Assembly: GCF_036231965.1 (NCBI RefSeq)
Contig: NZ_CP109499.1
Coordinates: forward strand, 2,542,001-2,606,000
Direction: 5' to 3'
Source of the DNA: Streptomyces sp. NBC_01428
Lineage (GTDB): Bacteria > Actinomycetota > Actinomycetes > Streptomycetales > Streptomycetaceae
DNA length: 64,000 bases
Part shown: positions 1 to 64,000 of the stretch, in pieces
How positions within the stretch are numbered: the stretch's first letter is position 1
Layout: each line of letters starts with the position of its first letter
The notes under the pieces: model-generated
Told to the model about the DNA's origin: nothing
Seen by the model: only the letters and a program-made list of their open reading frames with translations
Databases searched by the model: none
Translations under genes and position numbers: made by a program

Positions 1-1682
1 GGCCGCTTGAGCACGGAGTTGAGGAAGTCGATGCGGAACTCGCCGACAAGCGCCGAGCCGTCACGGCCCGGGATCTCCGCGGTACCGACGACGAGCGGCT
101 TCTTGCCGCCCCGGCCGAGCAGTTGCAGCGGGTCGGCGGTGGCGGGCTTGGGCCGAGCCTCGCGGGGCTCGTCGCCGACCCCCGCGACCACGTCCCCCGA
201 GGCGTCGACGACGTAGAGCGCCTGGTAGCGCAGGTGCTGGTTGAGGGTGCGGTCGAGGACCTTGGTCATGTCCGCCGGGGTGGTGCGGTCACCGATCAGG
301 GTGGCGACGGACTGGAGGTCGGCCTCGCCCTCGTTGAGCGCGCGGCGCACCCGGTCGGTGAGCGTGTCGGTCCGTTCCCGCTGGTCGTTGACGAGCTGCT
401 GCGGGACGACGACGGTGCCGTCGGCGCGGTTCAGGATGAGCAGCAGCGGGGCGGACCAGGCCAGGAGGAGGACCGCGCAGACGGCGAGGAGGGCGCGGGT
501 GCCGACGCGGCGCAGGCCACGCGGGCGCGGCGCGGAGTCGTCCCGTTCCGCGGGTCCGCCGAGCAGTTGTCGGCGCAGCCGTTCCAGGGCCAGGCCGATC
601 CGGCGGGCCTCGCCGTAGCCGGGGACGCTCACCGGGCGGGCCAGGTCGCCACGGGTGAGGCGGCGCGACTCCAGGAAGAGCCGGATGAGGGGTCGCTGCA
701 CCGTGCCGAGCAGGACGGCGACGGCGATGCCGCCGACGACGAGGAGCGCTCCGGCAGCGATCAGCCCGAAGACGGGTGAGGTGGAACGGGTGAGGTCCTC
801 GGCGACCTTCACCATGGCGACCACGGTGAGGCCGAGGGCCGTCGCGGTGGTGGTCTCGCCGGGTTCGGGCGAGGAGAGAGCGGCGTAGCCGGCGACGGAC
901 CGGTCGCTGAGGAAGCTGCCGCCGAGCAGGCTGCCGCTGACGCCCAGGTAGCCGCCGGAGCCGGGCTCCTTGCTGCTGAGCGGGTGCTGAGCGGCGCGGC
1001 CGGCGGCCTTCTTCGCGAAGGCCTTGAGCTGCTTGTTGGAGGCCGCGACCTCTTCGCGCTGGAGGTCGGTGAGCACCTGCTCGGGCTCGGGGATGCCGTC
1101 GCTGCTGAGGATCGTCCCGGAGCGGTCCACGACCGCGATCGAACGGAACTGGCCGAGGCTGATGCCGGGGAACTTGAGGCTGTTGGAGGCGACGAGCAGC
1201 AGCTGCGGCTTCCCCGGCCAGGAGAGCAGCGCGAACGACAGCAGCCGGATCTCGCCGTTCTCGAGGCGCACCATGCGCGGCGCGAGTCCGCCCTCGTCAC
1301 CGAGCGTTGACCGGTCGAGGGAGGTCAGCGGCACGGTCTCGCCGCGGGTCGCGACGAGTTTGCCGGACCGGATCTCGACAACCGCCGTGCCCATCCACTT
1401 CTGGTACGTGTTGCCCAGTTTGTCGAGGACGGTGTCGGCGGAGACCGGGGCACCGGCGCTGAACAACGCGGCGGAGCGGTCGAGGTCGGTGACCGACTCG
1501 TCGATGGAGGCACGCATGGCGATGGCGCCGTCCTCCGCGAAGTGCTGCTGCGAGGTCTGCACGGCCTTGGGCACGGACGTGTCCCCGGCCGGGCCCAGGA
1601 CGAGTGCTGTGACGGCCGCCAGGGAGAGGAGGAGCGCCGACAGAACCGCAATGGGCGGTCGTATGCCGCCAAGCAGCGACAT
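1..1682 (-). CDS. HAMP-type membrane sensor protein, 3' end cut by window edge
   Basis: Reading the minus strand from the ATG at 1682 gives an uninterrupted frame to the left edge (about 560 residues), so the C-terminus is missing. Residues 1-30 hold a hydrophobic signal anchor. A large extracytoplasmic segment follows, then a second membrane segment near residues 305-330, a HAMP-like linker, a third membrane segment near 410-430, and a second extracytoplasmic region. This layout (two periplasmic-type sensor regions around a HAMP-like linker) fits a cache-type sensor, but no kinase, guanylate cyclase or chemotaxis output domain is visible before the edge. The SD is weak (GAG about 5 nt upstream). 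Ligand and output are unknown. The frame and membrane topology are well supported; the family name is inference. Confidence 0.75.
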   Translation of the reverse strand, partial: MSLLGGIRPPIAVLSALLLSLAAVTALVLGPAGDTSVPKAVQTSQQHFAEDGAIAMRASIDESVTDLDRSAALFSAGAPVSADTVLDKLGNTYQKWMGTAVVEIRSGKLVATRGETVPLTSLDRSTLGDEGGLAPRMVRLENGEIRLLSFALLSWPGKPQLLLVASNSLKFPGISLGQFRSIAVVDRSGTILSSDGIPEPEQVLTDLQREEVAASNKQLKAFAKKAAGRAAQHPLSSKEPGSGGYLGVSGSLLGGSFLSDRSVAGYAALSSPEPGETTTATALGLTVVAMVKVAEDLTRSTSPVFGLIAAGALLVVGGIAVAVLLGTVQRPLIRLFLESRRLTRGDLARPVSVPGYGEARRIGLALERLRRQLLGGPAERDDSAPRPRGLRRVGTRALLAVCAVLLLAWSAPLLLILNRADGTVVVPQQLVNDQRERTDTLTDRVRRALNEGEADLQSVATLIGDRTTPADMTKVLDRTLNQHLRYQALYVVDASGDVVAGVGDEPREARPKPATADPLQLLGRGGKKPLVVGTAEIPGRDGSALVGEFRIDFLNSVLKR

Positions 1683-2084
1683 ATCAGCTCTGCGGCGAGC
1701 ACGGTGCTGCCGCGCCGGGGGCGATGGCGCCAACGGACGGTTCCTCTCAAGCGGTTGTACGGGCGTGCGGGCACGGAAACGGCCCGCGTGCGGGTGCGGG
1801 TGTGGCGCGGGGACACGAGGGGGAAAACTGAGTCTCCGCGCGTGTCAGACCAGCGAAGCTGTCAGGAAGTTGCACGGATCAAAAGTGATCTGGGCAACAT
1901 CATGTTTTAGATGGGCATCTTCGGGCAGGACTCATCAATTCCGGTTCAGGTGAAGTTCAGGCAGATGTCGGGCTTCGGACATCCGGCCATGAACACCCCG
2001 ACCTCGCCGAACACGGTCCGGTCCTGGACGTGGCGCGCGCCCGGCCCCTCGTGGGGGCCGGGCGCGTCCTGAGGTCCGGCGCTC
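1683..2084. other. Intergenic region upstream of the sensor gene
   Basis: About 400 bases without a credible gene. The part near 1860-1960 is noticeably less GC-rich than its surroundings and probably holds the promoter of the leftward sensor gene. The part near 2036-2066 holds the terminator of the CapA-like gene. Overlapping short frames here lack SD sites and coding-type third-base bias. Confidence 0.5.
2036..2066 (-). terminator. Terminator hairpin after the CapA-like gene
   Basis: A 13-bp perfect inverted repeat (CGCGCCCGGCCCC at 2036-2048 with its complement at 2054-2066) encloses a 5-nt loop. It starts 18 nt past the stop codon of the leftward CapA-like gene. It has no clear U tract, as is common for Streptomyces terminators. 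Confidence 0.7.
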
Positions 2085-3311
2085 TCAGCCGGGCAGTTCC
2101 GTGAGGGGCTTCAGGCCGTCCTTCGCCGCGCCGCGGTTCAGCATGGTGCCCTCGGTCCGCTCGAAGGCCAGCCGGAGGCGGGAGCGTTCCTGGTCGCTGA
2201 GGTCGTCCCGCTTGAGCTCGGCCGCCACGTCCACCAGCCGATAGTTCTCGACCTGCCCCTTGGCGGGCTCGGCCGGAGTGCCGTCCGTGGTGACCTCGGG
2301 GTCCGGCGGGATCTCCACGAGGGTCGGCTCGTAGCGTGCCTGGACGTCCCATGTGCCGCCGTGCTGCGTGAAGGTGAACCAGCCGATCACGCCCTCCTCG
2401 GTCAACCCCGTCGGTACGTCGTGACGCGCGACCTGGTTGCCGAGGCCGTACGCGATCCACGTGCCGTCGACCTTCTCCATCGGCTGCACGACATGCGCGT
2501 GATGGCCGATGACCAGGTCGACCGTGGTCTCGCGCGCGAGCTGCCGGGCGAACTTGAGCTGCGGGGTCGAGGGGTTGGGATGGTGCTCGCGACCCCAGTG
2601 GATCGAGAGGATCACGACCTCGGCACCGGCCGCACGGGCCCGCTTCTCCGCCGTCTTGATCCGGCTCAGGTCGTTCTGGTTGACCAGCCAGGGCTTGTCC
2701 TTGGGCAGCTCGTGCGCGTTGAAGCCGAAGGCGAAGGAGATCTGCGCGACCTTCACGCCCTTCACGTCCATGACCAGCGGGGTGAGGGCGTCCTTCTTCG
2801 TCCGGAAGGAGCCCGTGTGCTTCAGGCCGGCCGCGTCCAGGGTGTCCAGGGTGCGCTTCACTCCCTCGTACCCGTGGTCGATCGAGTGGTTGGAGGCGGT
2901 GGAGCAGGTGTCGTAGCCGACGTCCTTGATGGTCCCGGCGATCTGCGGCGGAATGAGGAAGTTGGGGTAGCTCTCGAAGGGGCCCTTCGGCTTGCCGATC
3001 ACCGGCTCCATGTGGCAGATCCCCAGGTCCGCCTTGCTGATCACGGGCTTGATCCCGGCCATCAGCGGGCCGAAGTCCAGGCCGTCCGTCCCTTTGCCCG
3101 TCTTCTTGGCGTCGGCACCGGCCTGGTCGATCAGCTGAGGATGGATCAGGATGTCCCCGGCCGCGGCGACGGTGAACGACCGGCCACCGCCCTTCGACGA
3201 GGAGTCGGAGTCCTCACCGCCTCCGACGAGACCGCACCCCGCCAGGGCGGTGACGAGGGCGAGCGGGGTCAGGACAGCGGGCAGGGTGCGGCGGCTACGA
3301 CGTCTGGTCAC
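2085..3311 (-). CDS. CapA-family metallophosphatase-like lipoprotein
   Basis: A 408-residue protein of the CapA/PGA_cap family, a calcineurin-like metallophosphatase fold named after the poly-gamma-glutamate capsule protein. The N-terminus is a lipoprotein signal (Arg-rich start, hydrophobic core, lipobox ALAGC), so it should be anchored on the outer face of the membrane. Family motifs are present in order: GDILIHPQ, ASNHSIDHG, a SIHWGREH segment and IGHHAHVVQPM, which supply the expected metal-binding Asp, Asn and His. The frame is open further upstream to 3371, but that would overlap the divergent gene and precede the signal peptide, so I chose the GTG at 3311. Substrate is unknown. No capsule synthesis genes (capBC) are nearby, so a polyglutamate role should not be assumed. 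Confidence 0.85.
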   Translation of the reverse strand: MTRRRSRRTLPAVLTPLALVTALAGCGLVGGGEDSDSSSKGGGRSFTVAAAGDILIHPQLIDQAGADAKKTGKGTDGLDFGPLMAGIKPVISKADLGICHMEPVIGKPKGPFESYPNFLIPPQIAGTIKDVGYDTCSTASNHSIDHGYEGVKRTLDTLDAAGLKHTGSFRTKKDALTPLVMDVKGVKVAQISFAFGFNAHELPKDKPWLVNQNDLSRIKTAEKRARAAGAEVVILSIHWGREHHPNPSTPQLKFARQLARETTVDLVIGHHAHVVQPMEKVDGTWIAYGLGNQVARHDVPTGLTEEGVIGWFTFTQHGGTWDVQARYEPTLVEIPPDPEVTTDGTPAEPAKGQVENYRLVDVAAELKRDDLSDQERSRLRLAFERTEGTMLNRGAAKDGLKPLTELPG

Positions 3312-3331
3312 CGAGATATCTTGATACAACC

Positions 3332-4309
3332 ATGAGGGCAAACCGCTCCAGAACGATAACGATCGCAACACTTCTCCTACTCCTCACCACTCTGGCCGGT
3401 TTGGGCACGGTTGCCGTGCGCGGAAGCCACGACAAGGGGAAGGGCCCCTCCGCCGGCGAGCACGGAGACGGTCTTCCGTCCGTCGACCTGGCGCAGTCCG
3501 TCGCCGCCTACACCGACCGGTTCGCGCCGGACGGCGCCTTCCAGCCACCGTCGCGCACCGAGCGGGAAACCATCGCGGCGGGGGTCGGTCTCCTCCTCGA
3601 AGGCCGCCGTGAGCAGGCCGAACAGCGACTCGCCGAGGTGGACTTCACCCTGCGCACCGTCGTCGACGCCTCGACCGGCCGACGATTCGCAGAGGTGTAC
3701 GACCGCGTCGACCAGGGGCCGTCGCCACGCGGCTGGGGCCGCGTCCTCGTCGACCTGGAACACCCGGTCCGATGGTCGGTACAGGTGCCCCACCCGGTCG
3801 CCGATCAGGATACGGAGCTGCTCGGCGTGCGGGTCCTGCGGGGTGCCCCGGGAGGCCTTCTTGTGATTGCTGGCGCACATCGCAAATCCGGAGAGGGTAA
3901 TGCGGCGGATGTGGCCCACCGACGGGACACGGTGTTCCACGCGATCTGCGCCGAACTCGTCCGACGCGGTGTCCCCGGCATCCAACTGCACGGGTTCGCC
4001 CAGAAGTCGGCCCCGCACTACGACGTCATCGCCTCGACGGGGGCCGGCGAGGACGGTCTCACCGACGGCCGCCGGCTCGCCGACGCGCTGGGCGACCGGG
4101 ACTTCGCCGTGTGCCGTGCCTGGGCACGTTCCTGCCCGCTCGCCGGACGGGACAACGTGCAGGGCCGGACGGCGGCCGACGCCCGGGTGCCGTTCCTGCA
4201 CGTGGAATTCGCTCCGGGACCGCGAAAGGACAACCGTCAGGCGACCCGGGCCGCCGAGGCCCTGGGCGTCGTGACGCGGGGCTGGGCCGGGAGCGCTCTG
4301 GCAGGGTGA
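3332..4309 (+). CDS. Membrane-anchored or secreted protein of unknown function
   Basis: 325 residues. An Arg-rich N-terminus is followed by one hydrophobic segment (about residues 9-28), a signal peptide or anchor, so the body is predicted outside the cytoplasm. I do not recognise the family. The most conserved-looking stretch, around residues 185-230, carries the motifs AGAHRKSGEGNAAD and IQLHGF, and near residue 295 there is FLHVEFAPG. The repeated His/Asp/Glu around such motifs would suit a metal-dependent hydrolase, but that is speculation. The ATG lies 20 bp from the divergent CapA-like gene with no clear SD, so the transcript may be leaderless. The stop overlaps the SD region of the downstream PIN/NYN-like gene, so the two probably share a transcript. 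Confidence 0.6.
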   Translation: MRANRSRTITIATLLLLLTTLAGLGTVAVRGSHDKGKGPSAGEHGDGLPSVDLAQSVAAYTDRFAPDGAFQPPSRTERETIAAGVGLLLEGRREQAEQRLAEVDFTLRTVVDASTGRRFAEVYDRVDQGPSPRGWGRVLVDLEHPVRWSVQVPHPVADQDTELLGVRVLRGAPGGLLVIAGAHRKSGEGNAADVAHRRDTVFHAICAELVRRGVPGIQLHGFAQKSAPHYDVIASTGAGEDGLTDGRRLADALGDRDFAVCRAWARSCPLAGRDNVQGRTAADARVPFLHVEFAPGPRKDNRQATRAAEALGVVTRGWAGSALAG

Positions 4310-4313
4310 GGGC

Positions 4314-4688
4314 ATGACGACTCTGCTCATCGTGGACGGCGCCAACGTGGTCGGATCCGTGCCCGACGGATGGTGGCGCGACCGGCGTGGAGCGGCCGAG
4401 CGGCTCCGGGACGGGCTGGCCGGTCTCGCGGAGGCCGGGGTGCCCGGTCGTCCCGGCCCGCTGGAGATCGTCCTCGTGGTGGAGGGCGCCGCCCGGGGCG
4501 TCGGTTCCATCTCCGGAGTCCGGGTGGACGAGGCCCCGGGCAGTGGTGACGACCGGATCGTGGAGCTCGTGGCCGGGTCGCCCGACCGCCCCCGGCTGGT
4601 GGTCACGGCCGACCGCGAACTGCGGCGGCGGGTGACGGAACTGGGCGCCGAGGTCACCGGCCCACGCACCGTACGCCCCGCTCCCTGA
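4314..4688 (+). CDS. Small PIN/NYN-like nuclease-domain protein
   Basis: 124 residues, starting 4 nt after the upstream stop with an SD (AGGGTGAGG) overlapping that stop. The start IVDGANVV, the middle GSGDDRIVELV and the end LVVTADRELRRRV place acidic residues as in the PIN/NYN (YacP-like) fold, whose members are metal-dependent ribonucleases. Proteins of this size in Streptomyces are often annotated as NTP-binding or pyrophosphohydrolase, a label I see no sequence support for. It probably acts in the cytoplasm on RNA; the target is unknown. Confidence 0.65.
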   Translation: MTTLLIVDGANVVGSVPDGWWRDRRGAAERLRDGLAGLAEAGVPGRPGPLEIVLVVEGAARGVGSISGVRVDEAPGSGDDRIVELVAGSPDRPRLVVTADRELRRRVTELGAEVTGPRTVRPAP

Positions 4689-4828
4689 ACCGTTGAGAAC
4701 CGGCTTCCGAAACGGGCCTCCGAGCAGGCTTCCGAACCGAACCGGTCCCCGACGCGCCTCCGGCCCCGTGCGTCCACGCCGGGGCGGGGAATGTACGGGG
4801 CCGGAGCGCTCAGCGCGCGAACGCCGGG

Positions 4829-6367
4829 CTAGGGCGTGGGGCCGCTCGGCGGGGGGCCTGCCGGCGGGGTGCCGCCGGTGCTCGGGGACGGGTCCTGGGA
4901 GCCGGCCAGGCGGCTGTGCGAGCGGCCGTACAGGAAGTACACGGCGCAGCCGATGACCATCCAGATCCCGAAGCGCAGCCAGGTCTCGGCGGGCAGGTTC
5001 AGCATCAGCCACAGGGACGCGAGCACCGACAGGATCGGCACCCAGGGCACCAGTGGGGTGCGGAAGGCGCGGTGCAGGTCGGGGCGGGTGTGGCGGAGGA
5101 TGACGACGCCGATCGCGACCACGACGAAGGCGAAGAGCGTACCGATGTTGACCAGTTCGGCCAGCTCGCTGAGGCTCGTGAAGCCCGCGACGATCGCGAT
5201 GATCGTCCCGAGCAGGATCGTCGGCCGGTGCGGGGTACGGAACCGGGGGTGGACGCGGGAGAAGAACCGCGGCAGCAGCCCGTCGCGGCTCATCGCGAAG
5301 AAGACGCGGGTCTGGCCGAGCAGCAGGATCATGCAGACCGTGGTGAGGCCGACGGCGGCGCCGAAGCTGATGACGCCCGCGTACCAGGGGTGCCCGGTGG
5401 CCTTGAACGCGTCGGCGAGCGGAGCGTCGACGGACAGCTCGGTGTACTTCTGCATGCCCGTGACCACGATCGACACGAGGACGTAGAGCGCGGTGCAGAT
5501 GAAGAGCGAGCCGAGGATGCCGCGCGGCATGTCCCGCTGCGGGTTCTTCGTCTCCTCGGCGGCCGTCGCGACCACGTCGAAGCCGATGAAGGCGAAGAAC
5601 ACCACGGAGGCGGCGGTGAAGATGCCGAGCAGGCCGAAGTTGGTGGGGGCCCAGCCGAACATGAGCTGGATCAGCGGCGATTTGATGCCGCTGCCCGCCT
5701 CCACGTTCTGCGCCTTGGGGATGAACGGCTTGTAGTTGTCGCCCTTGATGAAGAAGGCGCCCGCGATGATCACGATCATGACGACGGTGACCTTGATGGC
5801 CACGACCAGGGTGGTGATCCGGGCGGAGAGCTTCACGCCGATGACGAGGATGGCGGTCAGGACCAGTACCAGGGCGGCGGCGAGGATGTCGAAGCCGAAC
5901 CCGGTGGCCCCGTCGCGGCCGCTCAGGGACTCGGGCAGATGCCAGCCCGCGTTGTCCATCAGCGAGCGGACGTAGCCCGACCAGCCGACCGCGACCACCG
6001 CCGTGCCGAGCGCGAACTCCAGGACGAGGTCCCAGCCGATGATCCAGGCGGGCAGCTCCCCCAGGGAGGCGTAGGAGAAGGTGTACGCGGACCCCGCGAC
6101 CGGGACCGTGGAGGCGAACTCCGCGTAGCAGAGGGCGGCCAGGCCGCAGGCGACGCCCGCGACGACGAAGGCCAGCGAGACGCCCGGCCCCGCGTTCTCC
6201 TTGGCGACCTTGCCGGTGAGGACGAAGATTCCGGTGCCGATGATGACACCGACACCGAACACGGTGAGATCCAGAGCGGACAGCGACTTCTTGAGTGCGT
6301 GCTCCGGCTCCTCAGTGTCGGCGATCGACTGTTCGATCTTCTTCGTCCTGAAGAGGGTGTTCCTCAC
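4829..6367 (-). CDS. APC-family amino acid permease
   Basis: A 512-residue membrane transporter of the amino acid-polyamine-cation superfamily, with about twelve hydrophobic segments. The first contains the family signature GVGVIIGTGIFVLTG (substrate-binding unwound helix 1), and later segments include GFDVVATAAEETKNPQRDMP, typical of cationic amino acid transporters (CAT/YfnA group). It therefore probably imports a basic or branched amino acid. The start is the GTG at 6367, with GGAGGT six nt upstream at 6374-6379; the frame is open to 6469 but without an SD. The C-terminal tail is Pro/Gly/Ser-rich. It lies downstream of dxs, separated by a hairpin, so it probably has its own promoter. Confidence 0.88.
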   Translation of the reverse strand: MRNTLFRTKKIEQSIADTEEPEHALKKSLSALDLTVFGVGVIIGTGIFVLTGKVAKENAGPGVSLAFVVAGVACGLAALCYAEFASTVPVAGSAYTFSYASLGELPAWIIGWDLVLEFALGTAVVAVGWSGYVRSLMDNAGWHLPESLSGRDGATGFGFDILAAALVLVLTAILVIGVKLSARITTLVVAIKVTVVMIVIIAGAFFIKGDNYKPFIPKAQNVEAGSGIKSPLIQLMFGWAPTNFGLLGIFTAASVVFFAFIGFDVVATAAEETKNPQRDMPRGILGSLFICTALYVLVSIVVTGMQKYTELSVDAPLADAFKATGHPWYAGVISFGAAVGLTTVCMILLLGQTRVFFAMSRDGLLPRFFSRVHPRFRTPHRPTILLGTIIAIVAGFTSLSELAELVNIGTLFAFVVVAIGVVILRHTRPDLHRAFRTPLVPWVPILSVLASLWLMLNLPAETWLRFGIWMVIGCAVYFLYGRSHSRLAGSQDPSPSTGGTPPAGPPPSGPTP

Positions 6368-6454
6368 GGGCGTACCTCCCACGCTTGTCGTCCTCGACAT
6401 CATCGAGAGGGCGGGTGACACGTATGCCCCGACGCGGGCCCCGTTAACGCGAAC

Positions 6455-6493
6455 GGCCGGTTTCACCACCCGTCCAGGGTGCTGAAACCGGCC
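6455..6493 (-). terminator. Hairpin between dxs and the permease gene
   Basis: An 11-bp perfect inverted repeat (GGCCGGTTTCA at 6455-6465, complement at 6483-6493) with a 17-nt loop. It lies 34 nt past the dxs stop codon in the direction of transcription, so it probably ends the dxs transcript. Confidence 0.6.
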
Positions 6494-6526
6494 CTTCGGC
6501 CCTGCTGCTGTCCTGCTGTCTCCGCG

Positions 6527-8458
6527 TCAGTCGCGCGCGGGCTCCACCGCGTCCACGGCCTGCGGGGTGCTGCGCTCGTAGCGCCCGTCCAGCTTGGCGA
6601 CGAGGCCGGTGACCTGCCGGGCGATGTCCGGCGCGGTCAGTCCGATCTCCGCCATGACCTCGGCGCGGGAGGCGTGGTCGAGGAAGCGCGGCGGGATGCC
6701 GAAGTCGCGCAGCGGTACGTCGACGCCCGCGTCGCGCAGCGCCTGGGCGATCGTCGAACCGACACCGCCGACGCGCGAGTTGTCCTCGACGGTGACGACG
6801 ACGCGGTGCTGCTCGGCGAGCGGGGCCATCGCCTCGTCGACCGGCTTGACCCAGCGCGGGTCGACGACGGTGGTGGTGATGCCCTGCTGGTCGAGGAGCG
6901 TGGCGATCTCCAGGCACATCGGGGCGAGCGCGCCGATGGAGACCAGGAGCACGTCCGGTGCGTCGGTGCCGGGCGCCCGCAGGACGTCCATGCCGCCGAT
7001 CCGGCCCACGGCGGGCACGGCCGGGCCGACCGCGCCCTTGGAGAAGCGGACCACGGTGGGCGCGTCCGTCACCTCGACGGCCTCGCGGAGCTGGGCACGC
7101 ACCTGGTCGGCGTCGCGCGGTGCGGCGAGCCGGAGGGTGGGGACGACCTGGAGGATCGACATGTCCCACATGCCGTTGTGCGAGGCGCCGTCGGTGCCGG
7201 TGACACCCGCGCGGTCCAGCACGAAGGTGACACCGCACTTGTGCAGGGCCACGTCCATCAGGACCTGGTCGAAGGCCCGGTTGAGGAACGTCGCGTAGAC
7301 GGCGAAGACCGGGTGGAGCCCGCCGGTGGCGAGGCCCGCCGCGGAGACGGCGCCGTGCTGCTCGGCGATGCCGACGTCGTAGATGCGGTTCGGGAAGGCG
7401 TCGGCGAACTTCTTCAGGCCGACCGGCTGGAGCATCGCGGCGGTGATCGCGACGATGTCCTCGCGCTCCTTGCCGAGCGCGACCATCTCGTCGCCGAAGA
7501 CGGAGGTCCAGTCGGCGCCGGAGGCCTTGATGGGCAGGCCGGTGTCGGGGTGGATGGGGCCGATGCCGTGGAAGCGGTCCGCCTCGTCCTGGAGGGCGGG
7601 CTGGTAGCCGCGGCCCTTCTCGGTGAGGCAGTGCACGATGACCGGGCCGCCGAACCGCTTGGCGCGGGCGAGGGCGGACTCCAGGGCCTCGATGTCGTGG
7701 CCGTCGATCGGTCCGACGTACTTCAGGCCGAGGTCCTCGAACATGCCCTGCGGGGCGATGAAGTCCTTCAGACCCTTCTTCGCGCCGTGCAGCGTCTCGT
7801 AGAGGGGCTTGCCGACGACCGGAGTACGCCCCAGGAGGTCCTTGCCGCGGGCCAGGAAGCGCTCGTAGCCGTCGGTGGTCCGCAGGGTCGCCAGATGGTT
7901 CGCGAGGCCGCCGATGGTCGGTGCGTACGACCGCTCGTTGTCGTTGACGACGATGATCAGCGGGCGGTCCTTGGCGTCGGCGATGTTGTTCAGCGCCTCC
8001 CAGGCCATGCCGCCGGTGAGGGCGCCGTCACCGATGACGGCCACCACGTGGTCCTCACGGCCGAGCACCTCGTTCGCCTTCGCCAGACCGTCGGCCCAGC
8101 CGAGGACCGTGGAGGCGTGCGAGTTCTCGATGACGTCGTGCTCGGACTCGGCCTGCGAGGGGTAGCCGGACAGGCCGCCCTTCATCTTCAGCCGGGAGAA
8201 GTCCTGGCGGCCGGTGAGCAGCTTGTGGACGTAGGACTGGTGGCCGGTGTCCCACAGCACCCTGTCCTTGGGCGACTCGAAGACGCGGTGCAGGGCGAGG
8301 GTCAGCTCCACGACACCGAGGTTGGGGCCGAGGTGGCCGCCGGTCTTGGAGACCGCGTCCACGAGGAAGGTCCTGATCTCGCCGGCCAGCTGGTCCAGCT
8401 GCTCCAGGCTGAGCCGGTCCAGATCGCGCGGTCCCGTGATGCGGGTCAGCAGCGGCAC
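6527..8458 (-). CDS. dxs: 1-deoxy-D-xylulose-5-phosphate synthase
   Basis: 643 residues, the normal length for Dxs. The enzyme condenses pyruvate and glyceraldehyde 3-phosphate using thiamine diphosphate, the first step of the methylerythritol phosphate isoprenoid route, in the cytoplasm. Visible motifs are [20 protein letters not shown] at the N-terminus, the thiamine diphosphate motif [16 protein letters not shown] near residue 145, the transketolase pyrimidine-binding part ([11 protein letters not shown]) and [18 protein letters not shown]. The GTG start at 8458 has AAGGAGG eight nt upstream. The gene stands alone between the xyl terminator and the hairpin at 6455. Isoprenoid neighbours are absent, so it is probably the housekeeping or a second dxs copy. 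Confidence 0.97.
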
Positions 8459-8599
8459 CCGTGCCTCCTTGCAGTAGAGCTGTTGCCGGGCTTGTCGAGT
8501 CTAATGTTCCGCCTTTGCGGCCGCGGGCCGGGCCCGGCGATCTACGCCACACGATCGGCCGTACCGGATAGGAACACGCATTCGCTTTCCGGACATGAC

Positions 8600-8631
8600 T
8601 GTGCCCGGCACCGCCATTGGCGCCGGGCACA
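8600..8631 (-). terminator. Terminator after xylH
   Basis: A 10-bp perfect inverted repeat (TGTGCCCGGC at 8600-8609, complement at 8622-8631) with a 12-nt loop. It sits 21 nt past the xylH stop and before the dxs start, so it should separate the xyl operon from dxs. Confidence 0.75.
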
Positions 8632-8652
8632 GGGCTGTGAAGGGCGTGAACC

Positions 8653-9945
8653 CTACGCGCGACCCGCCGACTTCTGGGTCTTGCGGGTGACGGCGTCGAT
8701 GACGACCGTGGCGAGAAGCACACCACCGGTGATCATGTACTGGACCGGCGAGGCGATGCCCTGCAGGGCCAGGCCGTACTGGATCGAGACGATCACGAGG
8801 ACACCCAGGAGGGCGTTCCACGTGCGGCCCCGGCCACCGAAGAGGCTGGTGCCACCGATGACGGCCGCCGCGATGGCGTTCATCAGCAGGTCACCGGCAC
8901 CGGCGCCCTGGTTGGCGGAGGCGATCTTCGAGGCGATGAACAGACCGCCGATGGCGGCGAAGGTGCCGGAGATCGCGAAGACCGAGATCCGGACCATCTC
9001 CACGTTGATGCCCGCACGCCGGGAGGCCTCGACGCTGCCACCGAGCGCGAAGATCTTCCGGCCGTACGCGGTGCGGCGCAGCACGAAGTCCGTGAGCAGC
9101 AGGACCGCGACGAAGATCACCACGGCGAGCGGCAGGCCCTTGTACTGGTTGTACACGGCGCCGACGGCCAGCGTGAGGACCGCCAGCAGCGCGGTGCGCA
9201 CGATGATCTCGCCCAGCGGCTGGGACGGCACGCCGGCCGCCTCGCGGCGACGGTTGCCGAACAGCGAGGTGAGGAAGTACCCGGCGGTCACGACGATCGC
9301 GAGCGCGTAGGCGGCGGCCACGTCGGAGAAGTAGTAGCTGGTCAGCTTGGCGACGATGCCGTTGCTGTCCAGGTTGATGGTGCCGTTGCTGCCCAGGATC
9401 TGGAGCATGAGGCCGTTCCAGAACAGCAGACCCGCCAGCGTGACGGCGAAGGCCGGCACACCGATGCGCGCGAAGAAGAAGCCCTGGATGGCGCCGGCGA
9501 CCGTGCCGGTGAGTACGGCCAGGACGAGGGCGAGCCACTCGTTCATGCCGTGCGTGACGCTGAGTACCGCGAACGTCGCTCCGGCCACACCGGAGAGCGA
9601 ACCGACCGACAGGTCGATCTCACCGAGCAGCAGCACGAAGACGATGCCGACCGCGATCATGCCCGTGCCGACCATGGCGACGGAGATGTCGGAGAGGTTG
9701 CCGGCGGTGAGGAAGTTCGAGTTCAGGCTCGCGAAGATCGCCCAGATGATGATCAGGCCGATCACGACGGGGATGGAGCCCAGGTCGCCGGACTTCACCT
9801 TCCGCTTGAACTCGGTGACGTAGCCCTTGACGCCCTGCTCGCGCACGAGCAGTCGCGGGTCCACGACGGGGACCGCCGCGGCGGCCGCCTCCGGATTCGG
9901 TACCGCGTGGTCCTCAGGGGACTCGGAGGTCTTGTCGATGCTCAC
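8653..9945 (-). CDS. xylH: Xylose-type ABC transporter permease
   Basis: A 430-residue multi-spanning permease of the ribose/xylose (BPD_transp_2) type. The N-terminal 45 residues are cytoplasmic, followed by about ten hydrophobic segments. Signatures include GEIDLSVGSLSGVAGA and, near the C-terminus, AAAVIGGTSLFGGRGRTWNA, both characteristic of sugar permeases of the Rbs/Xyl group. The GTG start overlaps the xylG stop in a GTGA junction, so the two are translationally coupled. With XylF (binding protein) and XylG (ATPase) it forms a monosaccharide importer. In S. coelicolor the homologous operon next to Rok7B7 is needed for xylose uptake. Confidence 0.9.
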   Translation of the reverse strand: MSIDKTSESPEDHAVPNPEAAAAAVPVVDPRLLVREQGVKGYVTEFKRKVKSGDLGSIPVVIGLIIIWAIFASLNSNFLTAGNLSDISVAMVGTGMIAVGIVFVLLLGEIDLSVGSLSGVAGATFAVLSVTHGMNEWLALVLAVLTGTVAGAIQGFFFARIGVPAFAVTLAGLLFWNGLMLQILGSNGTINLDSNGIVAKLTSYYFSDVAAAYALAIVVTAGYFLTSLFGNRRREAAGVPSQPLGEIIVRTALLAVLTLAVGAVYNQYKGLPLAVVIFVAVLLLTDFVLRRTAYGRKIFALGGSVEASRRAGINVEMVRISVFAISGTFAAIGGLFIASKIASANQGAGAGDLLMNAIAAAVIGGTSLFGGRGRTWNALLGVLVIVSIQYGLALQGIASPVQYMITGGVLLATVVIDAVTRKTQKSAGRA

Positions 9946-10727
9946 TTCTGAGCCTCCCCATTGCTGCTGCGCGCCGCACGACGGGTCACGGCGTTCTCCG
10001 TGGCGCCCGTGATGGCGGAAATGATCTCTTCCTGGGACGTCGACTTGACCTCGAAGACGCCGTTGTTGCGCCCGAGGCGCAGGACGGCGACCTTGTCGGC
10101 CACGGCCTTCACATCAGCCATGTTGTGGCTGATGAGGATGACCGCGTGGCCCCGCTCGCGCAGACGCTCGACCAGGTCGAGGACCTGGGCGGTCTGCTCG
10201 ACGCCGAGCGCGGCGGTGGGCTCGTCGAGGATGACGAGCTTGGGCTCACCGAGCATCGAACGGGCGATCGCCACGGTCTGACGCTGACCGCCGGAGAGCG
10301 AGGCGATCGGGATGCGGACGCTGGGGATGCGGATGGACAGCGTGTCCAGCAGCTCGCGGGAGCGGCGCTCCATCTCGACCTCGTCCAGGATGCCGCGCCG
10401 CTTCACCTCGCGTCCCAGGTAGAGGTTGCCGACGACATCGATGTTGTCGCAGAGCGCGAGGTCCTGGTAGACCGTCGCGATGCCCAGGTGCTGGGCGTCG
10501 TGCGGGCGGTTGATCTGGACGGCCTTGCCGTCCCACTCGATCGAGCCCTCATCGATGGGGTGCACGCCGGCGATCGTCTTCACCAGCGTGGACTTTCCGG
10601 CACCGTTGTCGCCCACCAGGGCGACCACTTCACCGGCGTGGACTTCAAGCTCTACATCGGTGAGCGCCTGGACGGCACCGAATCGCTTGGAGACCCCGCG
10701 CAACGCCAGAACAGGCGTAGCGGACAC
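9942..10727 (-). CDS. xylG: Xylose-type ABC transporter ATP-binding protein
   Basis: A 261-residue ABC ATPase with one nucleotide-binding domain: Walker A GDNGAGKST near residue 40, Q-loop YQD, signature LSGGQRQTVAIARS and Walker B VILDEPTAALG. Enteric XylG carries two such domains in about 500 residues; this one carries a single domain and presumably dimerises. The frame opens with an ATG at 10736, but AAGGAG directly abuts it, while the GTG at 10727 lies nine nt from the same SD, so GTG is the better start. It is coupled to xylH by GTGA. It is separated from xylF by 183 bp containing a large hairpin. Confidence 0.88.
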   Translation of the reverse strand: MSATPVLALRGVSKRFGAVQALTDVELEVHAGEVVALVGDNGAGKSTLVKTIAGVHPIDEGSIEWDGKAVQINRPHDAQHLGIATVYQDLALCDNIDVVGNLYLGREVKRRGILDEVEMERRSRELLDTLSIRIPSVRIPIASLSGGQRQTVAIARSMLGEPKLVILDEPTAALGVEQTAQVLDLVERLRERGHAVILISHNMADVKAVADKVAVLRLGRNNGVFEVKSTSQEEIISAITGATENAVTRRAARSSNGEAQK

Positions 10728-10857
10728 GTTAACCATCTCCTTCGCCGCCTGACCCGGCGGGAGGTTGTGCAGAAGTTTGTGGAGGGGTGTTCTCTCCGGC
10801 GCCCCGCCTAGCTTGCGGGGCTGTTGGATGCGGGGCGCCGGAGGGGCTTTGTTTCAG

Positions 10858-10910
10858 CAAGTCACGTACGGGAATTCAGGTCCGAATTCCCGTACGCGGT
10901 TCGTGACTTG
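10858..10910 (-). other. Long intercistronic hairpin between xylF and xylG
   Basis: A 13-bp perfect inner stem (10865-10877 with 10884-10896, 6-nt loop) is extended by an 8-bp outer stem CAAGTCAC/GTGACTTG (10858-10865 and 10903-10910) after a 6-nt one-sided bulge. It begins 10 nt past the xylF stop. Such hairpins after the binding-protein cistron commonly act as a partial terminator or RNA-stabilising element, giving much more binding protein than membrane components. Confidence 0.75.
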
Positions 10911-10919
10911 CGGTTGCTT

Positions 10920-12029
10920 CTACTGCAGGCCGATCTTCTTGCAGGCCGCGGCGTAGGCCGGGGTGCAGATGTCCTGGACCGTGTAGACGCCGTCCTTGAC
11001 GACGGTGTCCTTGATGTTGTCCTTGGTCAGCGAGGTGACCGGGACCAGGACGGACGCGACCTGCTTGGTGGTCGGGCTGTCGACCTTGTCCTTGGCGATG
11101 GAGTCGAGCGACTTGCCCTGGGCGAGCGCGACAGCCATCTCCGCGGCGGCGTCGGCCTCCGGGGCGTACGGCTTGTAGACGCTCATGAACTGGGTGCCGG
11201 CGACGATGCGCTGGACACCGGCGAGCTCGGCGTCCTGGCCGGTGACCGGGACGGAGATGCCGGCGGCCTTCAGAGCGGTGATGATACCGCCGGCCATGCC
11301 GTCATTGGCGGAGTAGACGCCGATGATGTTCTTCTTGCCGAGAGCCGAGATGGCGCCCTCCATGTTGGAGTTGGCGTTCTCCGGCTTCCACTCCTTGGTG
11401 TCGTACTCCTTGCCGACGTTCACCTTGCCGTCCAGCACCTCGTGGGCACCGGCCTTGAACAGGGCGGCGTTCGGGTCGGTGACCGAACCGTTCATCATGA
11501 CGATCTTGCCGGACTTGGCCTTGGAGCCAAGGGCCTTGAGAAGCGCCTCACCCTGCGTCTTGCCGACAGTCTTGTTGTCGAAAGAGGTGTAGGCGTCGAT
11601 CGGACCCTGCGCGAGGCGGTCGTAGGCCACGACCGGGATGCCGGCGTCCTTGGCCTTCTGGACCGAGCTCTTGATGGCGGCGGAGTCCACAGCGTCAACG
11701 ATCAGCACGTCCACCTTGTTGGTGATCATGGTGTCGACCTGCTGGTTCTGGGTGCTCGCGTCCTGCTTGGCGTTGGCGTAGACGATCTTGCCCTTGCCGT
11801 TCGTGAGCTCCGAGACCTTCTTCTCGATGAGCGGCTTGTCGAACTTCTCGTAGCGGGCCGTCTGGTTCTCCGGAAGGAGCAGACCGACCTTGATCGCGTC
11901 GCCCTTCTTGGCGGAGCTGGAGCTGTCGCTCCCGCCGCCGGAGTCCTTGGCGCTGCCACAAGCGGCCAGCGAGACAGCCATTGCACCAGCGGCAACGGCA
12001 ACGGCGGCACGACGCATCTGCGTGTTCAC
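10920..12029 (-). CDS. xylF: Xylose-type ABC transporter substrate-binding lipoprotein
   Basis: A 369-residue periplasmic-type sugar-binding protein of the XylF/RbsB family. Residues 1-22 form a lipoprotein signal with lipobox LAAC, so it is tethered outside the membrane. Family features include VGLLLPENQTARYEKFDKP at the start of the mature domain and VDVLIVDAVDSAAIKSSVQKA, VVAYDRLAQGP and GVYSANDGMAGGIITALK, the usual hinge and sugar-contacting segments. The GTG start at 12029 has AGGGAGG eight nt upstream. It is the first gene of xylFGH and sits directly downstream of the ROK regulator gene. Expression should depend on xylose through that regulator; the sugar is inferred from homology. Confidence 0.93.
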   Translation of the reverse strand: MNTQMRRAAVAVAAGAMAVSLAACGSAKDSGGGSDSSSSAKKGDAIKVGLLLPENQTARYEKFDKPLIEKKVSELTNGKGKIVYANAKQDASTQNQQVDTMITNKVDVLIVDAVDSAAIKSSVQKAKDAGIPVVAYDRLAQGPIDAYTSFDNKTVGKTQGEALLKALGSKAKSGKIVMMNGSVTDPNAALFKAGAHEVLDGKVNVGKEYDTKEWKPENANSNMEGAISALGKKNIIGVYSANDGMAGGIITALKAAGISVPVTGQDAELAGVQRIVAGTQFMSVYKPYAPEADAAAEMAVALAQGKSLDSIAKDKVDSPTTKQVASVLVPVTSLTKDNIKDTVVKDGVYTVQDICTPAYAAACKKIGLQ

Positions 12030-12108
12030 TTTGAAACCTCCCTGACGAGGCCGCGTCGTTGCGGCCGAGGTGGCTGGAAGTCAACTCGGCCACACGTGCG
12101 ACGTCAAG

Positions 12109-12120
12109 AAGTAAATACTT
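12109..12120. promoter_or_regulatory. Candidate ROK operator in the xylF promoter region
   Basis: AAGTAAATACTT, two 5-bp inverted arms around a 2-bp centre, is the most AT-rich stretch between the rok stop and xylF and lies 80 bp upstream of the xylF start. ROK repressors bind AT-rich dyads of this kind. Assignment to Rok7B7 is inference from position only. Confidence 0.4.
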
Positions 12121-12149
12121 AACGAGATGGCAACGGTGCCATGCGTTCT

Positions 12150-13361
12150 CTAAGTGAAGGCAGGCGTTACGGCATTCAGAGAACCGTCCAAAAGGGTCGA
12201 ATCGCCCATCTCGCTGAGCGCGAGAGCGAGCGCTCCGAGCACCTCCGCACGGCCCCCAAGTGCCCCTGGCAACACCGAGAGTTGACGTGCGGCGCTGGGG
12301 ATCGCGTAGCGGCCGACAGACTCCCTGATGGGCCCGAGGACGAGCTCTCCGGCCTCGGCGAGATCGCCGCCGAGGACCACTCGGCTCGGGTTCAGCAAAT
12401 TGCAGAGATTCGCGACTCCACTCCCGATATGTCGGCCGACGTCGGCGATCACCCGACGGCAGCCCGGATCACCGTCCCGCGCCAGCCTGACCACGCCTTC
12501 CATGGTCAGGTCCGTCCCGTGGCTGGACTGGAGGAGCGGCAGCACATAGCGCGCCGCCGCAAAGGTCTCCAGGCAGCCGCGGTTGCCGCAACGGCACACG
12601 GGGCCGGATTCATCAAGAGTAATATGCCCGATTTCTCCCGCTGTGCCACCCGGGCCGCGGTAGATCTTCCCGTCGATCACCAGGCCCGCGCCGACACCGC
12701 TCGCGACCTTGATGTACGCGAGGTCCCTGACCCCGCGCCCGCTCCCCCAGACCATCTCGCCGAGCGCGCCCAGGTTGGCGTCGTTGTCCACGTGCACGGG
12801 CACGCCGAGCCGCCCCCGCAGCTCCTCGGCGGGCCTCGCACCGGTCCAGCCCGGCAGGATCGACGTGGACCCGAGGGTCCCCGACTCCACGTCGATCGGA
12901 CCCGGCACACCGAGCCCCACACCCGCGATCTTGGACCGGTCGACACCGGTTGCCGCGATCAGGCGACTGACCAGCTCCTCGGCCCGGTCGAAGCCCTGCG
13001 CGGCCGAGGCGTCCACGTCCAGCGGCTCGGACTCCTCCGCCAGCACCTGATGCGCCAGATTCCCGACCGCGACGCGCAAATGGGTGTGACCGAAGTCGAC
13101 CCCGATGACGATGCCGGCGTCCCCGCTCAGGGACACGCTGCGGGCCCTGCGCCCGCCCGCCGAAGTGGGAGTGACCTCGACCGTTCCCCCGTCCTTGAGT
13201 TCACGGACGATATTGGAAACGGTCGCGGCCGACAGGCCCGTCGTCCTCGCGATCTCCGCCTGCGTGAGCGATCCGGCAAGGCGCACCGCTCTTACGACGC
13301 GCTCCAGATTGGCTCGGTGCAGCGACGACTGCGACCCCGGAGTCTCCATCGACTCATCCAC
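12150..13361 (-). CDS. rok7B7: ROK-family regulator, Rok7B7 type
   Basis: 403 residues. The N-terminal winged helix (about 25-75; LTQAEIARTTGLSAATVSNI) is joined to a ROK sugar-kinase-like domain with GVDFGHTHLRVAVGN (phosphate-binding loop), GVGLGVPGPID and the zinc motif CRCGNRGCLET. Such proteins are sugar-responsive repressors or activators of the NagC/XylR type. The S. coelicolor homologue beside xylFGH, Rok7B7, affects xylose use, carbon catabolite repression and antibiotic production. The frame starts with GTG at 13361; the ATG four codons in (13349) with GGAG 11 nt upstream is an alternative. Transcription runs from rok toward xylF, so readthrough into xylF is possible. The gene lies between two sugar transporters and may sense a sugar of either. 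Confidence 0.88.
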   Translation of the reverse strand: MDESMETPGSQSSLHRANLERVVRAVRLAGSLTQAEIARTTGLSAATVSNIVRELKDGGTVEVTPTSAGGRRARSVSLSGDAGIVIGVDFGHTHLRVAVGNLAHQVLAEESEPLDVDASAAQGFDRAEELVSRLIAATGVDRSKIAGVGLGVPGPIDVESGTLGSTSILPGWTGARPAEELRGRLGVPVHVDNDANLGALGEMVWGSGRGVRDLAYIKVASGVGAGLVIDGKIYRGPGGTAGEIGHITLDESGPVCRCGNRGCLETFAAARYVLPLLQSSHGTDLTMEGVVRLARDGDPGCRRVIADVGRHIGSGVANLCNLLNPSRVVLGGDLAEAGELVLGPIRESVGRYAIPSAARQLSVLPGALGGRAEVLGALALALSEMGDSTLLDGSLNAVTPAFT

Positions 13362-13484
13362 TCCTGCCCTCAGCCGGGCGGCCCCGATGCCACCCGTGTG
13401 ATCCGGGTCACAGCAACGGGACGCCGGTCACTTACAAGTTGTGAACTCCAAGCTCCGCTGAACGGGTTACCGCAGTCAAGTCCT

Positions 13485-13526
13485 TGACGGAAATCGGGTC
13501 CGTCCAGTCTTGTTCGATTTCCGTCA
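13485..13526. repeat. 12-bp inverted repeat upstream of rok7B7
   Basis: TGACGGAAATCG at 13485-13496 is repeated in perfect inverted orientation at 13515-13526, with an 18-nt spacer. It lies between the ngcG terminator and the rok7B7 start, about 125 bp upstream of the latter. It could be an operator for autoregulation or a second hairpin; no U tract follows. Confidence 0.55.
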
Positions 13527-13542
13527 CCGCCCGGACACGCGG

Positions 13543-13571
13543 ACGCCACCCCCGCGAGACGGGGGTGGCGT
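13543..13571 (-). terminator. Terminator after ngcG
   Basis: A 12-bp perfect stem (ACGCCACCCCCG at 13543-13554, complement at 13560-13571) with a 5-nt loop, 22 nt past the stop codon of the last gene of the ngc operon. Confidence 0.8.
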
Positions 13572-13593
13572 TGGCGCGGAAGGGGCCGGAGAC

Positions 13594-14532
13594 CTACTTG
13601 AGCGTCGCCGACGTGAGGCCGGCCTGTACCTGGCGCTGGAAGGACAGGTACACGATGAGCATCGGGATCATCGCGATCGTCACGCCCGCGAAGAGGACGG
13701 GAAGGTCGGTGGCGTATCCCTGCTGCTGCTGGAGCTGGATGAGGCCCTGCGTGAGGACGTAGCGCTCCGGATCGGAACTGCTCTGCGGCTGCATCAGGAC
13801 CGAGGGCAGGATGTACTGGTTCCACTGGCCCAGCACGTTGAAGATGCCGACGCTGAGCAGTCCGGGCTTGGCCATCGGGAGCATGACCTGGAAGAACGCC
13901 CGGGTGTGCGAGGCCCCGTCGAGCACCGCCGCCTCGAAGACCGCCCCGGGCAGCGTTCGGAAGAACGCGTGCATGAAGAAAACGGTGAACGGCAGCGAGT
14001 AGGCGACGTACACCAGGATCAGACCTTGGTACGAGTTCAGCATGTCGAGGCGTTTGACCATGAAGAACAGCGGGACCAGGGCGAGGAAGACGGGGAACAT
14101 GGCCCCGCCGACGAAGAAGAAGTAGATGGCCCGGTTGCCGGGGAACTCGTAGCGGGCCAGGACGTACGCCGCCATCGCCCCGAGGAGCATGGTCAGCGGG
14201 ACCGAGAAGACCAGCACGATCAGGGTGTTGGCGAAGTAGTCGCCGATGCCCTTGTTCCAGGCCCGGCTGAACACGTCCAGCTGCCAGTTGGACGGCCAGC
14301 CGAGGGCCGACCCCCCGATCTGCGCGTCGGTCTTGAAGGAGCTCAGGACGAGCCAGAGCAGCGGCAGGATGATCAGGATGGCCCACAGGGCCAGGAAGCC
14401 GTGCGAGAAGACGTTGAGGGCCATTCCCTCGGTGCGCTTGTCGCCCGGCCGGGGCGGGGCCTTCTTCACGGTTCGTTGCGGGGGTACTCCGGCGCCGTCG
14501 ACCTTCGTCGGCTCCGTGATGGGTGCGCTCAT
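13594..14532 (-). CDS. ngcG: Sugar ABC transporter permease (NgcG type)
   Basis: A 312-residue inner-membrane permease of the MalG/CUT1 group. After a cytoplasmic N-terminus of about 40 residues come six hydrophobic segments. The EAA loop region reads EAAVLDGASHTRAFFQVMLP, with the Glu and Gly contacts to the ATPase. It starts at an ATG 15 nt after ngcF with GGGAG upstream, and it is the last gene of ngcEFG. No ATPase gene is in the operon. Streptomyces transporters of this class share the multitask ATPase MsiK, which is encoded elsewhere. The substrate assignment (GlcNAc/chitobiose) rests on homology with NgcEFG. Confidence 0.88.
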   Translation of the reverse strand: MSAPITEPTKVDGAGVPPQRTVKKAPPRPGDKRTEGMALNVFSHGFLALWAILIILPLLWLVLSSFKTDAQIGGSALGWPSNWQLDVFSRAWNKGIGDYFANTLIVLVFSVPLTMLLGAMAAYVLARYEFPGNRAIYFFFVGGAMFPVFLALVPLFFMVKRLDMLNSYQGLILVYVAYSLPFTVFFMHAFFRTLPGAVFEAAVLDGASHTRAFFQVMLPMAKPGLLSVGIFNVLGQWNQYILPSVLMQPQSSSDPERYVLTQGLIQLQQQQGYATDLPVLFAGVTIAMIPMLIVYLSFQRQVQAGLTSATLK

Positions 14533-14547
14533 AGTCGTGTCTCCCGC

Positions 14548-15480
14548 TCAGAACTCGATGCGCTCGCGGCGGGTGGCGCGCAGCGTGACCACGGACAGGA
14601 TCAGGGTGAGGAGGAGCATGACGACGCCCATGGCACAGGCGTAGCCGCTCCTTCCGTAGTAGAGGAAGTTGCGCATCATGACGTTCGCCATGACCTCGCT
14701 GTGGTGGTCCGGTCCGCCGCCGTACCCCGTGCCCTGGGTCATGGTCGAGACGAGGACGAACATGTCCATCGCGATGATGCCGAGGTAGACCCAGGCGGTC
14801 TGCACCGTGTCCCAGAGGAGGGGCAGGGTGACCCGGAAGAAGGTGTGGGTGCGGCTCGCGCCGTCGAGCAGCGCGGCCTCGTAGATGTCCTTCGGGATGG
14901 ACTGCATGGCGGCGGAGAAGAGCACCAGGTAGAAGCCGACGCCGTGCCAGACGACGACCGCCATCAGGCACCAGAGCACCAGGTTGGGCTCGTTCATCCA
15001 CTCGATGGGGTTGTTGACGTCGACCAGGCCCAGCTTGATGAGCAGGCCGTTGAGCAGCCCGCCGCCGTCACTGCGGTAGAGGGCTCCGAAGAGCACCGCC
15101 ACGATCGCGAGGGACAGCACCTGCGGGAAGAAGTACACGATCTTGTAGAAGCGCGAGCCGGCGACGCCCTGCACGCCACCGGCGCCGCCCCGCCCGCCCG
15201 CGTTCACCATGAAGGCGAAGAAGAGGGCGAGCAGGATGGTGATCACCGGGATGAACACCAGGAACAGGATGTTGTGCCAGATCGCTCCGAGGAATACGTC
15301 GTCCTGGAACAGCGCCTTGTAATTGTCCAGGCCGACGAAACTGAACGTCTGCGACTGGCCCTTCCAGTCGGTGAAGGAGTAGCCGATGGTCTGTATGTAA
15401 GGCCAGATCACGAAGATCAGATACAGCGCCAAAGGTGCGAGGAGAAACCCCGCGACGAACCGGTACTGCCCTTTTCGCAT
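14548..15480 (-). CDS. ngcF: Sugar ABC transporter permease (NgcF type)
   Basis: A 310-residue permease of the MalF/CUT1 group with six hydrophobic segments and the conserved EAA loop (YEAALLDGASRTHTFFRVTL near residue 200). The start ATG at 15480 has AGGA six nt upstream. It lies 34 nt after ngcE and 15 nt before ngcG, so all three are one transcript. It should pair with NgcG to form the membrane channel of a GlcNAc/N,N'-diacetylchitobiose importer, energised by an ATPase in trans. Confidence 0.88.
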   Translation of the reverse strand: MRKGQYRFVAGFLLAPLALYLIFVIWPYIQTIGYSFTDWKGQSQTFSFVGLDNYKALFQDDVFLGAIWHNILFLVFIPVITILLALFFAFMVNAGGRGGAGGVQGVAGSRFYKIVYFFPQVLSLAIVAVLFGALYRSDGGGLLNGLLIKLGLVDVNNPIEWMNEPNLVLWCLMAVVVWHGVGFYLVLFSAAMQSIPKDIYEAALLDGASRTHTFFRVTLPLLWDTVQTAWVYLGIIAMDMFVLVSTMTQGTGYGGGPDHHSEVMANVMMRNFLYYGRSGYACAMGVVMLLLTLILSVVTLRATRRERIEF

Positions 15481-15514
15481 GGCATCCTGCCCCTGGTGTG
15501 CCGGGTTTACGTGA

Positions 15515-16963
15515 TCAGTCGCGGTGGTTCTTCTTGGACTCCGGGTCCTTGGCCGCCTTGTCGACCGCTGCCTGGGCCCGCTTCAGCCATTCCTTCGGCT
15601 GAATGCGCTTCGACATCAGCTCGTTGGACGCGTTCTCGATGGAGGTGCCCATCTCGCTGTACCAGTTGGGGTACAGGTAGTTGAACGTGTTGTCGCCGGC
15701 CGCCTTGGAGGCCTCGACCGTGGACTGCGTACCGGGGCGCAGCTGCACGCCGTCGGAGACACCGTCCTTGAGGATGGTGAGCGAGTTGGCCTTCTGCGCG
15801 AAGACCGTCGACCACTCCTTGGAGAGCATGGAGCGCATGAACTCCTTGGCCTCGGGGAGGTTCGCGGCCTTCGACGGGATGATGAAGGGCTCGCCGGAGC
15901 CGGCCCGGATCGCCTCGAACGGCAGCGCGCTGTCCGGCAGGTTGGGCATCGGCATGAACTTCATGTCGAAGTCGTCCGGGGTCTGCTTGAGCTGCTCGTT
16001 CTCCAGCCAGGAGCCACAGGTGATGAACGCGGCCTTGTACTGGTTCCACCGGGTCTGCGACTCGGTGTGCGTCAGGCCGTTCGTACCCGGCATCAGGTAG
16101 CCCTTTTCGACCACCTCGTAGATCGCCTCGACGGCGGCCAGGGCGGCGTCGGAACCGACGAACGCCTTGGGGTCGAGGTTGTCGATCGCCTTCATGGCGT
16201 CCAGACCGCCCTTCTTGGCGATCAGGTCCATGATGGCGACGTTGATGTAGTACGGGTACTTGCCCTGGTGGGCGAGGCCGCCGATGCCCTGCGACTTGGC
16301 GTCCTTACAGATGGCGAGGAAGTCGTCCCAGGTCTTGGGGACGTCCCAGCCCTTCTCCTTGAAGAGCTTGCCGGAGTACCAGAGGCCCCACACCGTGTAG
16401 ATGTAGTTCAGGGAGACGACCTTGCCGCCCTGCAGGCCCGGGTCCAGCGTGCCCGGGATCAGGGTGTCGCGGACCTTCTTGCTCGGGTCGTCGATGGACG
16501 GGGCGTCGAGCACCGCGGCCAGGTCGAGGAGCTGGCCGCTCTTGTAGAGCACGTCCAGCTTGATCTGCTGGGCGCCCGAGTCGTCGACGATGTCCGGCGG
16601 GTTGCCGCCGTTGAAGCGCGGCTGCAGCTTGCCGGTGATCTCCTGGGTACCGGTGTGGGCGCTCTTGGTGCCCCACTTCTTGTCGAAGGCCGCTTCCCAG
16701 GCCTTGGCGTACTCGTCGCCGTAGCCGCCCTTGAAGACGACGACGTCGAGCTTGCCGCCGCCCTTCTTCACGCCGAAGGGGTTGTCCTTGCTGGTCTTGC
16801 CGGTGCCCTTGTCGTCCGACGTGTCGTCGCCGCCGCCGCTCGCGCAGGCGGACAGGAAGCTCATCGTCGGAACGGTGATCAGACCAAGTGCGGCCGACCT
16901 CTTGATGAGGTCACGGCGGCCGACACCCTCGGGGCTGCTGTTCTCGGCGGAAGTGGATCCCAT
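15515..16963 (-). CDS. ngcE: GlcNAc/chitobiose-binding lipoprotein of ABC transporter
   Basis: A 482-residue extracellular solute-binding protein of family 1, near-identical in layout to NgcE. The N-terminus carries a twin-arginine segment (GRRDLIKRSA) and a lipobox ending in Cys (FLSAC), so it is probably a Tat-exported lipoprotein. The family ligand-binding body follows (for example FNGGNPPDIVDDSGAQQIK and KAAFITCGSWLENE). The frame opens at a TTG two codons earlier, but GAGG lies eight nt before the ATG at 16963, which I chose. The S. coelicolor homologue SCO6005 has been studied as a lower-affinity binding protein for N,N'-diacetylchitobiose uptake. The sequence carries a candidate DasR site upstream, matching aminosugar control. 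Confidence 0.9.
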   Translation of the reverse strand: MGSTSAENSSPEGVGRRDLIKRSAALGLITVPTMSFLSACASGGGDDTSDDKGTGKTSKDNPFGVKKGGGKLDVVVFKGGYGDEYAKAWEAAFDKKWGTKSAHTGTQEITGKLQPRFNGGNPPDIVDDSGAQQIKLDVLYKSGQLLDLAAVLDAPSIDDPSKKVRDTLIPGTLDPGLQGGKVVSLNYIYTVWGLWYSGKLFKEKGWDVPKTWDDFLAICKDAKSQGIGGLAHQGKYPYYINVAIMDLIAKKGGLDAMKAIDNLDPKAFVGSDAALAAVEAIYEVVEKGYLMPGTNGLTHTESQTRWNQYKAAFITCGSWLENEQLKQTPDDFDMKFMPMPNLPDSALPFEAIRAGSGEPFIIPSKAANLPEAKEFMRSMLSKEWSTVFAQKANSLTILKDGVSDGVQLRPGTQSTVEASKAAGDNTFNYLYPNWYSEMGTSIENASNELMSKRIQPKEWLKRAQAAVDKAAKDPESKKNHRD

Positions 16964-17163
16964 GCTCAAGTCCTCGCCTTCTCCAGGACTCAGGCGGTGA
17001 ACCGGATCCTCCCCGGCACCGCGGTTAGGTCAAGCTGGGGTCGTGCATGGGGGATTCACTGGGACGAATCGGCGGTAGGTGTATCGACCACGGTCCGCCG
17101 GCCCTCGAATTTCCCCCCTGGGTCCTGCCTGTCCAGAGCCAGTCGATCGACTGGCCGGACGCG

Positions 17164-17179
17164 ACAGGTATAGTCCACT
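17164..17179. promoter_or_regulatory. Candidate DasR-responsive element (dre) upstream of ngcE
   Basis: ACAGGTATAGTCCACT agrees with the known dre consensus A(G/C)TGGTCTAGACCA(G/C)T at 13 of 16 positions, counting the permitted G/C at position 2. It lies about 200 bp upstream of ngcE. DasR is the GntR-family repressor of aminosugar uptake and chitin use in Streptomyces, relieved by glucosamine 6-phosphate. The distance is larger than usual, so the leader would have to be long. Confidence 0.5.
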
Positions 17180-17413
17180 TCCCGCCAGCGGAGCAAGATC
17201 GAATGCAGGTTTGCCCGTCGGTCTTTTCCGAGTTGAGACCTCCCGGAAATATGGGGCAGCCACGGATCACCCCGACGAAGGCCCCCAGGGGGCCAACCTC
17301 CCGCAATGGAACCAATGCCTGGTTCGTCGCACGCATTCACCCCGGATGCCACATCCAACACCCTTGACAGCACAGACAACTTGACGCACCAATGGTCCTT
17401 GCGTACTGAAATT

Positions 17414-17425
17414 GACAACGTTGTC
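17414..17425. promoter_or_regulatory. LacI-type operator upstream of the first GH92 gene
   Basis: GACAACGTTGTC, a perfect 12-bp palindrome with the central CG typical of LacI-family operators, 23 bp before the start codon. The identical word occurs upstream of the second GH92 gene (24879-24890), which argues for one shared repressor. No LacI-family gene lies in the window. Confidence 0.75.
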
Positions 17426-17447
17426 GATGTCTTGGGAGGGCTCGGGC

Positions 17448-20400
17448 ATGCAGCAGAGAGCTCGGTACAGACGGAGTTCCACGGGTCGCGTCGGACGGCT
17501 TTCCCCCGTCGCTCTGGGGGTGGCGGCGCTTTCCCTGGTGGCCGCCTCGCAGGGCGTGGCGGTCGCGCTGCCGGTCCAAGCGGCGGCGCCCGACCGGGAC
17601 TTCAGCTCGTCGTTCGAATCGGGTGATCCGGCACCGGACTGGATCAACACGGTGGATACGGCACCGGACGGGACGAAAAGATCCTCCGGTGTCGACGGCG
17701 GCTACAGCACCGGTATCCCCGGAAACGTGACCGACCACGTCACCGACGTACGGGCCAGCGACGAGAACACCGGCGGCGGGGAGGTCAAGGAGAACCTCGT
17801 CGACGGCGAGCCCAGCAGCAAGTGGCTGACCTTCGACACCACCGGCTGGGCGGAGTTCGACCTGGACGCGCCGGTGAAGGTGGTCACGTACGCGCTCACC
17901 TCCGCGAACGACCACGACGAGCGCGACCCGAAGGACTGGACCCTCCAGGGCTCCACCGACGGCAAGGACTGGAAGACCCTCGACACCCGCACCGGGGAGG
18001 CCTTCGGCGAGCGGTTCCAGACCAAGTCGTACGACATCGCGAGCCCGGCCGAGTACCAGCACTTCCGCCTCGACGTCACGAAGAACAACGGCGGCGACAT
18101 ACTCCAGCTCGCCGACGTCCAGTTCTCGACCGGGCAGAGCGACGACCCGACGCCCAAGGACATGCTCTCGCTCGTGGACCGCGGGCCGAGCGGCTCGCCC
18201 ACCGCGAAGGCGGGCGCGGGCTTCACGGGCAAGCGGGCCCTGCGCTACGCCGGCACCCACAAGGGCGACGGCCGGGCGTACTCGTACAACAAGGTCTTCG
18301 ACGTGAACGTGCGCGTCGGCCGGGACACCGAGCTGGGGTACCGGATCTTCCCCGCGATGGCGGACGGTGACCGGGACTACGACGCGACCAACGTGTCGGT
18401 GGACCTGGTCTTCACCGACGGCACCTCGCTGAGCGGGCTGAACGCCGTGGACCAGCACGGGTTCGCGCTCACCCCGCAGGGCCAGGGCGCGTCCAAGGTG
18501 CTGTACGTCAACCAGTGGAACAACGTGACCTCCCGGATCGGTTCCGTCGCGGCCGGGAAGACCGTCGACCGGATCCTCCTCGCGTACGACTCGCCGAAGG
18601 GCCCCGCGAAGTTCCGCGGCTGGCTGGACGACGTGTCGCTGAAGACGGCCGCGCCGGAGAAGCCGAAGGCGCATCTGTCCGACTACGCGCTCACCACCCG
18701 CGGCACGAACTCCAGCGGCGGCTTCTCGCGCGGCAACAACTTCCCGGCGACGGCCGTCCCGCACGGCTTCAACTTCTGGACGCCGGTGACCAACGCGGGT
18801 TCGCTCAGCTGGCTGTACGACTACGCACGTGCGAACAACGCGGACAACCTGCCGACCATAGAGGCGTTCAGCGCGAGCCACGAGCCGAGCCCGTGGATGG
18901 GCGACCGGCAGACCTTCCAGGTGATGCCGTCCGTCGCGGCCGGGACCCCGGACACCGCTCGGGACGCCCGCGAACTGGCCTTCCGGCACGAGAACGAGAC
19001 CGCGCGCCCGTACTACTACGGGGTGACCTTCGAGAACGGCCTGAAGGCGGAGATGGCGCCGACGGACCACGCGGCGGCCCTGCGCTTCACCTACCCCGGT
19101 GACGACGCGAACGTGGTGTTCGACAACGTCACCGAGCAGGCCGGGCTGACGCTCGACAGCGACGCGGGGGTGGTCACCGGCTACTCGGACGTGAAGTCCG
19201 GCCTGTCGACCGGCGCCACCCGGCTCTTCGTCTACGGGGTCTTCGACGCCCCCGTCACCGAGGGCAGCTCCAAGGGCGTCAAGGGCTACATGAAGTTCAA
19301 GCCCGGCGCCGACCACTCCGTCACGCTGCGCCTGGCGACCTCGCTGATCAGCGTGGACCAGGCCAAGGACAACCTGCGCCAGGAGATCCCGGACGGCACC
19401 TCGTTCGCGGCCGTGAAGGCCGGGGCGCAGAAGCAGTGGGACCGGCTGCTCGGCAAGATCGAGGTCCAGGGCGCGACCCCGGACCAGCTGACCACGCTGT
19501 ACTCCAGCATGTACCGGCTGTATCTGTACCCCAACTCCGGCTTCGAGAAGGTCGGTTCGACGTACCAGTACGCCTCGCCGTTCTCCCCCATGCCGAACCC
19601 GGACACCCCGACCCACACCGGGGCGAAGATCGTCGACGGCAAGGTGTACGTCAACAACGGTTTCTGGGACACCTACCGGACGACCTGGCCGGCCTACTCC
19701 TTCCTGACACCCGGTCAGGCGGGTGAGATGGTCGACGGGTTCGTGCAGCAGTACAAGGACGGCGGCTGGACCTCGCGCTGGTCCTCGCCCGGCTACGCGG
19801 ACCTGATGACGGGCACCTCCTCGGACGTGGCGTTCGCGGACGCGTACGTCAAGGGGGTCAAGTTCGACGCCAAGGCGGCGTACGAGGCGGCCCTGAAGAA
19901 CGCGACGGTCGTCCCGCCGGCCTCCGGCGTCGGCCGCAAGGGCATGTCCACCTCCCCCTTCCTCGGCTACACGAGCACCGACACGGGTGAGGGCCTGTCG
20001 TGGGCCATGGAGGGCTACAACAACGACTACGGCATCGCCGAGATGGGCCGGGCGCTCTACAAGAAGACCGGCGAGAAGCGCTACAAGGAGGAGTCGGACT
20101 ACTTCCTCAACCGCGCCCAGGACTACGTCAACCTCTTCGACTCCAAGGCCGGCTTCTTCCAGGGCCGTGACGCGAAGGGCGACTGGCGGGTCGACTCCGC
20201 GAAGTACGACCCGCGCGTGTGGGGCTACGACTACACGGAGACCAACGGCTGGGGCTACGCCTTCACCGCGCCGCAGGACTCCCGGGGGCTGGCCAACCTG
20301 TACGGCGGCCGGGCCGCGCTCGCGGACAAGCTCGACACGTACTTCGCGACCCCCGAGACGGCCTCGCCTGACGTGGTCGGCTCCTACGGCGGTGTCATCC

Positions 20401-21272
20401 ACGAGATGACCGAGGCCCGGGACGTCCGGATGGGCATGTACGGGCACTCCAACCAGGTCGCCCACCACGTCAACTACATGTACGACGCGGCCGGGCAGCC
20501 CTGGAAGACACAGAAGAACGTCCGCGAGGTCCTCTCCCGGCTCTACGCCGGCAGCGAGATCGGGCAGGGCTACCACGGCGACGAGGACAACGGCGAGCAG
20601 TCGGCCTGGTACCTGTTCTCCTCGCTCGGCTTCTACCCGCTGGTGATGGGCAGTGGCGAGTACGCCATCGGCTCCCCGCTGTTCACGAAGGCGACCGTCC
20701 ACCTGGAGAACGGCCGGGACCTGGTGATCAAGGCCCCGCGCAACAGCGCGAAGAACATCTACGTGCAGGGCGTCACGGTCGACGGCAAGCGGTGGAGCTC
20801 GACCTCGCTCCCGAACTCGCTGATCTCGAAGGGCGGGGTGCTGGAGTTCGACATGGGCGCGAAGCCGTCCTCGTGGGGCACCGGCAAGAACGCGGCTCCC
20901 CCGTCGATCGCCCAGGACGACAAGGTGCCGTCGCCGCGCTCGGACACCCTCAAGGGTGACGGCCCGCTCTTCGACAACACCTCGGCCACCGACGCCACCG
21001 TCACCTCGGTGGACCTGCCGGCGGGCGACGCCACCAAGGGGGTCCAGTACACGCTGACCTCCGCGGACCACACCAAGGCGCCGGCCGGCTGGACGCTCCA
21101 GGGGTCCTCGGACGGCACGACGTGGAAGGACCTCGACAAGCGGTCCGGCGAGTCTTTCCCCTGGGACAAGCAGACCCGGGCGTTCACCGTGGCGCATCCG
21201 GGCTCCTACGCCCACTACCGTCTCGTCCTCGACGACGCGGCGACCCTCGCGGAGGTGGAGCTGCTCGCCTGA
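17448..21272 (+). CDS. Secreted GH92 alpha-mannosidase with carbohydrate-binding domains
   Basis: 1274 residues. A long Arg-rich Sec signal (about 1-48, cleavage near VQAAA) leads into an F5/8-type (discoidin-like) domain at about 60-190. The GH92 catalytic domain (about 420-1140) follows, and a second discoidin-like segment closes the C-terminus (WTLQGSSDGTTWKDLDKRSG resembles WTLQGSTDGKDWKTLDTRTG in the first). GH92 motifs present include GGWTSRWSSPGYADLMTGT, TETNGWGYAF and GDEDNGEQSAWYLFSSLGFY. GH92 enzymes are calcium-dependent exo-mannosidases, mostly alpha-1,2, releasing mannose from N-glycans or fungal mannan outside the cell. The start ATG at 17448 has GGGAGG eight nt upstream; an in-frame ATG at 17412 lacks an SD. 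It is convergent with a second GH92 and divergent from ngcE. Confidence 0.9.
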   Translation: MQQRARYRRSSTGRVGRLSPVALGVAALSLVAASQGVAVALPVQAAAPDRDFSSSFESGDPAPDWINTVDTAPDGTKRSSGVDGGYSTGIPGNVTDHVTDVRASDENTGGGEVKENLVDGEPSSKWLTFDTTGWAEFDLDAPVKVVTYALTSANDHDERDPKDWTLQGSTDGKDWKTLDTRTGEAFGERFQTKSYDIASPAEYQHFRLDVTKNNGGDILQLADVQFSTGQSDDPTPKDMLSLVDRGPSGSPTAKAGAGFTGKRALRYAGTHKGDGRAYSYNKVFDVNVRVGRDTELGYRIFPAMADGDRDYDATNVSVDLVFTDGTSLSGLNAVDQHGFALTPQGQGASKVLYVNQWNNVTSRIGSVAAGKTVDRILLAYDSPKGPAKFRGWLDDVSLKTAAPEKPKAHLSDYALTTRGTNSSGGFSRGNNFPATAVPHGFNFWTPVTNAGSLSWLYDYARANNADNLPTIEAFSASHEPSPWMGDRQTFQVMPSVAAGTPDTARDARELAFRHENETARPYYYGVTFENGLKAEMAPTDHAAALRFTYPGDDANVVFDNVTEQAGLTLDSDAGVVTGYSDVKSGLSTGATRLFVYGVFDAPVTEGSSKGVKGYMKFKPGADHSVTLRLATSLISVDQAKDNLRQEIPDGTSFAAVKAGAQKQWDRLLGKIEVQGATPDQLTTLYSSMYRLYLYPNSGFEKVGSTYQYASPFSPMPNPDTPTHTGAKIVDGKVYVNNGFWDTYRTTWPAYSFLTPGQAGEMVDGFVQQYKDGGWTSRWSSPGYADLMTGTSSDVAFADAYVKGVKFDAKAAYEAALKNATVVPPASGVGRKGMSTSPFLGYTSTDTGEGLSWAMEGYNNDYGIAEMGRALYKKTGEKRYKEESDYFLNRAQDYVNLFDSKAGFFQGRDAKGDWRVDSAKYDPRVWGYDYTETNGWGYAFTAPQDSRGLANLYGGRAALADKLDTYFATPETASPDVVGSYGGVIHEMTEARDVRMGMYGHSNQVAHHVNYMYDAAGQPWKTQKNVREVLSRLYAGSEIGQGYHGDEDNGEQSAWYLFSSLGFYPLVMGSGEYAIGSPLFTKATVHLENGRDLVIKAPRNSAKNIYVQGVTVDGKRWSSTSLPNSLISKGGVLEFDMGAKPSSWGTGKNAAPPSIAQDDKVPSPRSDTLKGDGPLFDNTSATDATVTSVDLPAGDATKGVQYTLTSADHTKAPAGWTLQGSSDGTTWKDLDKRSGESFPWDKQTRAFTVAHPGSYAHYRLVLDDAATLAEVELLA

Positions 21273-21292
21273 CGCGCGCGGCACGGCAGAAA

Positions 21293-21326
21293 GGGGCGGG
21301 CCCGGAGGAGACTCCGGGCCCGCCCC
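21293..21326. terminator. Bidirectional terminator between the two GH92 genes
   Basis: A 15-bp perfect stem (GGGGCGGGCCCGGAG at 21293-21307, complement at 21312-21326) closed by a GAGA tetraloop. It lies 20 nt past the stop of the rightward GH92 gene and 35 nt past that of the leftward one, so it can serve both transcripts. Confidence 0.9.
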
Positions 21327-21361
21327 GCGTTCCGGGCGGATCAGCTCGTTTCGCTACGGCG

Positions 21362-24300
21362 TCACTTGTTCACGGCGAGGGCGAAGACGTGCAGGTCCGC
21401 GTTGTCGGGGAGCTTGACGCTCCTGACGGTGCGGCCCGAGGGGGCCTCGAAGGGCTTGGTGGCGAAGACGTACGTGGCCACCGGGTCCTTGTCCGCGCCG
21501 GCCACGTTGCGGTAGGCGGCCTTGGCCACGGTGGCGTTGCCGTACTGGACGGTGCCGCCTCCTCCGCCGACGGTCCAGTCGGTGAAGGCCAGGTCGACCG
21601 AGTCGGTGCCGCCGTCGGTGTAGGTGACGGTCGCGTGGCTCTCCTGGTTGCCGTTGACGGCACTGCCGACGAAGGACAACCGGGCGGCCGGGTCGGCCAG
21701 TTCGATGGTCTGGCCTGTCGCCGAGGCGTTGTCGGGCCGGCCGGGGGGCGAGTCGGGCCAGGTGAAGGTGAGGCCGTCCACCGTTCCCCGGCCGCCCGGA
21801 GTCACGCCGGCGTCGGCGAGGGCCTGCCGGGAGTAGCTCCAGCCGCCTCCGTCGAAGTCGGCCTCGTCGTGGTCACCGGCGTCGTCGGAGACCCCGGTGT
21901 TGTCGTAGGCCGCGAGCAGGGAGCCCGGGGCGGCGACGGTCAGGGCCACCGGCTGCGCGTACGAGGTGTCGGCGGAGGTCACCGTGACCTTGACGTCGTA
22001 GAACCCCTGCTCGGCGTCGTCGGCGGCGGTGAGGGTGATCCGCTGGGCGCCGTCGGTGACGGTGCCCTCGGCCGGTGTGGCCGTCACGCCGTCGGGGGTG
22101 TCCACGTGGAAGCGCACGTCGGGTCCGGTGCCGCCGCTCAGCGCGAGGGCGCGGATGTCGAGCGCGGTGCTGCCGCCGGGCGCCAGCGTCGCCGCCGTGG
22201 GACCGACGCCGATCTGGTACGGCTGCTCACCGGTGCGGAAGGAGGGCGGCGCCGCGGTCTCGGCGCTGCCCCAGGCCTTGTCGGGTGTTCCGGAGAGCGT
22301 GTAGTCCAGGGTGCCGCCGTCGCGGACGAAGGAGGCGGGGAGCCAGGGCCGTTCGGCGGTACGGCCGTCGACGCGCAGCGACCGGACGTAGGGGGCGTCC
22401 GCTGCCGCGCCGCGGGCCCGGATCTCGATGTCGCGACCGCCGGGCCGGTCGATCTCGATCCTCGGGAACAGCGGTGAGGCCAGGGTGAGTTCGGCACGGG
22501 AGGGGATCTGCGGGTACATGCCGAGCGCGGAGAAGACGTACCAGGAGGACATCTCGCCGAGGTCGTCGTTGCCGGGGATGCCCTCGGGCTTCGTCGACCA
22601 GAGCCGTGTCATCGCGGCGCGGACGGTCTCCTGCGCCTTGTACGGGGCGCCCGCGTAGTCGTACAGGTAGGGGACGTTGATGGAGGGTTCGTTGTCCAGC
22701 TCGGACTTGTCGCCGCCGCTGCCGGTGAACGCCCAGCCGCCGTCGGCGTCGTGGAAGAAGGTGTCGAGGCGTTCGAGGGCCTTGTCCCGGCCGCCCATCG
22801 CGGCGAAGAGGCCCGCGGGGTCGTGCTGCACCATCCAGGTGTACTGGGCGGCCGTTCCCTCCACGAAGCCGTTGCCGGTCGCGGGGGTGAAGCCGGTGAC
22901 CCAGCTGCCGTCGGCCTTGCGGTTGGCGATGTAGCCGCCGCCGGGGTCGGCCGCGATGTTGAAGTTGTTCTGCCACCACTGGGAGCGTTCGGCGAAGTCG
23001 GCGGCGGTCCTCTTCCGGCCCGCCGCGCCGGCGAGCTGGGAGATGGCGAAGTCGGCGCCGGACATCTCCAGGGTCTCGGCCGCGCCGCCCCAGGCGTTGG
23101 TCACGGACGGCATGTAGTGGTGGTCGAGGTACTTGTCGAGGGAGGGCCGCTGGCCGGCCGAGAGGACGGGCTTGCCCGCCGGGGACAGGTCGCCCTCGGT
23201 CGGCACGGTGGCCGCCTTCACCAGGGAGTCGAGCGCGCCGCGCAGGTCGAAGTCGGTGCCACCGAAGGCGCGGATACCGGCGAGGGCCGCGGGTGACGGG
23301 TCGCCGTTCATGACGTGCGTGCCGCTCGCGCCGTGCAGCCAGCGGTCCCAGACGCCGCCGTTCTGCCGGGCGAGTTCGAGCAGGGACTGTGCGATGTCGG
23401 AGCCCGTGTCCGGGTCGAGCAGGGTCAGCAGCTGGACCTGGGAGCGGTAGACGTCCCAGCCGGAGAAGGTGCCGTACTGCGCGGCGTGCCCCCGGCTCAC
23501 GGTGTGCACCTTGTCGTCGGCGCCCCGGTATCTGCGGTCGGCGTCGCTGATGACGTTCGGGTGCAGGAGGGAGTGGTAGAGCGCGGTGTAGAAGGTGGTG
23601 CGGTCGCCGTCGGTGCCGCCGCCGACGCCGATCGCGCCGAGCCGGTCCCGCCAGGCGCGGTGAGCGGCGCTTTCGACGGAGGCGAAGGAGCGGTGCGGCG
23701 GGTTCTCGGCCGCGAGGTTGGCCGCGGCGCCGGCCTGGCTGACGTACGAGATGCCGACCTTCACGTTCACCGGGTCGGCGCCGGGCTCGAACTGCACGTA
23801 GCCGCCGGCGCCCTTGCCCGCGACGGGACGGCCGCCCTGCGCGAACCCTCCGGTGCCGCCGCTCGCCTCGGTGGACCCGGGGCTGAGCCGGTCGTCCTGC
23901 CAGGTCCCGGTCGTCTTGAAGGCGCGGTCGAAGCGGGCGGTGAAGTACAGGGTGTAGTAGGAGCGTTGGCCCTCGGGGTCGAGATAGCCGCAGAAGTTGC
24001 CGGAGGTGACGGAGCCGGAGACGGTGCGGGTCTTGGGGTCGATCCGCACGGTCGAGTCCGTGGAGCCGACCTCGGAGTTGGCGGTGCGGATCAGCAGCGA
24101 GGCGGGCTTGTCCTCGGGAAAGGTGAAGCGGCCCGAGCCGGTGCGCGCGGTGGCCGTGAGGTCGGCGCTCACCCCGGAGGCGAGGCCGACCCGGTAGTGG
24201 CCGGGCTCGGCCTGTTCGTCCGTGTGCGTGAAGTCGGCCGCGTAGACGGCGTCCTTGGTGTCGCTCGCCGGGGAGGAGGTGACCTCACCGGCGTACGGGA

Positions 24301-24640
24301 AGAAGGGGATGTCGCCGCTGCCGCCCGCGCAGCCGGTGCCGGACATGTGGGTCAGGCTGAAGCCGCGGATGCGGGTGGCGTCGTACTGGTAGCCGCCCGG
24401 CGCGGCCGTGCGGGTGGCGTCCCCGCGGGTGTTCTCGGGGCTCCAGGAGAGCATGCCGAAGGGGGTGACGGCGCCGGGGAAGACGTTGCCGCCGTTCTTG
24501 GTGCCGATGAGCGGGTCGACGTGGACGGTGGGATCCTGGACGAGGTCCGGTGGACCGGTCGGGGGTGCGGCGAGCGCCGGAGTGGCGCCGGCGACCGTCA
24601 GGGCGACGGCCAGCAGGACGGTTGACGGACGGAAACGCAT
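21362..24640 (-). CDS. Secreted GH92 alpha-1,2-mannosidase with C-terminal NPCBM-like domain
   Basis: 1092 residues. A Sec signal peptide (about 1-28, cleavage after ALA) precedes the mature start VDPLIGTKNGGNVFPG, the classic GH92 opening. The catalytic domain has GNGFVEGTAAQYTWMVQHD, carrying the proposed general-acid Glu, and GNDDLGEMSSWYVFSALGMY. After about residue 800 come an immunoglobulin-like NEW3 segment and a terminal beta-rich domain. The frame is open upstream to 24883, but the ATG at 24640 has GGAGGAGGGG upstream and begins the signal peptide. Its motifs are closer to the canonical alpha-1,2-mannosidases than those of the first GH92, so the two probably act on different linkages. 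Two LacI-type operators lie upstream. Confidence 0.92.
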   Translation of the reverse strand: MRFRPSTVLLAVALTVAGATPALAAPPTGPPDLVQDPTVHVDPLIGTKNGGNVFPGAVTPFGMLSWSPENTRGDATRTAAPGGYQYDATRIRGFSLTHMSGTGCAGGSGDIPFFPYAGEVTSSPASDTKDAVYAADFTHTDEQAEPGHYRVGLASGVSADLTATARTGSGRFTFPEDKPASLLIRTANSEVGSTDSTVRIDPKTRTVSGSVTSGNFCGYLDPEGQRSYYTLYFTARFDRAFKTTGTWQDDRLSPGSTEASGGTGGFAQGGRPVAGKGAGGYVQFEPGADPVNVKVGISYVSQAGAAANLAAENPPHRSFASVESAAHRAWRDRLGAIGVGGGTDGDRTTFYTALYHSLLHPNVISDADRRYRGADDKVHTVSRGHAAQYGTFSGWDVYRSQVQLLTLLDPDTGSDIAQSLLELARQNGGVWDRWLHGASGTHVMNGDPSPAALAGIRAFGGTDFDLRGALDSLVKAATVPTEGDLSPAGKPVLSAGQRPSLDKYLDHHYMPSVTNAWGGAAETLEMSGADFAISQLAGAAGRKRTAADFAERSQWWQNNFNIAADPGGGYIANRKADGSWVTGFTPATGNGFVEGTAAQYTWMVQHDPAGLFAAMGGRDKALERLDTFFHDADGGWAFTGSGGDKSELDNEPSINVPYLYDYAGAPYKAQETVRAAMTRLWSTKPEGIPGNDDLGEMSSWYVFSALGMYPQIPSRAELTLASPLFPRIEIDRPGGRDIEIRARGAAADAPYVRSLRVDGRTAERPWLPASFVRDGGTLDYTLSGTPDKAWGSAETAAPPSFRTGEQPYQIGVGPTAATLAPGGSTALDIRALALSGGTGPDVRFHVDTPDGVTATPAEGTVTDGAQRITLTAADDAEQGFYDVKVTVTSADTSYAQPVALTVAAPGSLLAAYDNTGVSDDAGDHDEADFDGGGWSYSRQALADAGVTPGGRGTVDGLTFTWPDSPPGRPDNASATGQTIELADPAARLSFVGSAVNGNQESHATVTYTDGGTDSVDLAFTDWTVGGGGGTVQYGNATVAKAAYRNVAGADKDPVATYVFATKPFEAPSGRTVRSVKLPDNADLHVFALAVNK

Positions 24641-24832
24641 GACGCGGCCCCTCCTCCTTCGGACGGGTCGCGCACCACGGGTCGCACAAGCCGCTGGGAC
24701 AGTAACGTGCGCCACGGGTACCACGGAAGACCGCGTGCGTCCCGGACGACGCGCTCGTCGCCCGCTCTTGCGGGCAGGCGTGTTCCGGCCAGAGGGACGG
24801 GCGCGGCGGTCGAGTGGTCCGTCAACTACCTT

Positions 24833-24844
24833 GACATCGTTGTC
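24833..24844. promoter_or_regulatory. Imperfect LacI-type operator upstream of the second GH92 gene
   Basis: GACATCGTTGTC differs at one position from the palindrome GACAACGTTGTC found 46 bp further upstream and again before the first GH92 gene. It could be the downstream member of an operator pair. Confidence 0.55.
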
Positions 24845-24878
24845 CGTTGAGGCGGTAGAGTCTGGCGCAGACCAGGCA

Positions 24879-24890
24879 GACAACGTTGTC
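24879..24890. promoter_or_regulatory. LacI-type operator upstream of the second GH92 gene
   Basis: GACAACGTTGTC, identical to the operator 23 bp before the first GH92 gene. It lies about 240 bp upstream of the second GH92 start. TTGACA (24831-24836) and the imperfect copy lie between the two. Confidence 0.7.
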
Positions 24891-25014
24891 GCGCACCCTG
24901 GTCGTCACAAGCCGCACCATCCCGGGCAGGACTCCCCCCGATCTGTCCGGGCTCGCGGACCGGACGGGCCCGAACCCACCCGCCCGGTCCGCCCTGAGCT
25001 TCCCCGCATCCACC

Positions 25015-25055
25015 GCCCGGCGGTGCGGGCCCGTCGACGGCCCGCACCGCCGGGC
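25015..25055 (-). terminator. Strong hairpin downstream of aconitase
   Basis: A 17-bp perfect stem (25015-25031 with 25039-25055) with a 7-nt loop that includes GTCGAC. It is the second of two hairpins past the aconitase stop, and may also block transcription entering from the right into the GH92 promoter region. Confidence 0.75.
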
Positions 25056-25088
25056 GTCGTCGTCGCGGTCGGTGGCCGGACAACGCGA

Positions 25089-25123
25089 AGGGCCGCACCC
25101 CCGCCGGACGGGAATGCGGCCCT
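25089..25123 (-). terminator. First hairpin after the aconitase gene
   Basis: A 9-bp inverted repeat (AGGGCCGCA at 25089-25097, complement at 25115-25123) with a 17-nt loop, 20 nt past the aconitase stop codon. Confidence 0.6.
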
Positions 25124-25143
25124 CTACTGGCTTGCCGGACCGC

Positions 25144-27945
<2,802 letters not shown>

Positions 27946-28000
27946 GTAACCCTTACCGTCGGATGGACGACGCTGTACGGCCGCGGTACGCCTCGGCAGA

Positions 28001-28018
28001 TATCTCGATGTCGAGATA
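28001..28018. promoter_or_regulatory. Perfect palindrome in the acnA upstream region
   Basis: TATCTCGA, TG, TCGAGATA: two perfect 8-bp inverted arms around 2 bp, about 145 bp upstream of acnA. The form is typical of MarR/PadR-like or other dimeric repressors. No such regulator gene is adjacent, so the cognate protein is unknown. Confidence 0.55.
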
Positions 28019-28117
28019 ACTCTAGTACATGGGGGCGGGCAGGTCATGTCCGGGCGCCCGTGACCCGCGTCATCGCGACGCGAGCGACGGCGCCGCGCCC
28101 CCGCCGGGACGGCGCCG

Positions 28118-28153
28118 CACCGCGGGCGACACCGCGGGCGACACCGCGGGCGC
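28118..28153. repeat. Three tandem 12-bp repeats
   Basis: The unit CACCGCGGGCGA occurs three times head to tail (last copy differs at its final base). It is in noncoding DNA between acnA and the DUF4236 gene; no function is evident. Confidence 0.6.
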
Positions 28154-28386
28154 AGGAAGCAGACCGGCCGTACGCCGGTCCAGGGCCCGCGGCGACCTCC
28201 GACGAGTGCCCCTCGGCGCCAGAATTCCGCCGCCGCACCCCCGAAACCGGGCGAACCATGCCAACTTCTCGCCCGGAACCGGAAGTTGGCGGACCCGCTC
28301 CACAGAGGCAGGCACATCGGAGCACTTTCGGGGTATCCGGTGTCTGCCGGGGAGGGCCCGGCAGACACCGAGACCAGGGGGCAGTC

Positions 28387-28578
28387 ATGCCGCTGACATT
28401 CCGCAAGAGCTTCAAGATCTTTCCCGGCGTGCGCCTGAACATCAACCGCAAGTCGATGTCCATCACCACGGGCGGCGACCACGGCCCGCGCTACACGCAC
28501 AGCACCACCGGGCGCAGGACGACGTCGATGGACCTGCCGGGTCCGTTCGGCTGGCGCAAGACCCGTAAGGCGAAGTGA
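28387..28578 (+). CDS. DUF4236 small protein
   Basis: 63 residues. The pattern FRKSFKIFPGVRLNINRKSM followed by a second basic, Gly/Thr-rich half is the DUF4236 family, short proteins found across bacteria and often fused to membrane segments. The function is unknown. It is strongly basic and has no signal or membrane segment. The ATG at 28387 has a G-rich SD (AGGGGGCA) about five nt upstream. It stands alone between acnA and the HTH-MurA gene. Confidence 0.8.
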   Translation: MPLTFRKSFKIFPGVRLNINRKSMSITTGGDHGPRYTHSTTGRRTTSMDLPGPFGWRKTRKAK

Positions 28579-28818
28579 CGCAAGAGGGACATAGGGCGGC
28601 AGTCTCGACGAACCGTCACAGACGCGTTCCTTCACGGCACTCACCGGCGGCGACGTCGACGGGCGGCACCTTCGGGAGCCCCTCGACGGTCGCCGCCGTG
28701 CTGTTGTGCGCAGGCCCGCGACACCCGAACTCCCCCACGCCCGCCCCGCGATGGAGCCCGTCACCCGGAAGGCGGCGCTCCATTTCTTTTTATCTCACAT
28801 CCGATATACGGTCGCGCC

Positions 28819-30348
28819 ATGGCAGACGACTACCTCGTACGTATCGGCAAGCTCATCCGTGACGCCCGGCAACACCGGGGCTGGACACAGTCGCAGCTTG
28901 CCGAGGCGCTCGGCACCAGTCAGAGCGCCGTCAATCGCATCGAGCGCGGCAACCAGAACATCAGCCTTGAGATGATCGCCCGTATCGGTGAAGCGCTGGA
29001 CAGCGAGATCGTCTCGCTCGGCTACGCGGGTCCGATGCATCTGCGTGTCGTGGGCGGACGTCGTCTGTCCGGCTCGATCGACGTCAAGACCAGCAAGAAC
29101 GCGTGTGTCGCGCTGCTGTGCGCGACGCTGCTGAACAAGGGCCGCACGGTGCTGCGCCGGGTCGCCCGCATCGAAGAGGTGTACCGCCTCCTGGAGGTGC
29201 TCGGCTCGATCGGTGTCCGCACCCGCTGGATCAACGACGGCGTCGACCTGGAGATCGTGCCGCCGAGCGAGCTGGACATGGAGGCCATCGACGCGGCCGC
29301 CGCCCGCCGTACGCGCTCCATCATCATGTTCCTGGGCCCGCTGCTGCACCGCCTGGACGCCTTCAAGCTGCCGTACGCGGGCGGTTGCGACCTCGGTACC
29401 CGGACCATCGAGCCGCACATGATCGCGCTGCGCCGGTTCGGGCTCGACATCGCGGCGACCGAGGGGCTCTACCACGCCCAGGTGGACCGGTCCGTCACCC
29501 CCGGGCGGCCGATCGTGCTGACCGAGCGCGGGGACACCGTCACCGAGAACGCGCTGCTCGCCGCCGCCCGCCACGACGGCGTCACCGTCATCCGCAACGC
29601 CTCGTCCAACTACATGGTCCAGGACCTGTGCTTCTTCCTGGAGGCCCTGGGCGTACGGGTGGAGGGCATCGGCACCACGACCCTCACCGTGCACGGCGTG
29701 CCGAACATCGACGTCGACGTCGACTACTCGCCCTCCGAGGACCCGGTCGAGGCGATGAGCCTGCTCGCCGCCGCCGTGGTCACCGAGTCGGAGCTGACGG
29801 TGCGGCGGGTGCCGATCGAGTTCCTGGAGATCGAGCTCGCGGTCCTGGAGGAGATGGGCCTCGACCACGACCGCACGGCCGAGTACTTCGCGGACAACGG
29901 ACGTACGCGGCTGGTGGACCTGACGGTGCGGCCCTCCAAGCTGGAGGCGCCCATCGACAAGATCCACCCGATGCCGTTCCCCGGCCTGAACATCGACAAC
30001 GTCCCGTTCTTCGCGGCCATCGCGGCCTCCGCGCAGGGCAAGACGCTGATCCACGACTGGGTCTACGACAACCGGGCGATCTACCTCACGGACCTGAACC
30101 GCCTCGGCGGCCGGCTCCAGCTCCTCGACCCGCACCGCGTCCTCGTCGAGGGCCCGACCCGCTGGCGCGCCGCCGAGATGATGTGCCCGCCGGCCCTGCG
30201 CCCCGCCGTGGTCGTCCTCCTCGCGATGATGGCCGCCGACGGCACCTCGGTGCTGCGCAACGTGTACGTCATCAACCGCGGCTACGAGGACCTCGCGGAG
30301 CGCCTGAACTCGATCGGGGCGCAGATCGAGATCTTCCGGGACATCTGA
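28819..30348 (+). CDS. HTH-MurA fusion: XRE DNA-binding domain plus EPSP/MurA-like transferase
   Basis: 509 residues. Residues 8-65 form a Cro/C1-type helix-turn-helix (WTQSQLAEALGTSQSAVNRI). From about residue 72 the protein is MurA-like, the enzyme that adds enolpyruvate to UDP-GlcNAc at the start of peptidoglycan synthesis. Key positions are kept: Lys93-Asn94 (equivalent to MurA Lys22-Asn23), the loop Cys190 in GGCDLGTR (MurA Cys115) with Arg195, and Asp near 393 in the FPGLNID segment. So catalysis is possible, but the fused DNA-binding domain points to a regulator that senses UDP-GlcNAc or phosphoenolpyruvate. TATACG lies 8 nt before the ATG with no SD, suggesting a leaderless mRNA. Homologues exist in other Streptomyces (for example near S. 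coelicolor aconitase), usually annotated simply as MurA. Confidence 0.9.
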   Translation: MADDYLVRIGKLIRDARQHRGWTQSQLAEALGTSQSAVNRIERGNQNISLEMIARIGEALDSEIVSLGYAGPMHLRVVGGRRLSGSIDVKTSKNACVALLCATLLNKGRTVLRRVARIEEVYRLLEVLGSIGVRTRWINDGVDLEIVPPSELDMEAIDAAAARRTRSIIMFLGPLLHRLDAFKLPYAGGCDLGTRTIEPHMIALRRFGLDIAATEGLYHAQVDRSVTPGRPIVLTERGDTVTENALLAAARHDGVTVIRNASSNYMVQDLCFFLEALGVRVEGIGTTTLTVHGVPNIDVDVDYSPSEDPVEAMSLLAAAVVTESELTVRRVPIEFLEIELAVLEEMGLDHDRTAEYFADNGRTRLVDLTVRPSKLEAPIDKIHPMPFPGLNIDNVPFFAAIAASAQGKTLIHDWVYDNRAIYLTDLNRLGGRLQLLDPHRVLVEGPTRWRAAEMMCPPALRPAVVVLLAMMAADGTSVLRNVYVINRGYEDLAERLNSIGAQIEIFRDI

Positions 30349-30468
30349 GCACGGCTCGCACGGATGCCGTCGTGACCGGCCCCGGGCTGCTGGACGCAGG
30401 ACGGGGCCGGGTGCGGCGGCACTCGTGTGTCCGGGGCGCCGCGTCGCACCCGGCGGCGGCCGGCCGGC

Positions 30469-31443
<975 letters not shown>

Positions 31444-31450
<7 letters not shown>

Positions 31451-31842
31451 AGCACGGCGAAGCCGTCGAGTTCGACCATCGCCTGTTCGTCCCACAGGCG
31501 CGTGATCCCGACGACGGCCATCGCGGGATAGTCGCGGCCCGCCAACCGGTGCCAGATGCGGCCGAGTTCGGGCGCGTTGAGCCGGTAGTCGGCGACGTCC
31601 GTGGCGTAGACGGTGACCCGGGCGAGGTCGGCGGGAGCGCCGCCCGCCGCGCGCAGCGCGGTCAGCAGGTTCTTCAGCGCCCGTTCGAACTGGAGGGGCA
31701 GGGTCTCCCCCGCCACCTTGCCGTCGGCGTCGAGCGCGGTCTGGCCGGCCAGGAAGACGACGCGGGAGCCGGTGGCGACGACGGCGTGCGAGAAGCCCGT
31801 CGGCGGGGACAGCTCGGGCGGGTTGACGCGTTCGGCGGTCAT
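31444..31842 (-). CDS. RidA-family enamine/imine deaminase
   Basis: 132 residues of the RidA/YjgF/UK114 family, trimeric enzymes that hydrolyse reactive enamines and imines to ketones and ammonia. The family pattern is present: VVFLAGQTALDADG, LARVTVYATDVADY with the structural Arg, and the C-terminal motif VGITRLWDEQAMVELDGFAV. The ATG overlaps the stop of the acyl-CoA dehydrogenase gene (ATGA), so the two are coupled. In this cluster it probably deals with the enamine formed when the ring of 2-aminobenzoyl-CoA is reduced, releasing ammonia. That role is inferred from context. Confidence 0.85.
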
Positions 31843-32990
31843 ACGGTCTCCGATCCCGTCGGCCGGGCCTGTGCGGCCTCCCGGTACAACTCCTTGGCGA
31901 TGACCGCTCGTTGGACCTCGCTCGCTCCCTCGTAGATACGCGGCGCGCGCACCTCGCGGTAGAGGTGTTCGAGGAGGTGGCCGCGCTGCAGGGCGCGTGC
32001 TCCGTGCAGTTGGACGGCGGCGTCGACGACGTACTGGGCGGTCTCGGTCGCGAGCAGTTTGGCCATCGCGGCGCGGCGGGGCACGTCCGCGGCCCCGGCG
32101 TCGTGAGCCGCGGCGGCCGCGTAGACCATCAGGCGGGCCGCCTCCGTGCGCAGGGCCATCTCGGCGACCTGGTGGGACACGGTCTGAAGGTCCTTGAGCG
32201 GGCCGCCGAACGCGGTGCGGCGGGTGGTGTGGGCGAGGGTGGCGTCCAGCGCGGCCTGGGCCATGCCGACGGCGAAGGCGCCCACGCTGGGACGGAAGAG
32301 GTTGAGGGTACTCATGGCGACCCGGAAGCCGTGGCCGGGCTCGCCGAGGACGTCGTCGGTGGTGACGGGGACGGCGTCGAAGGCGAGGGCGCCGATGGGG
32401 TGCGGCGAGAGCAGGTCGAGCGGGGTGCCGGTGAGGCCGGGGCGGTCGGCCGGGACGAGGAACGCGGTGACGCCGCGGGCGCCGGAGGCGGGTCCCGTGC
32501 GGGCGAAGACCGTGTAGAGGTCGGCCTCGGGGGCGTTGGAGATCCAGCACTTCTCGCCGGTGAGCCGCCAGCCGCCGGAGCCGTCCTCGTCCGCGCGGAG
32601 CGCCAGCGCGGCCGCGTCGGAGCCGGCGCCGGGCTCGCTCAGCGCGAAGGCGGCGACCGCCTCGCCGTCCGCGACGCGGGGCAGCCAGCGCTCGCGCTGG
32701 GCGGCGGTGCCGTGGGCGTGGACCGGGTGGGCGCCGAGGCCCTGGAGGGCGAGCGCGGTCTCGGCCTCGGTGCTGACCTGGGCGAGTGACTCGCGCATCA
32801 GGCAGAGGTCGAGTGCGCCGGAGGTGAACAGGCGGCCGAGCAGTCCGAGCCGGCCGAGCTCGGCGACCAGCGGGCGGTTGACGTGGCCCGGCTCGCCCTT
32901 GTCGGCCAGCGGACGCAGGTGGTCGGCGGCCAGGGTGCGCAGCTCGGCGCACCAGGCGGTCTGTCCCGGTTCCAGTGAGAATGCGGTCAT
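31839..32990 (-). CDS. Acyl-CoA dehydrogenase
   Basis: 383 residues with the usual three-part fold: helical N-terminus, beta domain (AFALSEPGAGSDAAALALRA, ITGEKCWISNA-like) and helical C-terminus ending in RIYEGASEVQRAVIAKEL. These flavoproteins oxidise acyl-CoA to 2-enoyl-CoA. The start ATG at 32990 follows an SD-like GAGAGGG; the frame is open to 33188 but would run into the divergent ligase promoter. It leads the RidA gene and is divergent from the CoA ligase. In the cluster it would oxidise an alicyclic or ring-opened CoA intermediate of 2-aminobenzoate breakdown. Confidence 0.9.
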   Translation of the reverse strand: MTAFSLEPGQTAWCAELRTLAADHLRPLADKGEPGHVNRPLVAELGRLGLLGRLFTSGALDLCLMRESLAQVSTEAETALALQGLGAHPVHAHGTAAQRERWLPRVADGEAVAAFALSEPGAGSDAAALALRADEDGSGGWRLTGEKCWISNAPEADLYTVFARTGPASGARGVTAFLVPADRPGLTGTPLDLLSPHPIGALAFDAVPVTTDDVLGEPGHGFRVAMSTLNLFRPSVGAFAVGMAQAALDATLAHTTRRTAFGGPLKDLQTVSHQVAEMALRTEAARLMVYAAAAAHDAGAADVPRRAAMAKLLATETAQYVVDAAVQLHGARALQRGHLLEHLYREVRAPRIYEGASEVQRAVIAKELYREAAQARPTGSETV

Positions 32991-33024
32991 TGCCGGTCCC
33001 TCTCCCCGTCGGACACCGTCCCAC

Positions 33025-33062
33025 GTTATCGCGAACCGTTGACTGTCGTCACCAACACGATA
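33025..33062. promoter_or_regulatory. Candidate cluster operator, copy 1 (between dehydrogenase and ligase)
   Basis: GTTATC at 33025, core TGACTGTCGTCA at 33040-33051 and GATA at 33059-33062. The core is dyad-symmetric (TGAC/GTCA), and TATCG/CGATA form outer arms. The same core and flanks recur upstream of the enoyl-CoA hydratase gene at 38933-38972, so one regulator, most simply the PaaX protein, probably controls both. Confidence 0.65.
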
Positions 33063-33129
33063 CGCTCCTTGTGCGAGCCCACCACGACGCCCACGAAGGC
33101 AGCCCACAAAGGCAAGGGGGCGAACCGCC

Positions 33130-34815
33130 ATGCATCCCGTGGACCCCGCGGACACCTTGGCGCCGGCACACTCGGCCCACGTCGACACCTTCGCGCGCGA
33201 CCATCTCCCGCCCCCCGAGCAGTGGCCCGAGCTCCTCTTCGACCTGCCCGGGCTGCGTTACCCCGACCGGCTGAACTGCGCCGCGGAACTCCTCGCCGGC
33301 ACCGATCCCGGACGCCCCGCCTTCCACACCCCGTCCGGCCCTCCCTGGACGTACGGGCACCTGCGCGACCGCGTCGACCGCATCGCCCACGTCCTCACGG
33401 GCCAGCTGGGCGTCGTGCCGGGCAACCGGGTGCTGCTGCGCGGCCCCACCACCCCGTGGCTGGCCGCGTGCTGGCTGGCGGTGCTGAAGGCGGGCGCCGT
33501 CGCGGTCACCGTGCTCGCGCAGCAGCGGCCGCACGAGCTGCGCACCATCTGCGGGATCGCGCGGGTGACCCACGCCCTGTGCGACCTCCGCTCGGTCGAC
33601 GACCTGGCCCGGGCGGGCGTCCCCGGCCTGCGGATCACGCCGTACGGCGGTGACGCGCCGGACGACCTGCTGCTGCGCATCACCGGCGCTCCCGACGGGC
33701 CCTTCGAACCGGCGGACACGGCCGCCGACGACGTGGCGCTGATCGCCTTCACCTCGGGCACCACCGGCCGGCCCAAGGGCTGCATGCACTTCCACCGCGA
33801 TCTGCTGGCGACGGCGGACACCTTCTCCGAGCATGTGCTGCGCCCGCGTGAGGACGACGTGTTCGCGGGGAGCCCTCCGCTGGGTTTCACCTTCGGACTC
33901 GGTGGACTCGTCGTCTTCCCGCTGCGCGCCGGAGCCAGTTCCCTGCTGCTCGAACAGGCGGGCCCGAGGCAGCTGTTGCCGGCGATCGCCGAGCACCGCG
34001 TCTCCGTCCTGTTCACGGCACCGACCGCCTACCGGGCGATGCTCGCGGACCTGGACGGCCACGACACCGGGTCGCTGCGGCGCTGCGTGTCCGCGGGCGA
34101 GAACCTGCCGGCGGCGACCTGGCGGGACTGGCACGAGCGCACCGGGCTGCGCATCATCAACGGCATCGGCGCGACCGAGCTGCTGCACATCTTCATCTCC
34201 GCCGCCGACGGGGACATCCGGCCCGGCGCGACCGGCGTGCCGGTGCCGGGCTGGCACGCGCGCGTGGTCGACGCCGAGGGGACCGCGCTGCCGGACGGCG
34301 AGCCGGGGCTGCTCGCGGTGCGAGGCCCGGTCGGCTGCCGCTACCTCGCGGACCCCCGCCAGCGGGAGTACGTGCGCGGCGGATGGAACATCACCGGTGA
34401 CACCTATGTGCGCGACCCCGACGGCTACTTCCGGTACGTGGCCCGCGCCGACGACATGATCATCTCGGCGGGGTACAACATCGCGGGGCCCGAGGTCGAG
34501 GACGCGCTGCTGCGGCATCCCGACGTGGTCGAGGCGGCGGTCGTCGGGCGGGCCGACGAGGAGCGCGGCCAGATCGTGGTGGCCCATGTGGTGCTGACGG
34601 AGGGCGCCCGCCGGGACGCCGAGGAGCTGCGCGTCTTCCTGAAGTCCGAGCTGGCGCCGTACAAGTGCCCCCGCGAGATCGTCTTCCCGGACGCGCTGCC
34701 GCGCACCGCGACGGGCAAGCTCCAGCGGTTCCTGCTGCGGGCCGAACCTGTCGCTGACACACCGTCACCCGTCGCGCCGGAGGGTGATATGTCCCCCGGC
34801 GGCGGCCCCAAGTGA
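33130..34815 (+). CDS. Aryl-CoA ligase, 2-aminobenzoate/benzoate type
   Basis: 561 residues of the AMP-forming acyl-CoA synthetase family, closest in layout to 2-aminobenzoate- and benzoate-CoA ligases. Motifs: phosphate loop AFTSGTTGRPKGCMHFHRD near residue 215, INGIGATELLHIF, GWNITGDTYVRDPDGYFRY and the C-terminal catalytic Lys in PRTATGKLQRFL. It activates an aromatic acid with ATP and CoA in the cytoplasm. The partner genes (a 2-aminobenzoyl-CoA monooxygenase/reductase-like fusion, RidA, acyl-CoA dehydrogenase, enoyl-CoA hydratase) point to anthranilate as substrate. It starts at ATG 33130 after AAGGGGG, is divergent from the dehydrogenase, and lies just upstream of the PaaX-type regulator. 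Confidence 0.88.
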   Translation: MHPVDPADTLAPAHSAHVDTFARDHLPPPEQWPELLFDLPGLRYPDRLNCAAELLAGTDPGRPAFHTPSGPPWTYGHLRDRVDRIAHVLTGQLGVVPGNRVLLRGPTTPWLAACWLAVLKAGAVAVTVLAQQRPHELRTICGIARVTHALCDLRSVDDLARAGVPGLRITPYGGDAPDDLLLRITGAPDGPFEPADTAADDVALIAFTSGTTGRPKGCMHFHRDLLATADTFSEHVLRPREDDVFAGSPPLGFTFGLGGLVVFPLRAGASSLLLEQAGPRQLLPAIAEHRVSVLFTAPTAYRAMLADLDGHDTGSLRRCVSAGENLPAATWRDWHERTGLRIINGIGATELLHIFISAADGDIRPGATGVPVPGWHARVVDAEGTALPDGEPGLLAVRGPVGCRYLADPRQREYVRGGWNITGDTYVRDPDGYFRYVARADDMIISAGYNIAGPEVEDALLRHPDVVEAAVVGRADEERGQIVVAHVVLTEGARRDAEELRVFLKSELAPYKCPREIVFPDALPRTATGKLQRFLLRAEPVADTPSPVAPEGDMSPGGGPK

Positions 34816-34839
34816 TCTTCGCGCACTAGAGTGATCAGC

Positions 34840-35673
34840 GTGTCAGAGCAGCACGCCCCCCGGTCCCTCATCGTCACGTTCTACGGCGCGTACGGCCGCT
34901 TCATGCCCGGTCCGGTACCCGTGGCCGAGCTGATCCGGCTGCTCGCGGCGGTCGGCGTGGACGCGCCCTCCGTACGCTCGTCGGTGTCGCGGCTCAAGCG
35001 GCGCGGGCTCCTGGAACCGGCGCGCACGACCGGGGGCGCGGCGGGGTACGCGCTGTCGCCGGACGCGCGGCAGCTCCTCGACGACGGCGACCGCCGGGTG
35101 TACGCGTCGGCGGCGCCCGAGGACGACGGCTGGGTGCTCGCCGTCTTCTCGGTGCCCGAGTCGGAGCGGCAGAAGCGGCACGTCCTGCGCTCGCGGCTCG
35201 CCGGTCTCGGCTTCGGCACGGCCGCCCCCGGCGTGTGGCTCGCGCCCGCCCGGCTGTACGAGGAGACCCGGCACACCCTGGAGCGGCTGCGCCTCGACGC
35301 GTACGTCGAGCTGTTCCGCGGCGAGCACCTCGGGTTCGCCCCGACGGCCGACGCGGTCGCCCGCTGGTGGGACCTGGCGGCGATCGCCAAGGAGCACGAG
35401 GCGTTCCTCGACCAGCACGAACCCGTCCTGCGCGCCTGGGAGACGCGCGGTGACACGCCGCACGAGGACGCCTACCGCGACTACCTCCTCGCTCTGGACT
35501 CCTGGCGGCACCTCCCCTACACGGACCCGGGACTGCCCGCGGCCCTCCTCCCCGAGGACTGGCCGGGCTCCCGCTCGGCCCGGGTCTTCGGGGCCCTGCA
35601 CGACCGACTGCGGGACGCGGGCGCCGAGTTCGCCGGGGTGTCCCCGCGGTCGGGGTGTCCCGGGGCGGAGTGA
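34840..35673 (+). CDS. PaaX-family transcriptional regulator
   Basis: 277 residues with the PaaX layout: N-terminal winged helix (SLIVTFYGAYGR, VDAPSVRSSVSRLKRRGLL), a middle domain (WVLAVFSVPESERQKRHVLR, LGFGTAAPGVWLAP) and a helical C-terminal domain. PaaX proteins repress aryl-CoA catabolic operons and are released by the aryl-CoA, here probably 2-aminobenzoyl-CoA. The frame opens with GTG at 34831; I prefer the GTG at 34840, because TAGAGT at 34827-34832 would be a -10 box giving a leaderless message. It lies 15-25 nt after the ligase and is convergent with the monooxygenase gene. It is the only regulator gene in the cluster. Confidence 0.87.
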   Translation: MSEQHAPRSLIVTFYGAYGRFMPGPVPVAELIRLLAAVGVDAPSVRSSVSRLKRRGLLEPARTTGGAAGYALSPDARQLLDDGDRRVYASAAPEDDGWVLAVFSVPESERQKRHVLRSRLAGLGFGTAAPGVWLAPARLYEETRHTLERLRLDAYVELFRGEHLGFAPTADAVARWWDLAAIAKEHEAFLDQHEPVLRAWETRGDTPHEDAYRDYLLALDSWRHLPYTDPGLPAALLPEDWPGSRSARVFGALHDRLRDAGAEFAGVSPRSGCPGAE

Positions 35674-35703
35674 CCCCGCACCCGGCCTCCGACGCCGCTT
35701 CTC

Positions 35704-38049
35704 CTACGAGCCCAGCGTGAGGCGCGGCCGGGGAGCGTCCGTGCGGCCGGTCTGCGGGCGCCTGCTGCCCGCGCGGTAGGGCTCCGGCCAGCTGACGCCG
35801 GGTCCCTCGTAGCCCTGCTCGGCCGCCGCGTGGAGCGTCCAGTTCGGGTCGTAGAGGTGCGGCCGGGCGAGTGCGCACAGGTCCGTCCGGCCCGCCAGGA
35901 TCAGGGAGTTGACGTCGTCCCAGGACGAGATCGCACCGACGGCGATCACCGGGACGCCGGTCTCGTGGCGGATCCGGTCGGCGTACGGCGTCTGGTACGA
36001 GCGGCCGTAGTCGGGGCGTTCGTCCGCGACGACCTGGCCGGTCGACACGTCGATCGCGTCGGCGCCGTGCGCGGCGAACGCCCGGGCGACGGCGACCGCG
36101 TCGTCCCCGGTGGTGCCGCCCTCGGCCCAGTCGGTGGCGGAGATGCGCACGGTCATCGGCCGCTCCTCCGGCCACACGGCCCGTACCGCGTCGAACACTT
36201 CGAGCGGGAAGCGGAGCCGTTTCTCCAGCGATCCGCCGTAGGCGTCGGTGCGCCGGTTGGTCAGGGGGGAGAGGAAGCCGGAGAGCAGATAGCCGTGGGC
36301 GCAGTGCAGTTCGAGGAGGTCGAAGCCGCAGCGGGCGGCGCGGCAGGCGGCCTCGGTGAACTGCTGCCGCATGTCGGTGAGTTGGGCGCGGGTGAGTTCG
36401 CGGGGGGTCTGGCTGTCCGGCCGGTACGGGAGCGGGGAGGCGGCGACGAGCGGCCAGTTGCCGTCGGGCAGGGGTTCGTCGATGCCCTCCCACATCAGCC
36501 GGGTCGAGCCCTTGCGGCCGGCGTGGCCGAGCTGGACGCCGATGGCGGTGCCGGGTGCCTGCCGGTGCGTGAAGTCGACGATCCGCCGCCAGGCGTCGGC
36601 CTGCCGGGGCGTCTGGAGCGTCGCGCAGCCCGGCGTGATGCGGCCCTCGGCGCTGACGCACACCATCTCGGTCATCACCAGGCCGGCGCCGCCGAGGGCG
36701 CGTGCTCCCAGGTGGACGAGGTGGAAGTCGCCGGGCACGCCGTCCTGGGCGGAGTACATGTCCATCGGTGAGACGACGACCCGGTTGCGCAGGGTCAGGC
36801 CGCGCAGCCTGAACGGGGTGAACATGGGCGGGGTCCCGGGCGGGCAGCGGAACTCCCGCTCGACGGCGGCCACGAAGTACGGGTCGCGCAGCCGCAGGTT
36901 GTCGTGCGTGACCCGGCGGCTGCGGGTGAGCAGGTTGAACGCGAACTGCCGTGAGGGCTGGCCGAGATGGCGGTCGATGTCCTCGAACCACTCCAGGCTG
37001 GCGCGGGCCGCGCGCTGGGTGGAGGTGACGACGGGGCGCCGCTCCTCCTCGTAGGCGGTCAGCGCCCGGTCGAGCGAGGGGTGTTCCTCCAGGCAGGCGG
37101 CCAGCGCGAGGGCGTCCTCGACGGCGAGCTTGGTGCCGGAGCCGATGGAGAAGTGAGCGGTGTGCGCGGCGTCGCCGAGCAGTACCAGATTCCGGTGCGA
37201 CCAGCGGGCGTTGACGACGGTGCGGAAGCGTGTCCACGCCGACGTGTTGGAGGTGAGCGGGCGTCCGCCGAGCGCGTCCGCGAAGATCTTGCCGCACCGC
37301 TCGACGGACCCGCTCTCGTCGAGGTCCGCGAACCCCGCCGCCCGCCAGACCTCCTCGCGCATCTCGACGATGACGGTGGAGGCGTCGGCCGCGAACGGGT
37401 AGCCGTGCAGCTGCATCACGCCGTGTTCGGTCTCGGCGATCTCGAAGCGGAAGGCGTCGAAGGCGAAGTCGGCGGCCAGCCAGATGTAGCGGCAGCGGTG
37501 TTCCTCGACGGACGGGCGGAACACGTCCGCGTGCGCCGCGCGGGTGAGGCTGCCCGCGCCGTCGGCGGCGACCACGAGGTCGTACGCGGTCATCAGGTCG
37601 GCGACGGGCGGGGCCTCGGCCCTGAAGCGGAGGTCGACGCCGAGGGAGCGGCAGCGTTCGTGCAGGATCGCGAGGAGCCGGCGGCGGCCGAGCGCGGCGA
37701 AGCCGTGGCCGCCGGAGGTGTGCCGGACGCCGCGGTGCACGACGTCGATGTCGTCCCAGCGGACGAACTCCGCACGGAGCGCCGCGTAGACGACCGGGTC
37801 GGCGTGTTCGATGCCGCCGAGGGTCTCGTCGGACAGGACGACACCGAAGCCGAAGGTGTCGTCGGGGGCGTTGCGCTCCCAGAGGGTGATCTCGCGGGCC
37901 GGGTCGAGGCGTTTGAGCAGGGCCGCGGTGTAGAGGCCGCCGGGTCCGCCGCCGATCACCGCGACGCGCCGCGCGCCCTTCCCGGCTCCCGGAGCGCGCC
38001 CGGCGCCCGTGTCGTCGGTCCCGTTCCCGTGTCCGTCGTCCACGCGCAT
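35704..38049 (-). CDS. Fused FAD monooxygenase / old yellow enzyme, 2-aminobenzoyl-CoA monooxygenase/reductase type
   Basis: 781 residues in two flavin domains. Residues 28-400 are an FAD aromatic hydroxylase (GGGPGGLYTAALLKRLDP, the DG motif VVAADGAGS, and LLGDAAHTAHFSIGSGTKLA), like salicylyl-CoA 5-hydroxylase. Residues 405-760 are an FMN old-yellow-enzyme domain (FTPFRLRGLTLRNRVVVSPM, GVQLGHAGRKGS, CAHGYLLSGFLSPLTNRRTD). This exact fusion is the signature of 2-aminobenzoyl-CoA monooxygenase/reductase known from Azoarcus evansii, which hydroxylates and reduces the ring of 2-aminobenzoyl-CoA. It starts at ATG 38049, 7 nt after the enoyl-CoA hydratase stop, so the two share a transcript. Confidence 0.9.
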   Translation of the reverse strand: MRVDDGHGNGTDDTGAGRAPGAGKGARRVAVIGGGPGGLYTAALLKRLDPAREITLWERNAPDDTFGFGVVLSDETLGGIEHADPVVYAALRAEFVRWDDIDVVHRGVRHTSGGHGFAALGRRRLLAILHERCRSLGVDLRFRAEAPPVADLMTAYDLVVAADGAGSLTRAAHADVFRPSVEEHRCRYIWLAADFAFDAFRFEIAETEHGVMQLHGYPFAADASTVIVEMREEVWRAAGFADLDESGSVERCGKIFADALGGRPLTSNTSAWTRFRTVVNARWSHRNLVLLGDAAHTAHFSIGSGTKLAVEDALALAACLEEHPSLDRALTAYEEERRPVVTSTQRAARASLEWFEDIDRHLGQPSRQFAFNLLTRSRRVTHDNLRLRDPYFVAAVEREFRCPPGTPPMFTPFRLRGLTLRNRVVVSPMDMYSAQDGVPGDFHLVHLGARALGGAGLVMTEMVCVSAEGRITPGCATLQTPRQADAWRRIVDFTHRQAPGTAIGVQLGHAGRKGSTRLMWEGIDEPLPDGNWPLVAASPLPYRPDSQTPRELTRAQLTDMRQQFTEAACRAARCGFDLLELHCAHGYLLSGFLSPLTNRRTDAYGGSLEKRLRFPLEVFDAVRAVWPEERPMTVRISATDWAEGGTTGDDAVAVARAFAAHGADAIDVSTGQVVADERPDYGRSYQTPYADRIRHETGVPVIAVGAISSWDDVNSLILAGRTDLCALARPHLYDPNWTLHAAAEQGYEGPGVSWPEPYRAGSRRPQTGRTDAPRPRLTLGS

Positions 38050-38056
38050 CCGCCGG

Positions 38057-38884
38057 TCACCTCCCCCGCCACTTCGGTGCCCGCTTCTCGGTGAACGCGG
38101 CGTGGAACTCGGCGTAGTCCTCGCCGTTCATCAGCAGTGCCTGGGTCGCGGCGTCCAGTTCGACGGCGGCGGCGAGCGGCATGTCCAGCTCGGCGGTGAG
38201 CAGCGCCTTGGTCTGGGCGTACGCGAGGGCGGGCCCCTCGGCGAGCCGGCGGGCCAGCGTCTGCGCGGCCTCGTCGGCGTGCCCCTCGTCGGTGAGTTCG
38301 CTGATGAGGCCGATGCGCTCGGCCTCGGGCGCGCGCACCGGTTCGCCGAGCATCAGCAGCCGGGTCGCGTGGCCGAGCCCGACCACGCGGGGCAGCAGAT
38401 AGGCGGCGCCCATGTCGCCGCCGGAGAGGCCGACGCGGGTGAAGAGGAAGGCGAACCGGGCGCTCGGGTCGGCCACCCGGAAGTCGGCGGCGAGCGCGAG
38501 GACGGCTCCGGCGCCCGCGGCGACGCCGTGCACCGCGGCGATCACCGGGAACGGGCACTCCCGGACGGCACGGACCACCTGGCCGGTCATCCGGTTGAAG
38601 TCCAGGAGCTGGGCGGTGTCCATGGCGAGGGTCGCGCCGATGATCTCGTCGACGTCGCCGCCGGAGCAGAATCCGCGCCCCTCCCCGGCCAGCACCAGGG
38701 CGCGGACGGACCGCTCGCGGGACAGCTCGGCGAGCAGGTCCCGCAGGTCGGCGTAGGCGCCGAAGGTGAGGGCGTTGAGTTTCTCGGGGCGGGCCAGGGT
38801 CACGGTGGCGACACCGTCGGTGAGCTCGTAGCCCAGATGCTCCCACTCGGGGGTGCGGGCGGCGGAGCCGGTGAAGGGACTCAT
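38057..38884 (-). CDS. Enoyl-CoA hydratase/isomerase family protein
   Basis: 275 residues of the crotonase fold: LARPEKLNALTFGAYADL, the first oxyanion-hole segment GRGFCSGGDVDEI and the second AAVHGVAAGAGAVLALAADF. Crotonases hydrate, isomerise or hydrolyse CoA thioesters, so it could act in ring opening or beta-oxidation of the reduced 2-aminobenzoyl-CoA product. The start ATG at 38884 has GAGGAGG nine nt upstream; the frame extends to 38944 but would cover the operator. It is the first gene of a two-gene operon with the monooxygenase/reductase. Confidence 0.88.
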   Translation of the reverse strand: MSPFTGSAARTPEWEHLGYELTDGVATVTLARPEKLNALTFGAYADLRDLLAELSRERSVRALVLAGEGRGFCSGGDVDEIIGATLAMDTAQLLDFNRMTGQVVRAVRECPFPVIAAVHGVAAGAGAVLALAADFRVADPSARFAFLFTRVGLSGGDMGAAYLLPRVVGLGHATRLLMLGEPVRAPEAERIGLISELTDEGHADEAAQTLARRLAEGPALAYAQTKALLTAELDMPLAAAVELDAATQALLMNGEDYAEFHAAFTEKRAPKWRGR

Positions 38885-39286
38885 GAGGTGCGGCCTCCTC
38901 GGGCGGGGGCGACGCTGCGGCTGCCCTCCGAAGTTATCACTCATCCGTGACTGTCGTCACGAGTGCGCGATAGGGCGCTCCGCGTGTGTCCTCGCCGGGG
39001 CCGCGCCGCGAGGGGGAGCCGGGGCCCGGGAGTCCTGGAGGGGCGGGAGAACCGTCGGCCCGCCCGTCACGGCGTCACGGATCTTCGATAGCCGTGTAAC
39101 GGCGGGAGCACACGCGGGAGGGGGACCGTTCCTCTGGGTACAGAGCCCCGTATCGGACCGAACGTCCCGAAAGGAGCCCCGGACGGCCCGGGGACACAGC
39201 GGCAGATGTCCGGAGAAAGCCCGCCGAGCACGTTTGCCCGACAGAGTCGTACCATTCCTAAGGTTGAAAGCAGGACAGCCTGCTCC
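38885..39286. other. Divergent intergenic region with operator and ATPase promoter
   Basis: About 400 bases with no credible gene. The left end holds the second cluster operator (38933-38972). The right end is less GC-rich (39240-39285) and probably carries the promoter of the RsbW-like gene. Nothing recognisable lies between. Confidence 0.5.
38933..38972. promoter_or_regulatory. Candidate cluster operator, copy 2 (before enoyl-CoA hydratase)
   Basis: GTTATC at 38933, core TGACTGTCGTCA at 38948-38959 and GATA at 38969-38972. Here the dyad is longer: CGTGAC/GTCACG around TGTC, with CACTC/GAGTG as outer arms. Spacing and sequence match copy 1 at 33025-33062. It lies about 50-90 bp before the start codon. 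Confidence 0.65.
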
Positions 39287-39739
39287 ATGAACGGACCCGC
39301 CTTGCACGACACCCCCGCCCCCGCCTCCTGGCGTATCGCGCTGCCGCACTCCGTCGCGGCCGTGCCCGTCGCCCGTGCGCTGGTCCGTACCGCTCTCGCC
39401 GAGCTGGAGCACGCGGCCGACAGCGACACCGCCGAGCTGCTCACCGCGGAACTGGTCGCGAACGCCGTGGAGCACACCGCGGGCGACGGGCCGATAGAGC
39501 TGGTCGTGGAACTGCTGCCGACCGGCTGCCAGGTCGAGGTGCACGACCCCGACCCGGCGCCGCCGGGCGACCTCACGGTTCCGCACCCGGCCGAGCCCGA
39601 CCCCTGGCAGGAGCACGGGCGCGGTCTGCTGCTGATCCGCACCCTCAGCTCGTCCTGCGGGCACCGCCCCACCGACTCCGGCAAGGCGGTCTGGTTCAGA
39701 CTGCCTGTGGTTCCCGCTCAGCGGCGTCCGCTGCGCTGA
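39287..39739 (+). CDS. RsbW-like ATP-binding regulatory protein
   Basis: 150 residues with a histidine-kinase-type ATPase domain only. The N box reads LLTAELVANAVEHTAG, and a Gly-rich lid follows at EHGRGLLLIRTLSS. Streptomyces has many such single-domain RsbW/SpoIIAB relatives, which act as anti-sigma factors or serine kinases. The partner is not in the window. The start is uncertain: ATG 39287 begins the conserved body, with AGGA 11-12 nt upstream, while the frame is open from 39206. Its last 44 bp overlap the end of the convergent permease gene. Confidence 0.78.
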   Translation: MNGPALHDTPAPASWRIALPHSVAAVPVARALVRTALAELEHAADSDTAELLTAELVANAVEHTAGDGPIELVVELLPTGCQVEVHDPDPAPPGDLTVPHPAEPDPWQEHGRGLLLIRTLSSSCGHRPTDSGKAVWFRLPVVPAQRRPLR

Positions 39740-41150
39740 CGGCGATGTCGGCCCCGGTACGGGCCAGCCGGGAGTTGCGGCGCCCGTAGACGAGGTACAC
39801 CAGCAGTCCGGCCGCGAGGAACCCGGCGAACTGGAGCCAGGTCGTCCAGCCGGTCTCGTACATCAGGTAGAGGCAGAAACCCACGCCGAGGACCGGCACC
39901 ACGGGGTAGAGCGGCACCCGGAAGGTGCGGGCGAGGCCCGGCTCGCGGCGGCGCAGCGCGATCACCGCGATGTTGACGGCCACCATGACGGCGAGGGTGC
40001 CGATGGTGCACAGGTTGACCACGGAGTCCAGCGACGCGAAGGCCGCGGGGAGCGCGAAGACGAGCGCGACGATCAGCGTGCCGGCGACCGGCGTCGACGT
40101 CTTCGGGGAGACCTTCTCGAAGACGCGCGGGACCAGGCCGTCGCGGGACATCGACATCAGGATGCGGGTCTGGCCGTACATCACGGCGAGCACCACGGAG
40201 GCGATGGCGACGACCGCGCCGAAGGCGATCACTCCGCCGCCGACGGTGGATCCGGTGACCTCGTTGACGACGTAGGACAGAGCGGCGGGGCGGCTGCCGA
40301 CCTTGTCCCCGCCGATGGCGCCGATCGCGGCGAGGGCCACGGCGCAGTACAGCACCGTGACCACGCCGATGCAGACCAGGATGGCGATGGGGATGTTGCG
40401 GCGGGGGTTCTTGGCCTCCTCGCCGGCGGTGGTGATCGCGTCGAAGCCGATGTACGAGAAGAAGGCGGCCGTGGTGCCGGCGCCGATGCCGCCGAGTCCG
40501 GCGGGCGAGAACGGCGTGAGGTTGCCGTCCTTGAAGGCGCTGAACCCGATCGCGCAGAACAGCACGAGCACGACGAGCTTCAGCACGGCCATGGCGGCGG
40601 TCGCGCGGGCACTCTCGCGGACACCGCGGACCAGCAGGACCGAGGCGAGCGCGATCACGACGACCGCGGGGAGGTTGATGATCCCGCCGTCGGACGGGCC
40701 CGCGGAGAGCATGGCGGGGAGGTGCAGGCCGGTGAGGCTGACGAGCAGCTCGTTGACGTACTGGCTCCAGCCGACCGCGACGGCCGACACGGAGACGCCG
40801 TACTCCAGCAGCAGGCACCAGCCGACCAGGAAGGCCGTGCTCTCGCCGAGTCCGGCGTAGGCGAAGGAGTACGAGGATCCGGAGACCGGGATGGCGCCGC
40901 CCAGCTCCGCGAAGGCGAAGGCGGTGAAGACGCAGGTGATCGCGGCGAGGATGAAGGAGACGACCACGGCGGGTCCGGCCTGGGCGACCGAGTCGGAGAG
41001 TCCGACGAAGATGCCGGTGCCGACGATGGCGCCGACGCCGAAGCAGATGAGCTGGAAGAGACCCATCGTGCGCTTGAGTCCGTTGCCTTCGAGGTCGGCG
41101 CCGGACTCGGCTATCAGGTGAGCGGGGGACTTGATGCGGGGAGCGGGCAT
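39696..41150 (-). CDS. APC-family amino acid permease of the arginine deiminase group
   Basis: 484 residues, about twelve membrane segments. Helix 1 carries GVGAIVGTGIFVGL, and the loop after helix 6 GFDAITTAGEEAKNPRRNIP, as in cationic amino acid transporters. It is related to the permease at 4829-6367 but shorter at the C-terminus. Lying after the ornithine carbamoyltransferase gene in the same direction, it probably moves arginine or ornithine for the deiminase pathway. The frame is open to 42632 through a run-on, but the ATG at 41150 starts the usual N-terminus; its SD is weak. The stop overlaps the RsbW-like gene on the opposite strand by 44 bp. Confidence 0.87.
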   Translation of the reverse strand: MPAPRIKSPAHLIAESGADLEGNGLKRTMGLFQLICFGVGAIVGTGIFVGLSDSVAQAGPAVVVSFILAAITCVFTAFAFAELGGAIPVSGSSYSFAYAGLGESTAFLVGWCLLLEYGVSVSAVAVGWSQYVNELLVSLTGLHLPAMLSAGPSDGGIINLPAVVVIALASVLLVRGVRESARATAAMAVLKLVVLVLFCAIGFSAFKDGNLTPFSPAGLGGIGAGTTAAFFSYIGFDAITTAGEEAKNPRRNIPIAILVCIGVVTVLYCAVALAAIGAIGGDKVGSRPAALSYVVNEVTGSTVGGGVIAFGAVVAIASVVLAVMYGQTRILMSMSRDGLVPRVFEKVSPKTSTPVAGTLIVALVFALPAAFASLDSVVNLCTIGTLAVMVAVNIAVIALRRREPGLARTFRVPLYPVVPVLGVGFCLYLMYETGWTTWLQFAGFLAAGLLVYLVYGRRNSRLARTGADIAVSAADAAEREPQAV

Positions 41151-41254
41151 GCGGGGTGGTGCTCGTTTCTGGTGGTGCGGTGCGACGGGGTGGGTCGCGC
41201 GGCAGGCCTCGGAGGGGATGATTCCAAGGCCCGACGGACATCGTACGGACGATT

Positions 41255-42262
41255 TCAAGCCAGAGTGGCGACCAGGATCGCCTTGATGGTGTGCAGCCGG
41301 TTCTCCGCCTGGTCGAAGACGACGGAGTGCGCGGACTCGAACACCTCGTCGGTGACCTCCAGCGAGTCGAGGCCGTAGGCCGCGTGGATCTCGCGGCCGA
41401 TCGTCGTGCCGAGGTCGTGGTAGGCCGGGAGGCAGTGCAGGAACCTGACGTCGGGGTTGCCGGTCAGGCGCAGCACGTCCATGGTCACGGCGTACGGGGA
41501 CAGGGCGCCGATGCGCTCCGCCCACACCTCCTTGGGCTCCCCCATGGACACCCAGACGTCGGTGGCGACGAAGTCGGCGCCGCGGACTCCGTCGGCCAGG
41601 TCCTCGGTGAGGGTGACGCGGGCGCCGCTCTTGTCGGCCAGCTCGCGGGCCCGCGCGACGATCTCGTCGGCGGGCCAGTAGGCGCGCGGGGCGACGATGC
41701 GGACGTCCATGCCGAGCAGCGCGCCGGTGACGAGGTAGGAGTTGCCCATGTTGAAGCGGGCGTCGCCGAGGTAGGCGAAGGCGGTCTCGCCGAGCGGCTT
41801 GGCACCGTGCTCGCCCATGGTGAGGACGTCGGCCAGCATCTGGGTGGGGTGCCAGTCGTCGGTGAGGCCGTTGTAGACGGGCACGCCCGCGTGGGCGGCC
41901 AGCTCCTCGACGGAGGCCTGGCTGTCGCCCCGGTACTCGATGGCGTCGAACATCCGGCCCAACACGCGCGCGGTGTCCTTCACGGACTCCTTGTGGCCGA
42001 TCTGCGATCCGGAGGGGTCCAGGTACGTCGTCGAGGCGCCCTGGTCCGCCGCGGCGACCTCGAAGGCACAGCGCGTACGGGTGGAGGTCTTCTCGAAGAT
42101 CAGCGCGATGTTCCGCCCGGTGAGGTACCGGGGCTCCGTCCCGGCCTTCTTGGCCGCCTTGAGCCCGGCGGCCAGCTCGACCAGGCCGAGGAACTCCTCG
42201 TCGGTGAAGTCCAGCTCCTTGAGGAAGTGGCGGCCGGCGAGGGCGGTCGGGACTGTCGCCAT
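41255..42262 (-). CDS. argF: Ornithine carbamoyltransferase (catabolic context)
   Basis: 335 residues, normal length. It carries the carbamoyl-phosphate motif STRTRCAFE, the ornithine motif [10 protein letters not shown], and [20 protein letters not shown]. The enzyme interconverts ornithine plus carbamoyl phosphate and citrulline. Next to arginine deiminase and a permease it most likely runs in the catabolic direction (ArcB role), turning citrulline into ornithine and carbamoyl phosphate. It could also be the biosynthetic enzyme, since no other arg gene is in view to decide. The start ATG at 42262 is preceded by a G-rich tract (GGAGCGCCCCC). An AT-rich stretch near 42305-42345 is the likely promoter. 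Confidence 0.93.
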
Positions 42263-42728
42263 GGGGGCGCTCCAGGGATACGGGGGACGGGGGCAGGGAC
42301 GATTGGAATTCTATACGACGCTCGACATTTATATACGGCCTCGTGTTCGACTTCACGCGTCGACCTCGCCCGGACCCCCGCCACCGGCCCGAGGAGCGCC
42401 CCGGCACCTCCCACCGAGCGCCTCGGCACCGCCCCTCGCCGGCCCTCCACGCCACCTTTCGCCCACCCTCCCCGAGACCGGGGCCAGGGCCTGTCGTTTG
42501 GATCAGGCGGCGCCGAGGTGCGGTGCCTTGTCGGCTGGGCCGAGCGGGGCTGGGTGCGTGCAGCTGCAAGGCGGAGGAGGGCGACGACGCGGTGGGGGCA
42601 CCTCCCGGCCGAAGGCTGGGGGACGTCGGCAACCGACGACAACGCGGCTGGGGGTCCCCCCTGCTCGAAGAGCTTGGGGGAGGGCGTGCCCAGCCCCGCG
42701 ACCCGCCGCATGATCCGAACGACAGGCC
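42263..42728. other. argF-arcA intergenic region
   Basis: About 465 bases. The argF side has an AT-rich promoter-like stretch (42305-42345, with TATAGA and TATATA on the minus strand). The rest is largely the MITE-like element at 42486-42730. No gene is credible here. Confidence 0.6.
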
Positions 42729-42730
42729 CT
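42486..42730. mobile_element. MITE-like element at the 3' end of arcA
   Basis: About 245 bp bounded by 20-bp terminal inverted repeats: AGGGCCTGTCGTTTGGATCA at 42486-42505 and its complement at 42711-42730, with one mismatch. It codes for nothing. The inside carries C/G-rich imperfect hairpins around GAAGGCTGGGGGA and AGCTTGGGGGA, of a kind scattered through Streptomyces genomes. The right repeat reaches into the arcA stop codon, so the insertion appears to have supplied the end of that gene. A clear target duplication is not visible. Mobilisation would need a transposase elsewhere. Confidence 0.7.
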
Positions 42731-43952
42731 AGACGGGATCGCGCTCGACGGGGCAGCTCATGCAGCGCGGGCCGCCCCTGCCCCGGCCCAGCTCGCTGCC
42801 GGGGATCTCGATCACCTCGATGCCCTGTTTGCGCAGATGCGTGTTGGTCGTGGCGTTGCGTTCGTAGGCGATCACGACACCCGGCTCGACGGCGAGGACG
42901 TTGCAGCCGTCGTCCCACTGCTCCCGCTCGGCCGCATGGACGTCCTGGGTGGCGGTCAGGACCCGGATCGCGTCGAGGCCGAGCGCCGCGGCGATGGCGC
43001 GGTGCATGTGCTCCGGGGGGTGGTCGGTGACCTTCAGCTCCTTCTCCCCCACGCCGGGCTCGATGGTGTACGAGCGGAGCATGCCGAGGCCCGCGTACTG
43101 GGTGAAGGTGTCGCCGCCGACCATCGTCATCACGGTGTCGAGGTGCATGAACGCGCGCCGTTTCGGCATGTCGAGCGCCACGATGGTGGTCGCCGAGCCG
43201 GCCGCGAACAGCTTGTGCGCGAGCATCTCGACGGCTTGGGGCGTCGTGCGCTCGCTCATGCCGATGAGCACCGCGCCGTTGCCGATCACCAGGACGTCTC
43301 CGCCCTCGATCGTGGACGGGTAGTCGGCCTGCCCCTGCGACCAGAGGTTGAAGCCCTCGTCGCGGAAGAGCGGGTGGTGCCGGTAGATCGCCTCGAAGTG
43401 CACGGTCTCGCGCTGCCGGGCCGGCCAGCGCATCGCGTTGATGGAGACCCCGTCGTATATCCAGGCGGAGGTGTCCCGGGTGAAGAGGTGGTTGGGCAGC
43501 GGGCCGAGCAGGAAGTCGTCGAGGTCCATGACGTGGAAGCGCACGGAGGTGGGCTCCGGGTGGGCGTCCAGGAACTCCCGCTTGGTCATGCCGCCGACGA
43601 GGACCGAGGCCAGTTCCGGCGCGGGCAGCGTCTCGAAGGCCGCCCGGAGGTGATCGGTGGCGAGCGGGCCGTACTCCTTCTCGTCGAAGACCCGGTCGAG
43701 GACGAGCGACCGGGCCGCCGGGATCGCCAGCGTCTCGGCGAGCAGGTCTCCGAAGAGGTGGACGGCGACCCCGCGGTCGCGCAGCACGTCGGCGAACCCG
43801 TCGTGCTCGGCGCGCGCCCGGCGCACCCACAGGACGTCGTCGAAGAGGAGGGCGTCCTTGTTGCTGGGGGTGAGCCTTTTGAGCTCGAGGTCGGGCCTGT
43901 GCAGGATGACGCGGCGCAGCCGCCCGGCCTCGGAGTCGACGTGGAATCCCAT
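42729..43952 (-). CDS. arcA: Arginine deiminase
   Basis: 407 residues, the usual length. It hydrolyses arginine to citrulline and ammonia in the cytoplasm. Family segments are clear: [69 protein letters not shown] and the catalytic Cys397 in [11 protein letters not shown]. The frame opens at 43985; the ATG at 43952 with AGGA eight nt upstream begins the conserved body. It is followed by a MITE-like element, then argF and a permease, forming an arginine deiminase group. A carbamate kinase (arcC), which would complete ATP formation, is absent from the window. Confidence 0.95.
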
Positions 43953-44027
43953 GTCTCCATCCTGACCATCCGGACGCGCGTTCACCCGCGGATCGCCGTG
44001 AGCCGCGTCGCATTCATTTCGTCCTCT

Positions 44028-44057
44028 TGACGATAAGAGCGTCCCCGCTTATCGTCT
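44028..44057 (+). promoter_or_regulatory. Promoter with embedded inverted repeat before the SPFH gene
   Basis: TTGACG (44028-44033) and TATCGT (44051-44056) are spaced 17 bp, a good vegetative-type promoter for the SPFH gene. A 9-bp perfect inverted repeat GACGATAAG/CTTATCGTC (44030-44038 and 44049-44057) covers both boxes, an arrangement expected for a repressor operator. It also lies about 80 bp upstream of the divergent arcA. Confidence 0.55.
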
Positions 44058-44116
44058 CAGTGACGACAACAGGGAACGAGAGGTCGCCGGGAACGCCCGG
44101 CGCCGAGGGGGTACTC

Positions 44117-45196
44117 ATGGCCGACATCACCCGTCGCTTCGGCTGGCGCCATCTGCGCGGGGGCCCCACGGCCCACGTCCGGCACCACCGGTCGGGACAG
44201 CTGGTGCACGACGGCCCGGGCCTCAGCTTCTGGTACCGCTCGCTGACCGCGGCCCTCTCCGAGGTCCCGGTCGACGACCGCGAGCTGGCGATGACCTTCC
44301 ACGCGCGGACGTCCGACTTCCAGGACGTCGCCGTGCAGGCCACCGTCACGTACCGGATCAGCGACCCCTCCCTCGCGGCCGCCCGCCTCGACTTCTCCAT
44401 CGACCCCGACACGGGCGCGTGGCGCGGCACCCCGCTCGAACAACTGGGCTCGCTGCTGACCGAGACGGCTCAGCAGCACGCGCTGGACGTCCTCGCCCGT
44501 ACGTCGCTGGGCTCCGCGCTGGTCGACGGGGTCGCGGCGGTCCGGGAGCGGATCGCCGGGGGGCTCGCCGCGGAACCCCGGCTGCCCGCCACCGGCATCG
44601 AGGTGGTCGCCGTGCGCGTGGTGGCGCTGCGCCCCGAGCCCGAGGTGGAGCGCGCGCTGCGCACCCCGGCCCGCGAGCAGATCCAGCAGGACGCGGACAA
44701 GGCGACGTACGAACGCCGGGCGGTCGCCGTCGAGCGGGAGCGTGCCATCGCCGAGAACGAACTCGCGAGTCAGATCGAACTCGCGCGGCGCGAGGAGCAG
44801 TTGGTCGACCAGCGCGGTACGAACGCGCGCCGCGAGGCCGAGGAGCACGCGGCGGCGGACGCCGTGCGCGCCGGGGCGGAGGCCGCCCGCACGGTCCGGC
44901 TGGCCGAGGCGGAGGCCACCCGGTCGCTGCGGCTCGCCGAGGCGGAGGCGAGCCGCAAGGTGCGGCTGGCGGGGGCCGAGGCGCAGGCGGAGCGCGAGGT
45001 CGGCGCGGCCCGGGCCGAGGCGCAGGCCGCCTGGCTGCGGGTGCACGGCGAGGTGGACGTCACCACGCTGCACGCCCTCACCGGGACCCGGCTCGCGGAG
45101 AACCTGCCGCGCATCGAGAGCGTCACGGTGTCGCCCGACGTGCTGACCGGGCTGCTCGCCAAGCTGGGCAACGCAGCCGGCGGAGAGCAGGCGTGA
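44117..45196 (+). CDS. SPFH/band-7 domain protein
   Basis: 359 residues. Residues about 20-190 form an SPFH/band-7 domain (VPVDDRELAMTFHARTSDFQ, VAVQATVTYRISDPSLAAAR, LLTETAQQHALDVLARTSL, TGIEVVAVRVVALRPEPEVE). Residues about 195-310 are a charged Ala/Glu/Arg coiled coil with repeated EAEA-type turns. No membrane segment is obvious, so it is probably a cytoplasmic or peripheral oligomeric scaffold. The ATG at 44117 has GAGGGGG six nt upstream. Its stop overlaps the start of the NAD-kinase-like gene (GTGA), so the two proteins should be made together and probably interact. Confidence 0.88.
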   Translation: MADITRRFGWRHLRGGPTAHVRHHRSGQLVHDGPGLSFWYRSLTAALSEVPVDDRELAMTFHARTSDFQDVAVQATVTYRISDPSLAAARLDFSIDPDTGAWRGTPLEQLGSLLTETAQQHALDVLARTSLGSALVDGVAAVRERIAGGLAAEPRLPATGIEVVAVRVVALRPEPEVERALRTPAREQIQQDADKATYERRAVAVERERAIAENELASQIELARREEQLVDQRGTNARREAEEHAAADAVRAGAEAARTVRLAEAEATRSLRLAEAEASRKVRLAGAEAQAEREVGAARAEAQAAWLRVHGEVDVTTLHALTGTRLAENLPRIESVTVSPDVLTGLLAKLGNAAGGEQA

Positions 45197-46086
45197 GCCT
45201 CGCTCCCCGGGTCGTCCTCGTCCACCGCACCAGCGAGTACGAGGAGTTGGTGGCCCGGCACGGTACGCACGGGCAGGCCGCGTTCTTCCTGTCCTCGCGC
45301 GGCCGGGACATCGCGGAGGTCGCCGAACGGCACCGGCGGGCCCGTGCGGCGCTCGCCGAGGTGGTCGCCGCCGTGCCGCTGACCTGGCGTCAGGCACGGG
45401 TGGAGCGGGCCGATCTGGACCGGTTCCTGTTCGCGCCGGAGGACGTCGTGGTCGTCGTCGGGCAGGACGGACTGGTCGCGAACGTGGCCAAGTACCTGGC
45501 GGGCCAGCCGGTCGTGGGGATCGACGCCGACCCGGGGCGCAATCCGGGCGTGCTGGTGCGGCACCGTCCCGGGAACGTCAAGGCGCTGCTCGGCTCCGCG
45601 TTCACGGGGGCGGCGGACGAACTGACCATGGTCGAGGCGGTCGCCGACGACACGCAGCGGCTGGTCGCCCTCAACGAGATCTACCTGGGATCCGCGGGCC
45701 ACCAGACGGCCCGCTATCGGCTGGGGCTCGACGAGTACGGGGGTGCCGTCGAGCCCCAGGCCTCCAGCGGGGTGCTGGTGGGGACCGGGACCGGTGCGAG
45801 CGGGTGGCTCCGGTCGGTGTGGCAGGAGCGGGGCGGGGGGCCCGCGCTGCCCGGCCCGACCGACCGGCGGCTGCTGTGGTTCGTCCGCGAGGCGTGGCCC
45901 TCGCCGGCCACCGGTACGTCGCTGGTGGCCGGTGAGTTGGGTGCCGACGGGCGGCTGTGTCTCACCGTCGAGTCGGACCGGCTCATCGTGTTCGGGGACG
46001 GGATGGAGGGGGATGCGGTGGAACTGACGTGGGGGCAGACCGTGCGGGTGGGGGTGGCCGGGGTTCGGCTCCGGCTGGTCGGCTGA
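45193..46086 (+). CDS. Degenerate NAD-kinase-like protein coupled to the SPFH gene
   Basis: 297 residues with the overall plan of ATP-NAD kinase. The GGDG motif is replaced by GQDG (residues 90-93, after VVVVV). The ALNE motif is kept (159-162), and the later TPTGST-like turn appears as GTGTGASGW (197-205). GGDG takes part in catalysis in NAD kinases, so this may be a weak kinase, a diphosphate-binding sensor or a lipid/diacylglycerol-kinase-like relative. The GTG start sits in a GTGA overlap with the SPFH gene. Its function is not known; the coupling suggests a nucleotide-responsive partner of the SPFH scaffold. Confidence 0.75.
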   Translation: MSLAPRVVLVHRTSEYEELVARHGTHGQAAFFLSSRGRDIAEVAERHRRARAALAEVVAAVPLTWRQARVERADLDRFLFAPEDVVVVVGQDGLVANVAKYLAGQPVVGIDADPGRNPGVLVRHRPGNVKALLGSAFTGAADELTMVEAVADDTQRLVALNEIYLGSAGHQTARYRLGLDEYGGAVEPQASSGVLVGTGTGASGWLRSVWQERGGGPALPGPTDRRLLWFVREAWPSPATGTSLVAGELGADGRLCLTVESDRLIVFGDGMEGDAVELTWGQTVRVGVAGVRLRLVG

Positions 46087-46804
46087 CCGGGCCTGGCGGC
46101 CCTCCCCGCCCCACCTTCACCGAACCCCGCCGGGCCCCTTCGCCCCTTGGCGGGGGCGCCGCCGTTTCCGGCTCCCCGCCGGTGGGGGCCGACCGCGCAG
46201 TTCCCCGCGCCCCTGGACGGCCACCCGCATCGCAGGCGCGGCCCCCTCCAGCCGGCCGCCCCGGCCCGTGGCCGACTGACCGCCGGTGGGGGCTGATCGC
46301 GCCGTTCCCCGCGCCCCTGGGCTACGCACCCCCGTTGCACGTGCAGCGGACTCCCGCCCGCGCCCGGGCCCGTGGTCGGCTGACCGCCGGTGGGGGCTGG
46401 CCGCGCAGTTCCCCGCGCCCCCAGACGGCCTACGGCCGCCCCGGGCACCACCGACGCCACCCCCAGGGGCGCGGGGAACCGGCCCGCCAGTCGACGACTG
46501 CCGGCGGCCCGTTCAGGGGCGCGGGGAACTGCGCGAGCAACCCCCACCAGCCCGCCACTCGGCCACTACCGGCAGCCCGTCCAGGGGCGCGGGGAACTGC
46601 GCGAGCAACCCCCACCAGCCCGCCACTCGGCCACTACCGGCAGCCCGTCCAGGGGCGCGGGGAACTGCGCGAGCAACCCCCACCAGCCCGCCACTCGGCC
46701 ACTACCGGCAGCCCGTCCAGGGGCGCGGGGAACTGCGCGCGCAACCCCCACCGGCCGGCAGCCGGGGCACCGGGCCCGTGGGGGTGGGCGAGGAGGGGTG
46801 CCCG
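46087..46804. other. Repeat-filled gap between convergent genes
   Basis: About 720 bases with no gene. The left half holds three copies of CGCGCAGTTCCCCGCGCCCC-type words (46181-46216, 46285-46320, 46389-46422). The right half holds the same word inverted, embedded in 68-bp tandem units. Long frames through it are artefacts of the repeat composition. Confidence 0.8.
46516..46770. repeat. 68-bp tandem repeats with Streptomyces-type GGGGCGCGGGGAACTGCGCG word
   Basis: Three 68-bp units (46516-46583, 46584-46651, 46652-46719) appear identical. A fourth begins at 46720 and diverges after about 35 bp. Each begins GGGGCGCGGGGAACTGCGCG. Near-perfect identity of three copies implies recent duplication or slippage. 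The inverted copies to the left could pair with them into long hairpins, ending both convergent transcripts. Confidence 0.85.
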
Positions 46805-49348
46805 CTACAGGCGGGGGTCCACCGGTTCGGATTCCAGGGCCAGCGTGGCGAAGACCGCCTCGTGGACGCGCCAGAGCGGTTCTCCCTCCGCCAGGCGGTC
46901 CAGTGCCTCCAGGCCGAGGGCGTACTCGCGCAGCGCGAGGGACCGCTTGTGGTTCAGGAAACGGCCGCGCAGGCGGGTGAGGTTCTCCGGACGGGTGTAC
47001 TCCGGACCGTAGATGATCCGCAGGTACTCACGCCCCCGGCACTTGATGCCGGGCTGCATCAGCCGCCCCTTCTCGCTCCGCACCAGCGCCCCCGCCGGCT
47101 TCACGACCATGCCCTCGCCGCCGCGGCCGGTCATCTCCAGCCACCAGTCGACGCCGGCCCGCACCGACTCCGGGTCACCGGTGTCGACGAAGAGGCGCCG
47201 GGTGGTCTGGAGGAGACCGGTGCCGTCGTGTTCCACGAGCCGGTCGATCAGGGCCAGTTGCCCGTCGTGCGGCAGCGCGGCGAGGCTCCGTCCCTGGACG
47301 GCCAGGATCTGGAACGGGGCGAGGCGGACGCCGTCGAGGCCGTCCGTGGTCCAGCAGTAGCGCCGGTAGGCGTCGGTGAACGCGGCCGCGTCCACGGCCC
47401 GTTCACGCTGGCGGCTCAGCAGGTCCCCGACATCGATGCCCCGCGCGGCGGCCCCTTCGAGCGCCGACAGGGCACCCGGGAACACCGCTCCGGACGCGGC
47501 GCCGACCGCGGCGTACTGGTTGCGCAGCAGTCCGGACGCCTTCAGCGACCACGGCATCAGCTCGGCGTCGAGCAGCAGCCAGTCGGTGTCCAGCTCCTCC
47601 CACAGTCCGGCCTCGGTCGCGGCGGCACGCACCCGGCCGAGGATCTCCTCGGTGACGGCGGCGTCGTCGAAGAAGGGCCGGCCGGTGCGGGTGTACAGGG
47701 ACCCGGTGGGGCCGTCCACGCCGAACCGCTCGCGCGCCACGTCCGCGTCCCGGCAGACCAGAGCCACCGCCCGCGACCCCATGTGCTTCTCCTCGCACAC
47801 GACCCGCTCTACCCCGTCCTCCTTGTACTGGGCGAAGGCCTCCGCGGGGTGCTCCAGGTAGCCCTCGACGTGCGAGGTCGCGGTGGGGGCCATGGTCGGC
47901 GGCAGGTACGGGAGCAGCCGCGGGTCCACGGCGAAGCGGCTCATGACCTCCAGGGCCGCGGCAGCGTTCTCCTCACGGACGGCCACCCGGCCGGCGTGCC
48001 GGGTCTCGACGGCCCTGCGGCCGTACACGTCCGCGAGGTCCAGCGGCCTGCCCTCGTGACCGCCCGGCGCCTCGGTGGCGAGCGGCTTGGCCGGTTCGTA
48101 CCAGACCTGCTCGGCCGGTACGTCGACCAGTTCGCGCTCCGGCCAGCGCAGCGCGGTCAGCTTGCCGCCGAACACCGCGCCGGTGTCCAGGCAGATGGTG
48201 TTGTTGAGCCAGGTCGCCGTGGGGACGGGGGTGTGGCCGTAGACCACGGCGGCGCGGCCCCGGTAGTCCTCGGCCCACGGGTAGCGCACCGGCAGGCCGA
48301 ACTCGTCGGTCTCGCCGGTGGTGTCGCCGTAGAGCGCGTGCGAGCGCACCCGGCCCGAGGTGCGGCCGTGGTACTTCTCGGGCAGACCGGCGTGGCAGAC
48401 CACGAGCCGGCCGCCGTCGAGGACGTAGTGGCTGACGAGTCCGTCGACGAACTCCCGCACGGAGGAACGGAACGCGTCGCTCTGCGCGTCCAGCTGCTCG
48501 ATGGTCTCGGCGAGTCCGTGCGTGTGCTGGACCTTGCGGCCCTTGAGGTAGCGGCCGAGCTTGTTCTCGTGGTTGCCGGGCACGCACAGGGCGTCGCCCG
48601 ACCCGACCATGGACATCACGCGGCGCAGTACGCCGGGGGTGTCGGGTCCGCGGTCGACGAGGTCACCGACGAAGACGGCGGTACGGCCCTCGGGGTGCGC
48701 GCCGTCGACGTAGCCGAGCTTGCCGAGCAGGGTCTCCAGCTCGGCGGCGCACCCGTGGATGTCGCCGACGATGTCGAAGGGGCCGGTGAGGTGGGTCAGG
48801 TCGTTGAACCGCTTCTCCGTCACGACCGAGGCGTTCTCCACGTCGGCGACGCCCCGCAGGACGTGCACCTTGCGGAAGCCTTCGCGCTCCAACTGCCGCA
48901 GGGAGCGGCGCAGTTCGCGGATGTGGCGCTGGATGACGCGGCGCGGCATCCCGGCGCGGTCGGTGCGGGCCGCGTTGCGTTCGGCGCACACTTCCTCGGG
49001 CACGTCGAGGACGATCGCGATGGGCAGCACGTCGTGCTTGCGGGCGAGTTCGACCAGCTGCCGGCGGCTGTCCTGCTGGACGCTGGTCGCGTCGACGACG
49101 GTCCGGCGGCCGGCCGCGAGGCGCTTGCCCGCGATGTAGTGCAGGACGTCGAAGGCGTCGCCGCTGGCGCTCTGGTCGTTCTCGTCGTCGGCGACCAGGC
49201 CACGGCAGAAGTCGCTGGAGATGATCTCCGTCGGCTTGAAGTGGCGCCGGGCGAAGGTCGACTTGCCGGATCCCGACGCGCCGATCAGCACCACGAGGGA
49301 GAGGTCGGTGACGGGCAGGACGCGCCCCTGGTAGGTCTCGTCGCTCAT
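46805..49348 (-). CDS. pnkp: Polynucleotide kinase-phosphatase-ligase for RNA repair
   Basis: 847 residues in three catalytic parts. The 5'-OH polynucleotide kinase (about 1-170) has the P-loop GASGSGKSTFARR. The metallophosphatase (about 185-440) has DIVGDIHG, VGDLVDRGPDT, PGNHENK and YGHTPVP, and removes 2',3'-cyclic phosphates. The adenylyltransferase/ligase-like part (about 480-847) has the nucleotidyl Lys in EEKHMGSRAV and the later GEGMVVKP. This is the bacterial Pnkp that heals and, with Hen1, seals RNA cut by ribotoxins. It starts in an ATGA overlap with hen1, so both are coupled. No toxin or nuclease gene is adjacent. Confidence 0.95.
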   Translation of the reverse strand: MSDETYQGRVLPVTDLSLVVLIGASGSGKSTFARRHFKPTEIISSDFCRGLVADDENDQSASGDAFDVLHYIAGKRLAAGRRTVVDATSVQQDSRRQLVELARKHDVLPIAIVLDVPEEVCAERNAARTDRAGMPRRVIQRHIRELRRSLRQLEREGFRKVHVLRGVADVENASVVTEKRFNDLTHLTGPFDIVGDIHGCAAELETLLGKLGYVDGAHPEGRTAVFVGDLVDRGPDTPGVLRRVMSMVGSGDALCVPGNHENKLGRYLKGRKVQHTHGLAETIEQLDAQSDAFRSSVREFVDGLVSHYVLDGGRLVVCHAGLPEKYHGRTSGRVRSHALYGDTTGETDEFGLPVRYPWAEDYRGRAAVVYGHTPVPTATWLNNTICLDTGAVFGGKLTALRWPERELVDVPAEQVWYEPAKPLATEAPGGHEGRPLDLADVYGRRAVETRHAGRVAVREENAAAALEVMSRFAVDPRLLPYLPPTMAPTATSHVEGYLEHPAEAFAQYKEDGVERVVCEEKHMGSRAVALVCRDADVARERFGVDGPTGSLYTRTGRPFFDDAAVTEEILGRVRAAATEAGLWEELDTDWLLLDAELMPWSLKASGLLRNQYAAVGAASGAVFPGALSALEGAAARGIDVGDLLSRQRERAVDAAAFTDAYRRYCWTTDGLDGVRLAPFQILAVQGRSLAALPHDGQLALIDRLVEHDGTGLLQTTRRLFVDTGDPESVRAGVDWWLEMTGRGGEGMVVKPAGALVRSEKGRLMQPGIKCRGREYLRIIYGPEYTRPENLTRLRGRFLNHKRSLALREYALGLEALDRLAEGEPLWRVHEAVFATLALESEPVDPRL

Positions 49349-50823
49349 GCCGCCTTCTCCTCCTTCTTCGCGGTCGGGGTGGCTGTGGTCACGGTGAAGA
49401 CGGCCATCTGGGTCGGTGGGCCGACCTCGGGGTCGTCGAGGCCGACGGGGGTGAACTCCACGGTGTATCCGTGCCGTTCGGCGACCGTGCGGGCCCAGGC
49501 CCGGAACTCCTCACGGGTCCATTCGAAGCGGTGGTCGCCGTGCCGGCTGTGTCCGGCGGGGAGGGTCTCCCAGCGGACGTTGTACTCGACGTTCGGGGTG
49601 GTCACGAGGACGGTCCGCGGGCGGGCGGAGCCGAACACGGCGTACTCCAGGGCGGGCAGCCGGGGCAGGTCGAGGTGCTCGACGACCTCGCTGAGCACGG
49701 CGGCGTCGTATCCCTTGAGCCGGCGGTCGGTGTAGGCGAGCGAGCCCTGGACGAGCTGGACGCGCGCGGCCTGCCGCTCGCCCATGCGGTCCAGCTTGAG
49801 CCGGCGCGCGGCGATGGTGAGAGCGCGCATGGACACGTCGACGCCGACGATCTCGGTGAACCGGGTGTCCTTGAGCAGTGCCTGGACCAACTGGCCCTGC
49901 CCGCAGCCGAGGTCGAGGACGCGGCTCGCGCCGGACGCGTGCAGCGCGGCGAGGATCGCGTCCCGGCGCAGCACGGCGAGCGGCACCGGCTTCTCCTCGG
50001 TGTCGGTCTCCTCGTCGACCGCGTTGTCGATTTCCTCGACGTCTGTGTCGTCGGTCTCGGCGAGGCGGACGAGTTCGAGCCGCTCCATGGCCTCCCGGGT
50101 CAGCGACCAACGCCGGGACAGGTAGCGGCTGGTGATCAGCTTCTGCTCCGGGTGGTCGGGCAGCCAGCCCTCGCCCGCGCGCAGCAGCTTGTCGACCTCG
50201 TCGGACGCCACCCAGTAGTGCTTGGCGTCGTCGAGGACCGGGAGCAGGACGTAGAGGTGGCGCAGCGCCTCGGCGACCGTCAGCTCCCGCGCCTCCAACT
50301 CCAGCCGTACGTAGCGGGATTCACCCCATTCCGGGAACTGTTCGTCCAGCGGAACGGGCTCGGCCGACACGGTCCAGCCGAGTGGTTCGAAGAGCGCTCG
50401 GACGAGGCCGGCGCCGCCGCGTGCGGGCAGCGCGGGCACCTCGACACGCAGCGGCCGGGCTTCGGCGGGCAGTTCGGGCCGAGCGGCGCACTGGCCCTTC
50501 ATCGCGCTGGAGAAGACGGCGCTCAGCGCGACGGCGAGCAGCGAGGAGGCCGCGTACGGGCGGTCGTTGACGTACTGCGCGAGCGCGGCATCGGGTGCGC
50601 CGCCTCGTCCCTTGCCCTTGCCGCGCCGGACCAGGGCCACCGCGTCGACCTCCAGGAGCAGCGCGGCCGTGCACCGCTCGGCGGTCGCCTCGGGATAGAG
50701 GACGTGGGCCGTGCCGTAGGACGTCGAGAACGTCTGCGCCTTGTCGGGATGCTTGTGCAGCAGGAAGCCGAGATCGGTCGCTGGGCGCTCTGGGGTACCG
50801 GTGGTACTGATCGTCAGGAACAC
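49345..50823 (-). CDS. hen1: 3'-terminal RNA ribose 2'-O-methyltransferase Hen1
   Basis: 492 residues. The N-terminal half (about 1-250) is the bacteria-specific domain that activates the Pnkp ligase (LGFLLHKHPDKAQTFSTSYG, PLGWTVSAEPVPLDE). The C-terminal half is the methyltransferase: SAM motif DLGCGQGQL near residue 310, the metal and catalytic motif EVVEHLDLPRLPALE, and HRFEWTREEFRAWA. Hen1 methylates the 2'-OH of the broken RNA 3' end before Pnkp sealing, which prevents the same toxin from cutting again. The GTG at 50823 begins the conserved body with GAGG ten nt upstream; the frame is open to 51135 without support. It is coupled to pnkp by ATGA. Confidence 0.95.
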   Translation of the reverse strand: MFLTISTTGTPERPATDLGFLLHKHPDKAQTFSTSYGTAHVLYPEATAERCTAALLLEVDAVALVRRGKGKGRGGAPDAALAQYVNDRPYAASSLLAVALSAVFSSAMKGQCAARPELPAEARPLRVEVPALPARGGAGLVRALFEPLGWTVSAEPVPLDEQFPEWGESRYVRLELEARELTVAEALRHLYVLLPVLDDAKHYWVASDEVDKLLRAGEGWLPDHPEQKLITSRYLSRRWSLTREAMERLELVRLAETDDTDVEEIDNAVDEETDTEEKPVPLAVLRRDAILAALHASGASRVLDLGCGQGQLVQALLKDTRFTEIVGVDVSMRALTIAARRLKLDRMGERQAARVQLVQGSLAYTDRRLKGYDAAVLSEVVEHLDLPRLPALEYAVFGSARPRTVLVTTPNVEYNVRWETLPAGHSRHGDHRFEWTREEFRAWARTVAERHGYTVEFTPVGLDDPEVGPPTQMAVFTVTTATPTAKKEEKAA

Positions 50824-51141
50824 TGTCGTCTGCCTCGAAACGTCTTCTGAGCTGCGGAGACCCACACGGATCGGCGGTTCGGCGCACTCGGGTGCGCGCC
50901 TCTCCGGCGCCGCCCGGTCGCAGCGATGGGCGAGCGCGCCTCGGGGTCGCCGCCGCGCGCCTTCCTCCGGCCCGGCGGCTCGTGGCCACAGCGCGCCGCG
51001 GTCGGCCGCGGGGGCGACGCCTGGTCTCGGCGCGCCCCCACAACGTACCGCCGACGTCCCAGGTGGGCTCGGGTTTTTTCGTGCCGCCGGGGTGGGCGAC
51101 GGGGGTCGGACGGAGGTGCCGGACGATCTCGGCACGGCCTC
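50824..51141. other. GC-rich gap between tetR and hen1
   Basis: About 320 bases. The hen1 promoter must lie in the left part. A T6 run (51073-51078) is the only homopolymer of note, with only a weak dyad before it, so I do not call a terminator. No gene is seen. Confidence 0.5.
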
Positions 51142-51723
51142 CTACGCGTCGTCGACGCCCGCGGCATCGAGGAGGGTGCGGGCCATGGTGACGGCGAGGC
51201 CGTCGAGTCCTCGGCCCTGCATGACGGCGCGGACGCCCGATCCGTCGAAGGTGACGGTCAGCTGCCGGGCGAGCAGCGCCGGGTCCTCGACGCCGGCGCG
51301 CTCCGCCTCCTCCTGGAAGAACGCGGTCAGGGTGTCCTTGCAGCGGCGGGCCACCAGGCTCGCGGGATGGTCCGGGGCCTTCAGTTCGGCGCTCACGGAC
51401 ACGAAGGGGCAGCCGCGGAAGTCCGGGCGGTCGGCGAGCTGCTCCAGGCGCTCGAAGACGTGCAGGATGCGCGCCCGCGGCGGCCGGTCGTCGGCGCCGG
51501 GCACCAGGAACGCCTGGTGGGCGGGTGCGCTGCGTTCGAGGCTCGCCGCCAGCACCTCGTCCTTGCTGCCGAACAGCTGGTACATCGAGCGCTTGGAGAC
51601 CCCGGCCTCGCGGCACAGCGCCTCGACACCGATGCCGACCCCCTCGCGGTAGAAGAGCCCGGCCGCGGCGTCGAGCAGTCGGTCCCGGGTCGTGGAGGCC
51701 CCGGTCGGTGTCGCCTGTGTCAT
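51142..51723 (-). CDS. TetR-family transcriptional regulator
   Basis: 193 residues. The N-terminal helix-turn-helix (about 12-58) reads LLDAAAGLFYREGVGIGVEA then CREAGVSKRSMYQLFGSKDE, standard TetR. The C-terminal ligand domain is of the TetR_C type seen in AcrR/KstR-like proteins. It is divergent from an SDR gene, and the 98 bp between them hold two copies of a palindrome spaced 34 bp. This is the classic arrangement for a self-regulating TetR repressor that also controls the SDR. The ATG at 51723 has GAGAACGTAGG upstream. The ligand is unknown; the neighbours suggest a small carbonyl or xenobiotic compound. Confidence 0.92.
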   Translation of the reverse strand: MTQATPTGASTTRDRLLDAAAGLFYREGVGIGVEALCREAGVSKRSMYQLFGSKDEVLAASLERSAPAHQAFLVPGADDRPPRARILHVFERLEQLADRPDFRGCPFVSVSAELKAPDHPASLVARRCKDTLTAFFQEEAERAGVEDPALLARQLTVTFDGSGVRAVMQGRGLDGLAVTMARTLLDAAGVDDA

Positions 51724-51754
51724 GAGGACAGCCTACGTTCTCCGGTTGCCTTTT

Positions 51755-51772
51755 GGAAACCGATCGGTTTAC
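51755..51772. promoter_or_regulatory. TetR operator, copy 1
   Basis: GGAAACCGATCGGTTTAC, an 18-bp palindrome with one mismatch (core AAACCGATCGGTTT at 51757-51770). It is 32 bp before the tetR start, so binding would repress tetR itself. Confidence 0.88.
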
Positions 51773-51788
51773 AGTTCCCGGAGACGAA

Positions 51789-51806
51789 GGAAACCGATCG
51801 GTTTCC
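51789..51806. promoter_or_regulatory. TetR operator, copy 2
   Basis: GGAAACCGATCGGTTTCC, a perfect 18-bp palindrome, 15 bp before the SDR start codon. The centre-to-centre distance from copy 1 is 34 bp, about three helical turns, so two dimers could bind the same face. Confidence 0.9.
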
Positions 51807-51821
51807 GAAAGGGGCAAGCTC

Positions 51822-52535
51822 ATGACCAGCATCGAAGGTTCCGTGGCACTGGTGACCGGCGGCAGCCGCGGCATCGGCAAGGCGTTCGTGGAGTCCCTCT
51901 ACGAGCGGGGCGCCGCCAAGGTGTACGCGACCGCCCGCGACCCGAAGTCGGTCTCCCACCCCGACGCGGTGCCGCTGGCGCTGGAGGTCACCGACCCCGC
52001 GTCGGTCGCGGCCGCCGCCGAGCGGGCCCAGGACGTCACGATCCTGATCAACAACGCGGGCGGATCGGGACGGACGTCGTTCCTGGACTCCCCCGTCGAG
52101 GACGTGCGGCGCGAGTTCGAAATCAACTTCTTCGGCCCCCTGCTCACCACCCGGGCGTTCGTCCCGGTCCTGGAGCGCAACGGCGGCGGGCACATCCTGA
52201 CCGTCCACTCCGTGCTGTCCTGGATGACGGTCCCCGGCACCGACGGATACAGCGCCTCGAAGGCCGCCCTGTGGTCGCAGAGCAACGCGCTGCGTCTGGA
52301 GCTCCGGCCGCGCGGGATCAAGGTCACCGGGCTGCACGTCGGCTATGTCGACACCGATCTGACCGCGGGTCTCGACGTACCGAAGGTCTCCGCGCACAGT
52401 GTCGCGGCCGAAGCTCTCGACGGCATCGAGGCGGACGCCCACGAGGTTCTCGCCGACGCGGTGACCCGGCAGGTCAAGGCGGGACTCTCGGGCGACCTCA
52501 GCGGCCTGTACCCGCAGCTCGCCGAGCAGCTGTAA
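51822..52535 (+). CDS. Short-chain dehydrogenase/reductase
   Basis: 237 residues of the classical SDR family. The cofactor motif TGGSRGIG (residues 12-19), NNAG (77-80), catalytic Ser130 and the YSASK motif with Tyr143 and Lys147 are all in place. It should be an active NAD(P)-dependent alcohol or carbonyl oxidoreductase; the substrate is unknown. The ATG at 51822 has AAAGGGG eight nt upstream. It is directly under the two TetR operators, so it is the main target of the divergent repressor. Confidence 0.92.
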   Translation: MTSIEGSVALVTGGSRGIGKAFVESLYERGAAKVYATARDPKSVSHPDAVPLALEVTDPASVAAAAERAQDVTILINNAGGSGRTSFLDSPVEDVRREFEINFFGPLLTTRAFVPVLERNGGGHILTVHSVLSWMTVPGTDGYSASKAALWSQSNALRLELRPRGIKVTGLHVGYVDTDLTAGLDVPKVSAHSVAAEALDGIEADAHEVLADAVTRQVKAGLSGDLSGLYPQLAEQL

Positions 52536-52555
52536 CCCGCGGCGGGCCCGGGCCG

Positions 52556-53545
52556 CTACGGGGTGGCGTCACCGATCGCGCCCAGCCACTCGGTCAGCAG
52601 CCGGCCCGTCTCCTCGGGGCGCTCCTGCTGGATCCAGTGGCCGCAGCCGTCGAGGACGTGCGAGGAGACCAGGCCCGGCAGCGTGACGGGGAAGGCGTCG
52701 ATGGCGTCGGCCATCCACGTGGTGGAGGCGTCGAGGGCGCCGCCGACGAACAGCGAGGGCTGGGTGATCGGGGCACCGTCGTGGTCGGCGAGGTCCTCCC
52801 AGTCCCGGTCCATGTTGCGGTAGCGGTTGAGCGCCCCGGTCAGGCCGGTGCGCTCGAACTCCGCTGCGTAGACGTCGAGTTCCTCCTCACCGAGCCAGCC
52901 CGGGCGGACGCCGGCCGGGAAGCGGTCCCGGAGCGCACCGCCGGGTGCGGCGAAGTGCGGGTCGGGCGCTCCGGGCACGGGCATCGTGTCGCCGGACAGG
53001 GCGGCGTAGAAGCCGGCGAGCCAGCCGCGTACGTCCGGCTCGATCTCGGCCTCCGCGCGGCCGGGCTGCTGGAAACGGGAGACATAGAACTCCTCCTCAC
53101 CACCCATGGCCGCGAACATGTCCGAGGGGCGCGGGCCGCCCCGCGGGGCGTAGGGGACGCTGAGCAGCCCCACGGCCCGGAACACGTCGGGGCGCAGCAG
53201 TGCGGAGCCGGCCGCGATGTTCGCTCCCCAGTCGTGTCCGACGATCACCGCTCGCCGTTCGCCCAGCGCCCGCACGACGGCCACGCCGTCCTCGACCAGG
53301 TCGGGCATCCGGTACGCCTCGACCGCCTCCGGCCGGGACGAGCGGCCGTAGCCGCGCACGTCGACGGCGACCGCCCGGTAGCCGGCCGCCGCGAGGACCG
53401 GCAACTGGTGGCGCCACGAGTACCAGAACTCCGGGAAGCCGTGCACGAGCAGGACCAGGGGCCCCTCGCCCTGCTCGACGAGATGGATCCGCCCCGCGGG
53501 TCCGGGGACCACCCGGTGCGTGACGTCCGGAAGCTGCTGCGGCAT
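52556..53545 (-). CDS. Alpha/beta hydrolase, epoxide hydrolase-like
   Basis: 329 residues. The oxyanion motif HGFPEFWYSWR (35-45), the nucleophile Asp105 in IVGHDWGAN and the catalytic His303 in DGCGHWIQQERPEE match soluble epoxide hydrolases (fluoroacetate and haloalkane dehalogenases are relatives). It probably opens an epoxide to a diol. The start ATG at 53545 has GGAGGACTC directly upstream. It is convergent with the SDR gene, 20 bp between stops, and divergent from the LLM oxidoreductase gene. Confidence 0.9.
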   Translation of the reverse strand: MPQQLPDVTHRVVPGPAGRIHLVEQGEGPLVLLVHGFPEFWYSWRHQLPVLAAAGYRAVAVDVRGYGRSSRPEAVEAYRMPDLVEDGVAVVRALGERRAVIVGHDWGANIAAGSALLRPDVFRAVGLLSVPYAPRGGPRPSDMFAAMGGEEEFYVSRFQQPGRAEAEIEPDVRGWLAGFYAALSGDTMPVPGAPDPHFAAPGGALRDRFPAGVRPGWLGEEELDVYAAEFERTGLTGALNRYRNMDRDWEDLADHDGAPITQPSLFVGGALDASTTWMADAIDAFPVTLPGLVSSHVLDGCGHWIQQERPEETGRLLTEWLGAIGDATP

Positions 53546-53761
53546 GAGTCCTCCAAGGGCCTCGGTCCGGCCGGTACCGGTGCGGGGGCCACGGTGCTGC
53601 GTGCCGGGTACGGGGGCGGTGCGCCAAGATCGCTTCCGATCCTGGTGGAACGCCCCCGCCGTCGCGAGCGATGTTGCCGCTTCGGCAAACGGAGCGACGG
53701 GGGCGGGCGGGGACAGCGGTTCGACGGGGGACGCCTGATGTGACCGGTGCATGATGGATAC

Positions 53762-54685
53762 ATGGATCTTCGAGTCTTCACAGAACCGCAGCAGGGCGCG
53801 ACCTACGACACGCTGCTTCGCGTGGCCAAGGCCGCCGAAGACCTTCACTACGGCGCTTTCTTCCGCTCCGACCACTATCTGCACATGGGCTCCGCCGACG
53901 GCCTCCCCGGCCCCACGGATGCGTGGATCACGCTGGCCGGCATCGCCCGCGAGACGAGCAGCATCCGGCTGGGCACCCTGATGACCGCGGGCACCTTCCG
54001 TCTTCCCGGCGTCCTCGCCATCCAGGTCGCTCAGGTCGACCAGATGTCGGGCGGACGGGTGGAGCTGGGTCTGGGAGCCGGCTGGTACGAGGCCGAGCAC
54101 GCCGCCTACGGAATCCCCTTCCCGAAGGAGAAGTTCGGCCGCCTGGAGGAGCAACTCGCCGTGGTCACCGGGCTGTGGGGCACGCCCGTGGGCGAACGGT
54201 TCAGCTTCGACGGCACGTACTACCAGTTGAAGGACTCGCCCGCGCTGCCCAAGCCCGCGCAGTCGAAGGTGCCCGTGCTGATCGGCGGTCACGGAGCCAA
54301 GCGCACCCCGGCCCTGGCGGCGCGCTACGCCGACGAGTTCAACATCCCGTTCGCCTCCGTGGCGGACTCGGAGCAGCAGTTCGGCCGGGTGCGGGCGGCG
54401 GTGCAGCAGGCCGGGCGCAAGGCCGACGAACTCGTCTACTCCAACGCCCTCGTGGCGTGTGTCGGGCGCACCGACAGTGAGGTGAAGCGGCGGGCCGACG
54501 CGATCGGCCGTGACGTCGACGAGCTGAAGGCGAACGGTCTCGCGGGTTCGCCCGCCGAGGTGGTCGAGCGGATCGCCCAGTACCAGGCGGTGGGTGCGCA
54601 GCGGATGTATCTCCAGATCCTCGACCTCGACGACCTGGACCAGCTGGAGTTGATCGCGGCCGAGGTGATGCCGGCGCTGGACTGA
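53762..54685 (+). CDS. LLM-class F420-dependent oxidoreductase
   Basis: 307 residues of the luciferase-like monooxygenase fold, in the actinobacterial F420-dependent subgroup: ALNRVAKAAEDLHYG-type start, SDHYLHMG, LAGIARETSSIRLGTLMTAG, QVDQMSGGRVELGLGAGWYE, IGGHGAKRTPALAARYADE. It probably transfers hydride between F420 and an organic substrate; the substrate is unknown. The ATG at 53762 has little SD. An in-frame ATG at 53747 is possible. It is divergent from the epoxide-hydrolase-like gene with 216 bp between. Confidence 0.88.
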   Translation: MDLRVFTEPQQGATYDTLLRVAKAAEDLHYGAFFRSDHYLHMGSADGLPGPTDAWITLAGIARETSSIRLGTLMTAGTFRLPGVLAIQVAQVDQMSGGRVELGLGAGWYEAEHAAYGIPFPKEKFGRLEEQLAVVTGLWGTPVGERFSFDGTYYQLKDSPALPKPAQSKVPVLIGGHGAKRTPALAARYADEFNIPFASVADSEQQFGRVRAAVQQAGRKADELVYSNALVACVGRTDSEVKRRADAIGRDVDELKANGLAGSPAEVVERIAQYQAVGAQRMYLQILDLDDLDQLELIAAEVMPALD

Positions 54686-55043
54686 CCGGCTCGCCCGGCC
54701 CCGGTCGTCGCGCCGTACGGTCCGGCCGTCGAGCGGCACGCGCCCCGCTCCGGCCGGACCCGCGGCGGTCCGGCCGACAGCCGGCCGACTCCGCGGGAGC
54801 CGCCACGGATCGGGTCGATCCCGGTCGGCCGAGCGGCCGTTCGCGGCCGCCACGACGGCACTTCCGTCCACGGGCGGGTGAAAATCCGTCAACCCCGGGT
54901 GCGGTGCGCGGCCACGCCAGTGACCCGGGTCGACGGTGATCGTTGGCTCGGGCGGAGCCGGACCGCCCGGCACCCGTCGCCGGCGGTCGCCGGGACGTCA
55001 CCCTCGTCAGTGGCCCTCCGTCGCGAGGGCCGAGGAGGCCGTC
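54686..55043. other. Intergenic region after the LLM gene
   Basis: About 360 bases. The left half is rich in GGCCG words that can form overlapping hairpins (54690-54800), probably the LLM terminator. The right half must hold the promoter of the 54-residue protein gene. No gene is seen. Confidence 0.45.
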
Positions 55044-55208
55044 GTGACCCAGGAAACCGTGCCCCAACAGGGCCCGTCCGCCCAGCCGAAGGGGCTGCTC
55101 CAGCAGATGGAGGAGCTGATGGCGGCGCTGAACGCGGATCTCTCCCGACTGGACGCGGACCTGTCGGCGCCACGGCCCGCGCGGACGCCCGAACCCGAAA
55201 GCGCCTGA
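55044..55208 (+). CDS. 54-residue protein with amphipathic helix
   Basis: A short gene supported mainly by its GTG start at 55044 with a perfect SD, GAGGAGG five nt upstream. The centre, LLQQMEELMAALNADLSRLD, is a heptad-like amphipathic helix flanked by Gln/Pro-rich ends, so the product may oligomerise or bind a partner. I do not recognise the family. It sits alone between an LLM oxidoreductase and a DUF6099 gene. Confidence 0.55.
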   Translation: MTQETVPQQGPSAQPKGLLQQMEELMAALNADLSRLDADLSAPRPARTPEPESA

Positions 55209-55258
55209 CGACCGGACCTCCCGGTCTCTCCGTCCCCGCGCCTTCGTCCCGTCCGGGC

Positions 55259-55297
55259 GTCTTCCGTCCCGGCGTCTTCCGTCCCGGCGTCTTCCCG
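55259..55297. repeat. 15-bp tandem repeat
   Basis: The unit GTCTTCCGTCCCGGC occurs twice in full and once in part, in the gap between convergent genes. Probably replication slippage; no function evident. Confidence 0.6.
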
Positions 55298-55393
55298 GCG
55301 CCTCGCGTCCCGGCCTCTCCAAGCCCCGCGCATCCTCGCTCGCGTCCTCCGGTCGCCGGCCGTGGGATGCACGGGCCCGGACGGGCCGCACGC

Positions 55394-55873
55394 CTACCCC
55401 ATGGCCGAACCCCGCTCCACCACGCGTTTCTCGTCCCGCACCGCGAGGCGCCTGAGCATCTCCAGGACGCGGTCCCGGGACTCGTCCGCCGCGTCGATCG
55501 CCTCCATGCACTGCCAGTACCTCCCCTCGTCGTCCGCCGCACAGGCGACGCCGACCAGGGCCATGCCGACCTCGCCCAGGAGACTGCCGAGACACAGGAG
55601 CGTCTCTCGCGGATCGCCCAACTCGGTGAGCTGGGCGGCACGTAAGGCGCCGACGCCGAGCGCGGGAGCGCCCAGCACTCCGCAGCCGCGGCCCGCCAGC
55701 TCCGTCAACCCCAGGGCCTCGCCCCGGAGTTCAGGCGGACCGGAGACCGCGAAACGGCTGCCGATCGCCTGCGCCAGGGAATGCGCCTGCCACGCCTCGG
55801 CCATCACCTCCGGGGTGTCCCCGCTCTCCGCCAGGGCACGTCTGCTCGTCACGATGAGCCGCACCGCTTCCAT
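55394..55873 (-). CDS. DUF6099-family protein
   Basis: 159 residues. The start EAVRLIVTSRRALAESGDTP, the middle AEAWQAHSLAQAIGSRFAV and the end GVACAADDEGRYWQCMEAID match the DUF6099 family of Streptomyces, whose function is unknown. It is helical, with no signal peptide or membrane segment. The ATG at 55873 follows a GGGGGC tract; the frame is open to 55924. It is convergent with the 54-residue protein gene. Confidence 0.8.
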   Translation of the reverse strand: MEAVRLIVTSRRALAESGDTPEVMAEAWQAHSLAQAIGSRFAVSGPPELRGEALGLTELAGRGCGVLGAPALGVGALRAAQLTELGDPRETLLCLGSLLGEVGMALVGVACAADDEGRYWQCMEAIDAADESRDRVLEMLRRLAVRDEKRVVERGSAMG

Positions 55874-56073
55874 GCGCTGCCCCCGTCTGTCGCGACGCGC
55901 TCGCACGCGTCCGCCCGAACTCACTGGTTCACTACCCAGAGTGAAGTCCCTTGAGACGAAAAGCCAGAGGAAGCCCGAAATCTGTGGACACGGAGTTGAG
56001 AGTTGACGAGTGAACGACTCCGGAGAGTGACGCTGCCTCTTTCCGGTGATCGCGCGGGCGTCCTCCGCTCTCC

Positions 56074-56406
56074 TCAGGAGCCCCCGGATGCCGGGAACCG
56101 CAGCTCATTGCGGTCGATCTTCGCGTCGAGCGCGGCGAGCGGGTCGACGCCCAGCACCTCGCAGAACTGCAGCAGATAGGCGAGGACGTCGGCCACCTCG
56201 TCACGGACGCGATGGGCGCGGTCCGCGTCGTCCATGACCTGGGCCGACTCCTCCGGGGTCAACCACTGGAAGATCTCCACGAGTTCGGAGGCCTCCACGC
56301 TCAGGGCGGAGACCAGGTTCTTCGGGGTGTGGTACGGCTGCCAGTTCCGGGCGGCCGCGAAGTCGGCCAGCCTGCGTTGCAGTGTCGCCACGTCCAGTTC
56401 ACTCAC
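56074..56406 (-). CDS. MazG-type nucleotide pyrophosphohydrolase
   Basis: 110 residues. It carries the MazG/dCTPase helical motif: ALSVEASELVEIFQW with the first acidic pair, and RVRDEVADVLAYLLQFCEVL with the second, the four side chains that bind magnesium. Such enzymes split NTPs or dNTPs to the monophosphate and pyrophosphate, cleaning damaged or excess nucleotides. The GTG start overlaps the stop of the upstream ATPase gene (GTGA type), so they are coupled. This is a common pairing with no proven meaning. Confidence 0.88.
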   Translation of the reverse strand: MSELDVATLQRRLADFAAARNWQPYHTPKNLVSALSVEASELVEIFQWLTPEESAQVMDDADRAHRVRDEVADVLAYLLQFCEVLGVDPLAALDAKIDRNELRFPASGGS

Positions 56407-57560
56407 GGCGTCAGGTCTACCACCGTCGCGCCGGCCGTGCCGAACGCCGGTGCCCCGTCGCTCAGTGCGGCCACCAGCCGGATGTGGCCCCGCTCGCACA
56501 TGCGCTGGGCCAGCCGCACCAGTTCACCGGTCTGCCGCGCGTCCAGCCCGCGGTCGAGGCCGTCGGCGAGCACCGTCAGCGACTGGAACGCGGCCGGCAC
56601 CTCGCCCGCCGGGTCGACCTCCAGGACCCCGGGTCCGGTGAGCAGGACGAGGGCCAGCGCGAGATACCGCAACTCGCCGTCGCCGAGCAGCCCCAGCGGC
56701 GTACGGGAGCCGTCGCCGCGGTCGAGGAGCCCCTGCACCCGGCCGTCGCCGACCACCTCGGCCAGGACGTCGGTGACGGTCCCGGCGCAGCCGGCTCGGA
56801 CGGCCGTGACCAGGTGGGCGTACCGGTGGCCGCACTCCGACCGCGTACGCCACAGCACCTCGGCGAGGTTGCCGCAGTTCCGCAGGAGGCGTCCCGTGCC
56901 CAGCGGGGTGGGGCCGCGCATGGTGTGCGGGTTCGGGTCGCAGGCGTAGACGGAGCGCAGCGCGAGCACCATCTGCTCGGCGGCGGCGAGGACCTGACAC
57001 TCGCCCGCGGTGCGGCCCGCGACGCGCAGGGGCAGCAGGGCGGTGCCGAGCCGGTCGTCGGGGAGCGGTCCGCGGGTCACGGCGGACGATCCCCCGGTGT
57101 GCCAGGCCGCCTGCACGGACGGGCGGCCCGGGTCACGCAGCGCGGTCTCCAGCAGGGTCTGGCCGCCCGCCGACAACCGTTCGCCCACGATGCGCAGTTC
57201 GGGTTCGGCCTGGACGGCGACGTCGAGGCGGACCGGTCCTTCGGGGCCGTCCACCGTGCAGCCGATGCGGAAGCCGCGGCGCTGCTGCGCGTCGGGCCGG
57301 GCCAGTTCGGGCACGCAGGCGACCGGGTCCGGGAACACCTCCCGGAGTTCGGCGCCGCCGCCGAGCCGGGCCAGCGCCTCGTAGGCGCGCAGGACGGCCG
57401 TCTTGCCGCTGCCGCTCGGGCCGGTGACGAGGGTGAGCGGTCCGAGGGGGAACCGGACACGGCGATGGGTCGCGAAGGCGGCGAGGCGCAGTTCGGTGAG
57501 GCCTGGTCGGTCGGGGCGCGCCTGCGCCACGGTGGGCGCTTCCGGCGTGGACAGGGTCAT
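56403..57560 (-). CDS. SMC/RecF-like AAA ATPase
   Basis: 385 residues. The Walker A GPSGSGKTAVLRAYEALARL (near residue 45), the signature-like LGLLGDGELRYLALALVLL and the following acidic Walker B (VLEVDPAGE) show an ABC/SMC-like head of the OLD/RecF type, without long coiled coils. Such ATPases occur in repair and defence systems, but no nuclease partner is fused. The frame opens at a GTG (57584); the ATG at 57560 is an alternative, both with poor SD sites. It is coupled downstream to the MazG gene, suggesting joint work on nucleotides or DNA. Confidence 0.8.
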   Translation of the reverse strand: MTLSTPEAPTVAQARPDRPGLTELRLAAFATHRRVRFPLGPLTLVTGPSGSGKTAVLRAYEALARLGGGAELREVFPDPVACVPELARPDAQQRRGFRIGCTVDGPEGPVRLDVAVQAEPELRIVGERLSAGGQTLLETALRDPGRPSVQAAWHTGGSSAVTRGPLPDDRLGTALLPLRVAGRTAGECQVLAAAEQMVLALRSVYACDPNPHTMRGPTPLGTGRLLRNCGNLAEVLWRTRSECGHRYAHLVTAVRAGCAGTVTDVLAEVVGDGRVQGLLDRGDGSRTPLGLLGDGELRYLALALVLLTGPGVLEVDPAGEVPAAFQSLTVLADGLDRGLDARQTGELVRLAQRMCERGHIRLVAALSDGAPAFGTAGATVVDLTP

Positions 57561-57903
57561 ATGCGGACGGTAGGCCTCCGTCACCGGACGAACCGTTCCA
57601 CTTGGGTAACCTTCCTACGATCGGGGGACGAATCCACCGGTTCGTAGGACGAGTTCACAGGAGCCACCGGCCCCGGTCGCCCGGTCCGGAGCCGAGTTCA
57701 CGACGGTCACGGGAGCAACCCTGCGGAGGGCCGGAGCATCCGGTCACCTCGACGCGACGGCCGGCACCCGCTCACCGTGCCCGGTCGTTGCGTCGGCTAC
57801 CGGTCCCCCGTTGCGGACGACGTCGCGGTTGACGCGACGGATGGCGTCGCGAATGGCATCGCGAATGACGTCGGACAGCGCCGGCCGGCCGGGCGCGGTG
57901 GTG
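57561..57903. other. Intergenic region between the SepF paralogue and the ATPase gene
   Basis: About 340 bases, no credible gene. The right half (57800-57880) carries short degenerate repeats of GTCGCGAATG. The ATPase promoter lies in the left part, with no clear boxes. Confidence 0.4.
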
Positions 57904-58293
57904 TCAGATCCCGGGGACCCCCGCCTCCTCCATCAGTCCGCGCACCTCGGTTCCCGGCGGGGTCAGCAGGAACACGTTCCGGTCGACGCGGTGCATACCG
58001 CTCGCGAGGCCGAACACCACACCCGTACTGAAGTCGAGCACCCGCTTGGCGACTTCACTCTCCGCGCCCGTCAGGTCGAGGAGGACCGGGATGCCGGCCA
58101 TGAGGGTCTCGGCCACGTCGCGGGCGTCCGCGAAGACGTTGACCCGCAGCACCACGAACCGGCGCCGCGCCTCCGTCGGGGCCTCGGGGATCGACCGGTG
58201 GCCGACCGAGGAGGGCCAGGCGTCCCGGCCACGCAACGGAACGACCTGGGCGAGCCCTCTCCACTGTTCATCGGTGACGTCGTGGCTGTTCAT
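57904..58293 (-). CDS. SepF-family protein (paralogue)
   Basis: 129 residues. The C-terminal 75 residues match the SepF fold: RRRFVVLRVNVFADARDVAE, GIPVLLDLTGAESEVAKRVLDF, TGVVFGLASGMHRVDRNVFLLTP. SepF tethers FtsZ to the membrane in Gram-positive bacteria. The true sepF sits in the division cluster with a membrane-binding N-terminal helix; this copy is isolated and has a different, short N-terminus without a clear amphipathic anchor. It is therefore a SepF-like paralogue, several of which occur in Streptomyces. The ATG at 58293 follows GGGGTGG. Confidence 0.88.
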   Translation of the reverse strand: MNSHDVTDEQWRGLAQVVPLRGRDAWPSSVGHRSIPEAPTEARRRFVVLRVNVFADARDVAETLMAGIPVLLDLTGAESEVAKRVLDFSTGVVFGLASGMHRVDRNVFLLTPPGTEVRGLMEEAGVPGI

Positions 58294-58562
58294 CGATCCA
58301 CCCCGTCCTGGCTCGCACTCGTAGTCTGCACCGGGCAATTCTTACGCATGGTCACCCGTTCGGCCCAACAGCGACACGGTCCGCGACCCGGTTCGCGTGC
58401 GTCCGGCCCATTTCTCCGGTGCCGTGCCCCTGTTCGTCGGAGACGCTCCGTGCTGGAATACCCCGTCGCCCTGGGGCCGTTCGCCGGCGGGCGACCCCCG
58501 GCACCGGGCCGGGCGCAGTGAGGTCGTGAAGGTCGACATCGCCCAACCCAGGGGAGACCGTG

Positions 58563-59342
58563 ATGACTGGGACGTCGGATTTCTCGCAGCGCGAGGGTGT
58601 CGCGCTGGTCGCTGGCGGCACCGGGGGCATCGGCTCGGCGGTCGTGCGGACGCTCGCCGAGCGGGACAGCGACGTGGTGTTCACGTACCGCTCCAACCGG
58701 GCGGCGGCGGACGCGCTCACGGAGGAACTCGGCGGGCTCGGGCGCCGGATCCGCTCGCTGCGGCTCGACCTGACAGACGAACGGGCGGTGGCCGACGCCG
58801 TGTCCGGGACCGCCGCCACGTTCGGTGGTCTGCACACCCTCGTCCACGCGGCGGGGCCGCACGTTCCGATGGTGCATCTGAGCCGGGTCACGCCGAGTGA
58901 GTACCGCACCCAACTCGACGCGGAGGCGGGGGCCTTCTTCCATCTCGTGCACCCGGCGCTGCCACTGCTGCGGGAGAGTCGGGGCAGTGTCGTCGCGGTC
59001 ACCACCGTGGCCACGCGCCGGTTCCCCGTCCGCGACGGACTCTCCTCAGGCACCAAGGGGGCCGTCGAGGCGGTCGCCCGCGCCCTTGCCGCCGAGGAGG
59101 GCCGTTACGGCGTCCGCGTCAACTGCGTCGCCCCCGGCATGCTCACCGACGGCATCGCCGCCCGGCTGATCAGCTCCGGCGAACTCGACGACACCGCGCT
59201 GGAGATCGCCCGCCGCAACATCCCCCTGCGCCGCTTCGGCACCGCCACGGACATCGCCGAAGCGGTCGCCTTCCTGGCCTCGGACCGCGCGGGCTTCATC
59301 ACCGGGCAGGCGCTGGGGGTGGACGGGGGGTACAGCGTGTGA
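58563..59342 (+). CDS. SDR-family protein lacking the catalytic Tyr
   Basis: 259 residues. The cofactor motif GGTGGIG (residues 18-24) and the C-terminal IRRNIPLRRFGTATDIAEAV / FITGQALGVDGGYSV segments are typical of FabG-like SDRs. But the YxxxK site reads SSGTK, with Lys165 kept and Ser in the Tyr place, and the usual catalytic Ser lies in a TTVA segment (Thr). So it is probably either inactive as an oxidoreductase or uses a different chemistry. The ATG at 58563 has GGGGAG six nt upstream (an in-frame GTG at 58560 is the alternative). It is divergent from the SepF paralogue. Confidence 0.87.
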   Translation: MTGTSDFSQREGVALVAGGTGGIGSAVVRTLAERDSDVVFTYRSNRAAADALTEELGGLGRRIRSLRLDLTDERAVADAVSGTAATFGGLHTLVHAAGPHVPMVHLSRVTPSEYRTQLDAEAGAFFHLVHPALPLLRESRGSVVAVTTVATRRFPVRDGLSSGTKGAVEAVARALAAEEGRYGVRVNCVAPGMLTDGIAARLISSGELDDTALEIARRNIPLRRFGTATDIAEAVAFLASDRAGFITGQALGVDGGYSV

Positions 59343-59466
59343 GGGGTGGTTGGGGGATCGGCTCGGGGCCGGGGGTGCTGCGGTCGACCGTGGGTGGCGG
59401 CCGAAGCCAGCCTCCGGTAGCGAGGGGGGCCCTGTCGCTCGGGCAGGAGGCCGAGCGAACACGGGT

Positions 59467-59497
59467 CCGGGCAGCTCCCGAGGAGCGAACTGCCCGG
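59467..59497. terminator. Hairpin between convergent SDR and VWA genes
   Basis: An 8-bp inverted repeat CCGGGCAG/CTGCCCGG (59467-59474 and 59490-59497) with a 15-nt loop, roughly midway between the two stop codons. A bidirectional terminator is likely. Confidence 0.45.
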
Positions 59498-59589
59498 CGG
59501 CAGGAGCGTCGACCGTGCGGGGAGGGGAAGGTCCCGGGCGGGTCGCTCGACCGACCCCGCGGGCCGGGGCGCCGCTCCCTTCCCTGTCC

Positions 59590-60858
59590 TCACCTGCCCG
59601 TCCCCGTCGTCGCGCCGATCTCGACCACCCGGGCCCAGGCCGGTGGCGTGTCCGGCACGTAGTCGGGGTCGTCCTCGTCCCAGGAGCCTTCTCCCCCGTG
59701 CCGGGAGAAGCGGCCCACGACCGTCCGGTACGGGGGCCGCTCGTCCGGCCACGGGGTCTGCCCGTCCGTCAGGACCACCACCACGTCGGGGCGGGGCGTG
59801 GCCCGGAGCGCGGCGGCGAACCCGGAGCGCAGGTCGGTGCCCCCGCCGCCCATCAGCGTGATCCCCTCGGCCCGGCACAGGGGGTGGGCGACCCGGGCGG
59901 CCGCGTCGCAGGCCGCCACCGTCACGAGGTCACGACGGCCGCCCACGGCCCGGGAGATGGCGGACACCTCCAGGAGGGCGCTGCCCAGTTCCGCGTCGCT
60001 GACCGAGCCGGAGGTGTCGATGACCACGAAGACCCGCGGCGGTCTGCGCCGCAGGCTCGGCAGCACGATGCCGGGCAGGCAGGCGGCGCGCCGCGACGGG
60101 CGCCCGTACGTGTAGTCCTCGCCCGCGCCGGGCCCGGAGGCGGCGGACCGGACGGCCGCGCCCAGCAGCTCCCGCCAGGGCTGCGGCGGGTGGAAGGCCT
60201 CCTCCGCCCACCGTTTCCAGCCTCGGGGAGCGTGGCCGGGGCGGGCGTTGATGCCCTCGGCGACCCGGAAACGGACGGCGTCGCGTTCCTGCGCGCTGAG
60301 CCCGTGCGCACCGTCCGGCCCGAGGTCCCAGTCCCGTTCGCGTCCGTCGGCGCCGCTGCCGCAGTCCAGCCAGGCCAGGCTCTGGGTGCGCGGCCCGAGC
60401 CGGAACAGGGTCAGGTACTCCTCCATCAGCTCGCCCGGCGGCAGGAGCAGGAACTGGGGTGTGACGGCGCCCTCGGGCCGGACCAGGCCGTCACCGAACG
60501 CGTCGTCGTTGATCTCGCAGTCCGCGGCGATGTTCATCCGCAGCCGCTCCGCCGGGCCGGTCAGGCCGCGGGCCCGGGCCACGCGGTCGCTGCGGCCGTG
60601 GTGGTCGCGCAGCAGGTGGGACACCTCGTGCACCCAGACCCCGGCGAGGTCCTCGACGGGGGTGCGGTCCACGAAGCCCGGTGAGACGTAGCAGCGCCAG
60701 TACCGGTCGACGGCCATCGTGGGGACCTGCCGCGACGCGACGGTGTGCAGGGCGAACAGCGCCGTCGCGAGGTAGGGACGGGCCCGCGCGGCGTGCAGAC
60801 GGGCGGCGAACAGCTTGTCGAGGTCCAGGGCTGCGCCCTGCGTGTCGGGCGTCGTCAT
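59590..60858 (-). CDS. VWA-like protein with N-terminal HExxH motif (DUF2201 type)
   Basis: 422 residues. The N-terminal half carries HEVSH (residues 77-81) followed by DHHGR, as in the metallopeptidase-like domain that precedes a VWA domain in DUF2201 proteins. The C-terminal half is the VWA-like domain: VFVVIDTSGSVSDAELGSAL supplies the metal-dependent adhesion site, with TLMGGGGTDLRSGFAAAL and VVVVLTDGQTPWPD after it. The ATG at 60858 overlaps the MoxR gene stop (ATGA). MoxR AAA ATPases paired with VWA proteins act as chaperones for metal insertion or complex assembly. The client here is not identified. Confidence 0.9.
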   Translation of the reverse strand: MTTPDTQGAALDLDKLFAARLHAARARPYLATALFALHTVASRQVPTMAVDRYWRCYVSPGFVDRTPVEDLAGVWVHEVSHLLRDHHGRSDRVARARGLTGPAERLRMNIAADCEINDDAFGDGLVRPEGAVTPQFLLLPPGELMEEYLTLFRLGPRTQSLAWLDCGSGADGRERDWDLGPDGAHGLSAQERDAVRFRVAEGINARPGHAPRGWKRWAEEAFHPPQPWRELLGAAVRSAASGPGAGEDYTYGRPSRRAACLPGIVLPSLRRRPPRVFVVIDTSGSVSDAELGSALLEVSAISRAVGGRRDLVTVAACDAAARVAHPLCRAEGITLMGGGGTDLRSGFAAALRATPRPDVVVVLTDGQTPWPDERPPYRTVVGRFSRHGGEGSWDEDDPDYVPDTPPAWARVVEIGATTGTGR

Positions 60859-62129
60859 CGGCGCACCGCTCCGGGGCCGGACGCGACGCGGGCCGCCGCG
60901 TCGTCCGCGCGCCGGGACAGGGTCACCGCTCCGGCGAGCCGCTCGATGGAGGCGGGCACGTCCCAGTCCTGTTCGCGCAAGGTGGCGAGTGTGGTCGCGG
61001 GGACGACCACGAGGTCGGGTGCGCCGGTGTCGAGCGCCCGGACGAGCACGGCCCACGCGGCGTCCCAGCGGGCCTTGTCCGGACGTTCCCTGACCGCGGC
61101 GACCACCCCGTCGAGAACGGCCTGGCACAGATCACCCCGCTCGGGGAGTTCGGCGCTCTCCGGGTCGGCGAGCAGGGTCTCCGGGTCGGGTAGGTCCAAC
61201 CGGTCCAGACTGGCGAGGAGTTCCAACCCCGGCCCATCCCCCACGGTCCCCCGGACGAGCAGGGACAGCACCTCGCGGGAGGAGCCGGCGGCCGTCGCGA
61301 AGGCGATCAGGCGCAGGGTCATCTCCCAGCTTCGCGGTGAGGGCCAGGCGCCGCCGCGCCGGGTCTCGCCGCTCGGCAGCCGGTGGACGAGTCCGGGGCG
61401 GGCCGCGAGCAGGGCGCACACCGCACGGCGGGCGAAGGCCACGGCCTCGCGCAGCCTCCGCGGGTCCAGGCGCGGCAGGGTCGCCCGGGGCCAGGTGCCG
61501 CCGAGGCCCCGGACGACGACCTCGTGGTCGTGGGTCCACTGGAGGTGGACGAACCGGTTGGCCAGCGGGGGGCTCAGCTCCCAGCCGTCGGCGGCCGAGG
61601 AGCGCGGGTTGGCGGCGGCAACGATCCGTACGCCGGGCGGCAGTTGGAGCGCCCCGATCCGCCGCTCCAGGACCAGCCGGAGCAGGGCGGCCTGGACGGC
61701 GGGGGGTGCGGTGGACAGTTCGTCGAGGAAGAGCAGCCCCCGGCCCGCCCGCACGAGACGGACCGCCCAGTCCGGCGGGGCCATCGGAACGCCCTGTTCG
61801 GCGGGGTCGTCGCCGAGGACGGGCAGCCCCGAGAAGTCCGACGGTTCGTGGACGCTGGCGATCACCGTGGTCAGCGGCAGGTCGAGGGTCTCGGCCAACT
61901 GGGTCAGCGCGGCTGTCTTGCCGATCCCCGGCTCGCCCCACAGCAGGACGGGCAGGTCGGCGGCGACGGAGAGAGTGAGCGCCTCCAGCTGTGTGTCGGG
62001 GCGCGGTTCGGTTGCGGTGTCGCGGAGGAGGGACAACAGCGTCTCCGCCAGGTCGAGTTGGGTCGGTCCGGCCGGATCGACCGGATCGGGGAGGAGGTCG
62101 GCTTCAAGGAACGGGGTGCGTGTGGGCAT
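60855..62129 (-). CDS. MoxR-type AAA+ ATPase
   Basis: 424 residues. Walker A GEPGIGKTAAL (65-75), Walker B LLFLDELSTAPP (about 131) and the sensor IVAAANPRSS identify a MoxR/CbbQ-like AAA+ ATPase. Its C-terminal 200 residues are helical and poorly conserved. It is translationally coupled to the downstream VWA gene, so the two should form one machine. The ATG at 62129 has AAGGTG seven nt upstream. A 608-bp gap separates it from the unknown gene further right, with which it may or may not share an operon. Confidence 0.92.
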   Translation of the reverse strand: MPTRTPFLEADLLPDPVDPAGPTQLDLAETLLSLLRDTATEPRPDTQLEALTLSVAADLPVLLWGEPGIGKTAALTQLAETLDLPLTTVIASVHEPSDFSGLPVLGDDPAEQGVPMAPPDWAVRLVRAGRGLLFLDELSTAPPAVQAALLRLVLERRIGALQLPPGVRIVAAANPRSSAADGWELSPPLANRFVHLQWTHDHEVVVRGLGGTWPRATLPRLDPRRLREAVAFARRAVCALLAARPGLVHRLPSGETRRGGAWPSPRSWEMTLRLIAFATAAGSSREVLSLLVRGTVGDGPGLELLASLDRLDLPDPETLLADPESAELPERGDLCQAVLDGVVAAVRERPDKARWDAAWAVLVRALDTGAPDLVVVPATTLATLREQDWDVPASIERLAGAVTLSRRADDAAARVASGPGAVRR

Positions 62130-62737
62130 GTCTGATCACCTTGGGGTTCGTGGCGGATCGCAGGGCGGTGGACCGAGGTCTGATGGACACGGCCGACCGC
62201 TGTGCGGCAGGTGCGGTGGGCTTCGAGCGGGGCTCGCGGGCGATGTGGACGCGGACGATGGGTGGTGCCGTCACACGACGGGAGGCTGACCGATGAGCGG
62301 GAACAGCGATCGGTGAACGGTGCCTTGCCGAGGGCCTGTTGTGTCGCTCGGGTCGGGTCGGGTCGGTGGTGACGGCGCCTGGCCGACGGAATGCTTGGAC
62401 TGCGCCGGTACGACCGGTGTGACGAGGTCCGGCTGACAGCCGGTTGTGTCGCGAGGGTGGGGACGGGTGGTGAGCGGTGTGGACGACGGCCTGTCGCTCC
62501 CCGCAGGTGCGACCGATGGATGGACTGACCCTGATCAGCGGAAGGTACGCCGCGTGAAGGGCGCCGGCCCCGAACGAGGCCTGGCCGACGGCCGGTCGGA
62601 TCTCGCGGGCGCGAACCGGAGACGGACCGACCTGATCAACGGAGAGCTGCGCCCCGCGGATGACACCGGCCCCGAACGAGGCCTGGCCGACGGCCGGTCG
62701 GACCGCGCGAGCGCGACCGGAGACGTACGGGGCCCGG
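62130..62737. other. 600-bp gap with imperfect tandem repeat
   Basis: No convincing gene. Two copies of a 37-bp repeat (62564-62600 and 62666-62702, 102 bp apart) lie in a longer imperfect 102-bp duplication that contains CTGATCA near each copy. A frame at 62446-62853 crosses it, but it lacks an SD and overlaps the end of the real gene on the other strand. Confidence 0.55.
62564..62702. repeat. 37-bp direct repeats, 102 bp apart
   Basis: The identical copies begin CCGGCCCCGAACGAGGCCTG and end GCCGGTCGGA. The surrounding bases are also similar, so it looks like an imperfect 102-bp tandem duplication, decaying outside the core. Confidence 0.7.
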
Positions 62738-64000
62738 TTAACGGCCCGTCGTGTCGCGCGGATGGGACCGATGGTCGTGGGGCCGCGTGGGTCCCGGTCG
62801 GATTCGACCGGGCGCGGGCCCCGTCAGGCCCGCCCGAAACAGTCCGTAGGTGATCCGGCGCTCGGCGGCCGCCAGGAGTTCGTCCCGCAGCGCCCCGCCG
62901 CGCAGCACCGCGTCGGGTCCCAGCAGGCCCTCGACGGCAGCCAGCGCACCGGCGGTGTCGCCGTGGTGGAGTCGTTCACGGACCCCGGACAGACAGTGCG
63001 GGCTCCGGTGCGCCTCGTCGATGGCCTGGAGGCAGGGCAGAGGCGTACCGGTCAGCGCGACCAGCAGTTCCTCGCGCCGGATCTCGGTCGGGTCGTGGTC
63101 CAGGGGTTGCAGGACGCCGTCGACCAGGCCGATCCGGTGCCGGTCGCCCCGGCACTCCACGATCCGGGGGCGGCCCGGTGGGTCGGGTGCCCGGGGGACG
63201 GCGACGGGGTGGTGACCGGGTACGAGGGCCGCCGCGACCAGCGGATGCAGACGATCGGCATCGATGGCGCCGGTGCGGAGCAGATGCAGGTCGGGCAGCA
63301 CCCAGGTCGCCGCGTCGGGCAGGACCGGCAGCGGTGATCCGGCGCCGCCCTTCGGGGCCGGGCGCATCCGCAGGCGGGGCAGTCCCGGGCCGTCCGACGC
63401 CGCGGGCACGTCTTTGTGCCCACCCGAGCTCGTGACCGGGCCCAGCCCCACGTCCCGATCAGAGTCCGTGAACGGGGCCAGGACCAGGCCAACACCCACG
63501 TCCTTGACCCGGCCCTGGGCCGAGCGGCCCCGGCCCACGTCCAGGTCCCGGACCTCGTCCCGGTCCACGTCCACGTCCACGTCCAGGAGCAGGCGGTACC
63601 GAGATCCCAGCCGTACGGCGACAGGTCCCCTCGTCCGGCCGTCGGCCCGCAGCAGGATCGCCGCCTCGGCCGCCCACCGGTCCACGGCACACCCGAGGTC
63701 CGGCGGCACGAGCCCGAGCGGATCGAGGTCACGTGGCCGGGGAGCGACGGGCGGGACATCCACCCCGGCCCGGAACGGCAGGCCCTCGGCCCCGGCCGGG
63801 AAACGGGGTTCGCCGACAGGCGAGACCGCGCCGCACCGGACCCCCAACTCGTCGGTCCTGCGCGCGTCCCAGAGGTGGCGGTGCAGGTCGAGGCGGAATC
63901 GCCGACTGGGCCGGGAGTGCGGATGCCTGCGCGCCCCGTCGTCGCAGCACGCGCCGCGGGAACCGCCGTCGGGCGCCTCCCACAGCGCGAGGCTGATCCG
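62738..64000 (-). CDS. Unknown protein upstream of the MoxR-VWA pair, 5' end cut by window edge
   Basis: An open frame reaches the right edge (first codons visible read ISLALWEAPDGG and LDLHRHLWDARR), so the protein is longer than the 420 residues seen. I do not recognise it. The middle (about 140-220 of the visible part) is low-complexity, Asp/Val/Arg-rich. The flanking parts look folded, with ATWVLPDLHLLRTGAIDADR and DPTEIRREELLVALTGTPLP, and a helical end. A TTG at 63847 is not a credible start. It points the same way as moxR and the VWA gene; with them it may form a three-part system, as uncharacterised proteins often do in MoxR clusters. That link is inference. Confidence 0.65.
   Translation of the reverse strand, partial: RISLALWEAPDGGSRGACCDDGARRHPHSRPSRRFRLDLHRHLWDARRTDELGVRCGAVSPVGEPRFPAGAEGLPFRAGVDVPPVAPRPRDLDPLGLVPPDLGCAVDRWAAEAAILLRADGRTRGPVAVRLGSRYRLLLDVDVDVDRDEVRDLDVGRGRSAQGRVKDVGVGLVLAPFTDSDRDVGLGPVTSSGGHKDVPAASDGPGLPRLRMRPAPKGGAGSPLPVLPDAATWVLPDLHLLRTGAIDADRLHPLVAAALVPGHHPVAVPRAPDPPGRPRIVECRGDRHRIGLVDGVLQPLDHDPTEIRREELLVALTGTPLPCLQAIDEAHRSPHCLSGVRERLHHGDTAGALAAVEGLLGPDAVLRGGALRDELLAAAERRITYGLFRAGLTGPAPGRIRPGPTRPHDHRSHPRDTTGR

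Follow-up and report, generated by a model that had tools for sequence, protein, structure and literature searches.

The genome of Streptomyces sp. NBC_01428 contains a conserved gene pair, which encodes an SPFH/Band_7 protein and a protein related to human NADK2 and is apparently controlled by a regulator of the NrtR family. The pair is located in a stretch of 64,000 nucleotides (NZ_CP109499.1, positions 2,542,001 to 2,606,000), termed the window here. Co-inheritance of the two genes, their overlap, the fold, the shared boxes and the linkage to NrtR are established at the level of sequence and structure prediction. We favour, with moderate confidence, an NrtR-controlled NAD-stress module in which the pair is induced upon NAD breakdown and a soluble SPFH assembly carries the NADK2-like kinase. 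The locus comprises the following features (positions in the window):

44016–44036 (core 44019–44033), no strand assigned: upstream NrtR-type box, ATTTCGTCCTCTTGACGATAA, over the −35 element
44027–44055, plus strand: promoter-like site, sigma-70-type, TTGACG-17-TATCGT, 9/12 consensus positions
44049–44069 (core 44052–44066), no strand assigned: downstream NrtR-type box, TTATCGTCTCAGTGACGACAA, over the −10 element
44117–45196, plus strand: SPFH/Band_7 gene, 359 amino acids (Pfam match and model)
45193–46086, plus strand: NADK2-like gene, 297 amino acids (motifs, alignment and predicted fold)

The initial annotation had reported a stop/start overlap (GTGA) between the two genes, which was confirmed: the SPFH stop codon and the GTG start codon of the kinase-like gene at 45193 overlap by 4 bp. 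Of the 103 loci in which both genes could be placed (105 were tried, with starts picked by script), 60 gave an overlap of this size; spacings as extreme as −509 or +250 probably reflect wrongly assigned starts. The SPFH gene most likely starts at the ATG at 44117, and the resulting N-terminus (MADI...) is kept in Streptomyces relatives. Position 44028 was discarded as a start, as it falls inside the promoter. A match to the consensus as good as TTGACG-17-TATCGT is expected 0.0 times in shuffled sequences. The 9-bp inverted repeat described earlier across this promoter (GACGATAAG / CTTATCGTC, 44029–44037 / 44048–44056) is real, but it is not a whole element. It consists only of the facing inner halves of two palindromes (TCGTC-N5-GACGA) that are spaced 33 bp apart and lie on the −35 and −10 elements. 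No RNA element was matched between 43000 and 47000 at the Rfam gathering threshold.

The assignment of the first protein to the SPFH/band-7 family holds, since its Pfam Band_7 match (59.4 bits) is above the cut-off of 23.6 and SPFH structures top the fold search. The 50 rows listed in this search include HflK, stomatin, erlin, flotillin, prohibitin and vault, with HflK and stomatin in the best rows. In the predicted model (mean pLDDT 89.0, pTM 0.59) the SPFH domain covers about residues 3–173 and is followed by a 135-residue helix (175–309). No N-terminal membrane helix is present in the model, in which the SPFH strands start at residue 3; the protein is therefore probably soluble. Judging from the fold, it might oligomerize into a ring or cage, and it is likewise the SPFH fold that suggests a role as scaffold. 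XaxB, found among the PDB phmmer matches, was taken as a coiled-coil resemblance.

The SPFH fold is shared with the proteins of SPFH operons that contain NfeD or FtsH (HflK/C, stomatin, flotillin), whereas here the N-terminal membrane helix is absent from the model and the partner is kinase-like. Linkage of the SPFH gene to a partner gene is also described for SPFH1, 2 and 5 in the available text of PMC2636767, and is thus common to those operons and the pair reported here. Solubility is considered most likely there for SPFH8 and SPFH9, and the words "nad", "kinase" and "nudix" do not occur in that text.

The second protein had been described as built like NAD kinase, and its predicted model (mean pLDDT 94.3) indeed comprises a complete NAD kinase fold. 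NAD kinases occupy the listed rows of the fold search, with human NADK2 in the best ones (Z 25.0, rmsd 3.1, 279 residues). NADK2 (PDB 7r4j, 7r4l, 7n29) matches over the full-length fold, is the best PDB sequence match (E 2.6e-18 with the family profile) and shares the NE, SSG and GTGTG segments; in contrast to the protein studied here it reads GGDG instead of GQDG, and here the partner is an SPFH gene. Canonical bacterial NAD kinases (PF01513) have the same fold (Z about 20–22) and the same Asp of GGDG, NE motif and Gly-rich loop. Unlike these, the kinase-like protein is paired with SPFH, lacks the second Gly and remains under the cut-offs, with 14.2 bits against 25.5 for Pfam NAD_kinase and a score below the NCBIfam NAD kinase cut-offs as well. 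A comparison of the GQDG site with NAD kinase and diacylglycerol-kinase-like families had been suggested. It shows a site that is NADK-like, closest to NADK2 and not DAGK-like; DAGK_cat gave only an E of 0.12, and this assignment was rejected.

All segments named in the initial annotation (GQDG, ALNE, GTGTGASG) are present. GQDG is located at residues 90–93, ALNE at 159–162, GTGTG at 197–201 and a C-terminal DG at 269–270; the NE motif and the Gly-rich loop line up with the NAD kinase of the same genome. For an alignment of 70 members we combined the window with 69 loci, which were picked from the 104 with the gene placed so as to thin close copies. The first position of the GxDG site is Gly in all 70; it is followed by Gln (64), Pro (5) or Ala (1), by Asp (69, one Ser), and by Gly and Leu in all 70. 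Thus, the second Gly of GGDG is absent in 70/70, as is the Thr of GGDGT, which is replaced by Leu, while N161-E162, G199-T200-G201 and D269-G270 are found in every member. GQDG is also present in 7/7 further members, located on Rhizobium, Treponema, Roseomonas, Acinetobacter and Providencia plasmids, on pAST2 and on a viral contig. Together, these alignments identify GQDG as an old family signature and not as decay in the genome of the window. Among six distant members aligned, four have ND for NE and the same four another residue for T200; the C-terminal DG is kept in 6/6.

GGDG, NE/D and the Gly-rich motif are critical in NAD kinases according to the available text of PMC12052686 and PMC11233901. 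Except for the second Gly, all of these residues are present in the kinase-like protein. The earlier label "degenerate" is too strong, as the protein still has the GxDG Asp and the C-terminal DG along with the NE/D motif and the Gly-rich loop. The activity may nevertheless be altered or lost, because the second Gly is never present and the Pfam cut-off is missed. Instead of acting as an enzyme, the protein might be a sensor of NAD(H) or ADP-ribose that binds but does not phosphorylate its ligand, and that serves to gate either the SPFH assembly or a third target. Such a role would agree with the invariant loss of the second Gly and of the Thr, and with the presence in this genome of a canonical NAD kinase (L001, above the NCBIfam cut-off); a second likely NAD kinase (L002) is above the Pfam cut-off only. 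However, Asp (69/70) and NE (70/70; ND in 4/6 distant members) are retained together with the Gly-rich loop and the C-terminal DG, for which a pure sensor has no obvious need, and this leaves the sensor as a possible but doubtful explanation. The most likely activity of the kinase-like protein is phosphorylation of NAD(H), or of a closely related molecule, on the SPFH platform.

To what extent the two genes are inherited together was analysed in a scan for relatives with one genome per species (84,980 species), which yielded at least 543 kinase-like relatives among at least 593 pattern matches. The best 80 of these are referred to as named loci. An SPFH relative is located directly upstream on the same strand in 80/80 of these best loci, including one in which the contig starts within the SPFH gene (L109). 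By record names the best 80 span at least seven phyla, with the groups Actinomycetota, Planctomycetota, Chloroflexi, alphaproteobacteria, delta/myxobacteria, Holophagaceae and Schekmanbacteria. Four strong kinase-like matches outside the genus (G405, G395, G124, G569) came from a phylum sample of 396 genomes; each of them lies beside SPFH, as does a broken match (G449). Within the genus, 199 genomes were examined, of which 97 have the kinase-like gene, 101 have SPFH and 96 have both; these counts include partial matches (e.g., G204, G228, G306, G337), and the side-by-side position was computed for 19 stretches. The exceptions in the genus are partial or weak: a kinase fragment with a stop (G224), weak SPFH matches (G200, G259), a weak match in a decayed locus (G372), an SPFH gene with an internal stop (G274) and a partial SPFH match in a fragmented assembly (G329). 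Divergence of the two proteins is matched, with a Mantel r of 0.85 over 68 rows including the window that none of 2000 permutations reached, although this value is confounded by shared ancestry.

The idea of a dedicated pair is thereby borne out. Loci in which homologues of one gene mostly occur without the other were looked for, and the result was the opposite, with pairing as the rule; co-inheritance and shared boxes are well supported by the genome comparisons. Neither SPFH genes nor NAD kinases are rare, and an extra housekeeping NAD kinase could lie beside an SPFH gene by accident. Adjacency in all of the best 80 of at least 543 loci, across at least seven phyla, and regulation that is conserved in Actinomycetota make such a coincidence extremely improbable. 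Four weak SPFH-only matches in a phylum sample of 198 genomes (G036, G131, G164, G185) begin no earlier than residue 168, are mostly coiled coil and were discarded. Nine weak kinase matches were obtained from the phylum samples of 198 and 396 genomes (G020, G051, G169, G191, G507, G498, G049, G521, G499). Eight of them read GGDG and were taken as ordinary NAD kinases outside the GQDG family, and the ninth (G499) is a C-terminal piece only. Four stretches with weak GGDG matches (L050–L053) contained no SPFH relative.

From about 90 box rows in 37 Streptomyces genomes without the pair we picked 20 stretches. Five of these (L188, L189, L190, L191, L192) retain a box beside an arginine-deiminase gene (identified by eye), and L192 still has SPFH fragments. 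In Streptomyces, the disappearance of the pair from an old locus thus accounts for at least part of the patchy distribution. Arginine-deiminase/OTC and Pnkp-Hen1 genes are neighbours of the pair in one of the best 80 loci, a Streptomyces; in the 19 Streptomyces stretches, arginine-deiminase/OTC genes were found in seven and Hen1 in six. As these neighbours are not conserved, a functional tie to them was dropped.

An all-against-all comparison of 85 loci (the best 80 of at least 543 and five from the phylum sample) revealed one clear recurrent extra gene, a Nudix gene, in 59/85 by clustering. The next clusters (15 and 10 loci) were by eye mixed or antisense frames. With a profile script an NrtR-like gene was located within 1.5 kb of the pair in 63/85 loci. 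Three more (L061, L071, L092), whose stop-to-stop frames overlap SPFH and thus failed the distance test of the script, were added by eye, resulting in 66/85. The 63 linked genes are mostly divergent and upstream (47), with 13 upstream on the same strand and three downstream. An NrtR-like gene was not seen near the pair in 19/85 loci, four of which have less than 0.6 kb of upstream sequence.

NUDIX and NrtR_WHD both score above the Pfam cut-offs in 6/6 regulators tested from the loci, in 3/3 from plasmids and in the NrtR of the window's genome. The best NCBIfam match of two NrtRs is the model for the ADP-ribose-responsive repressor, with 109.0 bits for the own-genome protein and 141.8 bits for the linked protein of Mycolicibacterium wolinskyi (L066). 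Both are below the equivalog cut-off of 400, and the linked regulators are therefore assigned by these profiles at the family level, as NrtR-family proteins. The genome of the window has two NrtR_WHD genes; its nrtR at 2710898 is located 125 kb from the pair, outside the window and hence out of sight of the initial annotation, and the encoded protein shares 67% identity with the linked M. wolinskyi NrtR. A link of the pair to nucleotide sensing, as suspected in the initial annotation, therefore exists by way of NrtR.

The 18-bp pattern TCGTCN5GACGANAA gave five rows at four places in the 9.08-Mb single-contig genome: two before the pair, one 13 bp ahead of the likely ATG of the own nrtR and one at 6413464, which is probably chance. 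The reversed control pattern gave none, and given the rarity of the pattern the boxes before the pair are, statistically, not chance. A further core, missed by the 18-bp pattern, is located 21 bp before the start codon of the own pncB. A shared palindromic box thus precedes nrtR, the NAD gene pncB and the pair in one genome. In four other genomes the shared box was found before a nicotinate phosphoribosyltransferase gene (by eye in four, by Pfam in one). Several extra matches in other genomes are inside genes and look like chance.

Conservation of the boxes was determined in 84 loci (79 named ones of the best 80 and five of the phylum sample). The exact core is present within 200 nt upstream of SPFH in 50/84, whereas the other 1.26 Mb of these loci contains five cores. 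Two cores were found in 27/84, and these are 33–34 bp apart in 26/27. Grouped by record names, the exact box is present in 49 of 60 Actinomycetota loci versus one of 24 others. Of the 34 loci without it, 11 are from Actinomycetota and 23 from outside, and the box evidence is therefore actinobacterial. Two cores precede SPFH in 18/19 further Streptomyces loci, a count that leaves out a twentieth stretch (G274) in which no kinase gene was placed. In the genus sample, genomes with the kinase gene (97) have on average 4.13 box rows versus 1.59 in those without it (102), where rows do not equal sites because a palindromic site can yield two rows. Reversed-control rows amount to 0.30 and 0.31, respectively, and 194/199 genomes have at least one box row.

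The arrangement has much in common with NrtR regulons of NAD metabolism, namely a regulator with Nudix and NrtR_WHD domains, a palindromic box, and its location before nrtR itself and pncB; the difference is that the targets here include the SPFH-kinase pair. The mycobacterial NrtR box given in the available text of PMC6800001 (GTTTTCGA-N7-TCGAAAAC) differs from the TCGTC-N5-GACGA found here. According to the same text, M. smegmatis NrtR lets go of DNA in the presence of ADP-ribose (50 mM). In P. aeruginosa, a toxin depletes NAD, upon which NrtR-repressed salvage genes are induced and protect the cell (available text of PMC11535050).

We propose that NrtR would bind the two boxes across the promoter and repress the pair. 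Upon cleavage of NAD, ADP-ribose, the presumed inducer here, would free NrtR from the boxes, and the pair would be produced alongside the NAD-salvage enzyme PncB. The SPFH protein would build a soluble ring or cage, and the NADK2-like partner, translationally coupled to it, would sit on this assembly. By phosphorylating NAD(H) or a closely related molecule there, the partner would preserve a share of the residual pool as NADP(H). Most simply, the pair would be a further arm of the response to NAD loss, because it shares its box type with the own nrtR and pncB. Alternatively, the substrate might be another one, e.g., ADP-ribose or a damaged form of NAD, and the kinase would then remove the NrtR ligand or a toxic product. 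The ADP-ribose responsiveness of the regulator family, the changed nucleotide site and the Nudix box kept in 44/63 linked NrtR-like genes (by a simple pattern) would be in line with this; the nearest relative in both sequence and fold is, however, NADK2, a NAD kinase, and we regard a different substrate as unlikely.

While the folds are known, the combination of SPFH and NADK2-like proteins and its control have apparently not been described. Literature searches for NrtR with SPFH, and for SPFH with NAD kinase or NADK, found no such report; an earlier mention of SPFH in an NrtR regulon is possible. NrtR with "band 7" or "NAD kinase" gave only matches that were unrelated by their listing, and the search for NrtR, regulon and prohibitin gave no match with both NrtR and prohibitin among those listed. 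Bacterial conflict and persistence commonly involve NADases and toxins that deplete NAD. To our knowledge, little has been described beyond salvage of how cells answer the loss of NAD, and a conserved pair apparently under a sensor of NAD turnover is a candidate for such a response. If this is true, a defined enzymatic partner could be assigned to SPFH proteins, which often lack a clear molecular function, and a bacterial family would be placed next to human NADK2. A far-reaching version, which we consider speculative and in its entirety rather unlikely, is an unnamed, widespread response to NAD damage, in which a soluble SPFH cage carries a modified-site enzyme of the NADK2 family that makes 2′-phosphorylated NAD(H), ADP-ribose or a damaged nucleotide; NADK2, from the same branch, may then descend from an SPFH-coupled enzyme.

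A role of the pair in defence against phages or NADase toxins would be consistent with its patchy presence and its plasmid copies, and in one other genome an NrtR-type box precedes the SIR2 protein of the PADLOC candidate system PDC-S65. The link to anti-phage defence was not borne out, as PADLOC 2.0.0 returned no family for either protein at E up to 1. The pair also had no match in 50,697 phage records, it decays in place in Streptomyces, and only the Nudix gene is clearly recurrent beside it (clusters judged by eye). Taken together, this makes a defence module improbable, and the response to NAD loss remains our preferred reading. One viral contig (L168) carries both genes. A kinase-like match was obtained in 64 of 72,556 plasmid records and spans at least 80% of the query in 57 of them. 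The NUDIX, SPFH and kinase-like genes are in the same arrangement on Rhizobium etli p42f and on a Providencia plasmid. On a Treponema plasmid the NUDIX gene is located about 4 kb upstream of the pair, and on a Roseomonas plasmid a different, membrane-like divergent gene takes its place. In plasmid annotation, the kinase-like protein is hidden under the names "hypothetical protein" and "sugar kinase".

In genomes that lack the SPFH-kinase pair, NrtR-type boxes (palindromes with the core TCGTC-N5-GACGA) remain next to an arginine deiminase gene (fetched stretches L188-L192). In another genome without the pair (G216, stretch L183), a SIR2-like gene has the core of such a box starting 28 bp upstream of its called start:

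L183:6866-8752, SIR2-like gene, match to the PADLOC candidate system PDC-S65 (648 bits)

This lone example raises the possibility that an NADase defence gene is under the control of an NAD sensor.

Additional NrtR-type boxes were identified in three stretches:

L164:7073, NrtR-type box
L164:13512, NrtR-type box
L179:5797, NrtR-type box
L182:4638, NrtR-type box

Some of these adjoin DUF6204-like genes, whose match lies under the Pfam cut-off, and others adjoin an uncharacterised small family (L164:13540-14034 and L179:5338-5775, which resemble each other when compared by eye). Both groups of genes are possible extra members of the regulon. In two genomes (L197 and L198) a box is located at most about 200 bp upstream of a transporter-like gene, which may be a chance match or may be a real target.

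Directly 3′ of the pair in the window lie two bacterial RNA-repair genes, an adjacency that is not conserved across the other loci compared:

46805-51135, minus strand, Pnkp and Hen1, both exceeding the NCBIfam cut-offs

The kinase-like gene is also found on the Acinetobacter plasmids pALWED1.1 (L172) and pAST2 (L173), where it directly adjoins tetR(H)/tet(H). At the usual SPFH position before it, pAST2 carries a gene encoding a shorter protein, and pALWED1.1 has no annotated gene. Both the SPFH and the kinase-like gene are present on a 257-kb IMG/VR contig classed as viral (L168); this contig may come from a large phage, or it may be host DNA filed as viral by mistake.
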